Origin: Parafrankia sp. EUN1f
GTDB taxonomy: Bacteria; Actinomycetota; Actinomycetes; Frankiales; Frankiaceae
Direction of reading: 5' to 3'
Length of the DNA stretch: 64,000 nt
Assembly (NCBI RefSeq): GCF_000177675.1
Contig: NZ_ADGX01000012.1
Location: forward strand, 1 to 64,000
The notes beneath the pieces are model-generated. The model ran no database searches. It saw nothing but the letters and a program-made list of their open reading frames with translations, and had not been told where the DNA came from. Position numbers and translations under genes: made by a program. Shown in pieces: positions 1-64,000 of this stretch (within the stretch, counting starts at the first letter, position 1; each line of letters opens with the position of its first letter).

Positions 1-430
1 GGTAGCGCTCCTCGCTCTCGCGCAGTGTCCGCTGTGTGGCCTCACGAATCCGTAGATCCTCGAACAGTGCGGTGCCGCGGACCAGCGCGGGAAAGCGCCC
101 GCGCAACGTCCAGTACCAGATGCCGACCGTGGCGGTGAGGACGTCCCACCCGGTGGTGAGGAACTGGACGTCGATCAGACTCGGGTCGAAGGCGGCACCG
201 GAGCCGTCCGAGGCGCCGTGCGTGGGGTGACCGCCCGCGTGCGGATTGTGGAAGATGTGCGACCCGTGCCCGATCGCGCAGGTGAAGAAGATGGCGGCCG
301 TCGCCAGGCCCAACGGGTTGTTGCGCCACTGGCCCGAGCGCCACAGTCCGCGGGCGATCGACAGGCAGATCGCCAGGTATGCGGCAGTCGTGGCGGCGTT
401 GGCCAGGATCGACGTCGCCGAGCCGTTCAT
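1..430 (-). CDS. Membrane-anchored PAS sensor protein, N-terminal part (runs off left edge)
   Basis: Reading the reverse strand from the ATG at 430 gives an open frame to the window edge (about 143 residues). It begins MNGSATSILANAATT and has three hydrophobic stretches (about residues 7-25, 42-60 and 93-110), the second followed by a His-rich loop with HGSHIFHNPH. It then enters the charged helix REATQRTLRESEERY, which typically precedes a PAS domain. The output domain lies outside the window; given three GGDEF proteins nearby, a diguanylate cyclase or histidine kinase is plausible but unseen. Identification as a membrane sensor is well supported; the output is unknown. Confidence 0.6.
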   Translation of the reverse strand, partial: MNGSATSILANAATTAAYLAICLSIARGLWRSGQWRNNPLGLATAAIFFTCAIGHGSHIFHNPHAGGHPTHGASDGSGAAFDPSLIDVQFLTTGWDVLTATVGIWYWTLRGRFPALVRGTALFEDLRIREATQRTLRESEERY

Positions 431-710
431 GGGCCGCTGTCTTCGCCCAGGGGTGCCCGCGCGGTGCCGGGAACCCGGATCGCCTGTGTGCGTGCGGAGA
501 CGGCCTGGAAACCAGGCCCACAAACGGCTTCGTGATGGGTGCGGCGACCTGCTGTCATTGCAATTAAGTCGTCACTTCTGGTTACGGAATCCCCCACGCG
601 CCCATCTTGCTCCGGTCCGTGGCCGGGCGGAATACGGACCACTGTGGTCCCGGGTGTGGCCGCGTGGTCGTGTGGTCCCGAACGCGCCGGCTCCCCGCAG
701 CTGCCGAGCA

Positions 711-756
711 AAACCTGAGGATCGTGGTCGTTGCGGTTGCGGCGACCAAAATCCTC
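711..756 (-). terminator. Probable intrinsic terminator of the NHL-repeat gene
   Basis: Arms at 717-730 and 743-756 pair at 12 of 14 positions around a 12-nt loop. Read on the minus strand the hairpin lies about 50 nt after the NHL gene's stop codon and is followed by a short T-rich run, which fits a rho-independent terminator. Otherwise 431-804 contains nothing recognisable apart from the presumed promoter of the leftward sensor gene. Confidence 0.5.
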
Positions 757-804
757 CGATCTTTCGAGCTTCGGCTTCGGGCGGGGCCACACAGGTGGCC
801 GGTG

Positions 805-1740
805 TCAGAGCCGAGGCAGCCGCGCCGGGCGAACCACCGTGACGCGGTTGCGGCCGGGCTGGGCGATGTACAGCGTGCCGTCGGCACCGACGGCGACCTG
901 CCTCGGGTCCCGGACAGTCACCACCCCGGGCTGTTGCGCGGTGCCGGCGACGACTCCGTCCGTGCGGACCGCCAGAACCCGATCCCCGGACGGGTCGGCC
1001 ACGTAGAAGGTGCCGTCCGGGGCGGGCGCGAGCCCGGTCGGCGTCGCCATGTCGGTGCTGGTCGCGATGCCGCCGTCGGCCGCGGGACGTCCCCCGTAGC
1101 CGGTGCCGGCGATCGTTTCGACGCGCCCGTCCAGCCCGTCCAGCCCGTCCAGCCCGACCCGGCGGACCCGCAGGTGCTCCGGGACGGCGACGAGCAGACG
1201 TCCCCGGGTATCCGTCGCCAGTGCGACGGGCCGGCCGACCGCCGCCCGCTCCGCCGGCCCGCCGTCGCCCGAGAAACCGGCAGAGCCGGTACCCGCGGAC
1301 CCGTCCAGGTCGATTCGCCAGACGCGGTGCCCGTCGGTGTCCCCGACCAGCAGCGTGCCGTCCGCGGCGACGGTGACGGCCCGCGGACGTCGCAGCGGCA
1401 CGGAGGTCGCCACCGTGATGATCGTCCCGTCGGGTCGCACCCGGCGGATACGGTCGTTGAAGGAGTCCGCGATCAGCCCATGCGTGCGGGAGAAGAAGCA
1501 GGGCGGGCCAGTCGCCAGGCACCCTGGCGCCCACGCCGCCAGGGTCGGCGCCCGCCCGCGGCCGATCCGGTCCGGCCCGCCCAGATCCCTCGATCCAGGT
1601 GCTCGACCAGCCTGTGAAAACTTCCCGCCCCCAGCGGCCGGATGGGGCGCAGCGTCCTGTAGCATGACCTCCAGTTCGGCAGTCGCAGGTCCGGGGCACC
1701 GGCTCAGGCGGTCTGGAAAAGGCATTTGGAGCAAGGCCAT
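805..1740 (-). CDS. NHL-repeat beta-propeller protein, probably N-terminally truncated
   Basis: The C-terminal two thirds consists of NHL-type blades, such as the segments around 'GLIADSFNDRIRRV', 'LLVGDTDGHRVWRIDLDG', 'FYVADPSGDRVLAV' and 'LYIAQPGRNRVTVV'. These are typical of beta-propeller domains that mediate protein or ligand contacts, often in secreted or kinase-linked proteins. The first 75 or so residues from the ATG at 1740 are low-complexity and unlike NHL blades, and no signal peptide is visible. The propeller therefore seems to have lost its first blades, or the true start is internal. tRNA-Asp lies just upstream on the other strand. Function unknown. Confidence 0.5.
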   Translation of the reverse strand: MALLQMPFPDRLSRCPGPATAELEVMLQDAAPHPAAGGGKFSQAGRAPGSRDLGGPDRIGRGRAPTLAAWAPGCLATGPPCFFSRTHGLIADSFNDRIRRVRPDGTIITVATSVPLRRPRAVTVAADGTLLVGDTDGHRVWRIDLDGSAGTGSAGFSGDGGPAERAAVGRPVALATDTRGRLLVAVPEHLRVRRVGLDGLDGLDGRVETIAGTGYGGRPAADGGIATSTDMATPTGLAPAPDGTFYVADPSGDRVLAVRTDGVVAGTAQQPGVVTVRDPRQVAVGADGTLYIAQPGRNRVTVVRPARLPRL

Positions 1741-1782
1741 CCGATCCTCTAGGATGGGCAGCACACAACTGAAGATGAACAT

Positions 1783-1857
1783 GGTCCCGTGGTGAAGTCT
1801 GGAGTTCACGCCGCCCTGTCAAGGCGGAGGTCGCGGGTTCGAATCCCGTCGGGACCG
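1783..1857 (+). tRNA. tRNA-Asp (anticodon GTC)
   Basis: A 75-nt cloverleaf. The acceptor stem GGTCCCG pairs with CGGGACC (1850-1856), discriminator G1857. The anticodon stem CCGCC/GGCGG holds loop CTGTCAA with anticodon GTC at 1818-1820. The T arm is GCGGG-TTCGAAT-CCCGT. No CCA is encoded; a T run follows at 1859-1865 and may end the transcript. Confidence 0.95.
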
Positions 1858-1885
1858 CGTTTTTTGAGCACCACATGCAAGACAT

Positions 1886-1962
1886 GGGCAGGTAGCTCAG
1901 TCGGTACGAGCGTCCGCCTGAAAAGCGGAAGGTCGGCGGTTCGACCCCGCCCCTGCCCACCA
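1886..1962 (+). tRNA. tRNA-Phe (anticodon GAA)
   Basis: The acceptor stem GGGCAGG pairs with CCTGCCC (1952-1958), discriminator A, and the CCA end is encoded at 1960-1962. Anticodon loop CTGAAAA holds GAA in a CCGC/GCGG stem. It lies 28 bp after tRNA-Asp and is probably cotranscribed with it. IS debris begins about 700 bp downstream, so its 3' end is a candidate integration target, but no duplicated tRNA end is visible in the window. Confidence 0.95.
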
Positions 1963-2650
1963 CCTCTGACCTGCGATTTTATCTCGCGGAAGAGATCGTT
2001 TACTGCATTTGTAGATCATTATGTAGCAACGGGTGTAGCAACGGCGACTGCGGTTGGACGGCGGACGGTCGCCCGCACACCCGTTGACCTGCATAGACAC
2101 TTCCGACAGACCGTCCGCTTCCGGACAGCACGGTCAAGTCGGCTCTCGCCCGCCGCGGTGCCCCGCCAATCGCGTCCGACGTTGAATAAATGCCCTGGTC
2201 AGGCGTCCTCTCCGAGACGCAGGTCCGGCACCTCTCCACCTGAACGGGCCGCTGAAGCCGCAGGACCTGCGACGCCCGCACTCGCGGTCCAGCGCGCCGC
2301 ATCGCTTCCCAGACGGCCGCGGGCCTTTTGCTACACCGGTAGCTACAAATGAGCCGCATAACGTGGCGGAACCCGCTGGCGTAGCCGTCTGACCGGCCCG
2401 GACTCGGGAAGCGGAGCGGCGGGACCATCGGATTCAGTGGCGGACGGTCCGTGCACACCATCACCAACCTGAGTAGAGCTGGTAACTGATCCGCTCGCCA
2501 GCAAGTTCCGTATCAATCTGGATCTGTCCCTGATCTTGTGCTCGAACTGACCCTGGTGCGCTGACCACGATCGACCCTCTGTGATCATGCGCCGGGCGCC
2601 TTTCTGATCTTGGGGTTCTCCTTCCGCACCTGGCGGGTCTCGTTGTCGGC
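1963..2650. other. Gene-free region downstream of tRNA-Phe
   Basis: About 690 bp without a convincing reading frame; the open frames here have no recognisable protein pattern. It contains the 2341-2367 repeat unit. It may be debris of an integrated element next to the tRNA gene, but no integrase can be read. Confidence 0.4.
2341..2367 (+). repeat. Left copy of a 27-bp imperfect direct repeat (core GAGCCGCATAA)
   Basis: Matches 17984-18010 at 23 of 27 positions in the same orientation, with an identical 11-bp core GAGCCGCATAA at 2351-2361 and flanks AGCTAC...TGGC. The two copies bracket 15.6 kb of IS-rich DNA. This could be a recombinase half-site or the end of a decayed element. Confidence 0.5.
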
Positions 2651-2699
2651 CGGGTGGACCGGTCTGGTGATCGGCTGCGGTTACGGGCCCATGTTCGAG

Positions 2700-3109
2700 G
2701 AGCCGGTGGTGCGTGCCCCGGGTGCGGGGTGGTCTCGGAGCGGGCCCACGGGCGGCATCGACGCCGGTCGGTCGATGCGGCGATCGCGGGTGCTCACGTC
2801 GAGATCGACCTGCTGGTCCGGCGGTTCCGCTGTCTGACAGCGAGCTGTCCCCGGGTGACGTTCGCGGAGCAGGTCGTGGGCGTGACGCGTCCGCGCACCC
2901 GGTTCACCCCGCTGGCCGACCGGTTGATCGAGGCGATCGGGTTGGTGCTGGCGGGCAGAACCGGGGCGCGCCTCGCCGGCCGAATGGGGCTTCCCGCTGG
3001 CCGGAACACGCTGCTGCGCCGGGTCCGGGCGCTGCCCGACCCGCAGATCGGGGCGGTGATGGTCCTCGGGGTGGATGACTTCGCCCGCGAGCGGTACACC
3101 GCCGTCTAG
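2700..3109 (+). pseudogene. ISL3-family transposase, N-terminal fragment
   Basis: The frame ending at 3109 encodes the zinc-finger-like CPGC...FRC...C pattern of ISL3 transposases. The helical segment 'LADRLIEAIGLVLAGRTGARLAGRMG' and the start of the catalytic domain (VLGVDDFA) follow. It stops right after VDDFA, where the first catalytic Asp lies, so most of the DDE domain is missing; the 5' end is also absent. It is a dead IS remnant. C-terminal ISL3 pieces occur at 24890 and 46967. Confidence 0.75.
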
Positions 3110-3157
3110 GAGCTCAAGGCCGCAGGCGTGGCAGAGCCCATAGGCACAGTGGACGGA

Positions 3158-4726
3158 TCAACTCTGCCGCAGGAGATAGCGCTGAACCTTGCCGCTGGGA
3201 GTCTTGGGTAGCGCGTCAACGAAGTGGACGGTACGCGGGTAGGCGTGCTTGGAGTAGTTATCTCGAACCAGGTTCCTGAGTTCCTCTGCGAGGTCGTTCG
3301 CCGGCTTGACGCCGTTCGCCAACACGACGAACGCCTCGACGACCTCACCTCGGATTCCTTCTGGGTCGGGGCGGCCCACGACCGCGACGTCGATGACCGC
3401 AGGGTGAGTGACGAGGACGCTTTCCACGTCGAATGGACCGATGCGGTAGCCGGCTGCGAGGATCACGTCATCGTCACGGGCGGTGAAGAAGAAGTAGCCA
3501 TCCTCATCGACTTGTCCAGTGTCCGCGGTGAGATACCAGCGACCGTCGGCGGTGAACCTTTCCCTGCTCTTTTCCGGCTCCTCGTGGTAGCCGGTAAACC
3601 ACAGCAGCGGGCTGCCGGGTACATCGATGGCGATCTGCCCTTCCACCACGCCGGCGGCGTAGCCTGGCATAGGCTGTCCCATGGAGCCATCCTTGAGTGG
3701 CCGGACGAGGCCAGGGTGCCAGTGGTTGTTGATCACCATGCCCAGCTCGGTCTGGCCGTAGTGGTCCCGCACCTCGGAGCCGAGTGCCTTCTTCGCCCAG
3801 GCCACGACATGGGGTGTTAGAGGCTCGCCCGCCGAGGAGGCGCATCGCAGGGAGATGCCCTGGGCCAGGCCACTCTTGCGCAACGCTCGGTAGATCGTGG
3901 GGGCGCCGGCGAAGTTGGTCACTCCGAACTCCCGGATAACGGCCACCGTGGACTCGGGTGTGAATCCCGTGTTGAGAAGAAGGTTGGGCCGCGCGGCGAC
4001 CATAGGGCCGAGGACGCCGTAGTAGAGCCCGTAGGCCCAGCCCGGGTCGGCAGCGTTCCAGAATACGTCGTCGGGGGTGACGTCCAGACCGAAGTGGGTA
4101 TAGCAGTGGAAGCTGGCCAGAGCGCGCGCTGGGACAGGGACGCCTTTGGGCTTGCCGGTCGTGCCGGAAGTGTAGAGCTGCAGCATGGTTCCGTTGCCTC
4201 CGACGGCGACGGACTCGGCGAGCGGCTCGCTGGACTCGATCATCCTCTCCAGATCGGGTCCGGCCTCGAGGATCTCGATGCCCCAGATGGGGTCGAGTTT
4301 GGCCCGCTGGGAGGGTTCGGTGACGACGATCCGGGCCTTGGCGTTGTCGACGCGGATTTGGATCGCGCCGGTGGCGAAGGCGGTGAAAAGCGGCACGTAT
4401 ACCGCGCCCAGCCGGGCCACCGCCAAGAGGGTGATGACGAGCTCGGGTCGCTTGCCCATCAGCACGGGCACGCGATCGCCTCGCTTGACGCCGAGCCCGG
4501 CGAGCACGGTCGCCAGGCGCCTGGAGCGCTCAGCGATCTCCCCGTAGGTCATCGGACGAGATGACCTGTCCGGCTCGATAAAGGTGAAGGCGATTGCCTG
4601 GGGGTCGTGCCGATCGCACAGAAGGTGGGCGACGTCAGTATCGGTTGCATCGTACGACGCCAGCCAACTGGCGACGATGTCGTCGATGCTCGCGGTTGTG
4701 TCGTGTTCGTCGGTGCGGGTAGTCAT
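3158..4726 (-). CDS. AMP-forming acyl-CoA synthetase
   Basis: A 522-residue member of the ANL superfamily, which activates a carboxylic acid via acyl-AMP to the CoA thioester. Visible are the P-loop motif [12 protein letters not shown], the A5-type YGQTE, the hinge region YFFFTARDDDVILAAGYRIGP and the C-terminal lysine motif PKTPSGKVQR. Overall it resembles short/medium-chain acyl-CoA synthetases. The start ATG at 4726 has GGAGC just upstream; a longer frame to 4852 would run into the divergent regulator gene. It faces a GAF-LuxR regulator across about 65 bp, which probably controls it. The substrate cannot be read from the sequence. Confidence 0.85.
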   Translation of the reverse strand: MTTRTDEHDTTASIDDIVASWLASYDATDTDVAHLLCDRHDPQAIAFTFIEPDRSSRPMTYGEIAERSRRLATVLAGLGVKRGDRVPVLMGKRPELVITLLAVARLGAVYVPLFTAFATGAIQIRVDNAKARIVVTEPSQRAKLDPIWGIEILEAGPDLERMIESSEPLAESVAVGGNGTMLQLYTSGTTGKPKGVPVPARALASFHCYTHFGLDVTPDDVFWNAADPGWAYGLYYGVLGPMVAARPNLLLNTGFTPESTVAVIREFGVTNFAGAPTIYRALRKSGLAQGISLRCASSAGEPLTPHVVAWAKKALGSEVRDHYGQTELGMVINNHWHPGLVRPLKDGSMGQPMPGYAAGVVEGQIAIDVPGSPLLWFTGYHEEPEKSRERFTADGRWYLTADTGQVDEDGYFFFTARDDDVILAAGYRIGPFDVESVLVTHPAVIDVAVVGRPDPEGIRGEVVEAFVVLANGVKPANDLAEELRNLVRDNYSKHAYPRTVHFVDALPKTPSGKVQRYLLRQS

Positions 4727-4791
4727 AAATGCTCCTGAGCCAGCGCGGATGCCTGGTTCGTCGCCTGTGCCGGTCGTGAACCGCCGATGAT

Positions 4792-5670
4792 GTGGGTCAC
4801 ACTGTGGAAGTGACCCCGAACGCACACCACCCTCCAACGAGGGGGATGCCACTGGCCTCCGACGCCATGGCCGCGGGCATCGCCGCGGCGTTGGCTCGGC
4901 TACGTCGCACGACGGGCGTCAGCGTCACGTTCAGTGGCCGGATCAGCGATGCCGGTGTCCTTCTCGACCGCTTCGACGGTGAAGTCGTCGGGCCGCTGCG
5001 GGGAGTACAACTGGATGTGGGGCATGGGCTGGGTGGCCGCGTAGCGACGCAGGCTCGGGCGCTCGCGATCCCCGACTACATCGGGGCCCCAGGGATCACG
5101 CACGACTACGACGCCATCATCCGCGCGGAGGCCCTGCACGCGATGGCGGCGGTGCCAGTCATCGTGGCGCGCAGGCCTGTCGCAGTGCTGTATGCCGCCC
5201 TGCGGATCAGTCAGCGGGAGATGGGCAGGCTGCTCGACGCCGTCACTGACGAGGCCCGCAACCTGGAGCAGGAGCTCGCCGTAGGTGAGGTGCTCCGACG
5301 GCTCCACGACTCCCAAAGGGATGCCGAGGCTGAACGCATACGACAAGCCCGGCTGGCCGACGCGCATGCACGCTTGCGGGTGCTCGCCCACGAGGTCGAT
5401 GACCCGGTGCTGCACGCCCGCATCCTAGAGACCGCCGACCTCCTGACCGACCCGGCGTCCGACAATCGCACCCAGCTGCACCTGACGCGACGAGAGCACG
5501 ACGTGCTGGCGCTGCTGTCGGCGGGCCTGTCCAACCAAGCGATCGCCGACCGCCTGGGCATCGGCGTCTACACAGTCAAGGGCCATTTGAAGAGTCTCTA
5601 CGTCAAGCTCCACGTCGAGGGCCGGCTGGAAGCGGTCACGGCCGCGCGGCGCCTGGGATTGACGCCCTGA
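4792..5670 (+). CDS. GAF-domain LuxR-family transcriptional regulator
   Basis: 292 residues. The N-terminal two thirds resembles a GAF ligand-sensing domain (about 30-170). A helical linker rich in Arg/Glu/Ala (165-200) leads to a C-terminal LuxR helix-turn-helix (about 225-290: LTRREHDVLALLSAGLSNQAIADRLGI...VKGHLKSLYVKL). There is no receiver Asp region. It is divergent from the acyl-CoA synthetase, which is its likely target, with the GAF domain sensing a small molecule such as an acid or aromatic compound. The start is uncertain: GTG 4792 or ATG 4846. Confidence 0.8.
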   Translation: MGHTVEVTPNAHHPPTRGMPLASDAMAAGIAAALARLRRTTGVSVTFSGRISDAGVLLDRFDGEVVGPLRGVQLDVGHGLGGRVATQARALAIPDYIGAPGITHDYDAIIRAEALHAMAAVPVIVARRPVAVLYAALRISQREMGRLLDAVTDEARNLEQELAVGEVLRRLHDSQRDAEAERIRQARLADAHARLRVLAHEVDDPVLHARILETADLLTDPASDNRTQLHLTRREHDVLALLSAGLSNQAIADRLGIGVYTVKGHLKSLYVKLHVEGRLEAVTAARRLGLTP

Positions 5671-5688
5671 ACGGCGCGAGGGCGCCGT
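5671..5688 (+). terminator. Hairpin directly after the LuxR-type gene
   Basis: ACGGCGC (5671-5677), loop GAGG, GCGCCGT (5682-5688): a perfect 7-bp stem starting at the base after the stop codon. No T run follows, so it may be a Rho-assisted or processing hairpin. Confidence 0.45.
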
Positions 5689-5698
5689 CCATCCGGAC

Positions 5699-5935
5699 GG
5701 TCTTCCCGCTGAAGAACGACCGCCTCAACGCGGTCGGCTTCGTCTGGGCCTTCGCCATCGTCCCCAGACCAGGTCCGGCAAAGGACCACTACAACCGCCG
5801 CCGGACTCGGGCGACAGCCACGCCGCCGCGCTGCGGCACCTGTTCAACCGCTTCCTCGGCCAGCTCCACCGCTGTCTGCAGATCGGCCAGACTTACGGCG
5901 CGGCCAGGCTTTCAGCCGATCACCTGCCACCCCGG
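5699..5935 (+). pseudogene. IS110-like transposase, C-terminal remnant with frameshift
   Basis: Two frames joined near 5800 give fragments such as NDRLNAVGFVWAFA, then HYNRRR, then DSGDSHAAALRHLFNRFLGQLH. This matches the C-terminal end of IS110-type transposases (tyrosine/arginine-rich 'Y..RR..G..H..AL..L.NR..G.LH.CL' pattern). The frame change occurs within the CGCCGCCGGACT stretch. Only this tail remains. Confidence 0.5.
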
Positions 5936-6399
5936 AACCACTCGCAGCTTGGCTCTTAACCAGATCGGTCCCGCCAGCTGAGGGTGGTGTCCCGCAGGTC
6001 GCTTGGGAAGTTCACGCTGTCGAGCGGCGTTCGAGTTCATCGATGCGGAGTACGCCGCCCGCACCACCACGAACACCGAAACACCGGCGCCGTCCACGGT
6101 GGCACCGTCGTGGTTCTGGGGTGGGTGCGGTGCGGTTGGAGCGTTGCGCGTCGTCTGGCGGTGGCTCATCCGCGCACCCTGCCTCGGGGTCACGCTGCGT
6201 GGGGATCGGGCGTGCACGGGGCCGGTTGGGGGCCGGGGCGCCGCCGTGGACGGGAACGTTCCCGGTGGGGTGGGTGGTCGGTTCCGGGAGGGGGCGGTTC
6301 CAGCCTGTGGGGTGCCAGAAGTCGGCCTGAGCCTGTGACCTGGGGCGATGCGCCGGCGCGGGGCCGGTCGCATGATGGTCAACTATGTCCGTGCGCCTG
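5936..6399. other. Unassigned region between IS remnants
   Basis: About 460 bp. Several long open frames exist on both strands, as expected at this GC content, but none has a recognisable fold, start signal or repeat. It is probably decayed mobile DNA. Confidence 0.35.
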
Positions 6400-6556
6400 C
6401 TGTCTCCCCGTACTCCGCACCACGGACACCGTCTGCCTCGGCGCCCATCAACGCCTCCACGAACGCCTTCACCATCGAACCAAACAGATCCGGACTGGCC
6501 GCCACGAGCTCCTTGCCGAACCCCTCAACGTCAGTCACAGTCGGACGCACGGCCAT
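6400..6556 (-). mobile_element. IS256-family (Mutator) transposase, N-terminal fragment
   Basis: The ATG at 6556 starts MAVRPTVTDVEGFGKELVAA, followed by SPDLFGSMVKAFVEALMGAEAD and GAEYGE. This is the characteristic N-terminus of actinobacterial IS256 transposases ('...FVEALMGAEAD...CGAEYG'). Homology stops at about 6400. The fragment directly abuts an IS6-family tail, indicating nested insertions. Confidence 0.75.
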
Positions 6557-6571
6557 CGCGTTCCCTCTGGA

Positions 6572-6820
6572 CCAGAGCATGCCCGGAACTGATCGTCTGG
6601 ACCGAGCGGAGGCGTTTCAGCCTGCGCATCGGCCGGGGCCGCGCTTTCCACCGGCCGTGGTCGGCTTCGATCCGGTTGTTCTCCCGAGCGGCGTCGACCT
6701 GGCAGGCCTCGGGCAGCAGCTCGTCGAGGATCCGCGGGTAGACCGAGGCCTTGTCCGTCGTGACCTCGGCTGGCCGGCGCCCCTGCGCCAGGGCCCGAAC
6801 GAAGAAGCGCCGGGCAGCGA
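6572..6820 (-). mobile_element. IS6-family transposase, C-terminal fragment
   Basis: Translates on the minus strand to AARRFFVRALAQGRRPAEV, TTDKASVYPRILDELLPEA, NNRIEADHGRWKARPRPMRR and LKRLRSVQTISSGHALVQ. These are the second Asp (TTDKA), the Glu (IEADH) and the terminal helix of the IS6/IS26-type DDE domain. The first catalytic Asp and N-terminus are gone. It is spliced in frame onto the unrelated upstream gene. Confidence 0.8.
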
Positions 6821-7774
6821 CCCACTGCTGGCCGTCCAGGCGCAGCAGTGGGAAGTGCTTGACGCGCGCCGGCCAGCCGTACACCTCGTCGCCGATCTGC
6901 ACGATCCTGCTCAGCGGCCACGTTGGGTCGGGCAGCGGGAGGGGTTGGCAGTTCTCGTCGAGTACCACCGCGACGAAGCCGTCGGGTGACCGGACCATGC
7001 CGACGCCGAGACCGTCCGGCGTCTCGACGGCCGATCTCACGTTCACCGGGAGTTCGCCGATGCTGCCGGTGTCGAGGTCGACGACGTACGTCCAGCCGCC
7101 GCCCTGCTTCGCGATCCACGCCCGGTTTCCTCGGACCTGGACCGTGTCGGGAGGTTCGGGAAGCCGGAGCTCGGTGATTTCCGGCGGTGCTTCGCTTCGC
7201 AGCAGGTCGGCGTCGGCCTGGGAGACGTCGAGGTCGGTTGCCTCCCAGTAGCCCAGGCCTCGCTGTTCGGCGACGGCCAGCACCCGCTCGATCGGGTCGA
7301 GCAGGCCCACGGACGCGGCCGGCATCGCCGCGATCGCCGCACGTACGCCGTCGCGACGTGTTGCAGCGAGACGTAGCAGCCGGTCTCGTGGTTGCCGTAG
7401 AACTCCGTGGGGAACGTGCCTCGGAGGTCCGGGTAGAGCGCCACCACCTCGGCGAACAGCGGTTCGGGACTGTCGGTGAGACCGTCGGGCAGTTTCCCGG
7501 CGCCCTCGATGCGGTCCCACAGCGAGAACGCGGCACCACGGGTGTAACCGTGCGGCAGTTCGGCCGACGACCACAGGACAGCCAGTTGGCACAGCAGCGA
7601 CGCTGCCCGCTCGGGGTCGTCCGGTAGCGCGGCCCGCACGGTGGCCCAGATCTGCTCGGCGTCCGGCCGGTTGTCGAATGCGGTCGGTTCTGTGGTCCGG
7701 CCGAGCAGCCGGGGCACCATCAGCGCGCGGACGCGTTCTACGTCGATCAGATGGTGGGTGCAGCCGTAGCCCAT
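6821..7774 (-). pseudogene. Broken hypothetical gene, frameshifted and 3'-truncated by an IS6 remnant
   Basis: From ATG 7774 (MGYGCTHHLIDVERVRALM) a coherent, acidic, low-bias protein sequence runs to LQHVATAYV near 7350, then continues one frame over as VRAAIAAMPAASVGLLDPIE. This second part extends through YWEATDLDVSQADADLLR to a beta-rich region (GGWTYVVDLDTGSIGELPV) and stops abruptly at about 6820, where IS6 coding begins. The family is not recognised. The frameshift and the replaced C-terminus both indicate loss of function, or a sequencing slip plus insertion. It lies just downstream (same strand) of the MBL hydrolase and may have been in its operon. Confidence 0.55.
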
Positions 7775-7808
7775 GTTTCGTCCTTCGTGTGGTCTCGGGG
7801 CATGGATC

Positions 7809-8822
7809 TCAGCTGAAGATGCCGGCGGCTACGGCGGTCTGAGCAGCCGACGGGTCGTGCGCCGGGACGGGTACGACCGTCGATGGCATCGCGTGCAGCC
7901 GGTGCAGCGTGCGGAACGCCTGGTCGCGGTCGCCGTCCACCAACCAGCCGGGAAACGGAGCCTTCTGGCGCAGACGCCGGATCTGGACGGCGCTCCACGC
8001 GGCGTCGCCGACGAGGAGTGCCCGGCCGCCTTCGGTGGCGAGCAGCAGGCCGACGCTGCCCGGGGTGTGACCGGCCAGGTCCACCGCGAGGACGCTGCCG
8101 TCCCCGAACAGGTCGTGGCTGCGTGGAAAGGTCAGGACAGGCGGTCCGGCGAGCTCGAACGGTTCTGGTCGTATCGCGTCGTAGAGGCTTGCGATCGAGC
8201 CGCCGCGAGCCCGCAGCGCGGTGCCTGGAGGCGCTGGACGCTCCTCGGCTGACGCCCACAGCGGAACCCCGGGCAGGTCGATCATGCCGCTGACGTGGTC
8301 CCAGTGAACGTGCGTCGCGACCGCGAAGTCGATCGAGGCTGGGTCGACGTCGGCGGCCTGCAGCACCTCGACGACGCCGGGGCCGTCCCCGCCGGCGGCC
8401 AGCAGCCGGCGCGTAGGTGCCGCCATGCCGCGCAGCACCCGCGCCTGGGTTCCGGCGCACAGGGCGGGGTCGACGAGGAACGTCGCGTCGGGGTGCTCGA
8501 CCAGGAAGGTGACCATCGCGCTAGCCACGGTGGCGGGCCGGAACTGCCCCTCCACGACGACCGGCGCCGGAACCTGCCGGACCCGGTGCACCAGCGAGCG
8601 GACGCGCACGGTGCGACGTGCCGCTGGCGGGTCGACCACGGACAGCGAGGTCAGCAACCGCTGATCGGGCCGGCGCGGGGCGATCAGCCGGGGCGCCGTC
8701 GCGAGCAGCGCCGCGCAGCACCGAACGGCTGCCCACCCGCCGGCAGCGATCCCGGCAGGCTCGGCGGTCCAGGTCGATCGGGACTCGGTCCCGTTCGTCG
8801 ATCGGGACATGGCCTCGTTCAC
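7809..8822 (-). CDS. MBL-fold metallo-hydrolase (lactonase-like)
   Basis: 337 residues from GTG 8822, preceded by GGGAGA. The metal-binding motif THVHWDHVSG (HxHxDH) is clear. A later His in AGHTPGS, the Asp in LVGDAAW and the His of PVPAHDP complete a two-metal site as in the glyoxalase II/AHL-lactonase superfamily. The N-terminal 40 or so residues are Ala-rich and might be a membrane or export segment. It lies 147 bp downstream of a TetR gene on the same strand and is probably co-regulated. Substrate unknown; a lactone or thioester is typical for the family. Confidence 0.8.
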   Translation of the reverse strand: MNEAMSRSTNGTESRSTWTAEPAGIAAGGWAAVRCCAALLATAPRLIAPRRPDQRLLTSLSVVDPPAARRTVRVRSLVHRVRQVPAPVVVEGQFRPATVASAMVTFLVEHPDATFLVDPALCAGTQARVLRGMAAPTRRLLAAGGDGPGVVEVLQAADVDPASIDFAVATHVHWDHVSGMIDLPGVPLWASAEERPAPPGTALRARGGSIASLYDAIRPEPFELAGPPVLTFPRSHDLFGDGSVLAVDLAGHTPGSVGLLLATEGGRALLVGDAAWSAVQIRRLRQKAPFPGWLVDGDRDQAFRTLHRLHAMPSTVVPVPAHDPSAAQTAVAAGIFS

Positions 8823-8969
8823 AGTTCTCCCGACTTGAGGACCGCATGATCGGAATCCCTTTTAATTGACTGTTCAGGACAGACGGCAGCCTGTTCTAGA
8901 GCGAGTGCTCAACTATTCCTTTCGTAGGGTTCCGGGCCGCCGACGACCCAGCTTCGGCCCGTCCTGCGG

Positions 8970-9539
8970 TCATTCGCCGAGGATGCCGGCGAGTAGCCAT
9001 TCGAGGCCGGTGGCGAAGCTGTCGCGCATGGGTGGTGCGCCGTCGCCGACCGGTCCCGAAGGCGGTGTCTCGCTGAAGGCGGCGAAGCCGATGGAGTAGA
9101 CGGCGAGGACTCGGCGGGCTTCGGACGCCTTGTCCGGGGGGAGGCCTGCCCGGGCGAGCAGCTGTTCGGTCGCGGCCCGAAGCTGCCTGCCGTTGGGTCC
9201 GCGCAGGCCCCGTTTGGCCAGGTAGTGCGGTACGAGGTCGGGGTGTTCGCGCACGACGTCGTGGACCGAGGCCATGAGCCGGCGAACCTCGTGGCGAGGG
9301 CTGCCGTCGCCTGCCGGCGTGGCGACCTCGCCGAGCACGTCGTCCAGGACAGCGTCGAGGAGTTCGGCCTTGCTGGTCACGTGGCTGTAGAGCGCGTTCG
9401 GCCGTACCCCGAGCCGCTCAGCCAGCGCCCGCATGGTCAGACCTTGGACGCCGTCGTCGGCCATGACGGCCCTCGCCTCGGCCAGGACGGCGTCCCGCGT
9501 CAGTCCGGCCCGCTGGCCGGGCGATCGTCGGAAGTCCAT
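8970..9539 (-). CDS. TetR-family transcriptional regulator
   Basis: 189 residues from ATG 9539. The N-terminal DNA-binding domain runs LTRDAVLAEARAVMADDGVQGLTMRALAERLGVRPNALYSHV, followed by an all-helical ligand domain (about 70-189) resembling the TetR_C group. It is divergent from a hydrolase remnant at 9607. The gap contains an inverted repeat fitting a TetR operator, so the lost partner was probably that alpha/beta hydrolase. The MBL gene downstream is the surviving neighbour. Confidence 0.85.
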   Translation of the reverse strand: MDFRRSPGQRAGLTRDAVLAEARAVMADDGVQGLTMRALAERLGVRPNALYSHVTSKAELLDAVLDDVLGEVATPAGDGSPRHEVRRLMASVHDVVREHPDLVPHYLAKRGLRGPNGRQLRAATEQLLARAGLPPDKASEARRVLAVYSIGFAAFSETPPSGPVGDGAPPMRDSFATGLEWLLAGILGE

Positions 9540-9555
9540 GCCGCCTACTGTACGC

Positions 9556-9582
9556 TGTCCAATTAAGCTGGACGGCGTCCAG
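9556..9582. promoter_or_regulatory. Candidate TetR operator
   Basis: CTGGAC-GGC-GTCCAG (9568-9582) is a perfect 6-bp inverted repeat, and TGTCCA (9556-9561) adds a third half-site. It lies between the TetR start (9539) and the divergent hydrolase start (9607), the usual place for autoregulation. Confidence 0.5.
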
Positions 9583-9606
9583 TGCAAGTCGATGTGGAGG
9601 GGTCTC

Positions 9607-9815
9607 ATGACGGGTACATCAGAGGTCGTCGTTGACGTCGCCGCTGGCGTGCCATTCGTCGCGGTGCCACCCGACGGTGGCGCGCGGCCGGAGAGCCCGA
9701 CGGTGCTGGCGTGGCACCTGCTGGACGCACCGCGCACCGAACGGGCCTTCGCCTCCGCCCTGCCGCTGCAGGGACTGGACGCCTGGCGGGTCTACTTCGG
9801 ACTTCCCTTGTCCGA
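9607..9815 (+). pseudogene. Alpha/beta-hydrolase N-terminal fragment
   Basis: ATG 9607 with upstream GGAGGGG starts MTGTSEVVVDVAAGVPF. It continues to TVLAWHLLDAPRTERAFASA and ends at AWRVYFGLPL, resembling the first strands of alpha/beta hydrolases (VxxWHxLDxPRxE...). No nucleophile elbow is present: the sequence changes at about 9815 into a binding-protein gene in another frame. It is the broken partner of the divergent TetR gene. Confidence 0.5.
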
Positions 9816-10961
9816 CCGTCCTGCGCGACGTCGGCGGCCGGCGTCACGCAGCATGAGATCAAAGCCGGCCTGATCTGGAACGACTCCGGTGTCGCAGCCA
9901 ACAGCATGCGGGCCTTCCACGCGGGCGTGGAGGCCCGGATCTCCAGGGCCAACGACGAGGACGGCGGCGTGTACGGCCGCAGGGTCACCTACGTCTGGCG
10001 CGATGACCAGTCGGACCAGAGCCTCAACCGGATCGCGGCCGACGATCTCCTTGCACACGAGCAGGTGTTCGGGATCATCGAGGCCCCCCTCGCCTCCGGA
10101 GGATCGAGCGACCTGCTCAACAGGAAGAATGTCCCGGTCACCGGCATGGGTACGGACATCACCTGGTTGGACAAGAACAACATCTTCTCCTGGTTCTACA
10201 ACGGCCCGGGCACCTCGGTGACCTGGGGCCGGTATCTGGAGAGCGAGGGCGCCTCGCGCGCGGCCCTGATCTCCGTGCCGGGAGACGTCGCGGGCGAGCA
10301 TCTGAACACGCAGATCGCGGCCAGCCTGCAGGCGAGCGGGGTGCAAGTCGTCAAGACCTTCGAGGTGGCCCCCGCGACCACCTCCTACAGCGACCTGGCG
10401 GCCCGCATGAAGGAATTGGACGTCGACGCCCTCACGGGTACTCTCCTGCCGCCGATCACGGAGAAACTGCTTCCGGAGCTTCGCCAGGCCGGGGTGCGCC
10501 TCAAGGTGGCGCTGATGCCGCTGGGTTATGACGCGAGCTCCCTTGCCTCGGGCGGGGTGGCGCTGGCCGGCGCGTCCGTCTTCACGACGGTCGTGCCATT
10601 CGAGCAGCGGACGCCGGGTCAGCTGACCTTCCTGGACGCGATGAACAGATACTCTCCCGAGATCCAACCGCCGACGCAGGACAGCGCCGCTTTTGGCTGG
10701 ATATCCGCGGACCTGTTCCTGCGCGGTATGGTCGCCGCCGGGCGCTGCCCGACCAGGGAGTCCTTCATCGCGGGCCTGCGGGCCGTGACGAACTACGACG
10801 GCGCTGGCATGACCCCAGAGGGATCGATCGACCTCTCGACGAATTTCCGTGTTCCGACGACCTGTTTTGCCTTTATCCAGATCAGTGCGGACGATTCGCG
10901 GTTCATTCCGAAGAACGACGGCAGGTCCTACTGTGGAACCGTCGGTGGCATGGGCGGATGA
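9816..10961 (+). pseudogene. ABC-transporter substrate-binding protein lacking its export signal
   Basis: About 380 residues starting near SAAGVTQHEIKAGLIWNDSG, the usual beginning of the mature part of branched-chain amino-acid-type (type 1 periplasmic) binding proteins. It runs to the normal C-terminus (FAFIQISADDSRFIPKNDGRSYCG). The lobe segments look intact, but the in-frame upstream region (9711-9830) lies in DNA belonging to the hydrolase fragment and contains no signal peptide or lipobox. The junction looks like a deletion that removed the start, promoter and export signal. Unlikely to be functional as a binding protein. Confidence 0.6.
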
Positions 10962-11161
10962 ACCGCAGGGGATGCTTCTTCGCGGGAGCGGCGGTATTAC
11001 CGGTCTTGTCGCATGCCGAGTGATGTACAACATGACTCGTCCGTAGACAGCGGCGAGACGGCAGGCCGCGGATGGCCTGTGGCGGAGGTGCCCCTCGTCG
11101 TGCCGCCATGCGTATTGGTCATCGGGTGTGACGTGGCCGGGCGGATCGCCCCACCGCCCGC

Positions 11162-14100
11162 TCAGGCGGACGCGGTGCACACCCGACCACGGCCGGCACG
11201 CTTGGCCTGGTAAAGCGCCGAGTCGGCGAGTTCCACCAGCCTGATGGCGTGGCTTTCGCGATCGGGCACAACCGAAGCCACACCCACACTGACAGTGACG
11301 ATGCGCTGGCGAGCCGGCGCGTGCGGCTCGGCTATCCTGGCGACGGCGGCGCAGAGGCACCGGGCCCGTTCGCCGGCGGTGATCTGGTCCGCGTCGGGCA
11401 TGACGATCGCGAACTCCTCGCCACCGTAGCGAGCTGCCAGCTCCGTGTCGCCGACGTTCGTGGCCAGGCAGCCCGCGACCCGTTGCAGGCACCGGTCGCC
11501 GGCGGCATGCCCATAGTGGTCGTTGTAGCTCTTGAAATGATCTATGTCGACCATCGCGAGGGCTAGCGGGACGTGCTGCTGCCTGGACCGGTCCCATTCG
11601 GAGCCGAGGACGTCCTCCAGGCGGCGGCGGTTCGCGAGCCCTGTCAGCGGATCGGTGACCGAGAGCTGGGACAGCCGGGTGTTGGCGGCTGCCAGCCGTG
11701 CGTTGGCGGCGGCGAGCTGCCGCGTCCGGTCGGCGACCTTGGCTTCGAGCGACGCGTACACGAGGGCGTTGTCCAGCGAGACCGCGAGCTGCCTGGCGAT
11801 CAGCATGACCCCATCGAGGCGCTCGGTGGAGAACGCGCCACGGATCATCCGGTTCTCCAGCAGCAGCATGGCGCGTAGTTCGTTTCGGATGAGGATCGGG
11901 ACCGCGGACAAGGAGCATCGGTCCAGGCCGGCGAAGCAGGGATCATCGTGGAACCGGTCGTCCCTGGTGACGTCGGCGACGACGATGGGCTCCTGGGTCC
12001 GCTCGGCGTACCAGACCACCGAGAACGGCACCTGGCCGCGCGCGGCGGTCGCGTCGAGTGCCGCGCCGGACCCGGCTTCATCATGCACCGACCAGCCACC
12101 GCCGTCGTCGCGCAGCAGGAGCCGCACGCCGGTCGCCCCGGTCATTTCCGACAGGATGCCGACGACCCGCGCGCGCAGGCCCGCGAGGCTGGTCTCGGAG
12201 CTGAGTGCCTGGGACGCGGCGACGACGCCGAGCAGGTCGATCGTGCCCGCGGCAAGGGTGGCGCGCCGGGGCACGCCGTCTGTGTCGTCACCCTGCCGCT
12301 GGACGAGGGCTGTGCTGGCTGGCTCGACACACAGCGTCGGATTCGCCCAGTCGAGCTGAAGCACCTTCGCGGTTGCTCCCCACCGGCTGTACTCGCGGCG
12401 GGCGTCGACGAGCAGTGAGCGACCGGCTTCATTCATCCCGTGCGCCAGGTAGAACCGCGCGGTTCTTTCCAGGATCACCGCGCGGTGCCATGGGCGCGTC
12501 CGTACGTGGCATTCCTGCCGTGCCAGGTCGAAAGCGTAGGCCGCTTGCTGGAAGTCGCCCACGGCCCAGGCGCGCTCGGCCTCGACGAGTCGCAGGAGGT
12601 GGCGGAAGTTGGCGGGCGCGTCGTCGGCGCGTGTCGACAGCCATGCGACCAGGTCGGCGAGTTCGGCCAACATCGCGTCGCGCGCGTTCGTCGCGGTGAC
12701 CCGGGCCTGCGCCGCCAACGCGAGCGCGCGCAGCACCCGCGTGATGGCCATCGTGTAGCTCGCTCCGATCGTGGGGCTGAACGGCAGTACGGCGGCCGTG
12801 TGTCGGGCCAGGTCGGCCGGCTGGTCGAAGATCGCCGCGGCGATCGCCCGGGTGACGTGCAGGTGCGCGAGGGCGGGCGGGTTGTCGGCCAGCAGGCTCA
12901 GCTCGGTCGCCTCGTTCGTCTCCGACTGGGTAGCGTCACCGAGCAGCGCGTGGGCGAGGTGTCGGAACGAACGGAACACCTCCTCGGAGTGGCGGTTCCC
13001 AGTCCGGGTGGCGAACGCCAGGGACTTGTCGACCTCGGCGACGATGGCGTCCAGCGAGGGCGAGCAGTCCAGCAGGTTGCACAGCAGCACGTACTGGGTC
13101 CAGCAGGCGTTCTGCATGTCCCCGTTTCCGCTCAGGGCCGCCGTGACCTGCCGTGCTTCGGCGGCGTTGTCCTCGAGCGCGTCGAACCAGTGCCCGGTGC
13201 TGATCGTGTACAGAAGACGTGCTTCCGCCAGCTCGGCCTCCCAGCGCTCGGCGTCGCCAGCACTGGCCCGCGGCGGCGCGAGGATGCGTCGCATCACGCG
13301 ATGGGCGGTGGCGTAGTCGCCCCGGCGGATGATGAGCGTGAAGGCGATGTGCGCGGCCGACCCGACGAGGTCGGGATCCGGGCCGTCCCGCATCCACATC
13401 CGCAACGCTGTGACAGCCATCCAGTCCATCATCCGCTGGTCGTAGAAGAAGGCCGCGGGCATGAGCCGTTGGATGATCCGGACCATCGCTCGCCGTTTGC
13501 GGCTGGGCCGGGCGGCCTGACGCACGTCGCCTGGTCCGCTGATGTCGTTGATCCAGGCGTAGAGCTGGGTCATTCCGCGGTCGATCTCGCCGTCGAGTTC
13601 CGCGCGGTCGGGGACGGTGACGCCGAGCCGCCGCAGGTGGTCGAGGCCGAGACCGAGCGCCTCGTCACCGCGGCTGCGGTTGGTGAGACTCATGATCTGG
13701 ACGGCCACGGCGGCGGTGCGGTCGGCCGGGTAGGCGGACAGCTGGTCGATCGTCTGGAACTCGCCATCGGCCTCGTCCAGCCAGCCCAGACGGTACAAGG
13801 CGCCATGCCGCTCGGTGTGCAGCTCGATGAGCGCCGCGACGTCGGCCGGGTCGACCAGCGTCAGCGCGGCCGTAAGGAACCGCTCCACCAGCAGGTGGGC
13901 ACCGAGCACCCGCGCCTCGGCGGCGGCCCGGCGAAGGAGCTGGCCCACCCGCCGCCGCTCCGGGATGCTGTCCAGGGCGTCGAGCACGTCCAAGTACTGC
14001 TCCGCCGCGACGGTGGCGAACTCGGGCCGTTTGGCCAGTCGCCTCGCCAGCGCCAGTTTGACGTCGCGTCGCGCCGGCGCGGCAAGCCCGGCGAAAACGG

Positions 14101-16147
14101 CCTCATGGACACGGTCGTGGCAGAAGCGGACGTTCTCCTGGTCGCCGCCGACCGCGACGACCAGACCGTCGGCGATCGCGGGGGCGAGCCGCCGCCTGGT
14201 CTCGCCGGGCGTGCGGCCGACCGCGGTGGCGAGCAGATCCAGCTCCAGCTGACCGGCCAGGCAGGCCATCGCCGACAGCAGGTTCTGCGTGGCCCGCGGT
14301 AGCGTGGCCGCGCGTTCGACCAGCAGCGCGGTGACGTCGAGTGGGCCCAGCCGGCGGCGCAGCACGGCGAGGTCCCACCGCCACGCGCCGTCATCCCACG
14401 TCAGTAGCCCGTCGTGGCGCAGCGCGTTGACCAGTTCGATCGTGTCGTAGGGGTTGCCGCGCGTTGCGACCATGACCACTCTGGAAAGATCGGCGGTGGC
14501 CTGGGGCCGCAGGCTCAGTAGATCGGCCAGCAGGTCCGCCTGGCCGGCCGTCGCGAGGCCACCGAGCCGCAGCCGCGGCGGCCCGTCGGGCTGGGCGGCC
14601 CAGCTGGCCAGCAGCGGCGCCAACGGGTGCGTGGCGTCCACGGCGTCGTCTCGGTAGGCGCCTACCAGCAACAGGCCCTCGACCGGCTCCGCACGGCAGA
14701 AGATCTCATCGACCAGTCCGAGCGGCGTCCGGCCAGCCCACTGCAGGTCGTCGACGAAGAACACCAGCGGCCGGTCCGGCGACACGACCGCACGCAGGAT
14801 CTCGACGGCGTTGTGCTGCGCGCGTGCCTGCGCAGTGAACGGGTCGCCCGGGTCAGGTGGTACCCGCAGCAGGACGGCCAGCTCGGGCACCAGGGCGGCG
14901 GCGAGGCCCGCGGCGGGCCCGAGCCGCTGTAGCAGACGGTCGCGGATCCGGGCGAGCGGGACCTCCGGCTGGGCGAGCAGCTGCCGGCCCAGCGCTCGCA
15001 ATGCCTGCAGGACGCCGTCGTAGTCCTGGTCACGGCGGTACTGGTCGAACTTGCCGGCCACGAACCAGCCGCCGTGCGCGGCCACGACGGGTCGTAGCTG
15101 CGCGGCCAGAGACGTCTTGCCCGTACCGGCCGGCCCGCTGAGCAGGACCCCGCCGCACCTGCCGGCCAGCATGCCGAGGAAGGCCGCACGCAGTTCGTCG
15201 ATCTCGCGGTCGCGCCCGACCAGCCGCGACGGCGTCAACGGCCGCGCGGGCAGGTCATGCTCGCCAGGGCGCGTCAGCCGACCGTCCCGCCGCAGCCGGG
15301 TTAGGTCGTACACCAGGCCGTCGGCCGTCTGGTAGCGATCGTCCGGCTCCTTCTCCAGCAGGTGCATGAGGATGTCCGAGAACTCGGACGACACCGCGGG
15401 ATTCGCTCGCACCGGCGGATTCGGCACCCGCGCGAGATGGTCGTGGATGATCCGGACGGGGTCGCCGGCACCAAAGGGCGCAGCGCCGGTCGCCAGTTCG
15501 TACAGGGTGGTGCCCAGGGCGTACAGGTCGGCGCGAACGTCGACCGGCCGGCCGGTCCGGCCGGCCAGTTCCGGCGCCAGGTAGGGAACCGTCCCGATGA
15601 TCTCCGGGCGGTCCGCGTAGACGGGGGGCGCGTCGAGCGCGACCGGATCGCTGACCACCGCCAGCGCGAAGTCGATCAGGCAGAGCGCGCTCAGGTCCGC
15701 ACTGACGATGACGTTCGTCGGGTTGAGATCGCAGTGGATCACTCCACGGTGATGCATCGCGGCGACGGCACGCGCCAGGGACTCCGCGAGCCCCAGGAGC
15801 TCGTGGTAGTCCATCGGTACTGGCCGTTCACACAGCGGAGCGCCGCCGACGTCCGTCAGGAAGATCGCGTCCCCGGCGGTCGGCGTCGCCGGCTGCGGCT
15901 TCTCGGCGAGCTGGGCGATGCCCGACAGACCGGACAGCCTGGTGAGGATCTGGACCTCATGGCGGAGCCGGCCGGGCGCGTCCGGCCCGAGCGGCTCCTT
16001 GCGGATCACGGTGGCGTCCGGGAGCACCAACCTGGTGATCCGGCTGCGCTTGGTCTCATGGAGCAGCTCAGCCGGCGACGCGCCTCCCGGCGGTTGCGCC
16101 CGCCCCGCCGTGGACGCGGGTTCTCGGCCCGGTCTCAGCCCCGCCAT
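11162..16147 (-). CDS. Giant signalling protein: protein kinase-like domain, AAA/NACHT-type ATPase, GAF and GGDEF (GGEEF) domains
   Basis: 1661 residues. A Ser/Thr-kinase-like domain (about 30-290) has a beta-3 lysine (VIRKE), the catalytic loop HCDLNPTN (138-145) and DFA at 159-161 instead of DFG. An ATPase follows with Walker A GPAGTGKT (338-345) and Walker B FFVDDLQW. A long helical TPR-like middle leads to a GAF domain (about 1290-1430), a coiled coil (EAKVADRTRQLAAANARL...) and a C-terminal diguanylate cyclase with active-site GGEEF at 1575-1579; no RxxD inhibitory site is seen. This is the actinobacterial/cyanobacterial 'kinase-ATPase-GAF' architecture with a cyclase output, so it probably couples phosphorylation or ATP status to c-di-GMP. 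Confidence 0.85.
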   Translation of the reverse strand: MAGLRPGREPASTAGRAQPPGGASPAELLHETKRSRITRLVLPDATVIRKEPLGPDAPGRLRHEVQILTRLSGLSGIAQLAEKPQPATPTAGDAIFLTDVGGAPLCERPVPMDYHELLGLAESLARAVAAMHHRGVIHCDLNPTNVIVSADLSALCLIDFALAVVSDPVALDAPPVYADRPEIIGTVPYLAPELAGRTGRPVDVRADLYALGTTLYELATGAAPFGAGDPVRIIHDHLARVPNPPVRANPAVSSEFSDILMHLLEKEPDDRYQTADGLVYDLTRLRRDGRLTRPGEHDLPARPLTPSRLVGRDREIDELRAAFLGMLAGRCGGVLLSGPAGTGKTSLAAQLRPVVAAHGGWFVAGKFDQYRRDQDYDGVLQALRALGRQLLAQPEVPLARIRDRLLQRLGPAAGLAAALVPELAVLLRVPPDPGDPFTAQARAQHNAVEILRAVVSPDRPLVFFVDDLQWAGRTPLGLVDEIFCRAEPVEGLLLVGAYRDDAVDATHPLAPLLASWAAQPDGPPRLRLGGLATAGQADLLADLLSLRPQATADLSRVVMVATRGNPYDTIELVNALRHDGLLTWDDGAWRWDLAVLRRRLGPLDVTALLVERAATLPRATQNLLSAMACLAGQLELDLLATAVGRTPGETRRRLAPAIADGLVVAVGGDQENVRFCHDRVHEAVFAGLAAPARRDVKLALARRLAKRPEFATVAAEQYLDVLDALDSIPERRRVGQLLRRAAAEARVLGAHLLVERFLTAALTLVDPADVAALIELHTERHGALYRLGWLDEADGEFQTIDQLSAYPADRTAAVAVQIMSLTNRSRGDEALGLGLDHLRRLGVTVPDRAELDGEIDRGMTQLYAWINDISGPGDVRQAARPSRKRRAMVRIIQRLMPAAFFYDQRMMDWMAVTALRMWMRDGPDPDLVGSAAHIAFTLIIRRGDYATAHRVMRRILAPPRASAGDAERWEAELAEARLLYTISTGHWFDALEDNAAEARQVTAALSGNGDMQNACWTQYVLLCNLLDCSPSLDAIVAEVDKSLAFATRTGNRHSEEVFRSFRHLAHALLGDATQSETNEATELSLLADNPPALAHLHVTRAIAAAIFDQPADLARHTAAVLPFSPTIGASYTMAITRVLRALALAAQARVTATNARDAMLAELADLVAWLSTRADDAPANFRHLLRLVEAERAWAVGDFQQAAYAFDLARQECHVRTRPWHRAVILERTARFYLAHGMNEAGRSLLVDARREYSRWGATAKVLQLDWANPTLCVEPASTALVQRQGDDTDGVPRRATLAAGTIDLLGVVAASQALSSETSLAGLRARVVGILSEMTGATGVRLLLRDDGGGWSVHDEAGSGAALDATAARGQVPFSVVWYAERTQEPIVVADVTRDDRFHDDPCFAGLDRCSLSAVPILIRNELRAMLLLENRMIRGAFSTERLDGVMLIARQLAVSLDNALVYASLEAKVADRTRQLAAANARLAAANTRLSQLSVTDPLTGLANRRRLEDVLGSEWDRSRQQHVPLALAMVDIDHFKSYNDHYGHAAGDRCLQRVAGCLATNVGDTELAARYGGEEFAIVMPDADQITAGERARCLCAAVARIAEPHAPARQRIVTVSVGVASVVPDRESHAIRLVELADSALYQAKRAGRGRVCTASA

Positions 16148-16305
16148 CCGTCGGGCCCACGCTTACGCCGTTCACCGTTCACGTCCCCAGCATCGCCCAC
16201 GCCGCGTAGGTGAAACCTCGCCGCGGTCGTCAGCTCGCTGATGACCGCGCCGTCGGCCGGCCCACCCAGGCGGACCGGCCGGCGGCGGAGGCCGGTAGGC
16301 GTGGG

Positions 16306-16900
16306 TCAGTCACCGCCCCTGCCAGCCTGGCGGCGCAGCAAGGTGGACAGGCCCACGGCGACCGCGAGCGCGGCACCGTTGAAGACCGGGTTCACCCAGT
16401 CGGCCGCGCCGGCCAGGGTGAGCCCGCTGACGCTGACCGCGACGAGGGCGACGCCGAACACGGTGCCGAACACGTTGAACCGGCCGGGACGGATAGCGGT
16501 CGCGCCGAGGAACACGGCGGCGAGCGCGGGGAACAGCATCGTGGTGCCGTTGTCGGCGGTCGCTCCGGCCGCGCGGGCCGCCAGCACCACCCCGGCGGCC
16601 CTCGCGACGAGACCGGCGCCCGCGAAGGCGAGCAGTGGGTAGGCACGGACGCTGATGCCGACGAGGCGTGCCGCCCGCGGGCTCTCACCGATCGCGTACA
16701 GCGAGCGCCCGTAGGGCGTCTGGGCGAGTCGTACCAGAGCACGGCCACGACAAGCACGACTAGGTACACCGGCCGTGGGATGCCGAACCAGGTCGCGGAG
16801 CCGAAGCTGATAAGCACGGGGGAGATGTCGTTGCTGATCGCCCGGCCGTGCGTGTATCACTGGATGAATCCGCCGAGCATCGTGGGCGACGGGCCGACCA
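16306..16900 (-). pseudogene. Sugar-type ABC permease remnant (RbsC-like)
   Basis: The C-terminal part reads YGRSLYAIGESPRAARLVGI, then several hydrophobic helices (LLAFAGAGLVARAAGVVLA; LAAVFLGATAIRPGRFNVFG; GVALVAVSVSGLTLAGAADW), typical of ribose/xylose ABC permeases. The preceding piece (ISPVLISFGSATWFGIPRPVY) lies in a different frame, and an in-frame stop occurs further upstream (FIQ*). The gene is frameshifted and lacks its N-terminal half. 16148-16305 holds no gene. Confidence 0.65.
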
Positions 16901-16955
16901 CGAGAAGCGGCTGGTGGGGGTTGCCGGCGAGGTCGACACCCGTGATCTGAGGGAG

Positions 16956-17375
16956 TCACCGCGTGGCCTCCAGGTAGGCGTTCGCGCGCGCGAGCACGGT
17001 CGTGACGGTGGTCTCCGCGAGGCCGAGGTATGGGCCGTCGGCCGGTTCGCCGCCGGCGAAGGCGGCCATCGAGCGGCGCTCCGCTGTCAGGTCAGGCCAC
17101 GCCCGCTCGGCGGTGGCACCGATGCGGACGGCCTCGACGCACAGTCCGCGCAGCAGTTCGCTGGTGTGGTGCGCCGCGACGACGGTACGGCGGGCGAGGT
17201 CACGCAGCGTCGGCCATTCGGCGTGCCAGGCGCCGTACGGCCGCTCGTCGCCCGCCAGTGCCGCCGCAAGGTGCAGCGTCGAGGCGAGCCCCGGCGTCGT
17301 GAGCGCGGCGCGGCGGATCAGCACCGACAGCACCGGGTTGCGCTTGTGCGGCTGGTCGACGACCCGCCGCGCCCG
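16956..17375 (-). pseudogene. C-terminal remnant of a PcaB/adenylosuccinate-lyase-family cycloisomerase
   Basis: Contains the fumarase/aspartase superfamily signature end HKRNPVLSVLIRRAALTTP. ERPYGAWHAEWPTLRDLARR and a terminal helical stretch to EATR follow, matching the C-terminal third of 3-carboxy-cis,cis-muconate cycloisomerase. Upstream of PHKRNP the frame loses similarity, so the catalytic N-terminal two thirds is missing. It is an orphan fragment among other broken genes; no other protocatechuate genes are nearby. Confidence 0.65.
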
Positions 17376-17489
17376 GGCGCGGCCGGCTCGGCGAGTTCGC
17401 CGATCTCCGGGCGCGACAGTGTCGCGACGTCGGTGGCGATGGCGCGCCGGCGTGTCCGGCGCCGACGCGCGGTGCGGCTGAAGGCCGCG

Positions 17490-17812
17490 CTGCTGGGCCG
17501 GTCGCGCGGTGGACAGACCAGCAGGTCCACCTCGCCGCGGACCGGCGGTGTCGGCCGTTGGCGTTCGTGCTGACCGAGGGCCAGACCGCGGACAGCCCGC
17601 AGTTCGTCGCCGTCCTGCGCAAGGTGCGGGTGCTGGGACCTGTCGGGCGTCCGCGTACCCGGCCTGGCGCGGTCGCCGGCGACAAGGCCTTCTCCTCGCG
17701 TGCCAACCGCGCCTACCTGCGTGGGCGTGGGATCAGGGCGGTCATCCCGGAGAAGGTCGACCAGGCCGCCCACCGCAGGAACAGGGGCCGGGCGGCCGGC
17801 CGGCTCTGACCA
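17490..17812 (+). mobile_element. IS5-family transposase fragment, frameshifted
   Basis: GRSRGGQTS... in one frame shifts to CRPLAFVLTEGQTADSPQFV in the next. It then reads VGRPRTRPGAVAGDKAFSSR, NRAYLRGRGIRAVIPEK and DQAAHRRNRGRA, the central DDE region of IS5/IS427-type transposases. Both ends are missing. Confidence 0.8.
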
Positions 17813-17852
17813 GCACCGATGCCGGCGGGACTCAGTAGGCAGGTCTGCACCG

Positions 17853-17960
17853 TGAATCGGACATGGGGGTACAAGCGGATCCAAGGCGAGCTACTCAAGC
17901 TCGGCCACCGCGTCGGCGCGTGACCCTCCGCCGCGTCTGAAGACGCTCGGCCTGCCTCCC
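17853..17960 (+). mobile_element. Integrase-core (IS3/IS481-type) transposase fragment
   Basis: NRTWGYKRIQGELLKLGHRVG followed by a stop, then degenerate LRRV and LKTLGLPPASS in other frames. This corresponds to the helix before the rve integrase core ('WGY.RI.GEL..LG..V...T...VL...G..P'). Only about 35 codons remain. Confidence 0.6.
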
Positions 17961-17983
17961 GCATCCTCGGCGGCCCGATCAGC

Positions 17984-18010
17984 AGCTACGAACGAGCCGC
18001 ATAAATTGGC
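17984..18010 (+). repeat. Right copy of the 27-bp imperfect direct repeat
   Basis: Core GAGCCGCATAA at 17994-18004, 23 of 27 bases identical to 2341-2367, same orientation. It marks the transition from IS debris to the intact membrane GGDEF gene. Confidence 0.5.
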
Positions 18011-18203
18011 TGCGACCCGGAGGGAATGACGCCCGCGTGCGCGGCGTCCGCTGGCGGGTTCTGTGGACCAACGCCGGGTACGTCTCCCGGGTAACGGCTC
18101 GGTGCCCCGCGAGACCGCGCCGGCTTGGCGTCATCGCATCGAGTATTCGATATTACAGAGCTGGACGGGATGTGGTGGCGGTGCTCCGCCTCGTGGGGGC
18201 TCT

Positions 18204-19829
18204 GTGACAGGCCCCCGACATTCGACCGCTTGGTCCATTAGGCCCCGGGTGTTCCGGTGGGCCGCGGCCTGTTGCGCCCTGCTCCTCGGACTCGCCGCGA
18301 CGTTCGCCGCACTGCTGCCCGCGAACCCAGCGCGGATCGCGACGCTCGCAGTTGCGTTCGCCTCCGAATTCGCCGTGGCGTTCATACTCTTGTATACCGC
18401 GCGACGCGCCGCGGACGGTGATCGGCGATGGCGGCTACTGATCGGTGTATTCGCGGTCGGCCACATGGGCGGAGGCCTCGTCACCCTCGTGACCCTGCTG
18501 ACGGGCGGTTCGATTGTGTCCCGTGTGACGACAGGTGTGATCGTCGTTTTCTACGGCCCGGCGCTGGCTGGCATGCTTTCCCTGCCGACCTCCCCGGTCG
18601 ACGGCCTGAACGGACGAGCGCGAGGCGTGGGGCGCATGCGCTGGCACGCGATCGTCGTCCTCGACAGCACGCTGATCGTCGGCTCGATCCTCCTGGTGGA
18701 ATGGGTCACCTCGCTCGGAGCCGTCGCTCGCGCAAGCTCACCGAACCCTGCGGAGCTTCTCCTCGCGCTGGTCCACCAGATCACCGGCCTGATCCTCGCG
18801 GCGACGGTGCTCCTGATCGCGACGTTCCGCCGGCCACGGTCCCCGACGACGCTGGTGCTGCTCGGCGGCGGCCTACTCGCCTACGCCCTCACGAGCGTGG
18901 TCCTCGTCTATCAAGTCGCATACGGCCGCCACGACCTCCCGGCCTGGAGCCTGCTGCCACTGATCGCCTCGGTCCAACTGCTGGGCCTCGCCGCGCTGGT
19001 GCCGGCTCATGTTCCGGCGGAGCGCGACGGTCAGGCCGTGCCCAGCCCTCGGGCGATGTGGGCGCATGCCGCGTTGCCATACACCGTGCTCGCCGTCGCC
19101 GGCACGCTCGTCCTGGGCCGGCTCGCCGCCGGAGCGCCCCTCGATCGGGTCGAGGCGTACGGCACCGTATCGCTGCTGGTCCTGGCACTCACCCGCCAGA
19201 TGATCACTATCGCCGAGAACACCCACCTGCTCACGGCCCTGCGGGAACGCGAAGAGCAGCTTCACTATCAGGCGTTTCATGACCCTCTGACCGGTCTGGC
19301 GAACCGGGAGCTGTTCGCCCGGCGCCTACGACAAGCCGTCGGCCCGAGCCCCGAACCGGACAACGACGACGCACCGACCGGCCACGAGACCGTGTCCGTG
19401 CTGTTCATCGACCTCGACCACTTCAAAGCGGTCAACGACGCGTTCGGGCACGCCGCCGGCGACGAACTCCTCAAGATCAGCGCCGACCGGTTACAGAACG
19501 CCGCCCGCTCCACCGACACGGTAGCCCGCTTCGGCGGCGATGAGTTTGCCGTCATCCTCATTGGCTCCGACCCGGACACCGCAGTCCCGATCGCGCAGCG
19601 CCTCGCGACCGCAGTCCAGACGCCCTGCCATCTCGCGGACCACCCCTACCGTCCACGGGCCAGCCTCGGCCTGGCCACCCTCGACCACACCACCGAGCCG
19701 GCCTGCCCCGACACCCTGCTCCACCACGCCGACCTGGCGATGTACGCCGCTAAACGCCGACGTACTCGCGGACTCGTCGTCTACGATCCCACCCTGACGA
19801 CCCACCATGACCAGCCACGACACCCCTAA
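18204..19829 (+). CDS. Membrane-bound diguanylate cyclase (GGDEF)
   Basis: 541 residues from the GTG at 18204, preceded by GGGGG; the frame opens at 18063, but that extension is basic and unlike a membrane protein. About eight to ten hydrophobic helices cover residues 15-330. A short coiled segment (LLTALREREEQLHYQAFHD) leads to a complete GGDEF domain. This has LTGLANR, the metal-binding DLDHFKAVND, active-site RFGGDEF, and an RxxD motif (RSTD) exactly five residues upstream, so product inhibition by c-di-GMP is expected. It should make c-di-GMP in response to a membrane signal. No EAL domain. Confidence 0.85.
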   Translation: MTGPRHSTAWSIRPRVFRWAAACCALLLGLAATFAALLPANPARIATLAVAFASEFAVAFILLYTARRAADGDRRWRLLIGVFAVGHMGGGLVTLVTLLTGGSIVSRVTTGVIVVFYGPALAGMLSLPTSPVDGLNGRARGVGRMRWHAIVVLDSTLIVGSILLVEWVTSLGAVARASSPNPAELLLALVHQITGLILAATVLLIATFRRPRSPTTLVLLGGGLLAYALTSVVLVYQVAYGRHDLPAWSLLPLIASVQLLGLAALVPAHVPAERDGQAVPSPRAMWAHAALPYTVLAVAGTLVLGRLAAGAPLDRVEAYGTVSLLVLALTRQMITIAENTHLLTALREREEQLHYQAFHDPLTGLANRELFARRLRQAVGPSPEPDNDDAPTGHETVSVLFIDLDHFKAVNDAFGHAAGDELLKISADRLQNAARSTDTVARFGGDEFAVILIGSDPDTAVPIAQRLATAVQTPCHLADHPYRPRASLGLATLDHTTEPACPDTLLHHADLAMYAAKRRRTRGLVVYDPTLTTHHDQPRHP

Positions 19830-20204
19830 ACGACCCTCCGCCCGCAGACGGCGATGCGAACGCCGCTCAGGGCAGCAATGCCTCCGCGAGGCATGCCTGC
19901 CAGGCGGCCTCCTCGCCAGGGCCGGCGCCTGCGGGCTGGCGTAGGCCGAGCACCACTTGGTCGGCGCTCCCTGCATCCTTACGTGTCCCGGTGACGTCGC
20001 AGGACCGACGCGCCCGGCCGTGGACGGCACGGCCCGGCGATGCCCAGGGATACGACAGCGCCACATCCCGGTCGTCCAGGTCGCCCTGCTGACGCCGCGA
20101 GCGGGCTCCAGCTTGGGCAGCACCTCGGTGACGAGCCCGCAAGGAAAGGAATCCGAGAACCAGGCCATCGCGCTCGCGCCCCTATCTGTCAGCATGAGAT
20201 GAGT
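19830..20204. other. Region without recognisable gene
   Basis: About 375 bp after the GGDEF gene. A long minus-strand frame (to 20195) begins MLTDRGASAMAWFSDSF but has no recognisable family and drifts into the antisense of the GGDEF gene. Confidence 0.3.
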
Positions 20205-20324
20205 CGGGCACCTCGGTCAACCAGGTGCCCGGCGCGAACTGCTCGCTGCTGCTGGGAGGGCCGATGGTGCCACTTGTCGGCGCCGTGCTCTTCGGCTCGG
20301 AGCAGGCGTTTGTCGTACGGTGAC
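20205..20324 (+). pseudogene. Possible C-terminal tail of a thiolase/lipid-transfer-type protein
   Basis: An open stretch to the stop at 20322-20324 reads GTSVNQVPGANCSLLLGG, then PMVPLVGAVLFGSEQAF. The 'VPGA...L..GGP..P..AVLFG' shape resembles the C-terminus of non-canonical thiolases (SCP-x type). No upstream coding continues it. Weak identification; a thiolase gene lies 1 kb away on the same strand. Confidence 0.3.
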
Positions 20325-20340
20325 GGATGAGGGTGGCGGC

Positions 20341-20979
20341 CTACTGGTCCTGACCGTCCAACAGAACGAGCACCAGGTCCTTCCACATGCTGAGGTTGGG
20401 GTCGCGGGTCGGGTCGCGGCGGTCGAACGTGTAAGCCAGAGCAAGGCCGCGCATGCTGCTGAGTAGCAGTTCCCGTACTTGCGGGTAGCGCGGGTGGCCG
20501 ACGTAGTAGGGCCCGAACATGGCGTCGACGGCACCGCGGACGATCCCGCCGAGATGTCGCTCGGTGGGCCGAAGCGCCGTCGCGATCTCGTCGTTGGTCC
20601 GCGCGGCCGTCCACAGTTCCAGCGCGGCCCACCAGTGCGGTTCGTGGAAGGTCGACCAGAGCAGCTCGACCATCTGGGTCAGCCGTTCCGGTCCGACCGG
20701 ATGGGAGCGGGCGATCTGTTCGGCCCTTGCCACGGAGATCGCGATCCGCCGCCGGGCCAGATGCTCGGAGGCGGCGACCAGCAGCGCGTCACGCGAGGGG
20801 AAGTGATGGAGCAATCCGCCGCGTGAGATGCCCGCCCGCTTCTGGATGCGTGGGGTGGTCGCGTTGACGTAGCCGCCTTCGACCAGGCAGTCCACGGCGG
20901 CGTCGAGGATCCGGTTGCGGCTGTCCTCGCGTTGCCCGTCACGGCGGGCGCGATAGCTCGTGTCGGTGTCGCTGGTCAT
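20341..20979 (-). CDS. TetR-family regulator of the thiolase operon
   Basis: 212 residues from ATG 20979 with upstream GGGAGG. The HTH region is ILDAAVDCLVEGGYVNATTPRIQKRAGISRGGLLHHF, followed by a helical ligand-binding domain to residue 212. It is divergent from thiolase, SDR and enoyl-CoA hydratase genes across a 374-bp gap with two inverted repeats. It is therefore the likely repressor of that beta-oxidation block, with an acyl-CoA as probable effector. A longer frame to 21336 has no supporting similarity. Confidence 0.85.
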   Translation of the reverse strand: MTSDTDTSYRARRDGQREDSRNRILDAAVDCLVEGGYVNATTPRIQKRAGISRGGLLHHFPSRDALLVAASEHLARRRIAISVARAEQIARSHPVGPERLTQMVELLWSTFHEPHWWAALELWTAARTNDEIATALRPTERHLGGIVRGAVDAMFGPYYVGHPRYPQVRELLLSSMRGLALAYTFDRRDPTRDPNLSMWKDLVLVLLDGQDQ

Positions 20980-21239
20980 CGGTCCTCCCGCAGGTCCCGG
21001 CCAGGCGCTGGATCGACCGGGTGTTCGTTCGTTCGCCGCTGGTTCGCCCGGCGGCGGAGCTCGTGTCCGGGGCGGCCGGCGCGCATCGTCCATCGTCACA
21101 TCTGCCGGTAGCAGGGGGAGAACCAGGCCGGAGCCCGCTCGGTCGGCCAGTGTGCGTCCGGCGCGTGTACGCGTCCGCGCAGGTGTTCGTGGATGTCGTG
21201 CGCGAAGCGCCAGTGCACGATGTCTTTCGGTGGCCGTCA

Positions 21240-21283
21240 CCGTCAAGGTTGACTGTGACTGAAGTTCGCCGTCACATTGACGG
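21240..21283. promoter_or_regulatory. Two candidate TetR operators upstream of the thiolase
   Basis: CCGTCA-CAT-TGACGG (21269-21283) is a perfect 6-bp inverted repeat. A related copy, CCGTCA-N4-TGACTG, lies at 21240-21255. They sit 70-115 bp before the thiolase start (21354), inside the TetR/thiolase intergenic gap. Confidence 0.55.
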
Positions 21284-21353
21284 TGGTTGGCGCGCGGCCG
21301 GCCGCGCCGCTGGCGAACGAGAACCATCGACACCATCGACGGAGGACCCGCAC

Positions 21354-22502
21354 ATGCCTGACGCAGTGATCGTGGAGGCCGTCCGCACGCCGGTCGGCAA
21401 GCGCGGCGGCCCCCTGTCCGCCGTGCATCCCGTCGACCTGTCGGCGTACGTGCTGAAGGCGTTGGCCGAGCGGACCGGGATCGACCCGGCTGTGGTCGAT
21501 GACGTGATCTGGGGCTGCGTCTCCCAGGTCGGTGAGCAGACCCTCGACATTGCCCGGAACGCCCCGCTGGCAGCGGGCTGGCCGGAGTCGGTCACCGGGG
21601 TCACGGTGGACCGGCAGTGCGGCTCGTCCCAGCAGTGCGTCCACTTCGCCGCCGCGGGGCTGGTCGCGGGCCACTACGACGTCGTGGTGGCCGGCGGGGT
21701 GGAGTCGATGAGCCGGGTCCCGATGGGCAGCGCGATACAGGGCCAGGATCCGTTGGGTCCGGCGTTCCGCGCCCGCTACGGCGCCGAGGCTCCCAATCAG
21801 GGGCTGGGTGCCGAGGCCATCGCGCAGCGCTGGGGGTTCACCCGCACCCAGCTCGACGAGTTCGCGCTCGGTTCGCACGAGAAGGCGGCCGCGGCGCAGG
21901 ACGAGGGCCGCTTCGACGCCCAGATCGCGCCGGTGACTCTGAACGACGGCGCCGTGGTCGGCCGGGACGAGGGCGTGCGCCGCGGCGGCACGCTGGAGAC
22001 GCTGGCCGGGTTGAAGACGGTGTTCAGGCCGGAGGGTGGAGTGATCACCGCGGCCAACAGCTCGCAGATCTCCGACGGGGCGGCGGCGCTGTTGCTGACC
22101 ACCAGCGAGAAGGCTCGTGAGCTGGGCCTGACCCCCGTCGTGCGGGTGCACACCGCGGTACTCGCCGGCGCCGATCCGGTGATCGTGCTGACGGCGCCGA
22201 TCCCGGCGACCGAGAAGGCGTTGCGCAGGTCCGGGCTGACAGTGAACGAGATCGGTGCGTTCGAGGTCAACGAGGCGTTCGCACCGGTGCCGCTGGCCTG
22301 GCTGGCAGATCTCGGTGCCGACGCCAAGGCACTCAACCCGAACGGTGGGGCGATCGCGCTCGGGCACCCGCTCGGCGGTTCCGGGGCGCGTCTCACCACG
22401 ACTCTGGTGCACCACATGCGTGACCACGGCATCCGTTACGGGCTGCAGACCATGTGCGAGGGCGGCGGCCAGGCCAACGCCACCATCTTCGAACTGCTCT
22501 GA
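21354..22502 (+). CDS. Thiolase (acetyl-CoA C-acyltransferase)
   Basis: 382 residues, ATG preceded by GGAGGA. It cleaves 3-ketoacyl-CoA with CoA, or condenses acyl-CoAs. The nucleophilic Cys is in DRQCGSSQQ, the NEAF segment follows in the C-terminal half, the catalytic His is in GHPLGGSGAR, and the second Cys is in MCEGGGQANA, so all catalytic residues are intact. Length is normal for degradative thiolases. It is first in a rightward operon with an SDR dehydrogenase and, 430 bp on, an enoyl-CoA hydratase. Together with the divergent TetR gene this looks like a dedicated beta-oxidation module. Confidence 0.9.
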   Translation: MPDAVIVEAVRTPVGKRGGPLSAVHPVDLSAYVLKALAERTGIDPAVVDDVIWGCVSQVGEQTLDIARNAPLAAGWPESVTGVTVDRQCGSSQQCVHFAAAGLVAGHYDVVVAGGVESMSRVPMGSAIQGQDPLGPAFRARYGAEAPNQGLGAEAIAQRWGFTRTQLDEFALGSHEKAAAAQDEGRFDAQIAPVTLNDGAVVGRDEGVRRGGTLETLAGLKTVFRPEGGVITAANSSQISDGAAALLLTTSEKARELGLTPVVRVHTAVLAGADPVIVLTAPIPATEKALRRSGLTVNEIGAFEVNEAFAPVPLAWLADLGADAKALNPNGGAIALGHPLGGSGARLTTTLVHHMRDHGIRYGLQTMCEGGGQANATIFELL

Positions 22503-22530
22503 GTCCCATCGGTGAGGGAGAGGAGGACAC

Positions 22531-23292
22531 ATGAACGTCACCGATTCGGTCGTGCTGGTCACCGGCGGGGCCTCCGGCCTGGGGCTGGCGACCACCGAGA
22601 AGCTGGTGGAGGCCGGCGCCTCTGTGGTGATCTTCGATCCGCCGGGCTCGGATGGCGCCGCGGTCGCGGGCAAGCTCGGTGACCGGGTCCGGTTCGCCGC
22701 CGGCGACGTCCGCAGCGAGGCCGACGTCACGGCCGCGCTGGACGTCGCCGCGGAGCTGGGCACGCTGCGGGCCGCCGTCAACTGTGCCGGCACCGGGAAC
22801 GGGATCAAGACCGTCGGCAAGGACGGCCCGTTTCCGCTCGATCAGTTCCAGCGGATCGTCGACATCAACCTCGTCGGCACGTTCAACGTCATTCGGCTGG
22901 CCGCGGCGCGGATCGCCATGGCCGAGCCGATCGACGGGGAACGCGGGGTCATCGTGAACACCGCCTCGGTGGCCGCGTTCGACGGGCAGATCGGGCAGGC
23001 CGCGTACTCCGCGTCGAAGGGCGGCGTGGTCGGGCTCACCCTGCCGGTCGCCCGCGACCTGGGAAGCTTGCAGATCCGCGTGGTCACGATCGCGCCGGGC
23101 CTGTTCGACACCCCGCTGTTGGCCGCGCTGCCGGAGGAGGCCAAGGCGTCTCTGGGCCGGCAGGTTCCGCACCCGTCTCGGTTGGGAAATCCTGTGGAGT
23201 TCGGTTCGATGGTCGCGTATGTACTGACCAACCCGATGCTCAACGGCGAGACCATCCGTCTCGACGGTGCGATCCGGATGGCGCCCCGGTAG
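22531..23292 (+). CDS. SDR 3-hydroxyacyl-CoA dehydrogenase (HSD10-like)
   Basis: 253 residues, ATG preceded by GAGAGGAGG, 28 bp after the thiolase. It has the Rossmann motif TGGASGLG, the catalytic Ser in NTASVAAF and YSASK. The 'AGTGNGIKTV...FPLDQFQRIVDINLVGTFNVIRL' and 'PHPSRLGNP.EF' segments are typical of type-2 (HSD17B10-like) 3-hydroxyacyl-CoA dehydrogenases. It should oxidise 3-hydroxyacyl-CoA with NAD+ to feed the thiolase next door. Confidence 0.85.
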   Translation: MNVTDSVVLVTGGASGLGLATTEKLVEAGASVVIFDPPGSDGAAVAGKLGDRVRFAAGDVRSEADVTAALDVAAELGTLRAAVNCAGTGNGIKTVGKDGPFPLDQFQRIVDINLVGTFNVIRLAAARIAMAEPIDGERGVIVNTASVAAFDGQIGQAAYSASKGGVVGLTLPVARDLGSLQIRVVTIAPGLFDTPLLAALPEEAKASLGRQVPHPSRLGNPVEFGSMVAYVLTNPMLNGETIRLDGAIRMAPR

Positions 23293-23508
23293 TAGCCGGC
23301 CAGGTTGACTGGGTAGGCGCCGGCGGTCTGTGCCGAAAATCTTCGTCTTTAGGCTTCGGTGATTGTGCTTCGAGTTGGGCCTCCGGCCGGCTGTCATGAG
23401 CCCACCGCCCTCGATGTGGCCCGCGCGCGGGCCGCGGGGTCTCACCCCGGGCCGAACACCGAAATCCCCCGCGCCGTGCGGCGTGGTCAACACCGAACGG
23501 GAGTCCAG

Positions 23509-23727
23509 ATGGCTGAGCTGATCGCCGCGACCGACCGGTCCGCAGGCGCGGACGACCTCGCCTCCGAGGTCTTCACACCCGATGACCACGGCTACCCGGT
23601 AGTAGCCCCCGCGCCGGTCCCGTCCGCGGCGGTCGCGGCCGCTCACGCCGCGGAACGCGACTACCCGGAATGGGCGGTGTTGTTGCGGGAAGTCACCGTC
23701 GCCGCGGCGTGGGAAGGGCAGCGATGA
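23509..23727 (+). CDS. Small cysteine-free ferredoxin-like protein
   Basis: 72 residues, MAELIAATDRSAGADDLASE followed by VFTPDDHGYPVVAPAPVPS. The middle and end match the C-terminal half of single-cluster actinobacterial ferredoxins ('APEVF..DDDGY.VV...PVP......A......CP..AI'). However there is not one cysteine: the usual CP is DYPEWAV. Its stop codon overlaps the start of the enoyl-CoA hydratase (ATGA at 23724-23727), so it is probably translated and coupled. It may be a decayed ferredoxin or a structural/partner protein that has lost its Fe-S cluster. Similarity is judged by eye and is modest. Confidence 0.45.
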   Translation: MAELIAATDRSAGADDLASEVFTPDDHGYPVVAPAPVPSAAVAAAHAAERDYPEWAVLLREVTVAAAWEGQR

Positions 23728-24548
23728 CCACGGAAACGTCCGGAGCGACCCTCGATCCCGCCGGAGTGGGAAGTGCGGCCCGGTTCGAGCGCCTGGGCCA
23801 CGTCGGAGTCGTGACACTGAACCGTCCGCGCGCGCTCAACGCGGTGAACGCGCAGCTGTCGGCCGCCGCGGGAGCGGCGCTCGAGCAGGCGCAGGCCGAC
23901 CCGCTGGTCCGCGCCGTGATCATCACCGGCGCGGGGCGGGCATTCTGCGCCGGCGCTGATCTCAAGGAGCTGGCCCGGGGTCACCGGGTCGACGACCGTG
24001 AGCACCCCGAGTGGGGCTTCGCGGGCATCGCCCAGCACTGGATCGGCAAACCCACGATCGCGGCCGTCAACGGCTTCGCGCTGGGGGGCGGCACCGAGAT
24101 CGTGCTGGCCTGCGACCTCGCTGTCATCGACGAGGCCGCGTCGCTGGGCCTGCCAGAGGTCAGGCGGGGCCTGTTCGCCGCCGCCGGTGGAGTGATCCGG
24201 TTGCAGCGGCAGATCCCGCTCAAGATCGCCCTGGAGGTGGTTCTGACCGGCGAACCGCTCTCGGCGGCCCGCGCCTACGAGATCGGCCTGGTGAACCGGG
24301 TCGCCCCGGCCGGCACAGCCTTCGAAGTCGCCTTCGAACTCGCCCGGACCGTGGCCGCGAACGCGCCGCTGTCGGTCCAGCAGAGCAAGCGCGTCGTGCA
24401 TTACACCTACGCCGCCGGATCCGACTGGGAGCCCGAGGTCTGGCGAATCAACACCGAAGCCGTGGATGTCGTCTTCAACAGTGAGGACGCGAAGGAAGGC
24501 ACGAAAGCGTTCACGGAGAAGCGAGAACCGAAATGGGAAGGGCAGTGA
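23724..24548 (+). CDS. Enoyl-CoA hydratase/isomerase (crotonase family)
   Basis: 274 residues. The oxyanion-hole segments are FCAGADLKEL and ALGGGTEIVLACD, and both acid/base glutamates of true hydratases are present (GGGTE and LPEVRRG). The C-terminal trimerisation helices end EKREPKW. The start overlaps the stop of the preceding small ORF by four bases. It probably hydrates a 2-enoyl-CoA to the 3-hydroxyacyl-CoA used by the upstream SDR. Length and motifs are normal. Confidence 0.85.
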   Translation: MTTETSGATLDPAGVGSAARFERLGHVGVVTLNRPRALNAVNAQLSAAAGAALEQAQADPLVRAVIITGAGRAFCAGADLKELARGHRVDDREHPEWGFAGIAQHWIGKPTIAAVNGFALGGGTEIVLACDLAVIDEAASLGLPEVRRGLFAAAGGVIRLQRQIPLKIALEVVLTGEPLSAARAYEIGLVNRVAPAGTAFEVAFELARTVAANAPLSVQQSKRVVHYTYAAGSDWEPEVWRINTEAVDVVFNSEDAKEGTKAFTEKREPKWEGQ

Positions 24549-24889
24549 CCGGGACGGGGGAAAGGCCGGCCGGCGGCCTGCCGCTGTGAGGAACGGTCGT
24601 GCTCGACCTCACTGCGGGTGCGCCGAAGTCGTGTGACGCTACCTCGCCCACCGGGCCGACGTCCTGAGGGGCAAGCCTCCCAGGGCTCACCGGGCCGGCG
24701 CGACAGGGTCGCGTTCGCCCTACGGAACGCGAACAAGCGTGCATCGTGCTCGATCTAAACGACGAGGCCGGCCGCGGGACCTGTGGCGGCTCGCCGGTGC
24801 TGCCGACCGCCTCCCCGGAAACAGTCGCCCTCGCCAGACTCGCCCGGCGGCGTCGTTGAGCTCCTTCACCCCACCGACGGCAACGCCAA
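24549..24889. other. Region without recognisable gene
   Basis: About 340 bp between the hydratase and an ISL3 fragment. I see no supported reading frame or clear hairpin; it is probably the upstream part of the decayed IS. Confidence 0.3.
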
Positions 24890-25115
24890 CCGGCTCGATG
24901 AACGGAGCATCACTGTGCGTGCCACCGACCTGTTTCACCTGCATTCCTTCATCCGCGGTCTCGACCTCGACCGCGCGGTTGACACCGGGCTCACCCTGTC
25001 CATCCACAACAGCGGCAGCTGATGGTTGAGCAGCCAGACCAAACGGATCACACGCCAGATGCACGACAGAGCAGAATTCCCCTTCCTTCGCCGCCGCATC
25101 GTGCTCGACCAGCAC
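24890..25115 (+). mobile_element. ISL3-family transposase, C-terminal fragment with in-frame stop
   Basis: Reads LHSFIRGLDLDRAVDTGLTL, SIHNSGS, stop (25020-25022), then in the same frame QTKRITRQMHDRAEFPFLRR and RIVL. This is the C-terminal pattern of ISL3 transposases ('F..GL..D..AV..GLTL..S.G..E......K.I.RQM.GRA.F.LLR.R.L'). Everything upstream is lost. Confidence 0.7.
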
Positions 25116-25140
25116 ACAGTAACGGGACTGTGTCGCCAAC

Positions 25141-25220
25141 GGTGTTTCCGGCAGCTTGGATCAGTAGGCCTCGGCGGATGGCCAGCGGTCACGGAAAGTG
25201 ATCGCGAAGGCGTCGATCAC
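25141..25220 (-). repeat. 80-bp repeat, copy 1 (encodes an IS-type C-terminal tail)
   Basis: About 86% identical, in inverted orientation, to 44752-44831. Read on the minus strand both copies encode VIDAF-x-I-x-F-x-DRWPSAE-x-Y followed by a stop codon, with several differences at silent positions. This looks like the conserved last codons and 3' flank of one transposase family, present as two truncated copies. Confidence 0.55.
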
Positions 25221-25351
25221 AGTCGGGACCCGATATCCGGCCGGCAGCCGTGCGGTCATGGCGCGCCCGGTAGCCGGTGGTCGGGAGATACGCCGCGACC
25301 TGGTGGCAGGGTAGCCCGGGAGAATCTCACTGCCGGGCAACCCCGCCTCGC

Positions 25352-26380
25352 TTACGGCTTCTGGGCAGGTGGCAGTCGCGCGACGAGCGCGCGAAGCGCT
25401 GGCATCTGGGCCCCTTCGAGTTCTCCGCGGTTCAGCGCGTCACGGAGAAAGGCATGGTCTTGATTGTTGACCTTGCCGCCGTGGTGGTAGGCATTGAATG
25501 CTGCGAAGTCGAGCGGGAGCACGCCGGTTTCCATCTGCTGGAAGAGTGCCAGTACATTCTCTGGAGTTGTCTGCCTGCTGGCACCTGGGCCTGATGGGCC
25601 GAAGATCGACAGACGCTGGATCTCGCCCATGGCTTCGACTCCGAGCTGCCAGGTGGGGTTGGTATGGTCGAGGTCGGCGAGAGAAGGCCAGTCCAGCAGC
25701 TCCCATGCCGCGATAACGGGGAAGGCGGCGAACTGCAGCCCGAACTCCTCCTGTGTCAGCGTGGCGCATTTTCCGGCGCCATTGACGCCGAACAGCGCCG
25801 CGAAGTCGGCCGCAACCTGCGGCGCACTGTCGTCGACGACGAATGCGGCCGGTGACAGGGGCTGGTAGCCATAGTCCGCCTTGGCCAGCAGGTCTGCCTT
25901 AACGCCCGGGTGCCAGGGGATTTTGGCGCGGGGCACCTCGTAGATAAGTGAACCGGTGGTGCCCTGGGTCACCTGGGTTTCGGCGAGGCCGGACTGTTCA
26001 AGGAACCAGGACCGTATGTCCAGCCCGATGCTGCCGAGGATCACACCGGTTGACGTCCCCCGGAAGGCCCGGCCGATCTCGCGCGTAAGTGTTCGGCCGG
26101 CGTCCGCGCTGAGCGACGCGCCGTCGAGTGTGACGACGACGAAGTCGAACGAGGTTCCCGAGAGCGCGGCGGGGTCGATGATGACGTCGTAGCGGGAGTA
26201 GGTCTTCAGACTGTGGCTGTCATAGGAGTAGAGGAACTGGGGCCGGGAGAGCTGCTCCTGGCGATGCGGTCGAACGAGGAAGGTGACTGCGACGCCCGCT
26301 TCACTCAGATCGTATCCGGTGAGAACACCCATTGAACCGGCACCGACGACACATACAGAAACTTGCCTAGAATCCGTCAT
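25352..26380 (-). CDS. Ketopantoate reductase-like (ApbA/PanE) dehydrogenase
   Basis: 342 residues from ATG 26380. The N-terminal NAD(P)-binding motif is VCVVGAGSMGVLTGYDLSEAG, followed by the typical 'VTFLVRPHRQEQL' and 'DFVVVTLDGASL' strands of the 2-dehydropantoate 2-reductase superfamily. The C-terminal helical domain is present but divergent, and panE proteins are usually about 300 residues, so this is probably a relative reducing another 2-oxoacid or imine. It stands alone between IS remnants on both sides and no operon partner is seen. Confidence 0.65.
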   Translation of the reverse strand: MTDSRQVSVCVVGAGSMGVLTGYDLSEAGVAVTFLVRPHRQEQLSRPQFLYSYDSHSLKTYSRYDVIIDPAALSGTSFDFVVVTLDGASLSADAGRTLTREIGRAFRGTSTGVILGSIGLDIRSWFLEQSGLAETQVTQGTTGSLIYEVPRAKIPWHPGVKADLLAKADYGYQPLSPAAFVVDDSAPQVAADFAALFGVNGAGKCATLTQEEFGLQFAAFPVIAAWELLDWPSLADLDHTNPTWQLGVEAMGEIQRLSIFGPSGPGASRQTTPENVLALFQQMETGVLPLDFAAFNAYHHGGKVNNQDHAFLRDALNRGELEGAQMPALRALVARLPPAQKP

Positions 26381-26589
26381 TGCACTACCTAGCCTTGAGG
26401 GTGGAGTTTCTTTTCTGGGTACTTGCGGCACTTCATGCACTACAAAAACCGCGAAGAGAAGTTATCTTCGGGTGGTCGACTGGGTGCACTTGCTGGTGTC
26501 GGGTCGTTCTCGCCTGGTGCCCTGAGTCTCTAATTCCCAAGTCCTGCATCGCACTCGTGATCAGCGCCCGGCGACAGTCGCTGCGGCAC

Positions 26590-26700
26590 CTTTCGAACCG
26601 TCCACGCCCTGACCCGCCAGATCGGCGACCACGTTACCTACTGGAACAGCGTCGCTTGGCTGTCTGCCTGGACCGTCGCCGACAAGATCCTCGCTGGGAT
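26590..26700 (+). mobile_element. IS630-like transposase C-terminal remnant
   Basis: The stretch RTVHALTRQIGDHVTYWNS followed by WLSAWTVADKILAGI resembles the terminal helix of IS630 transposases ('SV..L...I..W...WN..P.PF.WTKTAD.IL..I'). It is short and diverged, and the rest of 26381-26780 holds no gene. Confidence 0.4.
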
Positions 26701-26780
26701 CTGTCTCGCCTCGCCGGCTTCCGTGCATTCTTCATCAACAAGTGCAGACGTATACGGGAAGCAAACGGGATCACGTGGCA

Positions 26781-27443
26781 CTAGGAGCGCATGAGTTCTG
26801 GGCGCCAGTCCTCGGGGGCCTGGTGATGCAGGTCGACGTATGCCTGGGCGAGAACGGAGGGTTCGAATCGTTCTTCGCCGCCGCCGATGCCGCCGTCAAT
26901 GGTGACGACGGTTGCGTGCACGCCGGTGCCCGACAGTTCTGCTGCGAGGGTGTGGACGTAGGCACGCAGCGCCGTCTTCCCAACAGACAGGGAGGCGTAG
27001 GCCGGGTTGGGGGCGTAGGCGAGACCGCCGCCGGTGAACAGCAGGCTTCCGTGTCCCGGCAAGGCGGCCAGGACTGTCTCGGCGGCGACCTTGGCGCCGA
27101 GCACGTTGACGGCGAGGGAGTTCGCCCAGCCCGCGTCGTCGCGGTCGGTCGGGGTGTCGGGTCGCAGCAGCGCTGCGTTGTAGGCGAGGACCTCGGGCGC
27201 TCCGAGCTCGTTGATCGCGGTGTTGATCGCCGCGCGCAGCGAGTCCGGATCGGCGGCGTCGGCGGCGTAGCCGCGAACCGGCTGGTGCGCGGAGAGGGCG
27301 GAGAGCTCGGAGGTGTACTGGTCGAGGCGCTCCTTGTTGCGGGCGAGCAGCGCGACTGGATGGCCGGCTTCTGAGAAGGCGCGGGCCAGGGCGATGCCCA
27401 GGCCGGGGCCGACGCCGACGATGACTGCGATGCCTTTCGGCAT
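26781..27443 (-). CDS. SDR-family oxidoreductase
   Basis: 220 residues from ATG 27443, which has AGAAGGA upstream. The nucleotide-binding loop is VGVGPGLGIALARAFSEAG, with LARNKERL after strand 2, AYNAALLRPD, and a Tyr in NPAYASLSVGKTAL (Y-x4-K spacing, slightly atypical). It belongs to the short, 'YciK-like' SDRs. It is third in the leftward MFS-SDR-SDR operon. In this assembly it also reads in frame with the upstream SDR because of a base loss in a G5 run at 27587-27591. Confidence 0.75.
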   Translation of the reverse strand: MPKGIAVIVGVGPGLGIALARAFSEAGHPVALLARNKERLDQYTSELSALSAHQPVRGYAADAADPDSLRAAINTAINELGAPEVLAYNAALLRPDTPTDRDDAGWANSLAVNVLGAKVAAETVLAALPGHGSLLFTGGGLAYAPNPAYASLSVGKTALRAYVHTLAAELSGTGVHATVVTIDGGIGGGEERFEPSVLAQAYVDLHHQAPEDWRPELMRS

Positions 27444-27537
27444 GGTTCCTTCTTTCTGGATGGTGTTCAGGGGCTGTGCGGCTCCTGCGGGGATCCCGGG
27501 TCGACCTGACGGCCACGTGTGGGAATCGGCTTTCGGA

Positions 27538-28400
27538 CTAGGCAGGTGGCGAGGTGGTCTGGCTGAGTGCTTCGGCGAGCGGTGTCGGGGGCGGCCGATC
27601 AGCTGTGCGAGCGAGGTGGAACCTGTCTCCATCTCGCCTGCGGCGATGGAGGCATCCACCGCCGCGGCGAAGAGCGCCGCTCCCGAGCCCATGCCAGCCG
27701 CTTGGCGGTCTGTAACGAAGTCCGCTTCGCTCAGGTTCCGGTGCGCCACCGGTGTGCCGGTGACGGCGGTGACCTCGTCGGCGAGTTCGGCGAGGGAGAA
27801 CGACGGGCCACCGAGTTCGTAGATGCGCGATTCGTTGTCGTCGGAGGTGAGTACCGCTGCTGCCGCGGCGGCGAAGTCCGCGCGTGTGGCGGCTGAGATA
27901 CGTCCTTCGCCGGTGGCGCTGACCACTGCGCCGACGGCTGTGTAGGTGGGGATCTGGGAGGTGTAGAGCTCGGTGTAGAAGGCGTTGCGGAGCATGGTCG
28001 CGGGGATGCGGGTAGCGGCGATCAGCTTCTCGGTCGCGGCGTGCTCGTCGGCGAGCGGGTTGGAGCTGGTGTCGGCGTGCAGGATCGAGGTGTAGGCGAT
28101 GTGGCCGACGCCCGCGGCCACGGCGGCTTCGACCACATTCGCGTGGCGCATGACGGTGGCACCCACTCCGGGTGTTGAAATCAGCAGCAGGCGCTCCACC
28201 CCGTCGAGGGCTGAGTAATAGGCGGTCCGGTCGGTGTAGTCGGCATGCCGGACCGTGACGCCGCGCGCGGCGAAATCTACCACCTTCGCGGTGTTGCGGA
28301 CAATCGCGATGATATTCGCGGCGGGAATGCCGGTGGCGAGCAGGTTCTCGACGACGAGACGGCCCAGCTGGCCGGAAGCGCCGGTGACGGCGATAGGCAT
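27538..28400 (-). CDS. NmrA/QorB-type NAD(P)H-binding quinone oxidoreductase (frameshifted 3' end)
   Basis: About 286 residues. ATG 28400 gives MPIAVTGASGQLGRLVVENL, the atypical-SDR nucleotide motif, then VRHADYTDRTAYYSALDGV and LISTPG, as in QorB quinone reductases of TetR-controlled stress operons. As sequenced, the frame continues beyond the natural end and fuses to the next SDR (539 codons in all). Adding one base to the C5/G5 run at 27587-27591 restores a normal C-terminus, TPLAEALSQTTSPPA plus TAG at 27540-27538. The fusion is therefore either a real frameshift or a homopolymer error. It lies 45 bp after the MFS gene. Confidence 0.75.
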
Positions 28401-28445
28401 AATCGGGATCTTCCCAATGATCTGGTCGGGGCGTGGGAAACGGGG

Positions 28446-29930
28446 CTAATGCGCGGTGACGAGTACTTCTGAGTGCTCGGCGGTGGGTGTGACCCGATCG
28501 CGCACACGGCGGACGATCAATCCGGCGAGCGCGACGACAAGGAGGCAGGTCGCTGAGACGGCGAAGGTCACGTGGTAGCCGTGCACGGCAGCGGCATCCG
28601 GATCACCGCTGGCTCCGGAGCCATCCCGGAGGCGTTGCTGAACGGCACTGCCGTACACGCTACTCAGAAGAGCTGTTCCTATCGACCCGCCGACCTGTTG
28701 CGCCATGTTGACCATCGCCGAGACCACCCCCGCGTCGCTGGGGTCTACGCCGAGCGTGCCCGTCGAGACGGACGCGGTGAAGACCAGACCTACACCGACT
28801 CCAGTCACGACGAGGGCGGGCATGACCACGGCGAGGTAGGAGCCGTCGACGGCCAGGGCCTGCAAGATGAGCATGCCGGCCGCGGCGACTACCGCGCCGA
28901 TGACGATCAGCACTCTCGGCCCGTACCGGGGCAGCAGCGGGCCGCTGATGAGGTTCGCCCCGACAATGATCGACAAGGGGAACGGGACGAATGCCAAACC
29001 CGTCGCCAGCGCGGAGAACCCCAGCGTGGTCTGCAGATAATAGGTCAGGAACAGAAACAGCCCGAACAGTCCGAAGCTGAGCAGGCCCAGGGCGAGCATG
29101 GAGCCGCCGCGGTCGCGATCGAGGATCACGTGCAGCGGGAGCAGCGGGTGCTGCGAGCGTCGTTCCACGAACACGAACAGAGCGACGAGCGCGACGCCGG
29201 CGAACAGCGAACCCACGGTGATGGTGTCGTTCCAGCCCCGCGACTCCGCGCGCGCGAACCCGTAGACGATCGCCACCAGGCCCGAGGTCACCGTGATCAC
29301 CCCCGGCACGTCGATGCGGGGACGGGCACTTCGCGCCGTGCGAGGCAGCAGGACAGCCGTGCCGGCGAGCACGGGGAGAGCGAACACCAAGTTGACGAAC
29401 AGGCACCAGCGCCAGGACAGATACTCGGTGAGCACGCCGCCCATGAACAGGCCGATCGCGCCGCCCGACGCAGCTACTGCGCCGAAGACACCGAATGCCT
29501 TGGCCCGCTCCCTGCTGTCGGTGAAAGCTGTGGAGATGAGGGAGAGCGTGGCAGGCGCCAGGAGCGCGCCGAACGCACCCTGCCCGGCCCGCGCGGTGAC
29601 CAGGAGCCCGAACGAGGACGCGAACCCTCCGAGCGCGGACGCGAGGGCGAACCCGGCCAGGCCGACGATGAACGCGTGCTTCTGCCCGAACAGGTCTACC
29701 AGGCGGCCGCCGAGTAGGAGCAGGCTGCCAAACGCGAGCGCATAGGCGGTGATGATCCATTGCCGGTCGTGGTCCGCGAAGTGCAGATCGACCTGCGCGG
29801 CGGGCATCGCGACGTTCACGATGGTGGCGTCCAGCACGACCATGAGCTGCGCGGTGACGACGAACGCAAGGGCGAGCCACTTCCGTGGGATGGCCGGCTG
29901 GGCTCTGTGATCTGTTGGCTTCGGTGGCAT
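28446..29930 (-). CDS. MFS multidrug exporter, DHA2 (EmrB/QacA) family
   Basis: 494 residues with about 14 hydrophobic helices. It has the family signature of helix 1 (VVLDATIVNVAMP), motif A after helix 2 (GGRLVDLFGQKHAF) and the motif C region GAIGLFMGGVLTEYLSWRW. It should export hydrophobic compounds in exchange for protons. It is the first gene of a leftward operon with two SDRs and is divergent from a TetR gene with a palindromic operator between them, the standard layout of an inducible drug or quinone detoxification unit. Confidence 0.9.
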   Translation of the reverse strand: MPPKPTDHRAQPAIPRKWLALAFVVTAQLMVVLDATIVNVAMPAAQVDLHFADHDRQWIITAYALAFGSLLLLGGRLVDLFGQKHAFIVGLAGFALASALGGFASSFGLLVTARAGQGAFGALLAPATLSLISTAFTDSRERAKAFGVFGAVAASGGAIGLFMGGVLTEYLSWRWCLFVNLVFALPVLAGTAVLLPRTARSARPRIDVPGVITVTSGLVAIVYGFARAESRGWNDTITVGSLFAGVALVALFVFVERRSQHPLLPLHVILDRDRGGSMLALGLLSFGLFGLFLFLTYYLQTTLGFSALATGLAFVPFPLSIIVGANLISGPLLPRYGPRVLIVIGAVVAAAGMLILQALAVDGSYLAVVMPALVVTGVGVGLVFTASVSTGTLGVDPSDAGVVSAMVNMAQQVGGSIGTALLSSVYGSAVQQRLRDGSGASGDPDAAAVHGYHVTFAVSATCLLVVALAGLIVRRVRDRVTPTAEHSEVLVTAH

Positions 29931-29958
29931 CGAAGGGCTCCCACACTGCGGAGAAAAC

Positions 29959-30008
29959 GGAACAGTTGGTCCGGATGTGGACCGTACCAGAAGCGGACCC
30001 GTTGTTCC
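29959..30008. promoter_or_regulatory. TetR operator between the MFS and TetR genes
   Basis: GGAACA-N3-GGTCCG (29959-29973) is mirrored by CGGACC-N3-TGTTCC (29994-30008). An inner GGTCC-N6-GGACC also lies at 29969-29984. It occupies nearly the whole 99-bp gap between the divergent starts, so it can control both promoters. Confidence 0.6.
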
Positions 30009-30029
30009 AAATGAGGGTACGATCGCGGC

Positions 30030-30716
30030 ATGACTACCGCCGCGAGCCCTCCGACCAGGAAGGATGCGGCGCGTAACCGTGCCCGGCTACTGGAGGCCGC
30101 GGAACAGCTCTACGCCACCGAGGGGCTGAGTGTGACGTTGAAGGACGTCGCCCACCGGGCAGGAGTGGGTGTCGGAACCGTCTACCGGCACTTCTCGACG
30201 AAGGACGACCTGCTGGACGCGATCTTCGCCGACCGGCTGGCCTGCGCGACCGACAGCGCCCGCGCGGCGGCGGCTGACTCCGACGGGTGGCGCGGCCTGG
30301 TCCGCTACCTCGAAGACTCGATGCACATGCAGGCGAACAACTGTGGCCTTCGAGGGCTGGTGGTATCGAGCGCGCCCAGCTGCCCGCTGGTGATCAAATC
30401 CCGTGAGGAGATCGCCCCGCTGGTACAGCAGATGGTCGCCAAAGCCAAGGAACAGGGCACCCTTCGTCCTGACTTCGACGCCACGGACGTCACGTTCATC
30501 CAGGTCGCCCTGGCGGCGATCATAGAGGCGACCTGGCAGACTTCACCCGGCCTCTACCGACGTCACCTCAGGCTGTTCATCGACGGCATGCGCGCGGGAA
30601 GTCACCGGGAACCTCCGGCGGAGCCACTTGATTCCCCTAATGCGAAAGGCAGCCCGCGGGCAGGTAGTCGCTCGCCCACCGTGCCTATTCCCGGCGACCA
30701 GGCGAACTCTTCCTGA
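30030..30716 (+). CDS. TetR-family regulator of the MFS/SDR operon
   Basis: 228 residues. The HTH lies at about 15-60 (ARLLEAAEQLYATEGLSVTLKDVAHRAGVGVGTVYRHF), followed by the TetR_C domain common to repressors of quinone/drug efflux operons. The last 30 or so residues are disordered and Pro/Ser-rich. Divergent from the MFS exporter. Confidence 0.85.
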   Translation: MTTAASPPTRKDAARNRARLLEAAEQLYATEGLSVTLKDVAHRAGVGVGTVYRHFSTKDDLLDAIFADRLACATDSARAAAADSDGWRGLVRYLEDSMHMQANNCGLRGLVVSSAPSCPLVIKSREEIAPLVQQMVAKAKEQGTLRPDFDATDVTFIQVALAAIIEATWQTSPGLYRRHLRLFIDGMRAGSHREPPAEPLDSPNAKGSPRAGSRSPTVPIPGDQANSS

Positions 30717-31133
30717 GCTGAGACTTGCCGTCGCAGTACCGTCCAGAATTCAGCCAGTGACCCACCGGTAGACCGACAGCATGATCGGCCTTGAGGCCGG
30801 GTTCAGCGACCAGTTCCTCGACATCTCGGCACGACAGCGCGAAGCGCAGGTATCACCAGGCAGCGATAACCATTACCTCCGGTAGCCGTGAGATGGCAGA
30901 TGCCGTCCTGGAAATCCTCACGAGAACTGACTCGTCGCGCAACACCGCCGGACACGCCCGAGATCATCGTGACGAACGAAGCACTGTCCGCATAACCTGC
31001 AAGCAGGATCACGTGGAGTCACTCTCCGAACGCCATGCCTCCGGACGTGATCGCACCCGCCTCGTGGAGGTCGGAGGTTTCCGAAGAGCAGGAAGCCACA
31101 TTCGGTGCTCTCAGTGGCGTGAGGGCGTGCTGG
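30717..31133. other. Intergenic region before the catabolic island
   Basis: About 415 bp with no convincing gene on either strand. It separates the detoxification unit from the first operator-bearing promoter and may be the left boundary of the island. Confidence 0.35.
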
Positions 31134-31149
31134 TATAGCGTTCGCTATA
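31134..31149. promoter_or_regulatory. Island operator, site 1 (upstream of acs)
   Basis: TATAGCG-TT-CGCTATA, perfect 7-bp arms, 46 bp before the GTG start of the acetyl-CoA synthetase. It shares the core TAGCG-N2-CGCTA with the sites at 35930, 48189, 48273, 55200, 59733, 61482 and 61863. Confidence 0.7.
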
Positions 31150-31195
31150 ATCTCGCGAGGTTGAGTCAACCAGTCCGTCTTGCGAGGAGAGCATC

Positions 31196-33175
31196 GTGGC
31201 CGAACAGACCCTGACTAACCTCACTCGCGAGGAGCAACGGTTCGAGCCGCCGGCCGACCTCGCTGAGCACGCCAACGTCAAGGAGGAGGCCTACGCCAGG
31301 GCCAACGCTGACCGCGCCGCGTTCTGGGCCGAGGCGGCCGAGCGGCTTGACTGGGGCCGGGAGTGGGACCAGGTCCTCGACTGGTCGAACCCCCCATTCG
31401 CCAAATGGTTTGTCGGCGGCACTCTGAACGCCTCGGTCAACTGCGTCGATCGTCACGTCGCGGCCGGCAACGGCGGCAGGGTGGCGCTCCACTGGGTCGG
31501 TGAGCCAGATGCCGACACCCGAAGTATCACTTACGCCCAGCTCAAGGCGGAGGTGTCGAGGGCTGCCAACGCGTTGACCGCCCTCGGCGTGAGGAAGGGC
31601 GACCGGGTCGCGATCTACATGCCGATGATCCCTGAGGCTGTCGTTGCCATGCTTGCCTGCGCGCGCCTGGGAGCGCCACACACAGTGGTGTTCGGCGGCT
31701 TCTCGGCCGATGCCCTCGCGTCACGGATCATCGACTGCGGAGCCCGCGTCGTGATCACCGCCGACGGTGGCTATCGCCGCGGCGCTCCCTCAGCGCTCAA
31801 GCCGGCGGTCGACGAGGCCGTCGAGAAGACCGGCGAGATGGTGCGCAACGTCGTCGTTGTACGTCGCACAGGTCAGGACGTCGCCTGGTACCCAACCGAA
31901 GAAGGCGGGCGCGACGTGTGGTGGCACGACGTCGTCGACGGCGCGTCAGCCGACCACACGCCGGAGATGCACGACTCCGAGCACCCGCTGTACGTCATGT
32001 ACACCTCAGGCACTACAGGCAAGCCCAAGGGCATCCTGCACACGACGGGCGGCTACCTCGTTGGGACGTCGTTCACGCACTGGGAGGTCTTCGACCTCAA
32101 GCCTCAGACCGACGTCTACTGGTGCACGGCAGACGTGGGCTGGGTGACCGGGCACTCCTACATGGTCTACGGACCGTTGGCCAACGGAGCGACCCAGGTG
32201 ATGTACGAGGGCACCCCTGAGAAGGGTCGATGGTGGAAGATCGTGCAGGACTACCGAGTCACGATCCTCTACACCGCGCCCACCGCCATTCGGACCTTCA
32301 TGAAGCAGGGTCGCGAGATCCCTGACGGCTTCGACCTCTCGTCCCTCCGGCTGCTCGGGTCGGTCGGCGAGCCGATCAACCCCGCGGCGTACGTCTGGTA
32401 CCACGAGGTCATCGGAGGCAGCCGCTGCCCCATCGTCGACACGTGGTGGCAGACGGAGACGGGCCAGATCATGATCAGCCATTTGCCCGGTGTGACTGCT
32501 GGCAAGCCCGGTTCGGCGATGAAGGCGCTGCCGGGCGTCGTCGTCGACGTGGTCGACGACGACGCGAGGCCAGTCGCCCAGGGGAACAGCGGCTACCTCG
32601 TGCTGAGGGAGCCCTGGCCGGCGATGCTCCGAACGCTCTGGGGCGACGATGAGCGGTTCAAGGAGACCTACTGGTCGCGTTGGGAAGGGCTCTACTTCGC
32701 GGGCGACGGTGCAAAACTCGACGAGGACGGAGACCTCTGGCTGCTGGGCCGGGTCGACGACGTGATGAACGTGTCTGGCCATCGCCTCTCCACTGCTGAG
32801 ATCGAGTCGGCACTCGTCTCGCACCCTGCTGTCGCCGAAGCGGCGGTTGTGGGTGCAGCGGATCCGACGACCGGCCAGGCCGTGTGCGCATTCGTCATCT
32901 TGCGCGACCGGGCGACCCCGGCTGAGGGCGGTGTCGGCGGCGCCGATCTCGGGGAGGAGCTCCGACGACACGTGGCGAAGGAGATCGGACCGATTGCGAA
33001 GCCGCGCCAGGTCATGGTCGTTCCAGAGCTGCCCAAGACCCGCTCCGGGAAGATCCTGCGCCGCTTGTTGAAAGACGTCGCCGAGCACCGCGAGGTCGGT
33101 GACGTGACCACCCTTGCCGACTCGACTGTCATGGACCTGATCAAATCCGCATCTCCCTCGTCAAAGGAGGAGTGA
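31196..33175 (+). CDS. acs: Acetyl-CoA synthetase (AMP-forming)
   Basis: 659 residues, GTG preceded by GAGGAGAG. It converts acetate (or a short acid), ATP and CoA to acetyl-CoA. The characteristic long N-terminal cap is present, with [11 protein letters not shown], the acetate-pocket tryptophan motif [19 protein letters not shown], and [11 protein letters not shown] with the lysine regulated by acetylation in this family. All motifs are canonical, though propionate or another short acid remains possible. It is the first gene after island operator 1 and is followed by an MFS carrier 38 bp downstream. Confidence 0.85.
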
Positions 33176-33212
33176 CTTCGACGCATCGTCGGGAGCGGCT
33201 CGCTGCCGACCC

Positions 33213-35453
33213 ATGGCACCTCCTCGCCGCTGCGAGCCTGTCGTGGTCCGGGGGATCTGTGGAGAGCGATGCGCTCCTCAACCGAATGTCCAGTGGGTTG
33301 CTGCGATGGTCCGCCAACGTCTCGTGGGGCCGAATGTGAGACGCGCGACGAAACTTCCTCTGGCCGAAGCGGCATTCGACGTGTTCCTGGGCATTCGTGG
33401 GGTCGAGCTTCTGGGAGAACTCGGCCATGCTCTTCGGCGATGCCAGGGACAGGGACGAGGGCATCCTCCGCGCCCTCTGAACGGAGCACAGATCAAGACT
33501 CGCCCAGCAGTCGCCGAGCATCCTCCCGGCCCTGTTACCGCCGTGCTTGCGATCGCCGGCATGTTGGCGGCTCTGCAGCAAACGATGGTCGTCCCGTTGG
33601 TGCACGAGCTGCCGACGATCCTCGGGGTTTCTCCGACCTCGGCGGCCTGGGCGGTGACGGCGACTCTGCTCAGCGGTGCGATTGCGACACCGATCATCTC
33701 TCGCCTCGCCGACATGGTCGGAAAGCGGCGCATGGTCGTGATCGCGCTCGTGACGAGCACCTCGGGATCGCTCCTGGTCGCCCTGAGCGGTGGCTCCTTC
33801 GCGCTCGTCCTCCTGGGCCGGACCTGTCAAGGCTTCGCAGCAGCACTGATCCCGGTCGGGATCAGTGTGATGCGAGACGTGCTTCCGAAGGAGCGGGTGG
33901 GTTTCGCCGTCGCCCTCATGAGTGCCACCCTCGGAATCGGTGGGGCCCTCGGCCTTTCTCTGTCCGGCGTTCTCTACGGACACCTCGGGTTCGCGTCGAT
34001 CTTCTGGGCGGCCGCGTTGCTCGGGGTCGTCCTGACCGTGGCCGTCCTGCTGCTGGTCCCGGAGTCTCTGGTGCGGACGCCCGGGCGCTTCGACCGCACG
34101 GGTGCGGTCCTGGTCAGCGTGACGCTGGCATCCCTGCTCCTGGCGGTCTCCAAGGGGAACGAATGGGGATGGTCTAGCGCGGTGGTACTCGGGCTCCTCG
34201 GGGTCGCCGGGCTCACCCTCGCAGTGTGGATCCCGTTCGAGTTGCGCGTCGGCGCTCCGATGGTGGACCTGCGCACCGCCGCGCGAAAGCCGGTCCTCCT
34301 CACCAATGCGGCTTCGCTGTGCGTGGCGTTCCCGCTGTACATCAACATGCTCGCCTCAAGCCAGCAGCTGCAGGAACCGACCGCCACCGGTTACGGCTTC
34401 GCGCTGTCGGTCACGGAAGCCGGGCTCGCCATGATGCCCTCCGGGCTGATCCTGGTGCTACTCTCCCCGCTGTCGGGCCGGCTCGTCACCCGCGTCGGTG
34501 GAAGAGGCACTCTTCTCCTGGGCGCCGGCATCATGGCGGCGGCCTATGTCTTGAGGGTGTTCCTGACGGGTTCCGTGACCGAGGTTGTCGTCGGTGCGTC
34601 CCTCGTGTCGGTCGGGACCGCTTTATCCTTCGCTGCCATGCCGACGCTCATCATGGCCCACGTTCCCATCACGGAGTCAGCGTCGGCGAACGGTCTGAAC
34701 TCGCTGATGCGAGCGCTCGGCGGCGCGGTGTCAAGCGCGTTCCTCGCCTCCGTCCTCGCCTCGATGACAATCGTCAGCGCGGGCACCACCGTGCCGTCGC
34801 TCGAGGCGTTCAGGCTCGTCTACTGGATCGCCGCGGGGGTCGCCCTCATGGCATTCGGACTCGCAGCCCTGATTCCCAGACGACTCGACGAAGTGCGGTC
34901 GACCGGGGTCTCCGGGGCAGGGGAGGAGATGGTCGTCCGCGGTCGCGTCCTCGCCGGCGGTGGTGCGTTGGCGCCCCGGGCAGCGGTCGTTACCGTCACC
35001 GGCCTGGGCGGCGAGCCGGTGGACTGGGCGAGGACGGACAACAACGGGCGGTACTCCGTGGCTGTCCCCGGGCCAGGTCGCTATCTGCTCGTGACCAACT
35101 CACGGGGGTGGGCACCTCACGCGGAGATCGTCGACCTCGTCGAGGACGACGATCCGCTCCAGGTGGTCTTGGACCGAGAGCTCGCTCTCACCGGTTACGT
35201 GGTGTGCGGCGGAGTCCCTGTCGGTCGGGCGACCGTGGTGCTCCATACCGGTCTGGGTGAGTTCAAGGCGGCCACGTCCACCGATGCGAACGGGCACTTC
35301 ACCTTCCACCTGCCCCCGTCGGGGCCCTATCTCCTGACCGCCGTGGTGGAAGGGGGCAGATCTGCTGGGACGGTGAAGACCGTGATCGGCTACTTGGCGG
35401 AGGATGTCACCATCGAGGTCTCGGCGTCAGGCGTCGGTCGGCCTGCGGAATAG
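33213..35453 (+). CDS. MFS transporter fused to two carboxypeptidase-regulatory-like domains
   Basis: A 14-helix MFS carrier (first helix near residue 107, VTAVLAIAGMLAALQQTM) extends to about residue 560. It is followed by a soluble tail of about 170 residues with two beta-sandwich repeats of the carboxypeptidase regulatory type (VVRGRVLAGGGALAP...DNNGRYSVAVPGPGRYLL; LTGYVVCGGVPV...DANGHFTFHLPPSGPYLL). The true start is uncertain: ATG 33213, ATG 33306 and GTG 33381 all lack a good ribosome site, and the first 100 residues look non-coding. It probably imports or exports the island's substrate; the tail may bind a polymer or partner. Confidence 0.75.
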   Translation: MAPPRRCEPVVVRGICGERCAPQPNVQWVAAMVRQRLVGPNVRRATKLPLAEAAFDVFLGIRGVELLGELGHALRRCQGQGRGHPPRPLNGAQIKTRPAVAEHPPGPVTAVLAIAGMLAALQQTMVVPLVHELPTILGVSPTSAAWAVTATLLSGAIATPIISRLADMVGKRRMVVIALVTSTSGSLLVALSGGSFALVLLGRTCQGFAAALIPVGISVMRDVLPKERVGFAVALMSATLGIGGALGLSLSGVLYGHLGFASIFWAAALLGVVLTVAVLLLVPESLVRTPGRFDRTGAVLVSVTLASLLLAVSKGNEWGWSSAVVLGLLGVAGLTLAVWIPFELRVGAPMVDLRTAARKPVLLTNAASLCVAFPLYINMLASSQQLQEPTATGYGFALSVTEAGLAMMPSGLILVLLSPLSGRLVTRVGGRGTLLLGAGIMAAAYVLRVFLTGSVTEVVVGASLVSVGTALSFAAMPTLIMAHVPITESASANGLNSLMRALGGAVSSAFLASVLASMTIVSAGTTVPSLEAFRLVYWIAAGVALMAFGLAALIPRRLDEVRSTGVSGAGEEMVVRGRVLAGGGALAPRAAVVTVTGLGGEPVDWARTDNNGRYSVAVPGPGRYLLVTNSRGWAPHAEIVDLVEDDDPLQVVLDRELALTGYVVCGGVPVGRATVVLHTGLGEFKAATSTDANGHFTFHLPPSGPYLLTAVVEGGRSAGTVKTVIGYLAEDVTIEVSASGVGRPAE

Positions 35454-35534
35454 CTCGAATCTCGGCCCGCCAGGCGCACCGGCCCGAGCTGAGGACCCAC
35501 AGGCTCCGTCCCACGCTGCTGCAGGAGTCACAGT

Positions 35535-35560
35535 CGAGGAGCCCGGCGCCGGGCTCCTCG
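35535..35560 (+). terminator. 26-bp perfect palindrome after the MFS gene
   Basis: Self-complementary from 35535 to 35560 (arms CGAGGAGCCCGGC), 80 bp beyond the MFS stop codon. No T run follows; it can serve as a strong factor-assisted terminator, or as a symmetrical protein-binding site. The remaining 35454-35832 holds no gene. Confidence 0.45.
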
Positions 35561-35832
35561 GGCGCCCATGGCGCGTCCCAGAGGATGGGCCGGCGCAGAA
35601 GCCGGTATCTCGCACAGTGTCGTGCTGCTCCCCGGCGCTCGCAGATGCGAAGGGACTCAAGGTGCGGGCCGAGGTCTAGCGGGGTCAGTGTTCTTGGCCG
35701 TAGAAAGACCAGCGGCCTGCAGCTGGGACCGGACCCTGTCCCGCACCAACGAGCTCCTCCTACCGGGCGAGCGTTCTCTGGATCGTGTCCCGTGACGCTT
35801 CCAAAGCGACAAAGATCGACCGATCATACTGC

Positions 35833-35846
35833 TTAGGGAGCGCTAG
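35833..35846. promoter_or_regulatory. Island operator-like site 2a
   Basis: TTAGGG-AG-CGCTAG, one mismatch in the left half of the TAGCG-N2-CGCTA core. It overlaps a second inverted arrangement, GCGCTA-N4-TAGCGC, at 35840-35855. It lies about 140 bp upstream of the hydrolase/ABC operon. Confidence 0.45.
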
Positions 35847-35929
35847 GTATAGCGCCGCCGGCACCTGTCTGATCGCCCACCAGGTAGCGGGCGTTGAGAC
35901 GTTGACCACACGCACATCCTCGTGAGAGG

Positions 35930-35943
35930 TTAACGAGCGCTAG
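35930..35943. promoter_or_regulatory. Island operator site 2b
   Basis: TTAACG-AG-CGCTAG, with a further half-site CTAGCG-AT-CGATAA at 35953-35966. These lie 46-84 bp before the GTG of the CocE-type hydrolase gene, consistent with repressor control of the whole hydrolase-liv-esterase operon. Confidence 0.6.
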
Positions 35944-35975
35944 ACAGATGACCTAGCGATCGATAAGGAGTGACA

Positions 35976-36017
35976 GTGCCGGTGCACTTCGACGCCTCGT
36001 TCAGGAGACTGACGTGA
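35976..36017 (+). CDS. Possible 13-codon leader peptide overlapping the hydrolase start
   Basis: GTG 35976 with AGGAG five bases upstream encodes MPVHFDASFRRLT. Its TGA overlaps the GTG start of the hydrolase (GTGA at 36014-36017). The hydrolase has its own AGGAG at 36003-36007, inside this ORF. Translational coupling is possible; equally it may be chance. Confidence 0.3.
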   Translation: MPVHFDASFRRLT

Positions 36018-37744
36018 GGCACATCTACGAACGCGACGTCCCGATGGACATGCGGGACGGTGTCACGCTGCGCGCCAACGTGTGGCGTCCGCTCGAGGGC
36101 ACTGCACCGACCCTGGTCATGCGCACCAGCTACAACAAGGAGATGGATCGCTTCGCCGGCGGTCCGTTCAACCCGGTTCCCTCCCTGACCGCGTTCCTGA
36201 ACGCCGGTTATGCCGTGGTCATCCAGGACGGGCGGGGCACGTACGCCTCGGACGGAACGTTCGAGCCGAAGGTCAACGAGGTCGCCGACGGCGAGGACAC
36301 TCTCGCCTGGCTGCGTGAGCAGGAGTGGTTCGACGGCACGGTCGGCGCCTACGGCGCGTCGTACATGGGCATGACGCAGTGGGCGATGGCGGTCAGCGGC
36401 GAGCGGAGCCTCAAGGCCTTTGCTCCGAGCGTCGCTGCGGTGGACTGGTACAGCGGTCTCTGGTATTCGCCCGGCGGCGCGTTGTCGCTGAGCATGCTCA
36501 CTTTCTGGACCACCTTCATGTACGCCGCCGAGGAGCAGCGTGCCTTCGAGCACGGCGAGACCGACTCGGCCGAGGCGGCCCAGCGGCTCTTCGGTGCCTT
36601 GGCGGACCCGCTGGCCCTGTGCGACGCCCTCCCGGTCGCTGACCTGCCCGTGATCGGCAAGGGCCGCTGGTGCGACGACTGGCTGGCCCACCCGGACTTC
36701 GACGACTACTGGAAGGCCCAGGACTGGAGACCGTCCATCGGAGCGGTCACGGCGCCGGCGCTCTTCACGTCCGGCTGGTACGACCTCTTCGTCCACGAGA
36801 CGGTGGCCGATTTCATGCGCATGCGCAGCGAAGCCGCGTCGGAGAAGGCACGAGAGGGCTCACGGCTGGTCATCGGCCCCTGGCACCACGAGATGCCGAT
36901 GAACGGAGAGTTCCGGGACCGCTCCTTCGGAGCGGCTGCCGACTGCGACCTGTCGCCGTCCCACGTCGCGTTCTTCGACGAGTGGTTGCGAGGCCGTCCG
37001 GCGCCGTCGCCACAACCCAGGGTCCGCATCTTCGTGATGGGCATCGACCAGTGGCGCGACGAGGAGGACTGGCCTCTCCCTGACACGCGATACGTCGACT
37101 ACCACCTGAGCAGCTCCGGGTCGGCGAACACGGCCGCGGGGGACGGAGTGCTGTCCCTGGAGGCGCCGACCGCGGCGGCACAGGACACCTTCCGCTACGA
37201 CCCCCGCGATCCCGTGCCGACCGCCGGTGGCGCCGTGCTGCCCTTCCCCGGGTTCGTGGGGCCGGTGGACCAGCGCGCCGTGGACGGACGCAGCGACGTC
37301 CTCTGCTACCTGTCGCCGACCCTCGAGACACCCCTGGAGGTCACCGGCTTCGTCAATCTGACCGTCTTCGTGTCGTCCTCCGCGGTCGACACGGACATCA
37401 CCGCCAAGCTCGTCGACGTCTTCCCTGACGGCAGGGCCCTGAACCTGTGCGACGGCATTCTCCGTCTCCGCTACCGCAACGACCTCTCGAAGCCGGAGCT
37501 GATGACCCCGGGAGAGGTCTACGAGGTGACGGTCCCGATGGCGGTCACGTCCAACGTCTTCCTGACGGGGCATCGCATCCGGCTCGACATCTCGAGCAGC
37601 AACTTCCCGCACTACGACCGCAACTCCAACACCGGCGGCGTTATCGCCACCGAGGCGGTGGAGGACATGGTCGTCGCCGACAACACGGTCCACCACGGCG
37701 GAGCCCGTCCGAGCCGTCTCATCCTTCCGGTCATCGACCGGTGA
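36014..37744 (+). CDS. CocE/NonD-family (X-Pro dipeptidyl-peptidase-like) hydrolase
   Basis: 576 residues. An alpha/beta-hydrolase domain has the nucleophile elbow GAYGASYMG (Ser116), a distal SGWYDLF with the likely catalytic Asp region, and GPWHHE with the catalytic His. The C-terminal jelly-roll domain ('FVNLTVFVSSSAVDTDITAKLVDVFPDG') is typical of cocaine-esterase/X-Pro peptidase proteins. No signal peptide. It cleaves an ester or amide, substrate unknown. It is first in an operon with a branched-chain-type ABC importer, so it may process the imported compound inside the cell. Confidence 0.85.
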   Translation: MRHIYERDVPMDMRDGVTLRANVWRPLEGTAPTLVMRTSYNKEMDRFAGGPFNPVPSLTAFLNAGYAVVIQDGRGTYASDGTFEPKVNEVADGEDTLAWLREQEWFDGTVGAYGASYMGMTQWAMAVSGERSLKAFAPSVAAVDWYSGLWYSPGGALSLSMLTFWTTFMYAAEEQRAFEHGETDSAEAAQRLFGALADPLALCDALPVADLPVIGKGRWCDDWLAHPDFDDYWKAQDWRPSIGAVTAPALFTSGWYDLFVHETVADFMRMRSEAASEKAREGSRLVIGPWHHEMPMNGEFRDRSFGAAADCDLSPSHVAFFDEWLRGRPAPSPQPRVRIFVMGIDQWRDEEDWPLPDTRYVDYHLSSSGSANTAAGDGVLSLEAPTAAAQDTFRYDPRDPVPTAGGAVLPFPGFVGPVDQRAVDGRSDVLCYLSPTLETPLEVTGFVNLTVFVSSSAVDTDITAKLVDVFPDGRALNLCDGILRLRYRNDLSKPELMTPGEVYEVTVPMAVTSNVFLTGHRIRLDISSSNFPHYDRNSNTGGVIATEAVEDMVVADNTVHHGGARPSRLILPVIDR

Positions 37745-37810
37745 CCGGCACGTCGATCGACGGCGCGGTCGGCTCGCAACTCCCGCAAGAAACCCGACAC
37801 AAGGAGTAAC

Positions 37811-39067
37811 GTGCAACCCAGACATCGGCCTCGGCGGTTCGCCCCGAAGCTCACACTTCTCCTGGCCCTGCTCATGCTCGCGGTCACTGCCTGTGGGCCG
37901 AGCAGTGACGGCGGTGACGCCGGCAGCCGCTCGGGATCCGGCACGAGTGACGGCGGGTTGAAGGGCGACCCGATCGTCGTGGGGGCCTTATGCTCCTGCA
38001 CCGCCGCCTTCACCGGTGGCGCCTTCAGCCTGGTCCCCGAGGTGATCGACGCGTGGGTCAGCCACACCAATGACAACGGCGGCATCAACGGCCACCCCGT
38101 CAGGGTGACCCTCCTCGACGACGCAGGGAACCCGGCCAAGACGCTGCAGAACGCCAAGAAGCTCGTGGAGCAGGACAAGGTGCCCGCGATCCTGATGGCC
38201 ACCGTCATGCCGAGTGCCGCGGACTACCTCAAGGCAGCCGACATCCCGCTCATCGGATTCGACTTCGCCTTTGGCCCCTACTCCTTCCCGAACCTGTTCA
38301 CGACCGGAGCCGACCAGTGGACGGCCGCCGTCGCGTCGGTCGACATCGCCAAGCGACTCGGCGCGAAGAAGTACGGCTACATGTTCTGCGACCCGGGCTG
38401 TGATCAGCCTGACGCTCTTGCCAAGGCCACCACGGAGCAGCTGGGCGTCGGCTACTTCAGCACCCCCATCTCCCTCAGCCAGCCGGACTACATCGCGCAG
38501 TGCCTGGCAGCCAAGGAAGCAGGAGTGGACGGGCTGCAGATCGGTTCGAACGGTGCCGGCGTGTCCAAGGTGGCCGGCCAGTGTGCCTCCCAGGGGTTCG
38601 AGCCGCCGCTGATCGGAGGCGCCTTCATCGCCACGCAGACCGTGCTCAACGACTTCAGCCTGCAGGGCGCGAAGCTGTGGAGCTCGCTGGCGAACTACCA
38701 GGGCACGTCGTTGCCCGGCGCGAAGGCCTTCACCGAGGCGATGACCACGTACGCCAAGGACGCCTTCACGAACCCCGAGTTCACCCCGCAGTACGAGACC
38801 ACCTGGGCGGCAGGAGAGATGTTCAAGGCCGCTGCCGAGGCCGGCGGCGTCGGACCGACCTCGAAGCCCGCGGACGTCTTCAACGGTCTGTACTCCCTGA
38901 AGGACGAGACGCTCGGCGGACTCACCGCTCCGACCACCTACGAGAAGGGCACGTTCTGGCGCACACCGTGCTACTTCGAGTCCACGATCGACAGCGGCAA
39001 GCTCACCGGCGGTGACAAGCCGATCTGTGTCCCGCAGTCCGTGCTCGACGCCATCACCAAGAGCTGA
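37811..39067 (+). CDS. Branched-chain-type ABC transporter substrate-binding lipoprotein
   Basis: 418 residues, GTG preceded by AAGGAG. The signal peptide ends in the lipobox LAVTAC, with the lipid-attachment Cys at residue 28. The type-1 periplasmic binding fold follows (DPIVVGALCSCTAAFTGG...; GGINGHPVRVTLLDDAGNPAK; VPAILMATVMPSAADYLKAA). It captures the substrate outside the membrane for the LivHMG/LivF importer next door. The family takes up leucine-like amino acids, amides and also aromatic or alicyclic acids, and the catabolic neighbours favour an organic acid here. Confidence 0.85.
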   Translation: MQPRHRPRRFAPKLTLLLALLMLAVTACGPSSDGGDAGSRSGSGTSDGGLKGDPIVVGALCSCTAAFTGGAFSLVPEVIDAWVSHTNDNGGINGHPVRVTLLDDAGNPAKTLQNAKKLVEQDKVPAILMATVMPSAADYLKAADIPLIGFDFAFGPYSFPNLFTTGADQWTAAVASVDIAKRLGAKKYGYMFCDPGCDQPDALAKATTEQLGVGYFSTPISLSQPDYIAQCLAAKEAGVDGLQIGSNGAGVSKVAGQCASQGFEPPLIGGAFIATQTVLNDFSLQGAKLWSSLANYQGTSLPGAKAFTEAMTTYAKDAFTNPEFTPQYETTWAAGEMFKAAAEAGGVGPTSKPADVFNGLYSLKDETLGGLTAPTTYEKGTFWRTPCYFESTIDSGKLTGGDKPICVPQSVLDAITKS

Positions 39068-39074
39068 CGACCGT

Positions 39075-39110
39075 CGCGCGGGTCATGCCGTCATCGGCAT
39101 GACCCGCGCG
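39075..39110 (+). terminator. Strong intra-operon hairpin after the binding-protein gene
   Basis: Perfect 16-bp arms CGCGCGGGTCATGCCG (39075-39090) and its complement (39095-39110) around TCAT, starting 8 nt after the stop. Such hairpins commonly stabilise the binding-protein message and attenuate read-through to the permease genes. Confidence 0.6.
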
Positions 39111-39186
39111 AACCGTGCGTCCCGTCCCGCCGGACGCCCGCCCTCGCCACGAACCACCTCCACACAGGCGCACCTCCAGGAGAACC

Positions 39187-41925
39187 ATGTCGACGTTACT
39201 TCCGTTTATCTTCATCGGTCTGTCGACCGGTGCGGTCTACGGACTGGCCGGAGTCGGCCTGGTCCTGACCTATCGGACATCGGGCATCTTCAACTTCGCC
39301 CACGGTGCCCTGGCCACAGTGGCGGCGTACCTCTTCTACGACACAACCGTGCTGCACGGGTGGTCCCCGGTCTGGGCGGCCGCCTTGGCAGTGCTGGTGC
39401 TCGGGCCGCTCTTGGGCCTCTTCCTCGAGCTCATCGCGCGACGGATCCAGGGCGCGACGCTCGCGGTCCAGGTGGCCGCCACGGTCGGCCTGCTCCTCAT
39501 CGTGCAGGCCGCAGCACTGCTGCACTACGGGAGCATCATGCCCCGGGTCGTTCCGGAGTACTTCCCCGACGGCACGGTCGAGGTCTTCGGCGCCTTCCTG
39601 TCCTATGCCAACATCGTGACCTTCGTCGTGACGGCTGTGGCCGTCCTCGTCCTGAGCCTCTACCTGCGCTACGCCCGTCGCGGGATCGCGACGCTCGCGG
39701 TCGTCGACGACCCCGAGCTCCTGGCGCTGGCCGGGACCAACCCGGTGACCACCCGCCGCCTCGCCTGGATCATCGGGTCGACCCTCGCGGCCGGGTCGGG
39801 GGTCCTCCTCGCACCGCTCGTTCCCCTCGACCCCACCCGACTGACGCTGCTGGTCGTCTCGGCCTTCGGCGCCGCCGCCATCGGGATGTTCCGAAGCATG
39901 CCGATCACCTTCGTCGGCGGGCTGGGCATCGGAGTGCTGGCCGCGCTCTGCACGAAGTGGTTCACGAGCGGACCCCTTGCCGGCCTGGCAGGCGCCATCC
40001 CGTTCATCGTGCTGTTCGCGGTCCTGATCGCCTTCCCGAAGCGGAAGCTCGTGGCTCGTCCACAGGTGATCCCGCGAAGCCACCCGAGTTGGCGTGCCCC
40101 TGCCCGCTTCCAGCTCAGCCTGGCCGCGGTTGTCCTGGTCCTGCTCCTGGCGGTGCCCGGTTTCGTGGGCTTCAGCCTGATCCACTGGACCTCGGGCCTG
40201 GCTCTCACGACCGTGTTCCTCTCGCTGACCTTGCTCGTGCGGATGTCAGGTCAGGTCTCTCTCTGCCACGTCACGTTCATGGCGATCGGAGCTGCGGGGC
40301 TCTCGCACCTGACGCAGGGCCAAGGCCTGCCCTGGGGCCTGGCGCTCCTCCTGAGTGGCCTGGTCGCCGTGCCGGTGGGCGCGGTCCTGGCGATCCCCGC
40401 GATCCGTCTCGGAGGCATCTACCTCGCGCTGGCCACGTTCGGGTTCGGTGTGCTCGTGCAGAGCATGTTTTACACACAGGACTGGTTCTTCGGCACCCAG
40501 CCCGGAGGTGTCACCGTGGGGAGGCCGACCGCCGGTGGACTGGGCGACGACAAGCCTTTCTACTACCTGGTCCTGGGCATCACCCTCGCGTGCGCCCTGA
40601 TGGTGGTCGGTATCTCCCGCGGACGCCTCGGTCGGCTCCTCGGAGGTATGGCCGACTCGCCGTCAGCACTCGAGACCTCAGGCACGACGGTGAACATCAC
40701 ACGGGTCCTGGTGTTCTGTCTCTCGGCTTTCCTCGCTGCCATCGGCGGCGCGTTGTGGAGCGCGAACCTCGGAAGCGCATCCATCGGCGACTTCCCGCCG
40801 CTCCTGTCCCTCCAGTACTTCGCCCTCGTCATCATCCTGGTGGGCAGGACCCCCTGGGACGCGCTTCTCGCCGGTCTCCCGCTGGCGGTCATCCCCGCGT
40901 ACTTCCAGTCCGAATCGGTGACCAACATCTTCACCCTGGTCTTCGGCATCGGCGCTGTGCTCTACGGACTGACCGCCACCCAGGAGGTTGACAACTCCAG
41001 GCTGCAGTCGGCGATCGACCGTCTGGCCAGGCGGAAGGCACGGGTGCAGGAACCAGTCACTGCGGATGAGCGTGAGGCGCTCCTGGAGCAGGTCCGGGCC
41101 CCGGGCGGAGTCTTTCGCGCTCAGGACGTGCGCGTGACCTACGGCGGGGTCGTCGCCGTCGACGGCGTGAGCATCGAGGTCCCGACCGGACAGATCATCG
41201 GTCTGATCGGGCCCAACGGCGCGGGCAAGACGACGATGTTCAACGCCTGTTCGGGACTGATCAGCGCCGCCTCGGGCGAGATCAGCATGGACGATCGTGG
41301 TCTCTCCAAACTCAGCGTGGCCGGCCGTGCTCGTCAGGGCCTTGGGCGGACCTTCCAGCGGATGCAGCTCTTCGACTCGTTGACCGTTGCCCAGAACGTC
41401 GCCTTCGGCGCCGAGGGCGCCATGGCGGGCGCGAACCCCGTCCGCCACATCCTCAGCAGGCGGAGCGAGCGTCGACGGATGGAGGTCGCGACCGAGCACG
41501 CCCTGGAGCTCTGCGGGCTCGGGGACCTCCGTTCGGCCCATGTCGCGTCCCTGTCGACCGGGCAGCGCCGCCTGGTGGAGCTGGCCAGGTGTCTGGCCGG
41601 CGATTTCAGGATCCTCCTACTGGACGAGCCGTCCTCGGGTCTGGATCAGGCCGAGACCAAGGTCTTCGGCGACATCCTCCGACGGGTAGTGCGGGAGCGG
41701 AACGTCGGCGTCCTCCTCGTCGAGCACGACATGTCCCTGGTCCTGTCAATCTGCCAGAACATCTACGTCATCGACTTCGGGAAGCCCATCTTCACCGGTA
41801 CACCTCGCGAGGTCGCGACCTCACCCGTCGTGCGGTCGGTATACCTCGGTGAGACCGACTCAAGCCTCGTGGTCGAGGACGACAGCCGCCCGCTCGTCGA
41901 ACTCGGATCAGGAGAGCCCTCATGA
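39187..41925 (+). CDS. Fused LivH-LivM-LivG: two ABC permease domains plus ATPase in one chain
   Basis: 912 residues, ATG 39187 preceded by AGGAGA. Residues 1-290 are a LivH-type permease (GLSTGAVYGLAGVGLVLTYR; FNFAHGA). Residues 320-620 are a LivM-type permease (SGQVSLCHVTFMAIGA; AIRLGGIYLALATFGFG). After a linker, residues 640-900 form a LivG-type ATPase with Walker A GPNGAGKT (about 672), signature LSTGQRR and Walker B LLLDEPSSGLD. These are normally three separate proteins. Its stop overlaps the start of livF (ATGA). With the lipoprotein and LivF it makes a complete importer. Confidence 0.9.
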   Translation: MSTLLPFIFIGLSTGAVYGLAGVGLVLTYRTSGIFNFAHGALATVAAYLFYDTTVLHGWSPVWAAALAVLVLGPLLGLFLELIARRIQGATLAVQVAATVGLLLIVQAAALLHYGSIMPRVVPEYFPDGTVEVFGAFLSYANIVTFVVTAVAVLVLSLYLRYARRGIATLAVVDDPELLALAGTNPVTTRRLAWIIGSTLAAGSGVLLAPLVPLDPTRLTLLVVSAFGAAAIGMFRSMPITFVGGLGIGVLAALCTKWFTSGPLAGLAGAIPFIVLFAVLIAFPKRKLVARPQVIPRSHPSWRAPARFQLSLAAVVLVLLLAVPGFVGFSLIHWTSGLALTTVFLSLTLLVRMSGQVSLCHVTFMAIGAAGLSHLTQGQGLPWGLALLLSGLVAVPVGAVLAIPAIRLGGIYLALATFGFGVLVQSMFYTQDWFFGTQPGGVTVGRPTAGGLGDDKPFYYLVLGITLACALMVVGISRGRLGRLLGGMADSPSALETSGTTVNITRVLVFCLSAFLAAIGGALWSANLGSASIGDFPPLLSLQYFALVIILVGRTPWDALLAGLPLAVIPAYFQSESVTNIFTLVFGIGAVLYGLTATQEVDNSRLQSAIDRLARRKARVQEPVTADEREALLEQVRAPGGVFRAQDVRVTYGGVVAVDGVSIEVPTGQIIGLIGPNGAGKTTMFNACSGLISAASGEISMDDRGLSKLSVAGRARQGLGRTFQRMQLFDSLTVAQNVAFGAEGAMAGANPVRHILSRRSERRRMEVATEHALELCGLGDLRSAHVASLSTGQRRLVELARCLAGDFRILLLDEPSSGLDQAETKVFGDILRRVVRERNVGVLLVEHDMSLVLSICQNIYVIDFGKPIFTGTPREVATSPVVRSVYLGETDSSLVVEDDSRPLVELGSGEPS

Positions 41926-42650
41926 CCACCATGCGGACACGCACGGACAACGCCCTGGAGATCCGTGATCTCCGCGGTGGGTATCGCGGCACCCAGGTGC
42001 TGCACGGCATCAGTCTCGACGTGCCCGCCGGATCCATCACAGCACTGCTCGGACCCAACGGCGCGGGCAAGACCACGCTGCTCCGCATGGTGAGTGGACT
42101 GCTGCGGCCGACGGCAGGGTCGGTGACGTTCAACGGCCAGGACACCGCCAAGCTGTCACCGACCCGCCGCGCGGCAGCAGGTCTGTGTCTCATCCCGGAG
42201 GGCAAGGGCGTCTTCCCGAACCTGACGGTCAAGGACAACCTGCGGTTGCAGATTCCGCCCCGTGCGAGGTCGCGCTCCTACGAGGAGGCCCTCGAACTGT
42301 TCCCCGTGCTGCGGCGGCGCCTGAACAGCCCGGCTGGCCGCATGTCGGGCGGGGAGCAGCAGATCCTGGCGCTGGCGCGGGCACGACTGGCCTCGCCCAG
42401 CCTCATCCTGCTCGACGAGGTGTCGATGGGCCTGGCGCCGCGCATCGTCGAGCAGATCTTCGACGCGCTCAGGATCCTGTCGAGCTCCGGTGCCGCGCTC
42501 CTCATGGTTGAGCAGTACGTCTCCCAAGCGCTGGCGATGTCCGAGTTCGCCTACATCTTGGACCGCGGGACGCTCAGCTTCGGCGGACGTGCCTCGGAGC
42601 TGGACGCCGACAGCGTCATGGAGAGCTATCTGAAGCAGGGACGTGCCTGA
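41922..42650 (+). CDS. livF: LivF-type ABC transporter ATPase
   Basis: 242 residues, start overlapping the upstream stop by four bases. Walker A GPNGAGKTT (about 43-51), the family's characteristic LIPEGKGVFPNLTVKDNL, signature MSGGEQQ and Walker B LILLDEVSMGLAP are all present. It energises the importer as a heterodimer with the ATPase domain of the fused protein. Its end is within 45 bp of the esterase gene. Confidence 0.9.
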   Translation: MTTMRTRTDNALEIRDLRGGYRGTQVLHGISLDVPAGSITALLGPNGAGKTTLLRMVSGLLRPTAGSVTFNGQDTAKLSPTRRAAAGLCLIPEGKGVFPNLTVKDNLRLQIPPRARSRSYEEALELFPVLRRRLNSPAGRMSGGEQQILALARARLASPSLILLDEVSMGLAPRIVEQIFDALRILSSSGAALLMVEQYVSQALAMSEFAYILDRGTLSFGGRASELDADSVMESYLKQGRA

Positions 42651-42693
42651 CGCCCAGCCTGCCCGCCCATCCCGCCATCTCAGGAGCTGCCTG

Positions 42694-43662
42694 ATGACCC
42701 CCTCTCGCCCGCCGTTCGACCCCGAGCTTGAGCCGGTGGTACTAGCGTACTCGCGGCTCTTCCCCCGGCTAGGGCCAGACACGCTCACACAGTTACGCGC
42801 GCTCACCAGCGAAGGTGTCCCTGGCCAGGAGCCGATGGACTACACCGTCGGCGGGTCCGTCGTCGTCGAGGACCTCGCCATTGTGAGACCTGACGGGACC
42901 GAGCTGGTCGTGACCGTGCTGAGGCCGCGGGACGCGCCGCCCGACCTGCTTGGGATCTTGCACGTCCACGGCGGCGGCATGGTGATGGGCACGCGGATGT
43001 TCGGCGTAGATACCTACCTGCCCTACGTCGTCGAGGGCCATGCGGTCATCGTGACTGTGGAGTACCGGCTCGCGCCCGAGCACCCCGATCCCGCGCCTGT
43101 GGAGGACTGCTACGCAGCGCTGACCTGGATGGGCAAGGCTGCCGGAGACCTCGGCGTCGACGGCAGCCGGCTCATGGTGGTCGGCGCGAGCGCCGGCGGC
43201 GGGCTGGCGGCCGGAGCCGTGCTCATGGCTCGCGACCGCGGGTTCCCGGCAGTCAGTCACCAGATTCTGGACTGTCCCATGCTCGACGACCGGTTGCAAA
43301 CCCACAGCAGTCGGATGCTCGATAACGATGGGCCGTGGGACCAGCACGACAACATCTTCGGCTGGAATGCTCTGCTGGGAGAGCGGCGTGGCGGGCGAGA
43401 CGTCAGCTACTATGCCGCGCCCGCGCGCGCGGAGGAACTGTCGGGACTACCGCGCACATACCTCTCCTGCGGATCCGTCGACAGCTTCCGGGACGAGGTG
43501 CTCGATTTCGCATTAAAGCTGTCCCAGGCCGGCGTCCTGGTCGACCTGCACATCTGGGGTGGGGCATTCCACGGGTTCGACCTGGCTGCCCAGAACACCG
43601 CAGTCGCACAAGCATCAATGCGGACTCGCGACGAGTTCGTCCGACGAATCATACGAGAGTGA
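42694..43662 (+). CDS. HSL-family carboxylesterase (alpha/beta hydrolase)
   Basis: 322 residues from ATG 42694 with AGGAG seven bases upstream. The oxyanion motif HGGG is at 92-95, the nucleophile elbow GASAGG at 164-169 (Ser166), an acidic residue lies in the DSFRDE segment, and the catalytic His is in GAFHGFD: the hormone-sensitive-lipase group acting on short acyl esters. It is a clear paralogue of the product at 54034-55031. As last gene of the hydrolase-importer operon it probably hydrolyses the imported ester or lactone. An IS30 remnant begins within about 20 bp after it. Confidence 0.85.
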   Translation: MTPSRPPFDPELEPVVLAYSRLFPRLGPDTLTQLRALTSEGVPGQEPMDYTVGGSVVVEDLAIVRPDGTELVVTVLRPRDAPPDLLGILHVHGGGMVMGTRMFGVDTYLPYVVEGHAVIVTVEYRLAPEHPDPAPVEDCYAALTWMGKAAGDLGVDGSRLMVVGASAGGGLAAGAVLMARDRGFPAVSHQILDCPMLDDRLQTHSSRMLDNDGPWDQHDNIFGWNALLGERRGGRDVSYYAAPARAEELSGLPRTYLSCGSVDSFRDEVLDFALKLSQAGVLVDLHIWGGAFHGFDLAAQNTAVAQASMRTRDEFVRRIIRE

Positions 43663-43679
43663 TTGTGAGTATCGGTGGC

Positions 43680-44588
43680 AGCCCGCGGTGGCAGCGTGAT
43701 TGGCCATCTCCTGGCCCTGGTCCCAGGTCAGTGCGGCGCAGCGTGAGTGGCGACCGGCTCATCACGTCGACCGTTGCCGCCTCGACGTCGTCGGCCCCAT
43801 GGTTGTTCGGTAGATGCAGGAGCATGACGTAGCCAGTCAAACGCTCCACGAGCGTGCCGATCGCGGACCGGTTCTCCGCACCGGTGATGAGGTCGCCTTC
43901 CCAATGTCCCGGCACGGCGCGGTCCAAGACCTCGGACGGTCGCTGCGCGATGCCGACCATGCCAGCGAGGCGCCCTCTCGTTCTGTGGTCCGTCGGGTCT
44001 TGCGCAGGGTCCGGCCAGTGCGCAGGCGCTGAACCAACTCCCGGCGCAGGCCACCGCGGCCGGGCATGTAGAGGCTGCGGTAGATCGTCTCGTGGCTCAC
44101 ACGCATGTGCGGGTCATCGGGAAACAGAACGACGAGCCGCCTACTGACCTGCTCAAAGCTGTCCTTGGCGTCCAACCGATTCTGCACATGGTCGCGAAGC
44201 CGCTCGTCCAGCGCGAGCACCCTCACCTTCGTCGCCGGGCACGCTGATCCGCCAGGGCCTGAGCCACCGAGGCCCGATATCCCGACTTCCGCCGAACAGT
44301 CCCGCGCCGCAGCTCCCGGCTCACCGTCAACGGCGAACGCCCCAGCCCACGCGCGATCACGCACTCCCTCACCTGCCGCCCGCCGGCAACTGATCTCTTC
44401 ACGTTCCTGGAAGGAAGACGACGCACGTCAGGCGAGGTCTCGCCGGTCGGGAAAGGCTCGGGCATCACCCCGCCAACCTGCCGGAACCACCACCAAGCGA
44501 CGGTGACCGACACTCCGACCAAACCCGCCGCCTCAGCGACCACCATCCCCGACCGCACCCCAGCCCAGAACTCACGCTGGACAGACAT
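43680..44588 (-). mobile_element. IS30-family transposase pseudogene (three frames)
   Basis: An N-terminal HTH (MSVQREFWAGVRSGMVVAEA; GLGRSPLTVSRELRRG) is followed in a second frame by DSFEQVSRRLVVLFPDDPHM and RVSHETIYRSLYMPGRGGLR. In a third frame come PGHWEGDLITGAENRSAIGT and LVERLTGYVMLLHLPNNHGA. These are in the right order for an IS30 transposase, including the first catalytic Asp (EGDLI), but broken by two frameshifts and cut off before the Glu. Confidence 0.8.
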
Positions 44589-44618
44589 CAGGATCGCCGG
44601 CCGACCACCAGTACCCAC

Positions 44619-45096
44619 GCAACACCTTGCTGATCAAGCTGTTGCGTTGACCCGTTGCATCCACTCCGCGTTGAAGTGTCTATATCTTGTGACCCGCAGC
44701 CTCGACCCGACCGGGACCGGCCGTGCTCGGTGAACCGTCCGCTGGAAGCCCGTGATCGACGCGTTCTCGATCAAGTTCAGTGACCGCTGGCCATCGGCCG
44801 AGACCTACTAGACCAAACTGCCGGAAACACCGAGAACGGGACAGAACCGTCGATAGTATACGGGTTTGTTGAAGCTGCACGGGGGAAGTCCTGCAGGAGT
44901 TGGGGAGCAGCAGCGGAAGGCGCACACCAGCACTTTCCTGCGTCGTGCGGCGGGTCAGTGTTGGCGAGAGCGGATGAGGTGGTAGGCGACGGCACGGTCT
45001 CGGATTCCTGCGGAAACACCGCGGGCGACGGGCGCGTTCGGCGCTGAGGGTATCGGTCGTGCGGCGTCCGCCGGCCGTGATGCGCGCGGGGGGCGT
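44619..45096. other. Region before the PAS-GAF-GGDEF gene
   Basis: About 480 bp. It contains copy 2 of the 80-bp repeat at 44752-44831 and otherwise no recognisable gene. Confidence 0.3.
44752..44831 (+). repeat. 80-bp repeat, copy 2
   Basis: Encodes on the plus strand VIDAFSIKFSDRWPSAETY plus TAG (reading frame starting at 44752). Inverted relative to copy 1 at 25141-25220, with about 11 mismatches in 80 bp, many of them silent. It is probably the 3' end of a transposase gene. Confidence 0.55.
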
Positions 45097-46629
45097 GTGA
45101 AGATCGACGCGCTGCTCGCCGCCGGTGGTGCGGCGGGCCGGGCGATAGCGGCCAAGAGCGACTGGGAGTCCACAGCTCTCGGCCCGCCCGGTGGATGGGG
45201 AACAAGCCTGTGCACAGCACTGTTTATGTGCTTGGAGTCCCGCTTCCCGATGATAGTCATGTGGGGCTCGGAGCTCGCCTATATTTACAACGATGCATGT
45301 ATACCGGATCTCGGCGACAAGCACCCGGACGCGATGGGAAGGCCTTTCAAGTCGCTCTGGCCTGAGGCCTGGGACGAGGTGGGCCCCTTGTCCGCGCAGG
45401 TGATGTCAGGGGGCGGGTCCACCTGGTCGGTGAACAAGCGCCTGCTGATCAAGCGGCGTGGCTACCTTGCGGAAACGTACTTCACTTTCTCGTTCAGCCC
45501 CATACGGAACATATCTGACTACGGGCGGATCGCGGGACTCCTGTCGACCTACCAGGAGACGACCCAGGAGGTGATTCGAGCCAGACGTCTCGCCTGTCAG
45601 CGGGAGCTGACCGCGTCCCTTGCCGGGCTTCGTACGCAGCGGTCGGTGGGCACCCATGCCACCGCCGTGTTGGAGAAATATCCGGCAGACATTCCATTTT
45701 CTGTCGTCTTTCTCTGGGAGAGATATCCGTTGCTGTCGGCGCCGCAGTCAGTCACCACAGGTGGGCTGGGCGGGCGACAGGCGAGGCGCAGTTTCCTCGC
45801 CGAGCTTCACCGCTGCGGTGTCCTGCCTGACATCGTCGATGCGGTGTCGACGGGGCGAGGGCGCGTGATCCAGCAGCTTCCGGGGTGGGATTCTATCCGT
45901 CTGGCCGGCGGTTCGCCCGCGCCGACGACCGCGGTCGCGGTGGCGTTGCGGAACCGTGAGAGCTCGGCGCCCATCGGCCTGTTCATCGCAGGGGTCAGCG
46001 ACCTGATCGCGCTGGATGAGGACTACCGGGATTTCGTCGAGGCGATCGCGGGGCAGATCTCGTTTGGTCTGATGCTGGCCCGCACCCGTGAGGCGGAGCG
46101 CGACCGTGCAGCCTCCGCGCGGCACAGCTCCCTGCACGATGCTCTGACCGGTCTGCCGAACCGAACCTCCTTTCTGAAGAATGTTGGCCGGGCGCTTCTT
46201 CAATCGCAGCGAGGAGGCGGCGCGGTGGCTGTGCTGTTCATCGATCTCGATGGCTTCAAGGCGGTGAACGACACGCTGGGCCATCGTGCGGGCGACGATC
46301 TGCTCTGTGAGGTCGCGAGCCGGCTGCGGCGAACTACCCGGCCCGGTGACGTCGTGGCGCGGTTCGCGGGTGACGAGTTCGCGGTGCTCTGCGTGGACGT
46401 CGCGTCGATTGGATCGGTCGAGCAGATCGCCGGTCGTGCGGCCGAGGCGCTCGCGCTTGCCAGATCTGGCGGCGCATCCGCGGTGACCGCCAGTGTCGGC
46501 GTCGCGTTGTCCGGCCCAGAGCTCCTCGACCCGGAAGACCTTCTCCACGCGGCTGACATCGCGATGTATGCCGCCAAGCGGCAGGGAGGAGGACGCTTTC
46601 TCCTGTACGACGACAGTATGAGTAGCTGA
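45097..46629 (+). CDS. PAS-GAF-GGDEF diguanylate cyclase (AGDEF variant)
   Basis: 510 residues, GTG start after GGGGGGCGT. The N-terminal part (about 20-160) has the PAS-like pattern WGSELAYIYNDACIPDLG...HPDAMGRP seen in sensor kinases, followed by a GAF-like region (180-335) and a GGDEF domain. That domain has DALTGLPNR, DLDGFKAVND, active-site RFAGDEF with Ala for the first Gly, and an RxxD inhibitory site (RPGD) five residues before it. AGDEF enzymes can be active. It is soluble, with no membrane helices. It is embedded among IS30, IS3, IS66 and ISL3 remnants and interrupts the catabolic island, so it may have arrived with mobile DNA. Confidence 0.8.
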   Translation: MKIDALLAAGGAAGRAIAAKSDWESTALGPPGGWGTSLCTALFMCLESRFPMIVMWGSELAYIYNDACIPDLGDKHPDAMGRPFKSLWPEAWDEVGPLSAQVMSGGGSTWSVNKRLLIKRRGYLAETYFTFSFSPIRNISDYGRIAGLLSTYQETTQEVIRARRLACQRELTASLAGLRTQRSVGTHATAVLEKYPADIPFSVVFLWERYPLLSAPQSVTTGGLGGRQARRSFLAELHRCGVLPDIVDAVSTGRGRVIQQLPGWDSIRLAGGSPAPTTAVAVALRNRESSAPIGLFIAGVSDLIALDEDYRDFVEAIAGQISFGLMLARTREAERDRAASARHSSLHDALTGLPNRTSFLKNVGRALLQSQRGGGAVAVLFIDLDGFKAVNDTLGHRAGDDLLCEVASRLRRTTRPGDVVARFAGDEFAVLCVDVASIGSVEQIAGRAAEALALARSGGASAVTASVGVALSGPELLDPEDLLHAADIAMYAAKRQGGGRFLLYDDSMSS

Positions 46630-46669
46630 CGAGTGGTCGGAGAGCATGAATCTCCGGGCGGATTCGACG

Positions 46670-46687
46670 CATCAGGTCCACCTGATG
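46670..46687 (+). terminator. Hairpin after the GGDEF gene
   Basis: CATCAGGT-CC-ACCTGATG, perfect 8-bp arms, 41 bp after the stop. It is enclosed by an outer pairing of CGGAGAG (46638-46644) with CTCTCCG. No T run. Confidence 0.4.
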
Positions 46688-46733
46688 TGCTCCGATCTCT
46701 CCGAACGGCCTTCCAAATAACTGTTCCGGGGTG

Positions 46734-46817
46734 ATCAGGAGGCTTTCTGGCGTTCCTGGTAGTCGTCGTGGGCCTGTTGCGGGGTCCGGTAACCGTAACT
46801 GGTCAGGTACCGCTTTA
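46734..46817 (-). mobile_element. IS3/IS481-type transposase C-terminal tail
   Basis: Minus strand: LKRYLTSYGYRTPQQAHDDY then QERQKAS and a stop. It is the end of an integrase-core transposase ('..S.GYRTP.EA...Y'). Confidence 0.55.
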
Positions 46818-46825
46818 ATCTTGGG

Positions 46826-46946
46826 TTAGGTGGTGGACAGGTAGCTTCGGATCGCGCAGAACTGGTGGGCGCTGGTGAGGGTGCGAGGACAGCCGGAGAT
46901 TTTCTGCCGCAGTTTGATTATGCGAATGTGGCTCTTCGCAGTTGGC
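46826..46946 (-). mobile_element. IS66-family transposase C-terminal fragment
   Basis: Minus strand: RIIKLRQKISGCPRTLTSAH then QFCAIRSYLSTT and a stop. It matches the IS66 motif 'R..K..QKISGC.RT..GA..F..IRSYL.TA'. Confidence 0.65.
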
Positions 46947-46966
46947 CGGATTCTATGTTCGGTTGA

Positions 46967-47480
46967 TTACGCCGCCTGCGGGTGGGTGGTTGCAGAGGGT
47001 TGCCAATTGGGGCGGGTGGAACGGGATGCGGTGTAGCGGGCGTGGCGTTGCTGGTTGGCGACGTTGCGTAGGCCGAAGGCGACCCGGTAGACGAGCTTCG
47101 CCTGGCGGTTCACACCCCCCGCCGCGGCGTTGGACAGGCCGTGGAGGATCGCGCCTGTGATCTCGACCCGCCAGCCGGAGATCGTTTCGGCGAGGGTGAC
47201 GAGTTCGGGGACGGTCGCACCGACGGTCGCGCAGAACTCGAAGAACCTGGTCAGGGCCCTGTCGATGTCGGTGCGGCAGGTCGCCAGGCCTGTGCGGGTC
47301 GGGTCGCCAGGCCTGTGCGGGTCGGGGAGAGCGCGAGCAGGTCGAGGAGCAGGGTTCTTCGCGCGCCAGGCGGTACCGATCTCGAAGCAGGCTGAGCTGC
47401 CCGGGGATCGGTCTCTCTCGCGCGCGAGGCGTCGGACACGCTCACGGACGCGCTGCGCCGCGTCTCCGTCGGTTCTGCAG
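46967..47480 (-). mobile_element. ISL3-family transposase C-terminal remnant with frameshift
   Basis: Minus strand: TDIDRALTRFFEFCATVG, AETISGWRVEITGAILHGLS, NAAAGGVNRQAKLVYRVAF and GLRNVANQQRHARY. This is the DDE Glu region and C-terminus of ISL3 transposases (E replaced by G in 'SNA..EG.NR', so it is inactive). Further upstream AWRAKN and LLLDLLAL continue in other frames, separated by a perfect 23-bp tandem duplication at 47279-47324. Confidence 0.7.
47279..47324 (+). repeat. Perfect 23-bp tandem duplication inside the ISL3 remnant
   Basis: The unit GGTCGCCAGGCCTGTGCGGG plus TCG occurs twice head to tail (47279-47301 and 47302-47324). It adds 23 bp, which shifts the transposase frame. Confidence 0.85.
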
Positions 47481-47496
47481 GGAATGGTGCGTAGGT

Positions 47497-48135
47497 TCAT
47501 TGTGGTCGCTTGCGTCCCGCACGGACATCCGCGAGCCGCAACGCGAGGCCCGTGTATCGCTCGGCGATGTCGTCCGGCGTCCAGGCGCCGGCTGGTCTGA
47601 ACCACTCGACGATGCCGTTCACCATGCCGAGAATGGCCAAGGCCATGGTGTGCGGCTCTTCCAGGGCGAACCTTCCAGCCCGGTTGCCTCGTTCCAAGAT
47701 CCCCAGGAGTGTGCTGAACACCTCGTCGCGCTTCTTGAAGTAGTCCTTGCGGCGATCAGGCCCGAGGAACCTCGATTCGGCGTGGACTCTGGCGAAGTTC
47801 TGGCGCCTGATGTTGTGCAGGCACAAGGCGCTGACAAAGTTCTCCAGTTGGGTGAGCGGGTCGTCACCCGCTGCTTCTTGGCCACCCTCGATGTGAGCGA
47901 GGAGGTCGTCCATGCCGATGTCCAGCAGAGCGAGGAGCATACCCTCCTTGCTGCCGTAGTGGTAGTAGAGCGCCGGCATCGTGAGTCCGACTCGACCGGC
48001 TATGTCGCGCACCGTCGTCCCGTGGTAGCCGTGCTCGTAGAACGCCGCGAGTGCGGCCGACAGGATCGGGTGCAGTTCGAGGTCCTCGTAGGACTGCCAG
48101 TCGAAGGGTGCTCGCTGCTCTGGCTGAGTTGTCAT
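47497..48135 (-). CDS. TetR-family regulator, probable master repressor of the catabolic island
   Basis: 212 residues from ATG 48135. The HTH is at about 25-70 (ILSAALAAFYEHGYHGTTVRDIAGRVGLTMPALYYHYGSKEGML) and the helical C-terminal domain resembles TetR regulators of fatty-acid/steroid degradation (KstR2-like; by eye). It is divergent from the acyl-CoA dehydrogenase operon. The 242-bp gap carries two copies of the island operator, one next to each start, as expected for autoregulation plus control of the operon. The effector is probably an acyl-CoA intermediate. Confidence 0.8.
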   Translation of the reverse strand: MTTQPEQRAPFDWQSYEDLELHPILSAALAAFYEHGYHGTTVRDIAGRVGLTMPALYYHYGSKEGMLLALLDIGMDDLLAHIEGGQEAAGDDPLTQLENFVSALCLHNIRRQNFARVHAESRFLGPDRRKDYFKKRDEVFSTLLGILERGNRAGRFALEEPHTMALAILGMVNGIVEWFRPAGAWTPDDIAERYTGLALRLADVRAGRKRPQ

Positions 48136-48188
48136 CCGGTGCCATGTCCTCGTCGGGTCACGATGCTTGGTGTCCGCGAGAGCCTGTG

Positions 48189-48202
48189 CTAGCGAACGTT
48201 AG
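48189..48202. promoter_or_regulatory. Island operator site 3 (at the TetR gene)
   Basis: CTAGCG-AA-CGTTAG, one pyrimidine change from the perfect palindrome, 54 bp upstream of the TetR start. Confidence 0.7.
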
Positions 48203-48272
48203 GCCTAGGCTAACCTTATCGGCCGCCGATCACTCTGCGCGTGGTTGACGGGGCTGCGGGACGAATGGCAGC

Positions 48273-48286
48273 ATAGCGAGCGCTAG
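48273..48286. promoter_or_regulatory. Island operator site 4 (acyl-CoA dehydrogenase operon)
   Basis: ATAGCG-AG-CGCTAG, 92 bp upstream of the acyl-CoA dehydrogenase start. Confidence 0.7.
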
Positions 48287-48377
48287 AAATACTGCAGCGG
48301 TGCGTCGGCGTTCCACGTGGACCGACAGGGGTTGCTGTGCGGGCCGTCCATCATCGACGAGCAAGGGCTGGTGTGTC

Positions 48378-49676
48378 ATGAGTTGGGACTTCGACACCGA
48401 TCCCGAGTTTCAGCACAAGCTCGACTGGGCCGACGAGTTCGTCCGTAGTGAGGTGGAGCCCCTGGACTTCGTGCTGGGTGATCCGTATGACAAGGGTGAT
48501 GAGCGGGCCATGCGGATCGTCCGCCCGCTCCAGCAGCGGGTCAAGGACGCGAAGCTATGGGCCTGCCACCTCGAGCCCGAGCTCGGTGGGGAGGGCTACG
48601 GCCAGGTCAAGCTAGCGCTGCTGAACGAGATCCTCGGTCGCTCGCGATGGGCTCCCTCGATCTTCGGCTGTCAGGCGCCTGACTCGGGCAATGCTGAGAT
48701 CCTGGCTCGCTACGGCACGCCTGAGCAGAAGGACCGTTACCTGACCAAGCTCCTTGCTGGCGAAATCGGGTCCTGCTACTCGATGACCGAGCCGCATGCC
48801 GGCTCCGACCCCAGTCTCTTCACCACGACCGCGGTCCGCGACGGTGACGAGTGGGTCATCTCAGGGGAGAAGTGGTTCTCCTCGTTCGCCCGCTACGCCA
48901 GCTTCTACATCGTCATGGCGGTCACCGACACCGCACTCGGGACCCGCGGTGGCATGTCCATGTTCATCGTGCCTGCGGACACTCCGGGGCTGCGCATCAT
49001 TCGTAACGTCGGTTTGGGCACCGAGAGCGAGGAGACAGCGAGCCACGCCTACGTCTCCTATGACCAGGTCCGAGTCCCGTCGGATCACGTCCTCGGCAAG
49101 GAGGGTGCTGCTTTCGAGATCGCGCAGGCGCGGCTGGGCGGGGGGCGCATCCATCACGCCATGCGCACGATCGCCCAGGTCCGCCGAGCCCTGGACATGA
49201 TGCTCGAGCGGGCGGTCTCGCGTCACGTTCGAGCAGGGACTCTCGGAAGCCAGCAGCTCACCCAGCAGATGATCGCTGAGAGCTGGATCCAGCTCGAGCA
49301 GTTCCGCCTGTTCGTCCTGCGCACCGCCTGGTTGATCGACAAGCACCAGGACTACCAGCGCGTCCGGAAGGACATCGCCGCAGTCAAGGCGGCGATGCCG
49401 GGGGTCTACTACGACGTCGTACGTCGGTCCATGCACCTGCACGGCGCGCTCGGTCTCTCCAACGAGATGCCCTTCTCCTCCATGCTCATCAGTGCGGAGT
49501 CGATGTCCCTGGCGGACGGGCCGACGGAGATCCACCAGATGACCGTAGCCAAGCAGCTCCTGCGAGATGTCAAGCCGGCCGACGGTCTCTTCCCGACTGA
49601 GCACATTCCGACCCGTCGTGCGGCTGCCCGGCGGATCCTCGCCGAGCGCCTCGAGCGCGAGGCGGCCGCGCTGTGA
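48378..49676 (+). CDS. Acyl-CoA dehydrogenase (ACAD10/11-like context)
   Basis: 432 residues from ATG 48378, the start of family similarity (MSWDFDTDPEFQHKLDWADE). It has the FAD/substrate motif CYSMTEPHAGSDPS, the beta-domain GDEWVISGEKWFSS, and the C-terminal helical domain with LHGALGLSNEMP and DGPTEIHQMTVAKQLL. FAD-dependent oxidation of acyl-CoA, probably with electron-transfer flavoprotein. The next genes are an SDR and an APH-type kinase, each overlapping by four bases. This trio is the arrangement of enzymes that phosphorylate and rearrange 4-hydroxyacyl-CoA (ACAD10/11, LvaC), so that role is inferred. Confidence 0.85.
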   Translation: MSWDFDTDPEFQHKLDWADEFVRSEVEPLDFVLGDPYDKGDERAMRIVRPLQQRVKDAKLWACHLEPELGGEGYGQVKLALLNEILGRSRWAPSIFGCQAPDSGNAEILARYGTPEQKDRYLTKLLAGEIGSCYSMTEPHAGSDPSLFTTTAVRDGDEWVISGEKWFSSFARYASFYIVMAVTDTALGTRGGMSMFIVPADTPGLRIIRNVGLGTESEETASHAYVSYDQVRVPSDHVLGKEGAAFEIAQARLGGGRIHHAMRTIAQVRRALDMMLERAVSRHVRAGTLGSQQLTQQMIAESWIQLEQFRLFVLRTAWLIDKHQDYQRVRKDIAAVKAAMPGVYYDVVRRSMHLHGALGLSNEMPFSSMLISAESMSLADGPTEIHQMTVAKQLLRDVKPADGLFPTEHIPTRRAAARRILAERLEREAAAL

Positions 49677-50440
49677 CCGGATCGTTCCAGGGCTTCGGTC
49701 TCGACGGCAAGGTCGCGCTGGTGACGGGGGGTAGCCGCGGTCTGGGACGGGAGATGATCGTCGCCTTCGCCGAGGCGGGCGCCGACGTGGTCGTCACGTC
49801 CCGCAAGCTGGAGGCATGCGAGAAGGTCGCCGCTGAGGTCCGTGAGCGCACCGGGCGTCGCGCCATCGCCGTGGCGTCGCACGTCGCTGACTGGGCGGCG
49901 CAGGGCGGGCTCGTGGATCGGGTGTACGACGAGTTCGGACGCCTGGATGTGCTGGTCAACAATGCGGGGTTGTCGCCGCTCTACCCCAGTCTCGACACAG
50001 TCTCGGAGGAACTGTTCGACAAGGTCATCGGGGTGAACCTCAAGGGCCCGTTCCGGCTGACCGCACTAGCCGGGGCACGCATGGTGGCCGATGGCGGCGG
50101 ATCGATCATCAACATCAGCAGCATCGCGGCATGGAGGCCGGGCACAACTGAGCTGCCCTACGCCGCTGCCAAGGCTGGACTCCACGCCTTGACCCAGGGA
50201 TTCGCGCAGGCGCTCGGCCCTACCGTCCGTGTCAACGCCATCATGCCTGGCGCCTTCCTGACCGACGTCAGCACGCACTGGGATATGGAGGCTACCGAGA
50301 AGAAGTTGGCTCGCTACCCACTGCAACGAGCCGGACGACCACACGAGATCGTCGGCGCGGCGCTGTTCCTCGCCAGCGAGGCGTCCAGCTTCACCACGGG
50401 CGCCATCCTGGCGGTCGATGGCGGACGGACGGCGCAGTGA
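49673..50440 (+). CDS. SDR oxidoreductase
   Basis: 255 residues, GTG start overlapping the previous stop (GTGA). Classical SDR: TGGSRGLG, NNAG (VLVNNAGLSP), catalytic Ser in INISSIAAW and Tyr/Lys in YAAAK, with the usual C-terminal substrate loop and DGG near the end. It probably interconverts a hydroxy- and keto-acyl-CoA or an alcohol in the operon's pathway. In the levulinate operon an SDR (LvaD) reduces 4-ketoacyl-CoA to 4-hydroxyacyl-CoA, which would fit here. Confidence 0.85.
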   Translation: MTGSFQGFGLDGKVALVTGGSRGLGREMIVAFAEAGADVVVTSRKLEACEKVAAEVRERTGRRAIAVASHVADWAAQGGLVDRVYDEFGRLDVLVNNAGLSPLYPSLDTVSEELFDKVIGVNLKGPFRLTALAGARMVADGGGSIINISSIAAWRPGTTELPYAAAKAGLHALTQGFAQALGPTVRVNAIMPGAFLTDVSTHWDMEATEKKLARYPLQRAGRPHEIVGAALFLASEASSFTTGAILAVDGGRTAQ

Positions 50441-51531
50441 TCTACAGCCCTCCGCGCGTCGTCGTCGCGAAGCTCACGAGCTGGCTGAACCTTCAGGGCG
50501 TCGGTTCCGGCCCAGTGAGCGGACTGACGGTGCTGGCTGGCGGCACCCAGAACCTGTTGGTGCGCTTCAGCCGGGACGGCCATGACTACGTGCTGCGGAT
50601 GCCGCCCGGGCACCCGCGCCCCAACAGCGACGCCACCATGGTGCGAGAGGCCTCGATCCTCGCCGGGCTCACCGGCTCGGTGGTCCCGCACCCTCGGCTC
50701 GTCGCCCTCTGCGAGGACTTGGACGTCTTCGGCTGCTGCTTCTTCGTCATGGAGGCGGTGGACGGTTACAACGCCATGTCGGAGGTGCCCCAACGGTTCC
50801 GGGAAGACCCTGAGCTCCAGCTGCGGATGGGCCTGTCGTTCGTAGACGCGCTGGCAGCGTTGGGACGGGTGGACCCGGTGGCAGCCGGCATCGCGCATCT
50901 TGGGAGAGCCGAGGGATGGCTCGAGCGTCAGGTCGCGCGGTGGCGACGTCAGCTCGACTCCTACGGCGAGTTCGATGCCTGGCCCGGTCCTGACCAACTC
51001 GGCGACGTCACCGCTCTGGGTCGCTGGCTCGAGGAGCGGGTGCCCCGTCGCTGGCGGCCGGGAGTGATCCACGGTGACTTTCACCTGGGTAACGTGCTGT
51101 TCAGCCGGTCCGCGCCCGAGGTGGCCGCCGTTCTGGACTGGGAGCTCGCCACCATCGGAGACCCGCTGCTGGACCTCGGTCACCTGCTGGCCACGTGGCC
51201 CGGCCCGGGCGGTCCCGGGCGTATCCCGCCGGCCGCACCGCTGCCCGGGCTACCGGGCCCCGCGGCCATCCTGGAGCGCTACGCGACCGGCACGGACCGG
51301 GACCTCTCGGAGATCAGCTGGTACCAGGCCCTCGCCTGTTACCGACTCGCCATCCTGCTGGAGGGCAGCCACGCGCGGGCCGCGGCCGGTCGTGCGCCGG
51401 CCGACATCGGAGCCAAGCTGCACACTGCCGCAGTGACGTTGGTCGAACAGGGACTAAGGCTGGCAACAGGAGAGACGGCAGCGCCGCTCCCGAGCAGTGA
51501 TGACGCGCGAGGCACCCTGCGGACTCTGTGA
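50437..51531 (+). CDS. Aminoglycoside-phosphotransferase-fold kinase (ACAD10/LvaA-like)
   Basis: 364 residues, GTG start overlapping the SDR stop. The kinase fold has VLRMPPGHPRPNSDATMVREASILAGL at the N-lobe (positively charged beta-3/helix C region), catalytic loop VIHGDFHLGNVLF and metal-binding VLDWELATIGDPLLDLG. In this neighbourhood (acyl-CoA dehydrogenase, CoA ligase) the family phosphorylates the hydroxyl of 4-hydroxyacyl-CoA, as in human ACAD10/11 and Pseudomonas LvaA. Antibiotic resistance is unlikely. Operon overlaps argue that it works with the upstream dehydrogenase. Confidence 0.85.
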   Translation: MIYSPPRVVVAKLTSWLNLQGVGSGPVSGLTVLAGGTQNLLVRFSRDGHDYVLRMPPGHPRPNSDATMVREASILAGLTGSVVPHPRLVALCEDLDVFGCCFFVMEAVDGYNAMSEVPQRFREDPELQLRMGLSFVDALAALGRVDPVAAGIAHLGRAEGWLERQVARWRRQLDSYGEFDAWPGPDQLGDVTALGRWLEERVPRRWRPGVIHGDFHLGNVLFSRSAPEVAAVLDWELATIGDPLLDLGHLLATWPGPGGPGRIPPAAPLPGLPGPAAILERYATGTDRDLSEISWYQALACYRLAILLEGSHARAAAGRAPADIGAKLHTAAVTLVEQGLRLATGETAAPLPSSDDARGTLRTL

Positions 51532-51604
51532 ACGGATCCAGCGACCGCCGCTGACCGCAGAGCTCCCGGGCGGACAACTGCGCGGGACGAGGAGGATGAG
51601 ACAG

Positions 51605-53167
51605 ATGTATCCGGGCAAGTACGCCGTTGAGCGCGCTGACCAACCGTGCTTCATCATGGCATCGACGGGCGAGGCTGTGACGTACGCCGAGTACGAGGCG
51701 CGGACCAACCGACTCGCTCACGTTCTGCGCAACGCCGGGCTCGGGTTCCGCGACCACTACACGGTCTTCATGGAGAACAACGCGAGGTACCTCGAGTCCT
51801 GTGGCGCCGGGGAGCGGACGGGTTTATACGTCACGGCCGCGAACTCCCACCTGACTGCGGACGAGCTCGCCTACATCCTCGAGAACAGCGAGTCCAAGGC
51901 CCTCATCGCCTCGGCGTCGACGTTGCCCGCGGCAGCAGCTGCCGCGGCACAGGTGCCGGCAGTCGAGCTGCTCCTCGTCGTCGACGAGGAAGGTTCGCTG
52001 TCGCCGTCCGACCGACACGGCTTCCTCGACTTCCTCGAGACCACCGCGACGCAGCCGGGCACCCCGGTCTCCGACGAGCGGCGCGGCCGCGTGATGCTCT
52101 ACTCCTCAGGCACCACGGGTCGTCCCAAGGGCATTCTCTACGACCTGCCGGAGGTCCCTCCGGAGACCATGCTCTCGCCACAGGAGTTCCTCGCGTCGCT
52201 GTGGGGGTTCCGGGAGGGAGTCACCTACCTCTCGCCTGCTCCGCTCTACCATTCCGCGCCCCAGGGCTCGGTCGGCCTGACCATCCGGACGGGCGGCACG
52301 GCGATCATCATGGAGCGGTTCGACGCCACGGAGTACCTCCGGCTCGTCGAGCGTTACCGCGTGACGCACTCGCAGCTGGTGCCGACGATGTTCGTCCGGA
52401 TGCTGAAGCTGCCCGACGAGGTCCGGCTGTCCTTCGACGTCTCGTCACTGGAGGTTGCCGTGCACTCGGCGGCACCATGCCCGGTGCCCATCAAAGAACA
52501 GATGATCGAATGGTGGGGCCCGATCCTCGTGGAGTACTACGGCGCCACCGAGGCGATGGGCTTCGCGGCGTGCAACTCAGAGGAGTGGCTCGCGCACCGA
52601 GGTACCGTGGGGCGCGTCGTCTCCGGTGACCTGAGGGTCTGTGACGACCTGCTGAACGAGGTGCCTGCCGGAATGCCGGGAACGTTGTGGTTCGTGACCG
52701 ACAGGCCCGTGCGGTACTTCAACGACCACGAGCGGAGCCAGGAGGCCCTCTCGCCCGACGGACGGATGTGCACCGTCGGAGACGTGGGCTACCTCGACGA
52801 GGACGGCTTCCTCTACCTCACCGACCGCGCGACCTTCATGATCATATCGGGTGGGGTGAACACCTATCCGCAGGAGACGGAGAACCTGCTCATCACCCAC
52901 CCCAAGGTCGCAGACGCCGCCGTGTTCGGCATCCCGCACCCGGACCTGGGCGAGGAGGTCAAGGCGGCTGTGGAGCTGATGCCCGGGAGCACTCCCGGTC
53001 CCGAGCTCGAGGCGGAGCTGATCCAGTTCTGTCAGGAGCACCTGGCGAGGCACAAGTGTCCCCGGTCCATCGACTTCGAGGACAAGCTCCCGCGCCTCGC
53101 GACCGGGAAGCTGTACAAGCGTCAGCTGCGCGACAAGTACTGGGCCGACGCCGCCGGCCGGATCTGA
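51605..53167 (+). CDS. AMP-forming acyl-CoA ligase
   Basis: 520 residues from ATG 51605; GGAGG at 51591-51595 is at ideal spacing, while the longer frame from 51497 overlaps the kinase gene. Motifs: LYSSGTTGRPKGIL, YYGATEAMG, GDVGYLDEDGFLYLTDR and LPRLATGKLYKR with the catalytic Lys. It resembles long/medium-chain or bile-acid-type CoA ligases that begin YPGKYA. It should activate the pathway acid to its CoA ester. It is fourth in the operator-4 operon. Confidence 0.85.
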   Translation: MYPGKYAVERADQPCFIMASTGEAVTYAEYEARTNRLAHVLRNAGLGFRDHYTVFMENNARYLESCGAGERTGLYVTAANSHLTADELAYILENSESKALIASASTLPAAAAAAAQVPAVELLLVVDEEGSLSPSDRHGFLDFLETTATQPGTPVSDERRGRVMLYSSGTTGRPKGILYDLPEVPPETMLSPQEFLASLWGFREGVTYLSPAPLYHSAPQGSVGLTIRTGGTAIIMERFDATEYLRLVERYRVTHSQLVPTMFVRMLKLPDEVRLSFDVSSLEVAVHSAAPCPVPIKEQMIEWWGPILVEYYGATEAMGFAACNSEEWLAHRGTVGRVVSGDLRVCDDLLNEVPAGMPGTLWFVTDRPVRYFNDHERSQEALSPDGRMCTVGDVGYLDEDGFLYLTDRATFMIISGGVNTYPQETENLLITHPKVADAAVFGIPHPDLGEEVKAAVELMPGSTPGPELEAELIQFCQEHLARHKCPRSIDFEDKLPRLATGKLYKRQLRDKYWADAAGRI

Positions 53168-53192
53168 CCGACCGCACATCCGAGGAGCGCCC

Positions 53193-53999
53193 ATGGCCGT
53201 CCCACGCATCGATCCCGTCCTGGACGCGGAGGCCCGCGTCGAACCGAACATGATCCTCGTGCCACCGGCGTCGGCAGCCCACGACTGGCACGCGTCCTCG
53301 TGGTTCGAGGGTGGCTGGGTGATGCCGATGGGTGGCTACCTGCTGCGCTCGGCCGATCGGACGATCCTCGTCGACGCGGGCCTGGGACCCGAGGCGCCGG
53401 CCGGTATCGATCCCAGCGCTCAGCTCCTCGACAACCTCGGAACGCTCGGCGTCACTACCGAGGAGGTCACGGACGTCGTCGTGACCCACGTGCACATCGA
53501 CCACGTCGGATGGCTCGCACCACAGGGTCAGCCCTTGTTCGAGTACGCCCGCCACCACGTCCACGCGGCGGATTGGGACTGGATCCGCTCTGGACCGGCG
53601 TCTGGCGCCGGGACCGACGGAGTGTGGGACATCCTCGGCAAGGTCTCGGACCTGGTGGAGATCGCCTCAGGTTCGCGGACCGAGATCGCTGACGCCGTGG
53701 CCATGCGGCTCCTGGCCGGACACACGCCGGGCAACTGCACCGTCGACGTCGAGACCTCGGACGGGCCGGTCGTGCTTCTCGGCGACACGGCCTACCACCC
53801 GGTCCTGCTGGTCGAGGGCGGTTGGAGTAGCCACGCGGACCTGGACCACGCCGGCGCGGCTCGATCTCGCGAGACCGTGGCGGACGAAGCCGAGCGCAGC
53901 GGAGCCCTCCTGTTCGGCGCACACTTCCCGGGCGGCGCGCCAGGCCGAGTCGTCCGTGACGGCGCGGGTCGGCGGCAGTGGTGCTCCGTGACCCGTTGA
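53193..53999 (+). CDS. MBL-fold metallo-hydrolase
   Basis: 268 residues, ATG after GGAGCG. HVHIDHVGW (HxHxDH), a later His in GHTPGNC, GDTAYHP and GAHFPG give a complete dinuclear metal site. It is related to the lactonase-like group of the product at 7809-8822 but clearly distinct. As last gene of the acyl-CoA dehydrogenase operon it may hydrolyse a lactone or a CoA thioester; 4-hydroxyacids readily form gamma-lactones, which would suit a lactonase, but this is inference. Confidence 0.8.
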   Translation: MAVPRIDPVLDAEARVEPNMILVPPASAAHDWHASSWFEGGWVMPMGGYLLRSADRTILVDAGLGPEAPAGIDPSAQLLDNLGTLGVTTEEVTDVVVTHVHIDHVGWLAPQGQPLFEYARHHVHAADWDWIRSGPASGAGTDGVWDILGKVSDLVEIASGSRTEIADAVAMRLLAGHTPGNCTVDVETSDGPVVLLGDTAYHPVLLVEGGWSSHADLDHAGAARSRETVADEAERSGALLFGAHFPGGAPGRVVRDGAGRRQWCSVTR

Positions 54000-54033
54000 C
54001 AGATCGGTGGGCGACTCGACCGGCGGCCAGGGA

Positions 54034-55031
54034 TCAGGTCTCCAGCGCTCGACGGATGAAGTCCGCCCGCGTCGTGACCGAGGCGCGGGCGAGGGCCGCG
54101 TCGGCGCCGGTGATGTCGAAACCGTGGAAGCCGCCGCCCCACATGTGGAAGTCGACACTGACGCCGGCCTGCGAGAGGCGCTGGGCATAGATGAGTGCTT
54201 CGTCGCGGAACGAGTCCGCCGAGCCGGTGTCGATGTAGGTACGAGGCAGGCCGGACAGGTCCGCGGCGCGCGCCGGGGCGGCGTACGGCGACACGTCCGG
54301 CCCGCCGCGGCGGTCACCGAGGAGCGCTGTCCAGCCGAAGAGGTTGTCGTTACGGTCCCACATGCCCTCGCCGTCGAGCATCCGGCTGCTCGGGTTCTCG
54401 AAGCGGTCGTCGAGCATGGGGCATACCAGCACCTGGTGGCTGAGTTTCGGATAGCCCCGGTCCCGGGCGATCAGGGCAGTGCCGGCAGCGAGTCCGCCGC
54501 CGGCACTCGGTCCGGCGATGATGAGCCGTCCGGGGTCGATGCCCAGCTCGGCGGCGTTGTCCGCGGTCCAGACCAGACCGGCATAGCAGTCCTCGACGGG
54601 GTCGGGGTCGGGGTGCTCGGGCGCGAGACGGTACTCCACGGACACGACCACCGCGCCGTGGTCGACGACGAACGGCAGGAACAGGTGCATGCCGCTGTGC
54701 CTGTCGCCTGCGACCATGCCTCCACCGTGGACGTGGTAGATCGCGGGCCGAGGACCGTGCGCTGCGCGGGGACGTAGAACGGTGAGGGTCACGTCGGGCG
54801 CACCCTCGGGTCCCGGGGCCCGGTGCTCTGTGACCTGGACGGCGCCTCCTGCGGTCAGGTCCGGCTGCTCGACCCCGGGGACTCCCTCGACCATCATCCG
54901 CCGCATCGCCGGCAGGGTCTCGTGCGTCAGGGTCGGGACCCCCTCCCGCAGAGCCGCGAGCGTGTCAGCGAGCTCGCGGTCGAAGGGGGGTGGACAGGAG
55001 TGTCGGCGAAGGTGGGGCCGATCTCAGGCAT
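54034..55031 (-). pseudogene. HSL-family carboxylesterase with an N-terminal frameshift
   Basis: Paralogue of the 42694 esterase: HGGGMVAGDRHSG, PSAGGGLAAG with the nucleophile Ser, DSFRDE and GGFHGFD are all intact from ATG 54906. The natural start appears to be ATG 55031 (after GAGAGAGCC), encoding MPEIGPTFADTPVHP. That frame runs off into a stop, whereas the homologous continuation PPFDRELADTLAALREGVPT lies one frame over. One base missing from the G6 run at 54985-54990 explains it. Either a real frameshift or a homopolymer error; translation from 54906 would still contain the whole catalytic domain. It shares the operator-5 gap with the crotonase gene. Confidence 0.7.
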
Positions 55032-55199
55032 GGTTGGCTCTCTCGCTCGGGGAGCATGACGATCTTGAACTGGCGTCAGCTGCCGTGGTACCCGACCGTC
55101 GGCGGGCGGGTCCGGGCTCAGACCGCCATCTGGCGGCACCCCGACGCTGCGTCGAGGAGCCCTTGCCAAAGTGATTGAGCGCACGTATTGTCCAGTTTC

Positions 55200-55213
55200 C
55201 TAGCGCTCGCTAG
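55200..55213. promoter_or_regulatory. Island operator site 5
   Basis: CTAGCG-CT-CGCTAG, perfect 6-bp arms (7 including flanking C/G), 25-38 bp before the crotonase start and within the divergent gap with the esterase gene. It is the cleanest copy of the motif. Confidence 0.75.
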
Positions 55214-55237
55214 GCATTGTAGAGGAGATGGTGCGCG

Positions 55238-56029
55238 TTGGTGCAACTGGCTGATTATCAGGACAGGTACGAGTTCATCAGACTGACCAGGGATGAGAGC
55301 GGGATCCTCGAGGTCCTGCTGCACACGGACGGCGACTCGCTCCGCTGGGGTGCTTCAGCTCACCGCGAGTTCACGAGCGTGTTCCGCAACATCGCGCTCG
55401 ACCGGGGCAACCGTGTGGTGATCATCGCCGGGACCGGTCACGAGTTCCTGGGGCCGCGCGCAGATGCTCCTGGCGGCAGGACCACCTCGGTCTCGGTCGG
55501 CATGAGCTTCGCCGAGGAGTACGAGATGTGGGAGAAGGACGGCTTCATCGACCAGCCGGAGATGAACAACGCCTTGCTCGACATTCAGGTCCCGGTGATC
55601 GCCGCCGTGAACGGTCCGGCCCGGCGCCACTGTGAGGTTCCGCTCTACTCGGACATCGTCATCGCCTCGGAGGACGCCTCCTTCGAGGACTCCGCGCACT
55701 TCCACCTGCAGGACACGGTCCCCGGTGACGGTTGCCACATCTGGATGACCATGTTGCTCGGCATAAACCGTGCCCGCGCCTACATGCTCTCTGGCGACGT
55801 CATTACGGCCGACCAGGCACTCAGCTGGGGACTGGTGAAGGAGGTCGTGCCGAAGGAGCGGGTCCTGGAGAGGGCGTGGGAGGTCGCACGCGAGATCGCG
55901 GAGAAATCCGACTCCACCCTCCGGTTCACACGGGCGATCATGGTCCACCCGCTCAAGAAGCAGACCCTCGAGCTGCTGCGCATGGGCGTCGTGTTCGAGG
56001 CGCTCGGCGCCCTCGGGCGTAACGCGTGA
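55238..56029 (+). CDS. Crotonase-fold beta-diketone hydrolase (6-oxocamphor-hydrolase-like)
   Basis: 263 residues from TTG 55238 (or GTG 55241) with AGAGGAG upstream. It lacks the two glutamates of enoyl-CoA hydratases. Instead, by eye, it follows 6-oxocamphor hydrolase: YEFIRLTRDESGILEVLLHT, the His in GASAHREF (42), PVIAAVNGP, YSDIVIASEDASFEDSAHF (His154) and VPGDGCHIW (Asp164). That enzyme cleaves a C-C bond of a cyclic 1,3-diketone by retro-Claisen reaction. Similar chemistry on an alicyclic intermediate is inferred. It heads an operon with a mycofactocin-type SDR and an AtuA-like gene. Confidence 0.7.
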   Translation: MVQLADYQDRYEFIRLTRDESGILEVLLHTDGDSLRWGASAHREFTSVFRNIALDRGNRVVIIAGTGHEFLGPRADAPGGRTTSVSVGMSFAEEYEMWEKDGFIDQPEMNNALLDIQVPVIAAVNGPARRHCEVPLYSDIVIASEDASFEDSAHFHLQDTVPGDGCHIWMTMLLGINRARAYMLSGDVITADQALSWGLVKEVVPKERVLERAWEVAREIAEKSDSTLRFTRAIMVHPLKKQTLELLRMGVVFEALGALGRNA

Positions 56030-56101
56030 CGCAGTTCCTGCCACGAGCCAGCCTCGCCTGAGCGCACCGGGCGCTCTGCATCAGCGACAGGAGAAGGAGC
56101 C

Positions 56102-56920
56102 ATGGCCGGACGAATGGACGGCAAGGTCGTCTTCATCACGGGCGCGGCCCGAGGCATGGGCCGTGCCCACGCGGTCCGCCTCGCCGAAGAGGGTGCCGAC
56201 ATCATCGCTGTCGACATCTGCGAGTCGATCCCGACGGTCACGCAGTACCCCGGAGCCACGCCGGAGGACCTCAAGGAGACGGTGGCGCTGGTCGAGGCGC
56301 GCGGGCGGCGCATCGTCGCCGAGCACGCGGATGTGCGAGACCTCGGCCGGCTGCAGGAGGTCGTGAAGGCCGGCGTCTCGCAGCTGGGTCGGCTCGACGG
56401 GGTGGTTGCCAACGCGGGCATCGGGATCAACGCTGCCTGGGACAAGTTCACCGAGCAACAGTTCCGCGACGTCATCGACATCAATCTTGTCGGGGTGTGG
56501 AACACGGTCATGGCGTCGGCGCCCCTGCTGGTCGAGGCCGGTGAGGGCGGTTCGATCGTGCTGATCTCGTCGGCCGGAGGCCTGAAGGGCTGCCCGTTCA
56601 ACCTGCCGTACAGCGCTGCGAAGTTCGGCGTGACCGGACTGGGCAAGACCCTCGCCGCCGAGCTGGGCAAGCACCGCATCCGGGTGAACACCGTGCACCC
56701 GGGACCGGTGGACACCGAGATGGCGCGCCACATCATGCCTTACATGGCCGACATCGCCGCCGGGAACGAGGGGCTGCTGTCGACGTTCGCCCACTTCATC
56801 CCGGGCGACGTCATGGACCCGGTGCAGATCTCGCACGCGGTGGTCTACCTGTTGTCGGACGAGTCTGTGTGGACCACCGCGTCTGCCATGGCCATCGACG
56901 GCGGAGTCACCGCCTTCTGA
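56102..56920 (+). CDS. Mycofactocin-type SDR (carveol-dehydrogenase-like)
   Basis: 272 residues, ATG after AGGAGAAGGAG. It matches the actinobacterial subfamily in which NAD is held non-exchangeably and mycofactocin is the electron carrier: FITGAARGMGRAHAVRLAEE, GADIIAVDICESI, an insertion PGATPEDLKETVALVEA, catalytic Ser in LISSAGG, YSAAK, and a late FAHFIPGDVMDP. Family members oxidise secondary alcohols such as carveol. With the diketone hydrolase upstream, it may make the ketone that is cleaved. No mycofactocin biosynthesis genes are in the window. Confidence 0.8.
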   Translation: MAGRMDGKVVFITGAARGMGRAHAVRLAEEGADIIAVDICESIPTVTQYPGATPEDLKETVALVEARGRRIVAEHADVRDLGRLQEVVKAGVSQLGRLDGVVANAGIGINAAWDKFTEQQFRDVIDINLVGVWNTVMASAPLLVEAGEGGSIVLISSAGGLKGCPFNLPYSAAKFGVTGLGKTLAAELGKHRIRVNTVHPGPVDTEMARHIMPYMADIAAGNEGLLSTFAHFIPGDVMDPVQISHAVVYLLSDESVWTTASAMAIDGGVTAF

Positions 56921-56969
56921 CGCCCACGGCGTCCTGGCGGACGCCTCTCGAACGGATAAAGGCAGGCTC

Positions 56970-58739
56970 ATGAGCTCCACCGGCAGGACCCCGATCAGGG
57001 TGGCCAACTTCTCCGGTTATCTCGGCGACCGTCGCTCGGCGATCGACGAGGTCATGGCAGGTGACCCGGTCGACGTCCTCATGGGTGACTACCTAGCCGA
57101 GCTCACGATGGCGGCACTCGCCAACGACTACCGTGAGAATCCCGAGCACGCCTACGTCGCCTACTTCGTGCAGCAGCTGCGCCCCCATCTCGCCGCCGTG
57201 GCGGAGCGCGGCATGAAGGTGGTGACGAACGCCGGCGGGCTGAGCCCGGCCTCCTTGGCCGAGAAACTGCGAGCCCTCGTCCGCGAGGAGGGACTCGACC
57301 TCACGGTGGCGCACGTCGCGGGAGACTCGATCCTCGACCGGATCGACGACCTGCAGGCCGCCGGGCACAGGCTCGAGCATCTCGACACGGGCGCGCCTGT
57401 CAAGGACTGGGGGGCCGAGCCTCGTGCGGCCAACGCCTACCTGGGAGCCTTCGGAATCGCGACCGCTCTGCGGAACGGCGCCGACATCGTCGTGACAGGC
57501 CGCGTCACAGACGCGTCGCTGACCGTGGGACCCGCTGCCTGGTGGCACGGCTGGAGCCCGGACGACTGGTCTCCCCTGGCAGGTGCCGTCGTCGCCGGTC
57601 ACGTCATCGAGTGCGGGGCTCAGGCGACGGGCGGCAACTTCTCCGGCTTCCAGAAGGTGCCCGGGGTCCGACATCCAGGATTCCCCATCGCCGAGATCGC
57701 GGCCGACGGCAGCAGCGTGATCACCAAGCACCGCCGTGACGGCGGCACCGTCACGGTGGACACCGTGACCGCTCAGCTCGTGTACGAGATCCAGGGCCCT
57801 ATTTATCTCAACCCGGATGTGACCGTGCACCTCGACACCGTCGAGCTGACCCAGCTCGGCCCGGACCGCGTCGGTATCGGCCCCGTGGCCGGGACCCCAC
57901 CGCCGCGGACCACCAAGATCGCACTGTTCGCCCAGACGGGATGGCAGACCTCCCAGACTGTCTTCTGCACCGGACCTGACGTCGGGGCGAAGGTCGCCTT
58001 GCTCCGATCCCAGCTGCACGACGCACTCGGCGAGGTTGATGTCCTGGACGTGAGCCCCGTCGGAGCCGCGGTCGAGAACCCCTCCACCCAGTGGGAAGCC
58101 ACCGTCCCGATCCGGGTCATGGCGATCGCCGAACGGCGCGAGGCGCTGCGCTCCTTCGCCGGAGTCCTTTTCGGCCTCTATCTCCAGAGTTTCCCCGGTC
58201 TACACCTCGACGGAGGCGCGCAGCGGCTCGGACCGCCGTGGCCGAGAATGGGCTACTGGCCGGGCCTGGTGGACGTCGAGGTCCTCGACCACGTCGCGGT
58301 CCTCGAGGACGGGAGCGTGGTCGAGGCACCGCGTCCCTCGCGATACGCCGAGCCTGACGAGATCGCGCAGCCCGAACACCCGGAGCCTCCGCGGGCGGAC
58401 GCAGACGGCGCCCAGCTGCCGCTGGGCACGCTCGCCCACGCCCGGTCCGGTGACAAGGGGTCGGACTCCAACCTCGGGGTGTGGGTCACGGACAGAGCGG
58501 ACTGGCCCTGGCTGCGCTCGACCCTGTCCACCGAGGCTCTCCGGGCCCTCCTGCCCGAGACCCGCGACCTGAGGATCATCCGCCACGAGCTGCCGCGCCT
58601 CAACGCCGTGCACTTCGTCGTGAAGGGACTGCTCGGCACAGAGACTTCACCGAACGTGCGCATCGACCACCAGGGGAAGTCGCTGGGGGAGTACCTCCGC
58701 GCGAAGCACGTCGCCATCCCGGCGAGGGGCCTCGCCTGA
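56970..58739 (+). CDS. AtuA-like protein (DUF1446, acyclic terpene utilisation family)
   Basis: 589 residues. The N-terminal 450 residues form the DUF1446/AtuA domain (IRVANFSGYLGDRRSA; DVLMGDYLAELTMAALA; VTNAGGLSP; VTGRVTDASLTVGPAAWW; ECGAQATGGNFSGF). A C-terminal ferredoxin-fold-like domain of about 100 residues follows (LPLGTLAHARSGDKGSDSNLGVWV). AtuA is required for citronellol/geraniol catabolism in Pseudomonas, but its exact reaction is not well defined. The length matches fused AtuA proteins. It is third in the operator-5 operon and points towards isoprenoid or branched acid degradation. Confidence 0.85.
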   Translation: MSSTGRTPIRVANFSGYLGDRRSAIDEVMAGDPVDVLMGDYLAELTMAALANDYRENPEHAYVAYFVQQLRPHLAAVAERGMKVVTNAGGLSPASLAEKLRALVREEGLDLTVAHVAGDSILDRIDDLQAAGHRLEHLDTGAPVKDWGAEPRAANAYLGAFGIATALRNGADIVVTGRVTDASLTVGPAAWWHGWSPDDWSPLAGAVVAGHVIECGAQATGGNFSGFQKVPGVRHPGFPIAEIAADGSSVITKHRRDGGTVTVDTVTAQLVYEIQGPIYLNPDVTVHLDTVELTQLGPDRVGIGPVAGTPPPRTTKIALFAQTGWQTSQTVFCTGPDVGAKVALLRSQLHDALGEVDVLDVSPVGAAVENPSTQWEATVPIRVMAIAERREALRSFAGVLFGLYLQSFPGLHLDGGAQRLGPPWPRMGYWPGLVDVEVLDHVAVLEDGSVVEAPRPSRYAEPDEIAQPEHPEPPRADADGAQLPLGTLAHARSGDKGSDSNLGVWVTDRADWPWLRSTLSTEALRALLPETRDLRIIRHELPRLNAVHFVVKGLLGTETSPNVRIDHQGKSLGEYLRAKHVAIPARGLA

Positions 58740-58931
58740 GGTTGCGAGCGCGCTTGGCTGTGACGGTGGGAGCGGGATCTGGTCCTGATTTTGTGGCGAT
58801 TCAACTCGAGAGCAAGATCAGCGACGGGATCCCGTTCTCACTGACGACGTCGTCGAGATCGGTCTCGGCGGTCGGGAAGGACTCGGCGACGACCGCCTCG
58901 CCGCGTGCAGCGGCGTCGGTGCGATCCGCGG

Positions 58932-59684
58932 TCAGCGACCGACCCACTGCGGCTCGCGCTTCTCGAGGAAGGCTTGGACGCCCTCCCTGCGATCGGCGCT
59001 GGCGAGGATCGCGGACAGGGCTTCTGCGGTGGCTGCCCATCCAGCCTCGTCGGTGGCGCCGACGACCTGCTCGACCGCCTTCAGCGTCTCGCCGACCGCG
59101 AAGGGCGAGTTTCGGCAGATCTGCTCGGCAAGCACCAGAGCTCCCTCGAGTGCCGTGCCGTCGTCGACGACCTCGGAGACCAGGCCGAGCTCATGTGCGC
59201 GCGTCGCCGACAAGGGCTGGCCGGTCAGGAGCATCTGCTTGGCGATATTGAGTGGCAGCGGACGCTGAGCGCGGAACAGGGCGCCACAGTTGGCGATCAC
59301 GCCCCGGCTGACCTCCGGCAGGCCGAACCGCGCGGAGCGGCCGGCGACGACGAGGTCGCAGGACAACACGATCTCGAAGCCGCCGCCCAGAGCGATCCCG
59401 TCGACTGCCGCGACGAGCGGCGTGCTGCGGCGGCGCTTGACGACGCCGTAGTTGCCGCCTCGCTCGGTCGGTGTCCCGGGGCCCCCCTTGAGGTCCGTGC
59501 CGGCGCAGAACATGTCGGGACCGCCCGTGAGGACTCCGCACCACAGCTCGGGGTCGTCCTCGAGAGTGTTGAGCGCCGCGTCCAGCTCCGCGGTCATCGC
59601 CGCGTCGACGGCGTTCCGCTTGTCGGGACGATCCATCCGGATCACGAGCACGCGACCTCGGCGCTCGGTCGTGACGCGATGCAT
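58932..59684 (-). CDS. Enoyl-CoA hydratase/isomerase
   Basis: 250 residues from ATG 59684. FCAGTDLKGG and ALGGGFEIVLSCD form the oxyanion hole; both acid/base Glu positions are present (GGGFE, GLPEVSRG), so a hydratase is likely. It ends EKREPQW like the 23724 product. It is divergent from an F420-type oxidoreductase with an island operator in the 85-bp gap. It is convergent with the AtuA gene; 58740-58931 holds no gene. Confidence 0.85.
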   Translation of the reverse strand: MHRVTTERRGRVLVIRMDRPDKRNAVDAAMTAELDAALNTLEDDPELWCGVLTGGPDMFCAGTDLKGGPGTPTERGGNYGVVKRRRSTPLVAAVDGIALGGGFEIVLSCDLVVAGRSARFGLPEVSRGVIANCGALFRAQRPLPLNIAKQMLLTGQPLSATRAHELGLVSEVVDDGTALEGALVLAEQICRNSPFAVGETLKAVEQVVGATDEAGWAATAEALSAILASADRREGVQAFLEKREPQWVGR

Positions 59685-59732
59685 GCTGCCACCTCTGTGT
59701 CTCGACTGGACGAAGTGCGCTCACGCTACTGT

Positions 59733-59746
59733 CTAGCGTGCGCTAG
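59733..59746. promoter_or_regulatory. Island operator site 6
   Basis: CTAGCG-TG-CGCTAG, perfect arms, midway between the divergent starts of the crotonase (59684) and the LLM oxidoreductase (59770). Confidence 0.75.
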
Positions 59747-59769
59747 CTCAAGAGAGTTAGGGTGGCTGG

Positions 59770-60675
59770 GTGACCACGACACGATTCCCCCTGCCGCCCG
59801 TCGGTATCTGGACCGGAGCGCTGGACACGGTGCCCGCGGCCCGCGCTCAGGAGCTCGCCGCCGAGATCGAGTCCCTCGGTTACGGCGCGGTCTGGGTCCC
59901 CGAGGTCGCAGGTCGAGACCCGTTCGTGCACCTCGCCCTGCTGTTGTCGGCTACCGACCACCTGATCGGAGCTACCGGCATCGCCAACATGTGGGCGCGC
60001 GACGCAGTGGCTGCCTCCTGCGCCACGAAGGCGCTGACCGAGGCGTTTCCGGAGCGTGTGCTCATCGGCCTCGGCGTGAGTCACGCCGACCTCGTCGGAG
60101 GGCTGCGCGGTCACAACTACGACAAGCCGCTCACGGCGATGCGCGAGTACCTCGATGGGATCGCGGGTGCGCCCTACACGGCACAGCGTCCGACGACGCC
60201 GGCGCGGTACGTGCTGGCAGCGCTACGACCGAAGATGCTCAGTCTCGCGGGCGAGCGGACCGAGGGTGCCCACACGTACTTCGTCACCCCGGAGCATACG
60301 GCTCAGGCGCGAGAGATCCTCGGGTCGGGACCGCTACTCGCGCCTGAGCAGGCCGTGGTCTTGGAGACTGACCCGGTCAGGGCGCGAGCGATCGGCCGGC
60401 GCTACACCAGCGTGTACCTGTCCCAGCCGAACTATGCCAATGCCGTGAAGTTCCTGGGCTTCACCGACGACGACCTCGCGGACGGCGGGACGGACGCCTT
60501 CGTCGACGCGATGGTGGCTTGGGGTGACGCCGACGCGATCGTGCGGCGGGTGAAGGAGCACCTGGACGCTGGCGCGGACCACGTTGCGGTGCAGGCTCTG
60601 TCAGCGGAGAAGCGGACAGTCCCCGAGTACCAGTGGCGCGAGCTCGCCGCACCACTGGCGTCACTCACGGAGTGA
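59770..60675 (+). CDS. LLM-class F420-dependent oxidoreductase
   Basis: 301 residues, GTG start only 24 bp after the operator, possibly with a very short leader. A luciferase-like (alpha/beta)8 barrel: GIWTGALDTVPAA, ESLGYGAVWVPEVAGRDPF, IGATGIANMWARD, RVLIGLGVSHADLV and the C-terminal DADAIVRRVKEHLDAGADHVAVQAL. This shape is typical of the actinobacterial F420-dependent LLM subfamily rather than FMN monooxygenases. It probably reduces or oxidises a pathway intermediate. Confidence 0.8.
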   Translation: MTTTRFPLPPVGIWTGALDTVPAARAQELAAEIESLGYGAVWVPEVAGRDPFVHLALLLSATDHLIGATGIANMWARDAVAASCATKALTEAFPERVLIGLGVSHADLVGGLRGHNYDKPLTAMREYLDGIAGAPYTAQRPTTPARYVLAALRPKMLSLAGERTEGAHTYFVTPEHTAQAREILGSGPLLAPEQAVVLETDPVRARAIGRRYTSVYLSQPNYANAVKFLGFTDDDLADGGTDAFVDAMVAWGDADAIVRRVKEHLDAGADHVAVQALSAEKRTVPEYQWRELAAPLASLTE

Positions 60676-60707
60676 CGTGGCCGTCTGCCTGATGTGCGAC
60701 AGGCGGG

Positions 60708-60968
60708 CTAGACGGCGGCAGCGTGGATGGCGAGCTGGACGGCGGCACGGGTGCGGCTCGCTGCGATCGCGTGGGCGGAGAGCGGATCCGGATGGCCGTA
60801 CCGGTCGAGGACGCCGCGGAGCATGCCGAGGATCATTTGGGCGGTGAAGGACGGGTCGGATCTCGAAGCGCCGCATTATGTCGTCCCTGCCTCCCCGAGT
60901 CCCCTGCGGATGTGGTCCAGGAGGTCATCCGCCGCGAATTCGAGGAGGGGCCAACAGGAGGCATTCCT
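60708..60968 (-). pseudogene. TetR-family C-terminal remnant with an in-frame stop
   Basis: Minus strand: WPLLEFAADDLLDHIRRGLG then EAGTT, TAA, and in the same frame SDPSFTAQMILGMLRGVLDR, YGHPDPLSAHAIAASRTRAA and VQLAIHAAAV plus stop. This is the typical last third of a TetR ligand domain; no HTH precedes it, as the next gene ends at 60986. A second, lost regulator of the island is implied. Confidence 0.5.
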
Positions 60969-60985
60969 TCTCTGTTGATTTCGGC

Positions 60986-61435
60986 TTACCAGCCCCAGGA
61001 CTTGTCGGGGGTGATGGTGATGCGCACGGGGTACAGCTCGTCGAAGCGTTCCGGGGTATAGCCGTAGTGGTTCATCTCCGTCTCGTACTTCTTCCAGTAC
61101 GCCGGAATCGCGGACGGCGGGGTGCCCTCGAGGGTGACCTCGGCGCGACCGGTCACCACAAGCACGCTCTTCGCGGCGCGGTCCGTATGGAACGTGACGG
61201 AAACCGCTGGATTGGCCTGGACGTGCCGGACCTTCCACGCCTTGGGGGTGCTGAAAGTAACGAGCTTGCCCTCGTGCAGGACGAACCAGACCGGCCTGAT
61301 GGAGGGCTGACCCGCCTGCGACACCGTGGCGAGCCAGATGACGGGGTCGTCTGCTTTTCCAGAGAGCTCTCCGTGCTTGAGGCCTTCGGCTGACGCGGTC
61401 GTGGACTCGACGGGGGACGTCGGCGACTCACTCAT
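60986..61435 (-). CDS. PPOX-class (pyridoxamine 5'-phosphate oxidase fold) F420-dependent protein
   Basis: 149 residues from ATG 61435. Split-barrel fold: DDPVIWLATVSQAGQPSIRP, VWFVLHEGKLVTFSTPKAWK, VRHVQANPAVSVTFHTD, KSVLVVTGRAEVT and a C-terminal KSWGW, the pattern of actinobacterial FMN/F420-binding PPOX proteins. It may reduce a small unsaturated compound with F420H2. It is preceded by an island operator at 61482. Confidence 0.75.
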   Translation of the reverse strand: MSESPTSPVESTTASAEGLKHGELSGKADDPVIWLATVSQAGQPSIRPVWFVLHEGKLVTFSTPKAWKVRHVQANPAVSVTFHTDRAAKSVLVVTGRAEVTLEGTPPSAIPAYWKKYETEMNHYGYTPERFDELYPVRITITPDKSWGW

Positions 61436-61481
61436 GGTTGAACCCCAATGTGTCGGTGGGACGAGATCGTCACGCTATTAG

Positions 61482-61495
61482 TTAGCGTACGTTAG
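61482..61495. promoter_or_regulatory. Island operator site 7
   Basis: TTAGCG-TA-CGTTAG, matching arms of six with a T/C variation on both sides, 47-60 bp upstream of the PPOX gene start. Confidence 0.65.
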
Positions 61496-61496
61496 A

Positions 61497-61838
61497 TCAA
61501 GGTGTGGGCGTGGATGAGAAGGCGGGTGTGGTCAGGACGGCGATGGTCTGCGACATGTCCAGGGCGGGGCTGACCGGCATCTCCGCGGTACCTAGGCGGC
61601 GGCGGGCTTCTGCGATCACGGCCGCCGGGTCGTCGGTCTCGAGCTCGTAGACCGCCATGAAGTCCCAGTCGAGCAAATCTGTGGGAGCGTCGAGCTTGTT
61701 CACCGTGAAGCGTGTGCCGGACATGAAGCCGGGCACCCGGAGGTGGTCAGGGATGTGCTCAGCGTCGTACCACCTCGCGAGCTCGTCGCGGCGCCCCTCG
61801 ACCGCTCTCGTCAGTACCACGACCTGGAATCGTGCCAT
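61497..61838 (-). CDS. EthD/DUF4286-like small dimeric alpha-beta barrel protein
   Basis: 113 residues, ATG 61838 after AGGAGAAC. FQVVVLTRAVEGRRDELARW and WYDAEHIPDHLRVPGFMSG are the hallmark of the dimeric ferredoxin-like barrel proteins (EthD, muconolactone-isomerase-like and related). AVYELETDDPAAVIAEARR forms the last strand and helix. Usually cofactor-free and found in catabolic operons for ethers, aromatics or terpenoids, with ill-defined roles. An operator-like site lies 25 bp upstream, shared with a divergent SDR remnant. Confidence 0.65.
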   Translation of the reverse strand: MARFQVVVLTRAVEGRRDELARWYDAEHIPDHLRVPGFMSGTRFTVNKLDAPTDLLDWDFMAVYELETDDPAAVIAEARRRLGTAEMPVSPALDMSQTIAVLTTPAFSSTPTP

Positions 61839-61862
61839 CCTGGGTTCTCCTTCGCTATTGAC

Positions 61863-61876
61863 CTAGCGCTCGCTCA
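61863..61876. promoter_or_regulatory. Island operator site 8 (imperfect)
   Basis: CTAGCG-CT-CGCTCA: perfect left half and a right half matching four of six, in the gap between the EthD-like gene (61838) and the rightward SDR remnant (61945). Confidence 0.5.
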
Positions 61877-61944
61877 GAAGCCTACAATGGCTCGTCCGAG
61901 GGGGAAGTCGCAGTGCTTCCCTCCATCACTCTCTGGGAGGCGTC

Positions 61945-62259
61945 GTGGATCTGTCGCGGTCGCTTCGGCTCGACGGTCGTGTCGTCGTCCTCACCGGTGC
62001 GAGCTCCGACCTGGGGGTGGGGTCCGCCGGGGCACCCGCCCCTGTCGGTGGTACGTGTCTGGTCCCGACGGCACGGCGGGCGGTGGCTCTCGAGGAAGTG
62101 GCCGACGAGCTGCGTGCGACAGACACGGAGGTTCGCGCGTGCCAGTCTGACGTCTCGGATCCGCAGATCTGCGAGGTGGCAGCAGCCGCTGTCGAGCAGT
62201 TCGGCCCTGTCGACCGCTCGGTCACACTGATGGTCCGCGGCGCGATGGCCGCGCTGTGA
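61945..62259 (+). pseudogene. Truncated SDR
   Basis: 104 codons. LDGRVVVLTGASSDLGVG is an SDR nucleotide motif with Asp in place of a conserved Gly, followed by a scrambled strand 2 and LEEVADELRATDTEVRACQSDVSDP. It then ends before the NAG, Ser and Tyr-Lys motifs at AMAAL. It lacks two thirds of the fold. It faces operator site 8 and may once have been a pathway dehydrogenase. Confidence 0.6.
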
Positions 62260-62356
62260 CGTCCCCGACGCCGGCCAGCCGACTGCCGGAGTGGCAGCCC
62301 TCCCTCGCCGGCGAACCGCATAACCAACTCGGTTCTGCAACCACAGGAGATGGCGA

Positions 62357-63328
62357 GTGTTGATCGCTCCCTTCCAGCCCGCCGAGCTCACTCGCCAAGG
62401 ACGCCTGGTCCACATCTACCGGACAGTGGTGACGATCCGCTTCGCCGAGTTGCGGATCAGGGATTACGTCGAGACGGAGGGGTTCGGCGGATTCTGGCAC
62501 CCCGGCATCGGTCAGGAGGGCCTGCAGGCAGGCGCGATCGCCGCGATGGATCCTGACGACTACCTCTACTACGCTCATCGTGGCCTCGGTTACGCGTATG
62601 CCAAAGGCATGCCGCTCGCTGCGTTGTTCGGTGACCTGCTGGGTCGGGTCACGGGAAGCACCCGCGGGAAGGGCGGCGGCACCGTTCACTTCGCAAGCGC
62701 CGAGAAGCGTGTCCTCGGACAGGGCGGCACGCTCGGTTCGAATTTCGTGCTCGGCGCTGGTACCGCGCTCGCGTCGCAGCTGCTGGGCGATGGTCGGGTC
62801 ACGGTGGTCTTCTTCGGGGACGGCGCGTCTGGCCGTGGCACCTGGCACGAAGCGGCCTTGCAGGCCTCGGTGTGGAAGCTGCCGGTGGTCTGGGTGTGCG
62901 AGAACAACGGGTGGGCGCTGTCCGCACGCTTCGAAGAGCAGAGCCCGACCCCGAACATCGCCGACCGTGCCTCGGCCTACGGAATGCCGGGTGTCATCGT
63001 CGACGGACAGGACGCGATCGCGGTCATGGACGCCACGACGGAGGCCATCGAGCGTGCACGACGAGGAGATGGACCGACGCTCATCGAGGCGAAGACCCTC
63101 CGGATCCGCGGCCACTACGAGGGCGACCGGCAGCCGTACCGAGAGGACCGCGTCAAGGACGACGAGATCCCGAACGATCCGGTGCACCGGCTCGGCGAGC
63201 TCCTCCCGGACGACGAGCGGCGCGACATCGACACGGACGCACGCCGTCGGGTCGCGGAAGCCTTCGACGAGGCTCTCGCTGCGCCGCGGCCCGAGACCAC
63301 GGTGATCTACGAGGACGTGTGGGCATGA
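62357..63328 (+). CDS. Thiamine-dependent dehydrogenase E1 alpha subunit (2-oxoacid/acetoin type)
   Basis: 323 residues, GTG with AGGAG seven bases upstream. The thiamine-diphosphate motif GDGASGRGTWHEAALQASVWKLPVVWVCENN (GDG-x-NN) is complete, as are the YYAHRGLGYAYAKG and GKGGGTVHFAS segments of acetoin/branched-chain 2-oxoacid dehydrogenase E1 alpha. It would act with the E1 beta subunit overlapping it and an E2 beyond the window, decarboxylating a 2-oxoacid (or acetoin) and passing the acyl group to lipoate. No operator copy is seen directly upstream. Confidence 0.85.
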   Translation: MLIAPFQPAELTRQGRLVHIYRTVVTIRFAELRIRDYVETEGFGGFWHPGIGQEGLQAGAIAAMDPDDYLYYAHRGLGYAYAKGMPLAALFGDLLGRVTGSTRGKGGGTVHFASAEKRVLGQGGTLGSNFVLGAGTALASQLLGDGRVTVVFFGDGASGRGTWHEAALQASVWKLPVVWVCENNGWALSARFEEQSPTPNIADRASAYGMPGVIVDGQDAIAVMDATTEAIERARRGDGPTLIEAKTLRIRGHYEGDRQPYREDRVKDDEIPNDPVHRLGELLPDDERRDIDTDARRRVAEAFDEALAAPRPETTVIYEDVWA

Positions 63329-64000
63329 CGGCCAAGCAGTCGGTGACCGGGTCGACCGAGCGTGTCATGGGGTACGGACGCGCCATCAACGAGGCACTCG
63401 CCGAGGAGATGCGGCGCGATGACCGAGTGTTCCTCATGGGCCAGGACATCGGAAAGCTCGGCGGAGTCTTCGGTCTCACCCGAGGGCTGATCGAGGAGTT
63501 CGGCCCGTCGCGTGTCCGGGACACGGCCATCAATGAGACCTTCATCGTCGGGGGCGCCGCGGGTGCTGCGCTCGCCGGCGCGGTCCCGGTGGTCGAGCTG
63601 CAGTTCGCCGACTTCATCTTCACCGCGGCCGACGAGGTCTTCCACAAACTGGCGAAGTGGCGCTACATGCATGGTGGCCAGTTCACCCTGCCTGTCGTGG
63701 TCCGCCTCCCCACCGGAGTGGTCGGCGGAGCCGGGGCCGAGCACTCGCAGAGCATCGAGACCCTGGCCATGCACGTCCCCGGTCTGAAGGTCGCGGTCCC
63801 GGCGACCCCCGCTGATGCCAAAGGCCTACTCAAGACGGCCATCCGTGACGCCAACCCTGTGCTGTACTTCGAGCACAAGAGCCTCTATCGGGTGAAGGGC
63901 GCTGTCCCGGAGTCACCGGACTTCCTCGTGCCGTTCGGCTCAGCGCGGATCGCGCGGCCGGGATCAGACCTGACGATCGTCGCCACCGGCTTGATGGTCG
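63325..64000 (+). CDS. Thiamine-dependent dehydrogenase E1 beta subunit (partial, runs off right edge)
   Basis: ATG 63325 overlaps the alpha-subunit stop (ATGA). 225 residues are visible: YGRAINEALAEEMRRDDRVF, LMGQDIGKLGGVFGLTRGL, INETFIVGGAAGAALAG, VELQFADFIFTAADEVFHKL, RLPTGVVGGAGAEHSQSIE and NPVLYFEHKSLYR, the transketolase-type pyrimidine-binding domain and the start of the C-terminal domain of E1 beta. The sequence is intact to the edge. Confidence 0.85.
   Translation, partial: MTAKQSVTGSTERVMGYGRAINEALAEEMRRDDRVFLMGQDIGKLGGVFGLTRGLIEEFGPSRVRDTAINETFIVGGAAGAALAGAVPVVELQFADFIFTAADEVFHKLAKWRYMHGGQFTLPVVVRLPTGVVGGAGAEHSQSIETLAMHVPGLKVAVPATPADAKGLLKTAIRDANPVLYFEHKSLYRVKGAVPESPDFLVPFGSARIARPGSDLTIVATGLMV

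Follow-up and report, generated by a model that had tools for sequence, protein, structure and literature searches.

A predicted β-diketone hydrolase of the OCH/ABDH crotonase family beside a mycofactocin-coupled dehydrogenase in Parafrankia sp. EUN1f

Camphor breakdown in Rhodococcus proceeds by hydroxylation, oxidation to a diketone and hydrolysis. The residue roles in 6-oxocamphor hydrolase (OCH; Rhodococcus; PDB 1o8u, 1szo) are taken from established knowledge and from the title of the H122A structure entry. For ABDH of Anabaena (alr4455; PDB 2j5g, 2j5s), structural comparison gives H43, H144, D153 and E243 as the catalytic residues, and enzymes of the diketone-hydrolase type place a His at the superposed site of hydratase Glu164 (PMC3584854). 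A His-Asp-Glu-His set was also behind others' prediction of diketone hydrolase activity for the mycobacterial EchA15-type crotonases (PMC3584854). Crotonases that break C–C bonds in CoA-thioester ring ketones exist as well, such as EchA20, which acts in steroid ring D opening (PMC6678751).

The window analysed here is a 64,000-nucleotide stretch of contig NZ_ADGX01000012.1 of Parafrankia sp. EUN1f, and its crotonase of interest is listed with related features in Table 1. The ORF is a real gene, because its codon-position GC (0.65/0.42/0.88) is gene-like and orthologues occur at 90% (Nocardia aurantia), 70% (Arthrobacter sp. OV608) and 64% (actinobacterium G031) identity. It starts with a TTG codon, at the equivalent of which the Nocardia aurantia orthologue (locus L030) has ATG. 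Automatic annotation would make it an enoyl-CoA hydratase, because the general Pfam family ECH_1 is the sole domain match and, among the NCBIfam models shown, none reaches its cut-off. Most plasmid-borne relatives in a plasmid search, all below 60% identity to the query, are likewise named enoyl-CoA hydratase/isomerase family protein.

Table 1. Features of the crotonase locus and of comparable loci (window positions unless a locus is named)
Feature	Position	Strand	Basis
Predicted CoA-independent β-diketone (C–C) hydrolase, OCH/ABDH-type crotonase, 263 aa	55238..56029	+	Homology, residues, tree, predicted fold
Putative ribosome binding site GGAGA (likely)	55224..55228	+	Read from sequence; GGAG about 10 bases 5' of TTG
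His42 = OCH His45 / ABDH catalytic His	55361..55363	+	Alignment (75/79 relatives); ABDH role from PMC3584854
Active-site loop, residues 69-98, extended by some 10-12 residues relative to OCH/ABDH; OCH F82/L84 replaced	55442..55531	+	Alignment, model
Arg130, clade marker beside catalytic His131, register of hydratase oxyanion-hole glycine	55625..55627	+	31/32 sampled members of the 33-row clade, 0/47 others
His131 = OCH His122	55628..55630	+	Alignment; 79/79 relatives
Glu133, register of hydratase Glu144, kept	55634..55636	+	Alignment; 76/79 relatives
His154 = OCH His145, replacing hydratase Glu164	55697..55699	+	Alignment, 78/79 relatives; PMC3584854 tables 4-5
Asp164 = OCH Asp154	55727..55729	+	Alignment; 79/79 relatives
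Glu254 = OCH Glu244	55997..55999	+	Alignment; 79/79 relatives
Mycofactocin-coupled SDR (TIGR03971, carveol dehydrogenase type), proposed diketone supplier	56102..56920	+	Profile, insertion, linkage
AtuA-family protein, third gene of co-directional run	56970..58739	+	Pfam; 76% in Nocardia aurantia
Acyl-CoA dehydrogenase, likely candidate for a downstream step	48300..49676	+	86% orthologue beside Nocardia aurantia hydrolase
Acyl-CoA ligase, FadD4-like (below FadD4 model cut-off), candidate acid activator	51497..53167	+	Profile search
Mycobacterial OCH-type gene + P450 + TIGR03971 SDR loci	L082:9920-15245, L091:9989-16787, L093:9989-15265, L100:9989-14452		

Sequence, profile, predicted structure, active-site alignment and tree together support membership of the OCH/ABDH family and not of the acyl-CoA-binding crotonases. 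Against solved structures, phmmer gave E values of 4.8e-53 for OCH (about 41–44% identity) and 4.6e-49 for ABDH (about 38–40%), and 3.3e-16 for the next crotonase, a hydratase. A profile of 79 relatives scored OCH at 367 bits and ABDH at 351 bits, followed by EchA15 at 138 bits; the EchA15-type crotonases (3qk8, 3q1t, 7m3w; about 22–25% identity) belong to the closest groups beyond the family. The relatives were sought with a pattern spanning the VPVIxAVNGP stretch only, so the catalytic positions were not directly selected for, although the set was cut to the 80 most similar sequences.

The five-residue catalytic set (H42, H131, H154, D164 and E254) is complete in the alignment to OCH, and OCH W40 corresponds to W37; ABDH has its catalytic His, His, Asp and Glu in common with the query. 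The earlier note, working by eye, had placed His42, His154 and Asp164 in the OCH pattern and made this depend on the second His and the Glu of the diketone hydrolases; the alignment agrees on the three and supplies the other two as His131 and Glu254. EchA15-type crotonases share part of this set, but without an equivalent of His131. The same note took the OCH-type residues to stand in place of the hydratase glutamates, which is right for one of the two. The Glu164-type residue of the canonical pair (rat E144, E164) is replaced by His154, whereas the Glu144 register, six residues before the conserved Asp, keeps a glutamate (E133), as it does in OCH (E124) and ABDH. Both glutamates are present in a canonical crotonase within the window (58932-59684), and the hydratase-type GGG stretch that precedes Glu reads RRH in the query.

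The predicted fold leads to the same placement. An AlphaFold2 model built on the 79-row alignment reached pLDDT 93.1 and pTM 0.91, confidence dropping only at residues ~80–90 (pLDDT ~65), and OCH and ABDH chains filled Foldseek ranks 1–12. The superposition on OCH proposed by the earlier note gave, in VIA-align 2, Z 37.6 and an rmsd of 1.3 Å over 247 residues, followed by ABDH at Z 36.2; all other crotonases listed were at or below 29.8. As modelled, the fold is thus closest to OCH/ABDH. In a tree from a quick search, with the thin outgroup of eight canonical crotonases of the host genome, 94 OCH-type sequences including the query split from that outgroup at support 100, and the grouping with acyl-CoA-binding crotonases that the earlier note had named as contrary evidence does not appear. 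An ordinary enoyl-CoA hydratase/isomerase, the identity automatic annotation would give, is therefore highly improbable: it would account for the ECH_1 match and the retained E133, but His154 occupies the Glu164 site, no NCBIfam hydratase model shown is at cut-off, and tree and structure place the protein elsewhere. A canonical hydratase identity was rejected on residues, structure and tree.

A closer competitor is a C–C hydrolase with the same bond chemistry acting on a CoA-bound ring ketone, in the manner of EchA20 or BadI. Acyl-CoA ligases, an acyl-CoA dehydrogenase and a canonical crotonase in the neighbourhood would suit such an enzyme, and its kind has precedent in EchA20. We nevertheless regard it as unlikely: the closest solved relatives by a wide margin are OCH and ABDH, which are described as CoA-independent, and RRH replaces GGG before the Glu, while EchA20 and BadI lie outside the tree sample.

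Within the OCH/ABDH family, the query is not a direct orthologue of OCH, a relationship that the tree ruled out. Together with the Nocardia aurantia, Arthrobacter sp. OV608 and G031 proteins it forms a compact, long-stemmed clade, nested in a 33-row clade (support 97) of otherwise mostly proteobacterial and Chloroflexota sequences; OCH and ABDH fall in other clades. Solved structures were found for OCH and ABDH only, none of them in the query's branch, and this branch is uncharacterised. It is marked by Arg130, where OCH has Asn121 and ABDH Leu, and the query further differs by a long loop over the pocket; the loop of OCH carrying F82/L84 is ~12 residues shorter, and that of ABDH is also shorter. 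The stretch from residue 67 to 115 measures 47–49 residues in the query clade (four members) versus 36–42 in most relatives; ten further sequences, a distinct clade of mycobacteria among them, have 50. These features (the longer loop, the loss of OCH F82/L84 and Arg130 beside a catalytic His) could also mean that the OCH-type fold here serves a diverged substrate, such as a polar or acyclic β-diketone or another β-keto compound, with the neighbouring SDR not the supplier. We hold this to be distinctly unlikely, since every catalytic residue is kept and an alcohol-oxidising SDR is linked in three genomes.

OCH-type relatives occur in Actinomycetota, Pseudomonadota, Chloroflexota, Cyanobacteriota and others. 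No orthologue of the crotonase is present in the other five genomes of the genus, two of which carry 40% relatives from another clade, and in a phylum sample of 396 genomes only a single genome apart from that of the host attains E 1e-70. This sparse distribution, with the 90% identity to the Nocardia protein, suggests that the gene may have been acquired by horizontal transfer. Within the same class, a genome of 2.7 Mb (G001) contains three divergent OCH-type genes (L025, L028, L029) at 35–39% identity to the query.

The gene directly 3' of the crotonase, after a 72-base gap, was described in the earlier note as an alcohol dehydrogenase-type SDR that could supply the ketone. It is an SDR in that position, but not a generic one: it scores 337.4 bits against TIGR03971 (cut-off 300), and its best named solved relatives are mycobacterial carveol dehydrogenases of that family (3tsc, 3uve, 3oec). 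Compared with the window's other SDRs it carries an insertion of ~16 residues near the NAD site, which it has in common with carveol dehydrogenases and other TIGR03971 SDRs and which is a feature of the mycofactocin-coupled family (PMC5264612). MftC is encoded in the genome (G000:C339; 658 bits in a profile search). By score, insertion and the presence of MftC, the protein belongs to the mycofactocin-coupled SDRs; mycofactocin would be its electron acceptor. Unlike the known carveol dehydrogenases, it is paired with a diketone-hydrolase-type crotonase, and chance adjacency is unlikely because only nine TIGR03971-type SDRs were counted in the 9.35 Mb genome.

This pairing recurs, which, with the carveol-dehydrogenase type of the SDR, strengthens its proposed role as ketone supplier. 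In Nocardia aurantia, hydrolase and SDR orthologue (88%) are adjacent, and in G031 the SDR orthologue (78%) lies ~12.5 kb from the hydrolase, with another TIGR03971 SDR 2.4 kb away; other SDRs in these two genomes are at most 52% identical to the query's neighbour. Here the crotonase, the SDR and the AtuA-family gene run co-directionally, with 49 bases between the latter two. Close to the Nocardia aurantia hydrolase are found the acyl-CoA dehydrogenase and AtuA orthologues (Table 1), an acetyl-CoA-synthetase-like ligase (71%) and a CocE/S15-type hydrolase (78%).

The best explanation, which we consider probable, is a CoA-independent β-diketone hydrolase of the OCH/ABDH branch, with the neighbouring SDR making the diketone and acyl-CoA enzymes degrading the acid. 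Homology, the complete catalytic residue set, the predicted fold and the SDR linkage support it; from these we infer the reaction, the step order and a terpenoid-like substrate class, the last loosely suggested by the SDR type and by AtuA. The mycofactocin-coupled SDR would most likely oxidise a β-hydroxyketone to the 1,3-diketone. In the hydrolase, His154-Asp164 would polarise a water molecule, with His42, His131 and Glu254 surrounding the substrate, and the water would attack one of the two carbonyls of a 1,3-diketone that would be no thioester and is probably cyclic. By retro-Claisen cleavage the C–C bond between the carbonyls would then break and a keto acid be released without CoA. A nearby acyl-CoA ligase could activate the acid for β-oxidation, for which an acyl-CoA dehydrogenase and a hydratase are encoded nearby. 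Counting against this explanation are the distance to OCH and ABDH as nearest characterised enzymes (only 40–44% identity, other clades), the differing and weakly modelled substrate loop, the CoA pathways to which the surrounding genes belong, the lack of a P450 among those window genes that were put through Pfam, and the Arthrobacter OV608 genome, in which the hydrolase is present and no SDR orthologue was found.

A P450 does occur near other members of the family (6/40 flanks observed versus 0.9–1.1 expected). In Arthrobacter OV608 a set of P450, 2Fe-2S ferredoxin and reductase lies 6–9 kb from the hydrolase, this P450 being one of only three found in the genome. Its extension to the host pathway was rejected, as its best match in the host shares just 35% identity. 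Four genomes of nontuberculous mycobacteria have a P450 and an adjoining TIGR03971 SDR within 2–5 kb of an OCH-type gene; being related, these loci are counted as a single event. The excess of P450 genes across the family and the mycobacterial P450–SDR pairs agree with the order of steps in camphor breakdown: hydroxylation, then oxidation to a diketone, then hydrolysis. More tentatively, and with somewhat less than even confidence, the Arg130/long-loop clade may represent separate diketone hydrolases for a non-camphor substrate, paired with mycofactocin-dependent alcohol dehydrogenases, in which alcohol oxidation through bound NAD and mycofactocin to a 1,3-diketone would precede C–C hydrolysis; a second clade, in mycobacteria, shows the same hydrolase–SDR pairing with a P450 added.

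The assignment is a sound annotation correction and adds a new branch to a small characterised family; it is not a new kind of enzyme. The residue signature sets OCH/ABDH-type proteins apart from those rightly carrying enoyl-CoA hydratase/isomerase names. To our knowledge, most mycofactocin-dependent dehydrogenases are not characterised, and the linked SDR offers a concrete two-step pathway and a hint at their physiological substrates.

Several other features were noted in the window. A 539-aa ORF (26781-28400, −) combines an NmrA-like half with an SDR half, either as a fusion or as a start-site artefact. An MFS transporter ORF (33213-35453, +) carries a carboxypeptidase-regulatory-like domain at its C-terminus, and a 936-aa ORF (39115-41925, +) joins two branched-chain permease domains to an ABC ATPase and is flanked by genes for a binding protein and a further ATPase. 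Short transposase-like fragments, recognised by eye near catabolic genes (43649-43960, −; 17558-17809, +), are consistent with a mobile region.
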